From assembly GCA_017860765.1 (NCBI GenBank), contig JAGDMY010000093.1, positions 1 through 6,083 on the forward strand: a stretch of DNA of 6,083 nt, written 5' to 3'. The DNA comes from Chloroflexota bacterium. Lineage in GTDB: Bacteria > Chloroflexota > Dehalococcoidia > Dehalococcoidales > UBA3254. The notes under the pieces were generated by a model. It had not been told where the DNA came from, ran no database searches, and worked only from the letters and a program-made list of their open reading frames with translations. The translations under genes were made by a program, and so were the position numbers. Shown piece by piece: positions 1-6,083 of this stretch (position 1 is the first letter of the stretch; each line of letters begins with the position of its first letter).

Positions 1-1228
1 CCTGGAAGCCACGGGAAAGATCGATTTCATCGACCTCACACTGGCAACTTTCTATAATCTCTATCTGGTAGGCGGCACCATGCATACCCCGCTGGGATAT
101 GGCATCCCTCTGGCAGCCGGCATCAAAGAAGTGGTCAAGCTGCCCGTCTTTGCCACCGGTAGAATCAACGATCCGGTCATGGCGGAAAGGGTTTTAGCGC
201 AGGGTCAGGCCGATATGATCGGCATGGTCCGCGCTCAGATCTGCGACCCTGAAATGGCCAATAAGGCCAAGGAGGGGAGACTGGAGGAGATCCGTTTTTG
301 CGTGGCGGATAACCAGGGATGCTATGGCCGCATGGGGGTCAATAAACTCTTAGGCTGTATGCAAAATCCGGCTGTCGGGTATGAAAAGGAGCAGGGCATT
401 GGGCGCGTTAAGCCCTCGCCTTTAAAGAAAAAGGTTATCATTGTTGGCGGAGGGCCGGCCGGCATGCGGGCGGCGCAGGTTGCCGCCAGGCGAGGACATC
501 AGGTCACCCTCTATGAGAAGAAAGATAGCCTGGGGGGACAGATCAATATCGCCGCACTGGGAGCAGGGAGGGGGGAATTGGCCTCGATCGTGCGTAATGA
601 AGAAAATCAGCTTAAAAGGCTGCCGGTCACCGTTATCTTGAATACAGAGGTCAACGCAGAACTGGTACTCTCGCAAAAGCCGGATGTGGTGATTATCGCG
701 ACCGGTTCCGTGCCTAAAGAAAGTCCTGTACCGGGGGCCAAAGGTCCCCATATCTTTAATGTCTGGCAGGTACTCCTGGGCGCGGCCAACCTGGGAAATA
801 ATGTAGTCCTTGTAGATTATGACGGCCACCATCAGGCTACTTCGACAGCCGAGTTTATGGCAGACCGGGGAAAGAAAGTCCATATCCTTTCCTCTGCCCT
901 GTTCGTCGGCGCTGAACTTGGACCGACCCAGGACTTATATTTAGCCCGCCAGCGGCTGCTGCAGAAGGGCGTTACCTTTACTCCCGACTTTGCCGTGATG
1001 GAGATCGACGGCCTGGATATCAAGGGATTTAACGTCTATTCAAATGAATGGAAAACTTTTTCCGGACATGACTCCATCGTCCTGGCGATGGGGAACCGGG
1101 CGGAGGATACCCTCTATTTTGCCTTGAAGGGCAAGGTCAAGGAGTTATATCGAATTGGGGATTGCGTCGCTCCCCGCAAGATCGACATGGCAATCCTGGA
1201 AGGCGATAGGGTAGGGCGGGCCATCTAA
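1..1228 (+). CDS. FadH/Old Yellow Enzyme-family FMN/FAD/iron-sulfur oxidoreductase, mycofactocin-associated type (5' end missing)
   Basis: The reading frame is open from base 2 to the TAA at 1226-1228, giving 408 residues; the true start lies upstream. FadH-type proteins are usually about 650 residues, so roughly 250 residues, including most of the TIM barrel and its active site, are missing. Seen in the sequence: the end of the OYE barrel with FATGRIND (around residues 51-57) and MVRAQICDPEM, matching the FMN-phosphate region; an iron-sulfur region with Cys100, Cys107 and Cys119; a GGGPAG dinucleotide fold at 149-154; a second nucleotide-binding region beginning VVLVDYDGHH; and a terminal IGDC FAD motif at 385-388. 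Family members pass electrons from NAD(P)H through FAD and a 4Fe-4S cluster to FMN and then to an enone-type substrate; the substrate here is unknown. The expected second cluster cysteine is Asp103. FadH/OYE paralogues are known companions of mycofactocin genes, which fits mftF at the other end of this operon. It could instead be a 2,4-dienoyl-CoA or enoate reductase; the family assignment is firm, the specific role is not. Confidence 0.9.
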   Translation, partial: LEATGKIDFIDLTLATFYNLYLVGGTMHTPLGYGIPLAAGIKEVVKLPVFATGRINDPVMAERVLAQGQADMIGMVRAQICDPEMANKAKEGRLEEIRFCVADNQGCYGRMGVNKLLGCMQNPAVGYEKEQGIGRVKPSPLKKKVIIVGGGPAGMRAAQVAARRGHQVTLYEKKDSLGGQINIAALGAGRGELASIVRNEENQLKRLPVTVILNTEVNAELVLSQKPDVVIIATGSVPKESPVPGAKGPHIFNVWQVLLGAANLGNNVVLVDYDGHHQATSTAEFMADRGKKVHILSSALFVGAELGPTQDLYLARQRLLQKGVTFTPDFAVMEIDGLDIKGFNVYSNEWKTFSGHDSIVLAMGNRAEDTLYFALKGKVKELYRIGDCVAPRKIDMAILEGDRVGRAI

Positions 1229-1267
1229 ATTAAGCCTGGGTGCCGGATCGGGCAAGATGATCGATAT

Positions 1268-1273
1268 AAGGAG
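1268..1273 (+). promoter_or_regulatory. Ribosome binding site of fixB
   Basis: AAGGAG lies 11 bases before a GTG codon at 1285 and supports that non-ATG start for fixB. It sits in the only sizeable gap of the window (1229-1284, 56 bases). I see no convincing promoter boxes or hairpin terminator in that gap, so read-through from the oxidoreductase gene is likely. Confidence 0.7.
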
Positions 1274-1284
1274 AGCTTGTTAGA

Positions 1285-2301
1285 GTGTCCCGGACCAGAG
1301 AAATATGGGTCTTCCCGGAAATAAGCGGCCGGGGGGAAGAGGTCACCAGACTGAGCTATGGTCTGCTCAGCGAGGCGAATTACGTTGCCGATAAGGTAAA
1401 CGGCAGCGTCACTGCGCTGGCTTTGAGCGACTCCGATGAGGGATTGCGCGAGGTCCTGGGAGGGTCTGGCATCTCCGCCGGCCTGATTTTCAAGCATCCA
1501 CTTTTAAGATTCTTTTCGGCTGAGATAGCCGCTCCGCTGCTGGCGGAGAGGGTGCAGAAAGCCCGGCCCTGGCTTTTCCTGATGGGGAACACCACAGCCG
1601 GAAGAGAGCTGGCACCGCTGCTGGCAGCTCTGTTGGGAACAGGGGTGGTCACCAACTGCGTGAAGATGGACCTGTCCGGTCCCGATAAAGTCAAGTTTTA
1701 TCGTCCGATCCTGGGGGGCCAGGCTTATCAGGAGGTCCTTTTTGAGAGTCCGGGAACGATGCTGGTTACCATGGACCCCGGTATATTAAATGTGGCCCCT
1801 GCCTCGCAGTCCGATGTGAATCTCACCGTGATTGAGCCGGAACTGGCAATCAAGGACCCCAGGGTCCAGCATCAGGCCTACTTGCCGGTCGATTTTAAAA
1901 CTATAGACATAGCCGATGCGGAAATAATTGTTTCTGCCGGCGCCGGGGCAGCCGCGGACGACCTGCTGCCCATGGTCGAGGAGCTGGCCGGTCTGCTGGA
2001 GGGGTCTATCGGGACTACCCGGCCGGTAGTGGACGAAGGGAAAATAGCCCGTGATCGTATGATTGGCCAGACGGGCAAGATGGTGAGTCCCGGGCTTTAT
2101 TTGGCATTGGGGATCTCCGGTGCAACCCACCACGTCGGGGGTATTCAGGAATCGCACACGGTGGTCGCTGTCAATCGCGACCCGCAGGCTCCAATTTTCC
2201 AGAATGCGGATGTGGGCGTGGTCGCGGACCTCAAGGCCGTCTTGCCCAAATTGATAGAAAAAATAAGACTGGCTAAAAAGGGCGATGGAAAAACATTTTG
2301 A
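1285..2301 (+). CDS. fixB: Electron transfer flavoprotein alpha subunit, FixB/EtfA family
   Basis: This 338-residue protein is the FAD-binding subunit of a heterodimeric electron transfer flavoprotein and should pair with the beta subunit encoded at 3870-4748. Length is normal for the family. The N-terminal half (about 1-200) is the adenine-nucleotide-hydrolase-like domain shared by both ETF subunits. The C-terminal half carries the classical FAD domain: GQTGK at 261-265, GISGATHHVGG at 276-286, then VVAVNRDPQAPIFQNADVGVVADL, the ETF alpha signature. Translation starts at GTG 1285 behind AAGGAG at 1268-1273. The gene ends in a 17-base overlap with fixC, so translation of the two is probably coupled. 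In family terms ETF accepts electrons from dehydrogenases in the cytoplasm and delivers them to an ETF:quinone oxidoreductase, here FixC. The electron donor cannot be read from this sequence; the operon suggests a mycofactocin-linked enzyme or the upstream OYE-like protein. No key FAD-domain motif looks damaged. Confidence 0.95.
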   Translation: MSRTREIWVFPEISGRGEEVTRLSYGLLSEANYVADKVNGSVTALALSDSDEGLREVLGGSGISAGLIFKHPLLRFFSAEIAAPLLAERVQKARPWLFLMGNTTAGRELAPLLAALLGTGVVTNCVKMDLSGPDKVKFYRPILGGQAYQEVLFESPGTMLVTMDPGILNVAPASQSDVNLTVIEPELAIKDPRVQHQAYLPVDFKTIDIADAEIIVSAGAGAAADDLLPMVEELAGLLEGSIGTTRPVVDEGKIARDRMIGQTGKMVSPGLYLALGISGATHHVGGIQESHTVVAVNRDPQAPIFQNADVGVVADLKAVLPKLIEKIRLAKKGDGKTF

Positions 2302-3583
2302 TGTTATCATAGTAGGGGCCGGTCCGGCAGGGAGCGTGGCCGCTCTTAAGCTGGCCCGGGCCGGTCTAAAGCCTGCCCTGTTGGAGCGAGGGCCCCATCC
2401 CGGATCGAAGAATATCTTTGGTGGGCTGCTGCACAATGCCCCGGTCTTAAACGAGATCTTTCCCGCTTTCTGGGAAAAAGCTCCGCTGGAGAGACATGTC
2501 TATAAAAAGACCCTCTCTTTTATGACGCCGGGGTCTTCGGTCAATATGACCTTTGAAACCGAGAACTTCGAAAAAACTCCCTACAACGGCTATACAGTAA
2601 TGCGCCCAATTTTCGATCACTGGCTGGCTGAGGAAGCCGTCAAAGCCGGGGCCGTCCTGCTCTGCAATTGCACCGCGGATAATTTAATAAAAGAGGAAGG
2701 CCGGGTGGCCGGCGTGACAGTTAAGGGGCGGGAGGGGGAGTTGAGGGGCAATATCGTAATAGCCGCGGACGGGGTCCTCTCCTTTATGGCGGAAAAGGCC
2801 GGACTGCGCCAGGTGATAGCGCCGGGGCACATGGGCCTGGGCGTTAAGCTTTTGCTGGGAATGCCCCGGGAGGTTATCAACGAGAGGTTTGGTCTGGCTA
2901 AAGATGAGGGTGCGGACTACAGCCTGCTGGGTGTGACGGAAGGGTTGCGGGGAGGCGGCTTTATGTATACCAATAATGAGAGTATTTCGGTGGGGCTGGT
3001 GGTCCATCTCGACTCCTTGAAGGCTTCCGGCAAAACCCCATATGATATCTTGAACCGGGCCCTGCAACAGCCGCAGCTGAGGAAACTGGTCAAAGGAGGA
3101 GTCCCCCTGGAGTATTCGGCGCACCTGGTTCCGGAAGGCGGCGTGAAAGGTATTCCGCGGCTTTACACCGGCGGAATGCTGGTGATCGGCGACGCCGCCG
3201 GCCTGTGTTATACCAATGGCATCAATCTGGAGGGAATTAACCTGGCCATGACTTCAGGGGCGCTGGCGGCCGAGTGCGCCCTGGAGGCTATCCGGGCCAA
3301 GGACTTTAGCGCCCGTAGGCTCTCCGAATATAAAAGAAAATTGGAGAAAAGCTTCATCCTCAAAGATATGCTCACTTTTAAGCACGCGGTCGACATGATG
3401 CATATCGATCGTTTATTCGAGGATTATCCCGACCTGGCCTGCCGCGTGCTGGAGAGGATATATCGCGTCGATGGGGTCCCCCGGGATAAGATGCTGAAGC
3501 TGTTGCGAAAGGAAGCCAGGGGAAGAGTGAAAACCCGGGATTTGCTATCCGATGGCTTCAAAATAGGCAGGGCTTTACTATGA
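2285..3583 (+). CDS. fixC: FAD-dependent ETF:quinone oxidoreductase-like protein FixC
   Basis: The 432-residue product has the length of FixC proteins. It opens with the FAD dinucleotide fold FDVIIVGAGPAGSVAA (GAGPAG at 11-16) followed by LLERG, and carries the second FAD motif IGDAAGLCYTNGINLEG around 301-317, both typical of the ETF-QO/FixC family. It lacks the C-terminal ferredoxin domain of full ETF-QO; that part is supplied by the separate fixX gene directly downstream. The known role of the family is to take electrons from FixAB and, with FixX, reduce a quinone at the membrane; in bifurcating systems FixX supports ferredoxin or flavodoxin reduction elsewhere in the complex. No membrane-spanning segment is evident, so any membrane contact would be peripheral. 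The ATG at 2285 lies within the end of fixB (17-base overlap), with only an AAAAAGGG run very close to the start, so translational coupling is likely. It overlaps fixX by four bases (ATGA). Geranylgeranyl reductase-like flavoproteins share the fold, but the flanking fixB and fixX settle the assignment. Confidence 0.94.
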   Translation: MEKHFDVIIVGAGPAGSVAALKLARAGLKPALLERGPHPGSKNIFGGLLHNAPVLNEIFPAFWEKAPLERHVYKKTLSFMTPGSSVNMTFETENFEKTPYNGYTVMRPIFDHWLAEEAVKAGAVLLCNCTADNLIKEEGRVAGVTVKGREGELRGNIVIAADGVLSFMAEKAGLRQVIAPGHMGLGVKLLLGMPREVINERFGLAKDEGADYSLLGVTEGLRGGGFMYTNNESISVGLVVHLDSLKASGKTPYDILNRALQQPQLRKLVKGGVPLEYSAHLVPEGGVKGIPRLYTGGMLVIGDAAGLCYTNGINLEGINLAMTSGALAAECALEAIRAKDFSARRLSEYKRKLEKSFILKDMLTFKHAVDMMHIDRLFEDYPDLACRVLERIYRVDGVPRDKMLKLLRKEARGRVKTRDLLSDGFKIGRALL

Positions 3584-3858
3584 TTAACATCGAAGAATTG
3601 ACCCAGTACACCAGATTTGACCCCGATGAACAGTCTCATATCATTTTGAGCAAGGAAATCTGCCGCACCTGCGAACACCGGGCCTGTGTCCAGTCCTGTC
3701 CGGCTAATTGCTACACCTTCAACGAAGAGACCGGGCGGCTGGATGTGGTCTATGAGAACTGCCTGGAGTGCGGCACCTGTTATGTTATTTGTGAGAAAAA
3801 GGCGGTAGACTGGACCTACCCCCGGGGCGGGTACGGGGTCTTTTATCGGCTGAGTTGA
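3580..3858 (+). CDS. fixX: Ferredoxin-like protein FixX
   Basis: This 92-residue cysteine-rich protein is the iron-sulfur partner of FixC. Two cysteine groups are visible: C28-x2-C31-x4-C36-x3-C40-Pro, and C61-x2-C64-x2-C67-x3-C71, plus an extra Cys44. The second group, in the context CLECGTC, is the classical 4Fe-4S motif. The first is a slightly widened version (four rather than two residues between the second and third Cys), which could still bind a second cluster. The ending DWTYPRGGYGVFYRLS is the characteristic FixX/ETF-QO C-terminal signature, so this is not a generic ferredoxin. Its start codon overlaps the fixC stop in an ATGA arrangement, preceded by the purine-rich AGGCAGGG at 3565-3572. 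By family knowledge it should relay electrons from FixC to the quinone or act as a ferredoxin-like carrier. All eight ligand candidates are intact. Confidence 0.94.
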   Translation: MINIEELTQYTRFDPDEQSHIILSKEICRTCEHRACVQSCPANCYTFNEETGRLDVVYENCLECGTCYVICEKKAVDWTYPRGGYGVFYRLS

Positions 3859-3869
3859 CGGAATTGGGA

Positions 3870-4748
3870 ATGAAAATAGCAGTTTGTTTGAAAGAAGTAA
3901 TCGATACCGGTCTTAACCTGGGCTACGGGCAGGTGAGCGAAGCTTTGCTGCGAAAAGGACAATCCTCCCGTCTAAATCCGAATGATGCCCAGGCTCTGGC
4001 TCAAGCAATAAAATTTAAAGAGGTCCACTCTCAAACTGAGATAACAGTAGTGTCGCTGGGTCCGGGCAGGGTCGAAACCTATCTGAGGGACGGGCTGGCC
4101 GCGGGGGCCGACCGGGCTATAAGGGTCTGGGAAGAAGGCCTGGCCGATTTATCGCCCTATCAGAAATCAAAAGTACTATCAGGGGCTTTAGCTTTGGCGG
4201 GTTCCGACCTGATACTGGTAGGAGCCAGAAGCCTGGACAACGCCAGCGGCCTGGTGGGGCCTCTTATGGCAGCCTGGCTGGACATGCCATGCATCTGTGA
4301 GACAGTAGCTTTCGCACTCGAAAAGGACCAGGGGATGACGGTTACCCGGAACTTTAGCAAGGGAATGCAGGAGAGGGTACTCTGCAGGCTGCCGGCAGTC
4401 CTCGCCGTAGCCGGCGGCCGGGAAAACTTGCCCTATGCTTCTCTGGAGAAGATCATGGAGGGCCAGGCGGCCCGGATCATCTGCTATTCGCTGGCAGATA
4501 TAGGAGTCTCTCCCGGAGAGCTGAAAAATGATCCGACCCGGATAAGCGGGGTCTCCTTCCCCAGGCCCAGACCAAAGGCCGCCCCCTATGATGCCTCGCT
4601 GCCGGCCTTTTACCGTATCCTGGCTTTGCTTGAGGGCGGTATCTCCAGGAGGCGCGGTGAAATACTCAAGGGCGATATCGATGCGGTAGTCAATCAGCTC
4701 TTCGAATTGCTGATAAAAGAAGGAGTCATCAAAAGCTCGGCAAAATAA
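3870..4748 (+). CDS. fixA: Electron transfer flavoprotein beta subunit, FixA/EtfB family
   Basis: The 292-residue product begins MKIAVCLKEVIDTG, the standard ETF beta opening. It continues with LNPNDAQALAQAIKFKE and VVSLGPGRVETYLRDGLAAGADRAIRV, typical of the nucleotide-binding domain. GARSLDNASGLVGPLMAAWLDMP corresponds to the conserved loop that in other ETFs contacts AMP or, in bifurcating forms, a second FAD. The segment RLPAVLAVAGGRENLPYASLEKIMEG matches the ETF beta signature region. I chose the ATG at 3870, 11 bases after the fixX stop, because it gives the conserved N-terminus; a TTG at 3855 overlapping the fixX stop would add five residues (MTELG) and cannot be excluded. Neither start has a strong Shine-Dalgarno sequence. 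The protein should form a heterodimer with the alpha subunit encoded 1.6 kb upstream. The separation of beta from alpha, with fixA last, is unusual. FixA proteins of FixABCX systems can bifurcate electrons from NADH; whether this one does cannot be told by eye. Confidence 0.94.
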   Translation: MKIAVCLKEVIDTGLNLGYGQVSEALLRKGQSSRLNPNDAQALAQAIKFKEVHSQTEITVVSLGPGRVETYLRDGLAAGADRAIRVWEEGLADLSPYQKSKVLSGALALAGSDLILVGARSLDNASGLVGPLMAAWLDMPCICETVAFALEKDQGMTVTRNFSKGMQERVLCRLPAVLAVAGGRENLPYASLEKIMEGQAARIICYSLADIGVSPGELKNDPTRISGVSFPRPRPKAAPYDASLPAFYRILALLEGGISRRRGEILKGDIDAVVNQLFELLIKEGVIKSSAK

Positions 4749-6083
4749 TGAGCGGATTCGCTTTTAAGCTGGCGCCAAACACCTACCTCGAAAACAACCC
4801 TCAAGGCTTTTTCCTGGTCTCCAGATCACCTATCAGGACGCTCCGGGTAAACGAGTCCCTTTTCTCTGTACTTCAAATGCTCCAGGATCCCCGACCGACT
4901 GCCGAATTAGTTCAGCAATATCCCGGGACAAAAGAGGACCAGCTAATACCGGTCCTGCTATCTTTGACCTATAGAGGATATTGCCGTTTGGAAAAAACGG
5001 CCGATATTGAGACCTCTCCCCGGGTCTCGGTGATTATTCCCTTCCGCAATTCCTCCCGGGACCTGGTTCAGTGTCTGGAATCGTTGGCCGGACTGGACTA
5101 TCCCCGGGATAGATTAGAGGTCCTGGCAGTGGAGGATGGTGCCTCTGAGGATTCACCGGACTTATCGGCCTTCGATGTAAAGATGATAAGACTGGACCAG
5201 GCCAGGGGACCGGGAGCCGCCAGAAACGCCGGAGCGGAAAAGTCCGCCGGAGATATACTGGCCTTTTTGGACGCCGACTGCATAGCAGATAAAAACTGGC
5301 TAAAAGAGACCGTACCGTTTTTAGGGATCGGAGGAATGGGGGCGGTGGGGGGGTTCGTGGAAGGCTATTACAAGAAAAGGTCTTTAGACCGCTATGAGGC
5401 GGTCTCCTCTTCTCTCAACCTGGGACCGCGAATCCTCTTTGAAGGTGATTCGGAATCCAATTTCTACGTGCCCACCTGTAACCTGCTGGTCAACCGCCAG
5501 GTTTTTCAGGAGACCGGCGGGTTTAAAGAAGGCTGGCGGGTAGGAGAAGACGTCGACTTCTGCTGGCGAATGAGAAGCCGGGGATGGACACTGCTCTATA
5601 TACCGGCTGGAAAGGTGGCTCACAAGCACCGCAACCGCTTGCTGCCAATGCTGCGCCGCAGGGGCGCCTACGGGACCTCTGAGGCTGCCCTTTACCGGTC
5701 GCACAGGGAGAAGAGGAAGCGGTTTCTGATTCCGGTCTGGGCGGCCCTGTCTTTTATGGCTCTGGCGGTGGCCATTCTAATGCAAAATCCCTATCCCCTG
5801 GCCCTGCTGCCAATTTTTGCGGGAATCGACCTGTGGCGGAAATCGGGCGCACTCAAGCGGTTCGGGATAGTTTTCCCATTTAGCCGGATAATCGCCTCTA
5901 CTCTCCGAACTCATTTTTCCTTTTATTATTTCACTTCCTTTCATCTGGTACGCTATTATTTGATATTGCTCCTGGGGCTGGGTTTTCTTTTCCATCCCCT
6001 TTTTTTCCTGTGTATTTTTATGCTCCTGCTAACCTCTGCGGTAGACTATGCCGTAAAAAAGCCCCGCCTGCTGTATCCAGTTT
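4748..6083 (+). CDS. mftF: Mycofactocin glycosyltransferase MftF (3' end missing)
   Basis: The frame is open from the ATG at 4748 to the window end, giving 445 residues; characterised MftF proteins are about 470, so only a short tail is probably missing. Residues 1-90 form a small N-terminal domain with a PqqD-like look (NPQGFFLVSRSPIRTLRVNE, then a helical part). A GT2 catalytic domain runs from about 92 to 300: VSVIIPFRN at 93-101, an Asp at 130 in VEDG, the metal-binding DAD at 175-177, and GEDVDFCWR at 266-274. HKHR at 292-295 and YGTSEAA at 308-314 follow, a combination typical of MftF. Hydrophobic stretches at about 326-360 and 403-432 suggest membrane association, with the catalytic domain cytoplasmic. 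In mycobacteria MftF attaches a chain of glucose units to the mycofactocin redox core. The start overlaps the fixA stop by one base (TAATG), so translation is probably coupled. An AAGGAG at 4720-4725 is too far upstream to be an ideal ribosome site. A generic membrane GT2 is the alternative, but the motif set and the OYE/ETF neighbours favour MftF. Confidence 0.85.
   Translation, partial: MSGFAFKLAPNTYLENNPQGFFLVSRSPIRTLRVNESLFSVLQMLQDPRPTAELVQQYPGTKEDQLIPVLLSLTYRGYCRLEKTADIETSPRVSVIIPFRNSSRDLVQCLESLAGLDYPRDRLEVLAVEDGASEDSPDLSAFDVKMIRLDQARGPGAARNAGAEKSAGDILAFLDADCIADKNWLKETVPFLGIGGMGAVGGFVEGYYKKRSLDRYEAVSSSLNLGPRILFEGDSESNFYVPTCNLLVNRQVFQETGGFKEGWRVGEDVDFCWRMRSRGWTLLYIPAGKVAHKHRNRLLPMLRRRGAYGTSEAALYRSHREKRKRFLIPVWAALSFMALAVAILMQNPYPLALLPIFAGIDLWRKSGALKRFGIVFPFSRIIASTLRTHFSFYYFTSFHLVRYYLILLLGLGFLFHPLFFLCIFMLLLTSAVDYAVKKPRLLYPV

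Follow-up and report, generated by a model that had tools for sequence, protein, structure and literature searches.

When mftD is deleted, M. smegmatis makes no mycofactocin and AHDP builds up, while a deletion of mftE only lowers the mycofactocin level, as described in PMC7491314; mycofactocin producers devoid of MftD therefore need a substitute. Parts of an OYE/ETF set are already named in NCBIfam, whose mycofactocin ETF and OYE 1/2 models (NF038209, TIGR04503, TIGR03996 and TIGR03997) describe proteins like those presented here, from loci of the same type, but leave their function unstated. No mycofactocin-specific NCBIfam model for FixC, FixX or an EMO-like protein was among the profile hits of these proteins, and our literature searches retrieved no paper on a mycofactocin OYE-ETF-FixCX set.

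Gene content and recurrence of the locus

The window, by which we mean the whole stretch of 6,083 nucleotides analysed, spans positions 1-6083 (forward strand) of contig JAGDMY010000093.1 from the Chloroflexota bacterium assembly GCA_017860765.1 (Dehalococcoidia; Dehalococcoidales; UBA3254). The six genes recognized in it by an earlier sequence-only reading, and their placement, were confirmed:

2-1228, + strand: mycofactocin-type OYE/FadH oxidoreductase (TIGR03997 profile), 3' two thirds, 5' end cut; last part of the FMN barrel, a 4Fe-4S motif C-x2-D-x3-C-x14-C (299-358) and FAD domain, with D-x-D-G in place of GxGxxG as second nucleotide motif
1285-2301, + strand: etfA/fixB, ETF alpha subunit with FAD domain; GTG start; on the mycofactocin-linked side of the EtfA tree
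2285-3583, + strand: fixC, ETF:quinone oxidoreductase flavoprotein; nearest solved relative 7koe_C
3580-3858, + strand: fixX, ferredoxin-like subunit; nine Cys (counted by eye), which would be enough for two 4Fe-4S clusters; nearest solved relative 7koe_D
3855-4748, + strand: etfB/fixA, ETF beta subunit; TTG start, with an in-frame ATG at 3870
4748-6082, + strand: mftF, mycofactocin glycosyltransferase; truncated at its 3' end by the edge of the window

From etfA through mftF the genes overlap by 17, 4, 4 and 1 bp, a gap of 56 bp separates the OYE gene from etfA, and the fix genes follow the order B-C-X-A, not A-B-C-X. Despite its 3' truncation, MftF scores 304.5 bits against the TIGR03965 cut-off of 280, which bears out the identity proposed for the glycosyltransferase. 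The OYE matches TIGR03997 ("mycofactocin system FadH/OYE oxidoreductase 2") better by far than any other family, and the 408 aa available from this copy, which lacks its 5' third, score 524 bits; the curated cut-off is 793 bits, and the full-length OYE of a relative (L003) reaches 929.7 bits. EtfA exceeds the Pfam gathering scores for ETF (PF01012) and ETF_alpha (PF00766), EtfB that for ETF (PF01012) and FixX that for Fer4_ETF_QO. FixC scores 30.8 against a gathering score of 27.7 for ETFQO_UQ-bd (PF21162), matches 7koe_C at 5.3e-82 and lies below the cut-offs of NCBIfam PRK10015 and PRK10157. The window EtfA and EtfB remain under the cut-offs of NF038209 mft_etfA (152.2 vs 240 bits) and TIGR04503 mft_etfB (76.3 vs 200 bits), and the seven EtfA scored from other, non-actinobacterial loci (L003, L014, L030, L037, L161, L166 and L261) likewise all miss the former cut-off. 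That the actinobacterial EtfA of L206 passes it (343 vs 240) indicates that the curators had already noticed the association of ETF with mycofactocin.

The gene arrangement in the window is not due to chance. Among the 12 nearest genome loci (L001-L012), seven display the whole OYE-EtfA-FixC-FixX-EtfB-MftF order, including L007 whose EtfB was recovered as two tblastn pieces; four match up to the end of their contig, and L008 begins in MftF. In the relatives whose sequence extends far enough (L003, L004, L007 and L011), the mftA, mftB and mftC genes that lie outside the window itself are found upstream of the OYE module, so that the operon reads mftA-mftB-mftC-OYE-etfA-fixC-fixX-etfB-mftF; the presence of these genes speaks for the linkage to mycofactocin. 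This linkage recurs in other genomes, the OYE-ETF unit being found with mft genes in the four phyla drawn (Chloroflexota, Bacillota, Actinomycetota and Desulfobacterota). The same gene order is found away from mftC, with some intervening DNA, in six of the Chloroflexota genomes drawn (G100, G109, G118, G158, G166 and G198). Within 12 kb of an OYE, an ETF gene was found in 33, FixC in 26 and an EMO-like protein in 6 of the 38 OYE genomes, and none of the three in the fetched mftC loci of 32 MftD genomes. The module sits between mftC and mftE or mftF, a position where loci such as L198, L199 and L202 have mftD. As predicted from the sequence, mycofactocin-linked ETFs form a clade of their own on the limited sample available: in the EtfA tree, one branch (96/88) parts 45 rows of mycofactocin loci from 12 unlinked EtfA of such genomes.

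Distribution of OYE, MftD and MftG

The 74 MftC-bearing genomes sampled, many of which are incomplete MAGs, were drawn around four centres picked for having the locus. OYE and MftD over cut-off are mutually exclusive among them, with 38 genomes having OYE, 32 MftD, 4 neither and 0 both (p=6.6e-17, Fisher test with kinship ignored); the same test, again ignoring kinship, gives p=0.0031 within Chloroflexota and p=3.3e-08 within Actinomycetota. On the MftC tree, the exchange between OYE and MftD amounts to seven switches, at least six of which are forced by supported branches. MftD over cut-off is absent from 42 of the 74 genomes. Neither MftD (0/22) nor MftE (0/22) exceeds its cut-off in the non-Rhodococcus relative genomes, not all 22 of which carry the module, and the complete chromosome of Ca. 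Formimonas agrees in having no MftD, MftE or MftG over cut-off. In the genomes sampled, the OYE-ETF chain occurs where MftD, the usual oxidising enzyme, is lacking, a pattern that points to a second route for making or recharging mycofactocin.

Several counter-cases were recorded. Rhodococcus (G049, G050) combines both OYEs with MftD, MftE and MftG, in a locus without ETF. G1130 and G1226 have OYEs, no MftD and no ETF near the OYEs. L020, L025, L042 and L043 present mftB-mftC-mftF, and their flanks, as far as fetched, contain neither OYE nor ETF; no MftD over cut-off was found in G020, G025 and G042.

Our preferred reading, to which we assign a probability of roughly 0.55, is that the window belongs to a mycofactocin operon of variant type from an uncultured Dehalococcoidia-like bacterium, and that this operon encodes a mycofactocin-dedicated OYE dehydrogenase feeding an ETF and a quinone chain, which replaces MftD and may also reoxidise mycofactocinol. 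It builds on the gene content, the recurrence, the swap of FixCX for an EMO-like protein (see below) and the OYE-MftD mutual exclusion in the genomes drawn, all of which were observed here. The OYE-type FMN/4Fe-4S protein would oxidise a compound of the mycofactocin pathway and, on the model of the related trimethylamine dehydrogenase (TMADH), would feed its dedicated ETF, from which electrons would pass through FixC/FixX to menaquinone; the substrate, the direction and the partner contacts are predicted. Its first job would most likely be the MftD step, whereby the MftC-derived lactam AHDP is oxidatively deaminated to the redox-active ketoamide with quinone as the final acceptor, and mycofactocinol may be reoxidised through the same OYE-ETF-quinone chain. 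More tentatively, and at slightly less than even odds, there may be two interchangeable mycofactocin completions, MftD on the one hand and, on the other, a TMADH-like OYE acting via a private ETF and either of two unrelated quinone oxidoreductases; the latter occurs in all four phyla drawn, has changed places with MftD six times or more along the MftC tree, and would recharge the cofactor through the same chain. If true, mycofactocin would be a cofactor directly coupled to respiration without MftG. The operon names specific, testable candidate enzymes for two gaps, namely MftC genomes without MftG and genomes without MftD.

The sequence-only reading had seen in the ETF set an electron outlet replacing MftG in a probable anaerobe. 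The outlet itself is retained, since a recurrent, linked ETF with an ETF:quinone oxidoreductase (FixCX or EMO-like) provides a plausible route to the quinone pool; the replacement of MftG is not, as MftG exceeds its cut-off in only 7 of 66 MftC genomes and 25 of the MftD genomes have neither MftG nor OYE. The expected anticorrelation with MftG is non-significant (Chloroflexota, p=1; Actinomycetota, p=0.31), in contrast to that with MftD. Nor did a link to anaerobes emerge: a gene of the COX1 family, a Pfam family that includes NO reductases as well, occurs in 26 of 38 OYE genomes and 26 of 32 MftD genomes.

The same figures weigh on the possibility that the chain serves turnover only, alcohol dehydrogenases making reduced mycofactocin that is reoxidised by the OYE, or by the ETF directly, and drained to menaquinone in the stead of MftG. 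This would run downhill from PMFT (-255 mV, as given in PMC7491314) to menaquinone (-74 mV, as given in PMC10734219), and a respiratory chain suits a high-flux role. An Fe-dependent alcohol-dehydrogenase-like gene passing no NCBIfam cut-off lies just upstream of mftA in L003, L004, L007 and L011; MftG is over cut-off in none of the 48 non-Rhodococcus genomes with an MftF-like locus, four of which encode GMC proteins that are more distantly related (at most 244 bits vs a cut-off of 387); and what serves the ~25% of MftC genomes without MftG is posed as an open question in PMC11778925. However, the module tracks the absence of MftD, not that of MftG, and turnover alone would leave the MftD step without a known enzyme, making this explanation unlikely. 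We note that a biosynthetic step with low flux would hardly seem to call for a respiratory chain of four genes, an observation that favours a role in turnover.

Quinone transfer, bifurcation and the OYE

In many Desulfobacterota loci, the slot of fixCX is occupied by a multihaem cytochrome and an EMO-like protein, the best solved relative of which is 9ojn ("iron-sulfur-binding reductase", E 1.8e-103). Among known systems, this substitute is closest to EMO and mycobacterial EtfD. EMO is described in PMC8805022 as carrying electrons from ETF to methylmenaquinone. The exchange in place of fixCX for a cytochrome and an EMO-like protein supports ETF-to-quinone transfer and suggests that this function, rather than one particular protein, is what is required.

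The exchange also argues against a bifurcating FixABCX that would supply MftC and the operon's second radical SAM protein with low-potential electrons via ferredoxin or flavodoxin. The operon does encode one or two radical SAM proteins, and EtfA, FixC and FixX each have 7koe as their first- or second-ranked solved relative. The EtfB loop reads DGDTAQVG or DGDTGQVG in the bifurcating ETFs 5ol2, 6fah, 4kpu and 7koe, and DNASGLVG in the window; the DGD motif occurs in 0 of 52 mycofactocin-linked EtfB vs 2 of 13 unlinked ones. Driven by mycofactocinol, bifurcation would about break even by arithmetic from -255, -74 and -450 mV, and MftD-type loci have MftC without the OYE-ETF-FixCX set. Bifurcation, entertained in the sequence-only reading, is thus highly improbable here.

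By score, the solved relatives nearest to the OYE are the 2-naphthoyl-CoA reductase NCR (6qkg) and FadH, both nearer than TMADH. The TMADH ETF is the second-best solved relative of EtfB, and 1o94 and 1o95 turn up as solved relatives of the OYE and of the ETF alike; an ETF serves TMADH as its electron acceptor. Two features count against the preferred reading. The Cys30 of the covalent FMN of TMADH is not conserved in the OYE rows, the window lacking that region. The four Cys of the 4Fe-4S cluster are incomplete in the window; the second is Asp in 19 of the 91 rows, that of the window included, and Cys in 72. The FadH His column (His252) holds His in 20 of 91. A reading of the OYE as a FadH-type enoyl reductase was rejected: the catalytic Tyr (Tyr166), whose region is missing from the window, is replaced by Ser in 90 of 90 OYE letters, and the NADPH GxGxxG is absent from 90 of 91 rows, with only the second OYE-like row from L019 retaining it.

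Elsewhere, relatives of OYE/FadH, ETF and FixC take part in beta-oxidation or enoyl reduction, which, along with the nearness of the OYE to NCR and FadH, would fit a passenger set of enoyl/dienoyl-CoA or acyl-CoA metabolism sitting in the operon by chance. The recurrence of the set with mft genes in all four phyla, the separate EtfA branch, the absence of the FadH Tyr and NADPH motif and the mutual exclusion with MftD in the genomes drawn leave this explanation only the slimmest of chances.

Comparison with known systems

Thermotoga maritima EtfABCX (7koe), described as bifurcating in PMC10734219, has the same four subunits as the window, which differs by its B-C-X-A order, its unconserved EtfB bifurcation motif and its OYE and mycofactocin partners. 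The Desulfobacterota substitute for FixCX resembles the ETF:(methyl)menaquinone oxidoreductase EMO by its NarI-like, Fer4 and CCG domains and differs in sitting between etfA and etfB of a mycofactocin locus, alongside a multihaem cytochrome c. With TMADH and histamine dehydrogenase, the OYE shares superfamily, domain order and the absence of the NADPH GxGxxG, whereas the Cys30 of TMADH and the Tyr common to TMADH and FadH are not conserved. Finally, the canonical mftABCDEF(G) cluster of mycobacteria and Rhodococcus has mftF in common with the window, and mftA (C-terminal CGVY), mftB, mftC and mftF with its relatives; the module genomes differ in that MftD and MftG are not over cut-off, MftE is found in only 7 of their 38 loci, and OYE-ETF-FixCX occupies the place of mftD.

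The module in the window and its relatives

The six genes of the window are co-directional and, from etfA through mftF, overlap by 17, 4, 4 and 1 bp:

2-1228 (5' cut), co-directional with the other genes: OYE, best family TIGR03997 (NCBI name: mycofactocin-system OYE)
1285-2301, co-directional: etfA, ETF subunit by Pfam
2285-3583, co-directional: fixC, FixC by Pfam
3580-3858, co-directional: fixX, FixX by Pfam
3855-4748, co-directional: etfB, ETF subunit by Pfam
4748 to window end, co-directional: mftF, 304.5 against a curated cut-off of 280

The latter score bears out the sequence-only reading of the glycosyltransferase as MftF, and all organism-named entries among its best 120 relatives are from Dehalococcoidia or other Chloroflexota. 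The window EtfA falls inside an 8-row group of the EtfA tree (100/99) in which every named member is from Dehalococcoidia or Chloroflexi. The Thermotoga maritima EtfABCX structure (7koe) is the first or second solved relative of the window EtfA, FixC and FixX, while EtfB has 5ol2 first and the ETF of trimethylamine dehydrogenase (TMADH; 1o94) second.

The adjacent mftA, mftB and mftC genes expected from the window are seen upstream in four Dehalococcoidia relatives (L003, L004, L007 and L011), which share the order Fe-dependent alcohol-dehydrogenase-like gene, mftA, mftB, mftC, OYE, etfA, fixC, fixX, etfB, mftF, the mftA product ending in CGVY in all four. The linkage also recurs, as had been anticipated: the OYE-to-mftF order is complete in seven of the 12 nearest loci and consistent up to the contig end in four, one being uninformative, and related sets occur at greater distance (Pelotomaculum L014, Formimonas L016, L033; Actinomycetota L019, L024, L029; L037). 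The Bacillota loci among these carry two OYEs, with mftB-mftC placed after etfB. Many Dehalococcoidia and Desulfobacterota loci, including three of the above four relatives (not L011), encode 3' of mftF a second radical SAM/SPASM protein of 381-396 aa (e.g. L003:10218-11408, L030:11593-12738), which is also present in the Spirochaetes locus L018; two such proteins scored against NCBIfam passed no cut-off. In the Desulfobacterota loci L021, L022, L023, L026, L027, L030 and L032, an extra MftC-like protein is encoded downstream of mftF and is possibly a third radical SAM enzyme; it scores 308-364 bits with our MftC profile, against at least ~425 for the upstream MftC of most module loci.

Distribution of OYE, MftD and MftG

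Genomes were drawn from Chloroflexota, Bacillota, Desulfobacterota and Actinomycetota (400, 299, 297 and 296, respectively), and MftC exceeded its cut-off in 20, 4, 14 and 36 of them, 74 in all; G806, G842 and G990, whose MftC falls below the cut-off, and their loci L194-L196 are excluded. With calls for OYE (TIGR03997), MftD (TIGR03966) and MftG made over the curated cut-offs, 38 of the 74 have OYE only, 32 MftD only, four neither and none both (Fisher p=6.6e-17, with kinship ignored and four non-random draw centres, picked for having the locus, among the 38; OYE only is 34/70 upon their removal). The same exclusion holds within Chloroflexota (both/OYE/MftD/neither 0/14/4/2, p=0.0031) and Actinomycetota (0/8/28/0, p=3.3e-08). 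The OYE model reaches at most 562 bits across the drawn MftD genomes and no less than 792 in any OYE genome, and two of the "neither" genomes contain a contig-cut OYE-EtfA-cytochrome-CCG unit (G860) and a cut OYE fragment (G086). Haft 2011 (PMC3023750) had already remarked that neither the MftD nor the MftE family is universal.

The module is in mftD's place in the locus. MftD-type loci such as L198, L199 and L202 read mftC-mftD-mftE-mftF, and the module lies between mftC and mftE (L161-L164) or between mftC and mftF (L003). On an MftC tree of 77 rows, in which long branches that meet were flagged and from which L229 was left out as having no MftC row over our threshold, the MftD/OYE label changes 7 times, at least 6 of these being forced by supported branches; OYE genome G1322, for example, adjoins MftD genome G1141 (100/100). 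Of the 38 OYE genomes, 33 have an ETF gene no more than 12 kb from OYE, 26 have FixC there and 6 an EMO-like protein (a CCG protein is found near OYE in seven genomes, that of G014 being a weak, different one); the mftC loci fetched from the 32 MftD genomes showed none of the three. Six Chloroflexota draw genomes keep the OYE-etfA-fixC-fixX order away from mftC, with etfB in 5/6 and some intervening DNA, at a distance of ~155 kb where one contig holds both (G100, G118, G198).

Five OYE genomes have no called ETF nearby; of these, G574 and G709 reach contig ends and G969 has FixC, its ETF not being called. Several loci count against a replacement of MftD by the module. In the other two of the five, G1130, whose neighbours were scanned with our own profiles, and G1226, whose tested neighbour genes are unrelated, no ETF was seen near the OYEs. 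Loci L020, L025, L042 and L043 read mftB-mftC-mftF; their fetched flanks, the extent of the OYE search there, show no OYE and no ETF, and G020, G025 and G042 have no MftD over the cut-off. Rhodococcus carries both OYEs alongside MftD, MftE and MftG and has no ETF in the locus; coexistence is therefore possible. A mycofactocin-coupled SDR (TIGR03971, 360 bits) is encoded between the two Rhodococcus OYEs (L049:4938-5759).

The sequence-only reading had the module replace MftG as electron outlet in a probable anaerobe. MftG exceeds the cut-off of TIGR03970, the only search model used of the three MftG models named in PMC11778925, in 7/66 genomes, all seven of them MftD genomes, and in 0/8 of the remaining genomes of the 74. 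The anticorrelation of OYE with MftG (p=0.0046 overall) loses significance within phyla, and 25 MftD genomes have neither MftG nor OYE (24 if the sub-cut-off MftG-like gene in the G1326 locus is counted; 410 bits with our own profile, 149 with TIGR03970), a distribution that does not support simple MftG replacement and also counts against mycofactocin turnover by the chain as a stand-in for MftG. Turnover is nonetheless kept as a rival to the MftD reading because a dedicated respiratory chain suits a high-flux role better than a biosynthetic step, and a double role for the chain, in an MftD-type step and in turnover, is likely. Nor did the tie to anaerobes hold, COX1-family genes being found in 26/38 OYE and 26/32 MftD genomes. 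Six Actinomycetota draws (G1050, G1080, G1092, G1115, G1137 and G1275) have MftC and MftD and no COX1-family match at E 1e-30, an oddity if MftD uses oxygen.

The ETF and its probable route to quinone

NCBI models already exist for mycofactocin OYEs and for a mycofactocin-associated ETF. The EtfA of actinobacterial locus L206 exceeds the latter (343 versus a cut-off of 240), which neither the window EtfA nor seven EtfA from other loci pass. In the open-access papers searched, none was found to pair "mycofactocin" with "electron transfer flavoprotein" or whole-word "ETF"; among the 15 of 97 matches listed for FadH, old yellow enzyme, EtfB and FixABCX, only PMC7913881 names mycofactocin, as a family name in the matching text. 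In the EtfA tree, which 57 of 60 EtfA entered on length, one branch (96/88) parts 45 rows from these loci from 12 unlinked EtfA of such genomes, a limited sample from 30 loci only, in keeping with the separate grouping envisaged earlier.

Bifurcation by FixABCX, also raised earlier, is not supported as the default, because the DGD of the EtfB loop (which four solved ETFs read as DGDTAQVG or DGDTGQVG) is absent in 52/52 linked EtfB versus present in 2/13 unlinked ones. Electron transfer from mycofactocinol to menaquinone is downhill, and bifurcation driven by mycofactocinol would by our own arithmetic be about break-even.

In the Desulfobacterota loci L030, L034, L035, L038, L031 and L022, and partially in L028 and L040, the fixC-fixX slot between etfA and etfB instead encodes a multihaem cytochrome c together with a ~640-aa protein that combines a NarI-like membrane domain with ferredoxin clusters and CCG domains. 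This protein, whose best solved relative is 9ojn, resembles EMO-type ETF:menaquinone oxidoreductases, and EMO itself hands the electrons of reduced ETF on to methylmenaquinone (PMC8805022); other Desulfobacterota (G037, G768, G772, G969, G1029) retain FixC. The occupation of one slot by two unrelated quinone oxidoreductases argues that ETF-to-quinone transfer is the function needed there. The cytochrome gene lies between etfA and the EMO-like gene (L030:6206-7024 and equivalents), a position hinting that some Desulfobacterota also pass these electrons to periplasmic cytochromes.

OYE chemistry and the MftD step

MftD oxidatively deaminates AHDP, the MftC-derived lactam, to a product with a potential of -255 mV; its deletion in M. 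smegmatis abolishes mycofactocin and leads to AHDP build-up, while mftE deletion lowers mycofactocin, which is still made (PMC7491314). The absence of MftE is, for the latter reason, weak evidence for a different product.

In the OYE alignment (rows of 600-720 aa, plus the window), the catalytic Tyr of FadH is Ser in 90/90 letters and the NADPH motif GxGxxG is missing in 90/91 rows, which argues against an ordinary dienoyl-CoA reductase. Asp takes the place of the second 4Fe-4S cysteine in 19/91, the window included (window 299-358, C-V-A-D-N-Q-G-C), a replacement that, judging from the alignment, would give a Cys3Asp cluster in these OYEs. TMADH and histamine dehydrogenase are amine dehydrogenases of the OYE superfamily, and ETF is the electron acceptor of TMADH. 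Since the MftD reaction is an oxidative deamination and TMADH, an amine dehydrogenase, feeds an ETF, we infer by analogy that an amine-dehydrogenase-like OYE passing electrons through ETF to quinone would be a chemically sensible substitute for MftD. Like the mycofactocin-linked OYEs, TMADH is itself without the NADPH GxGxxG motif.
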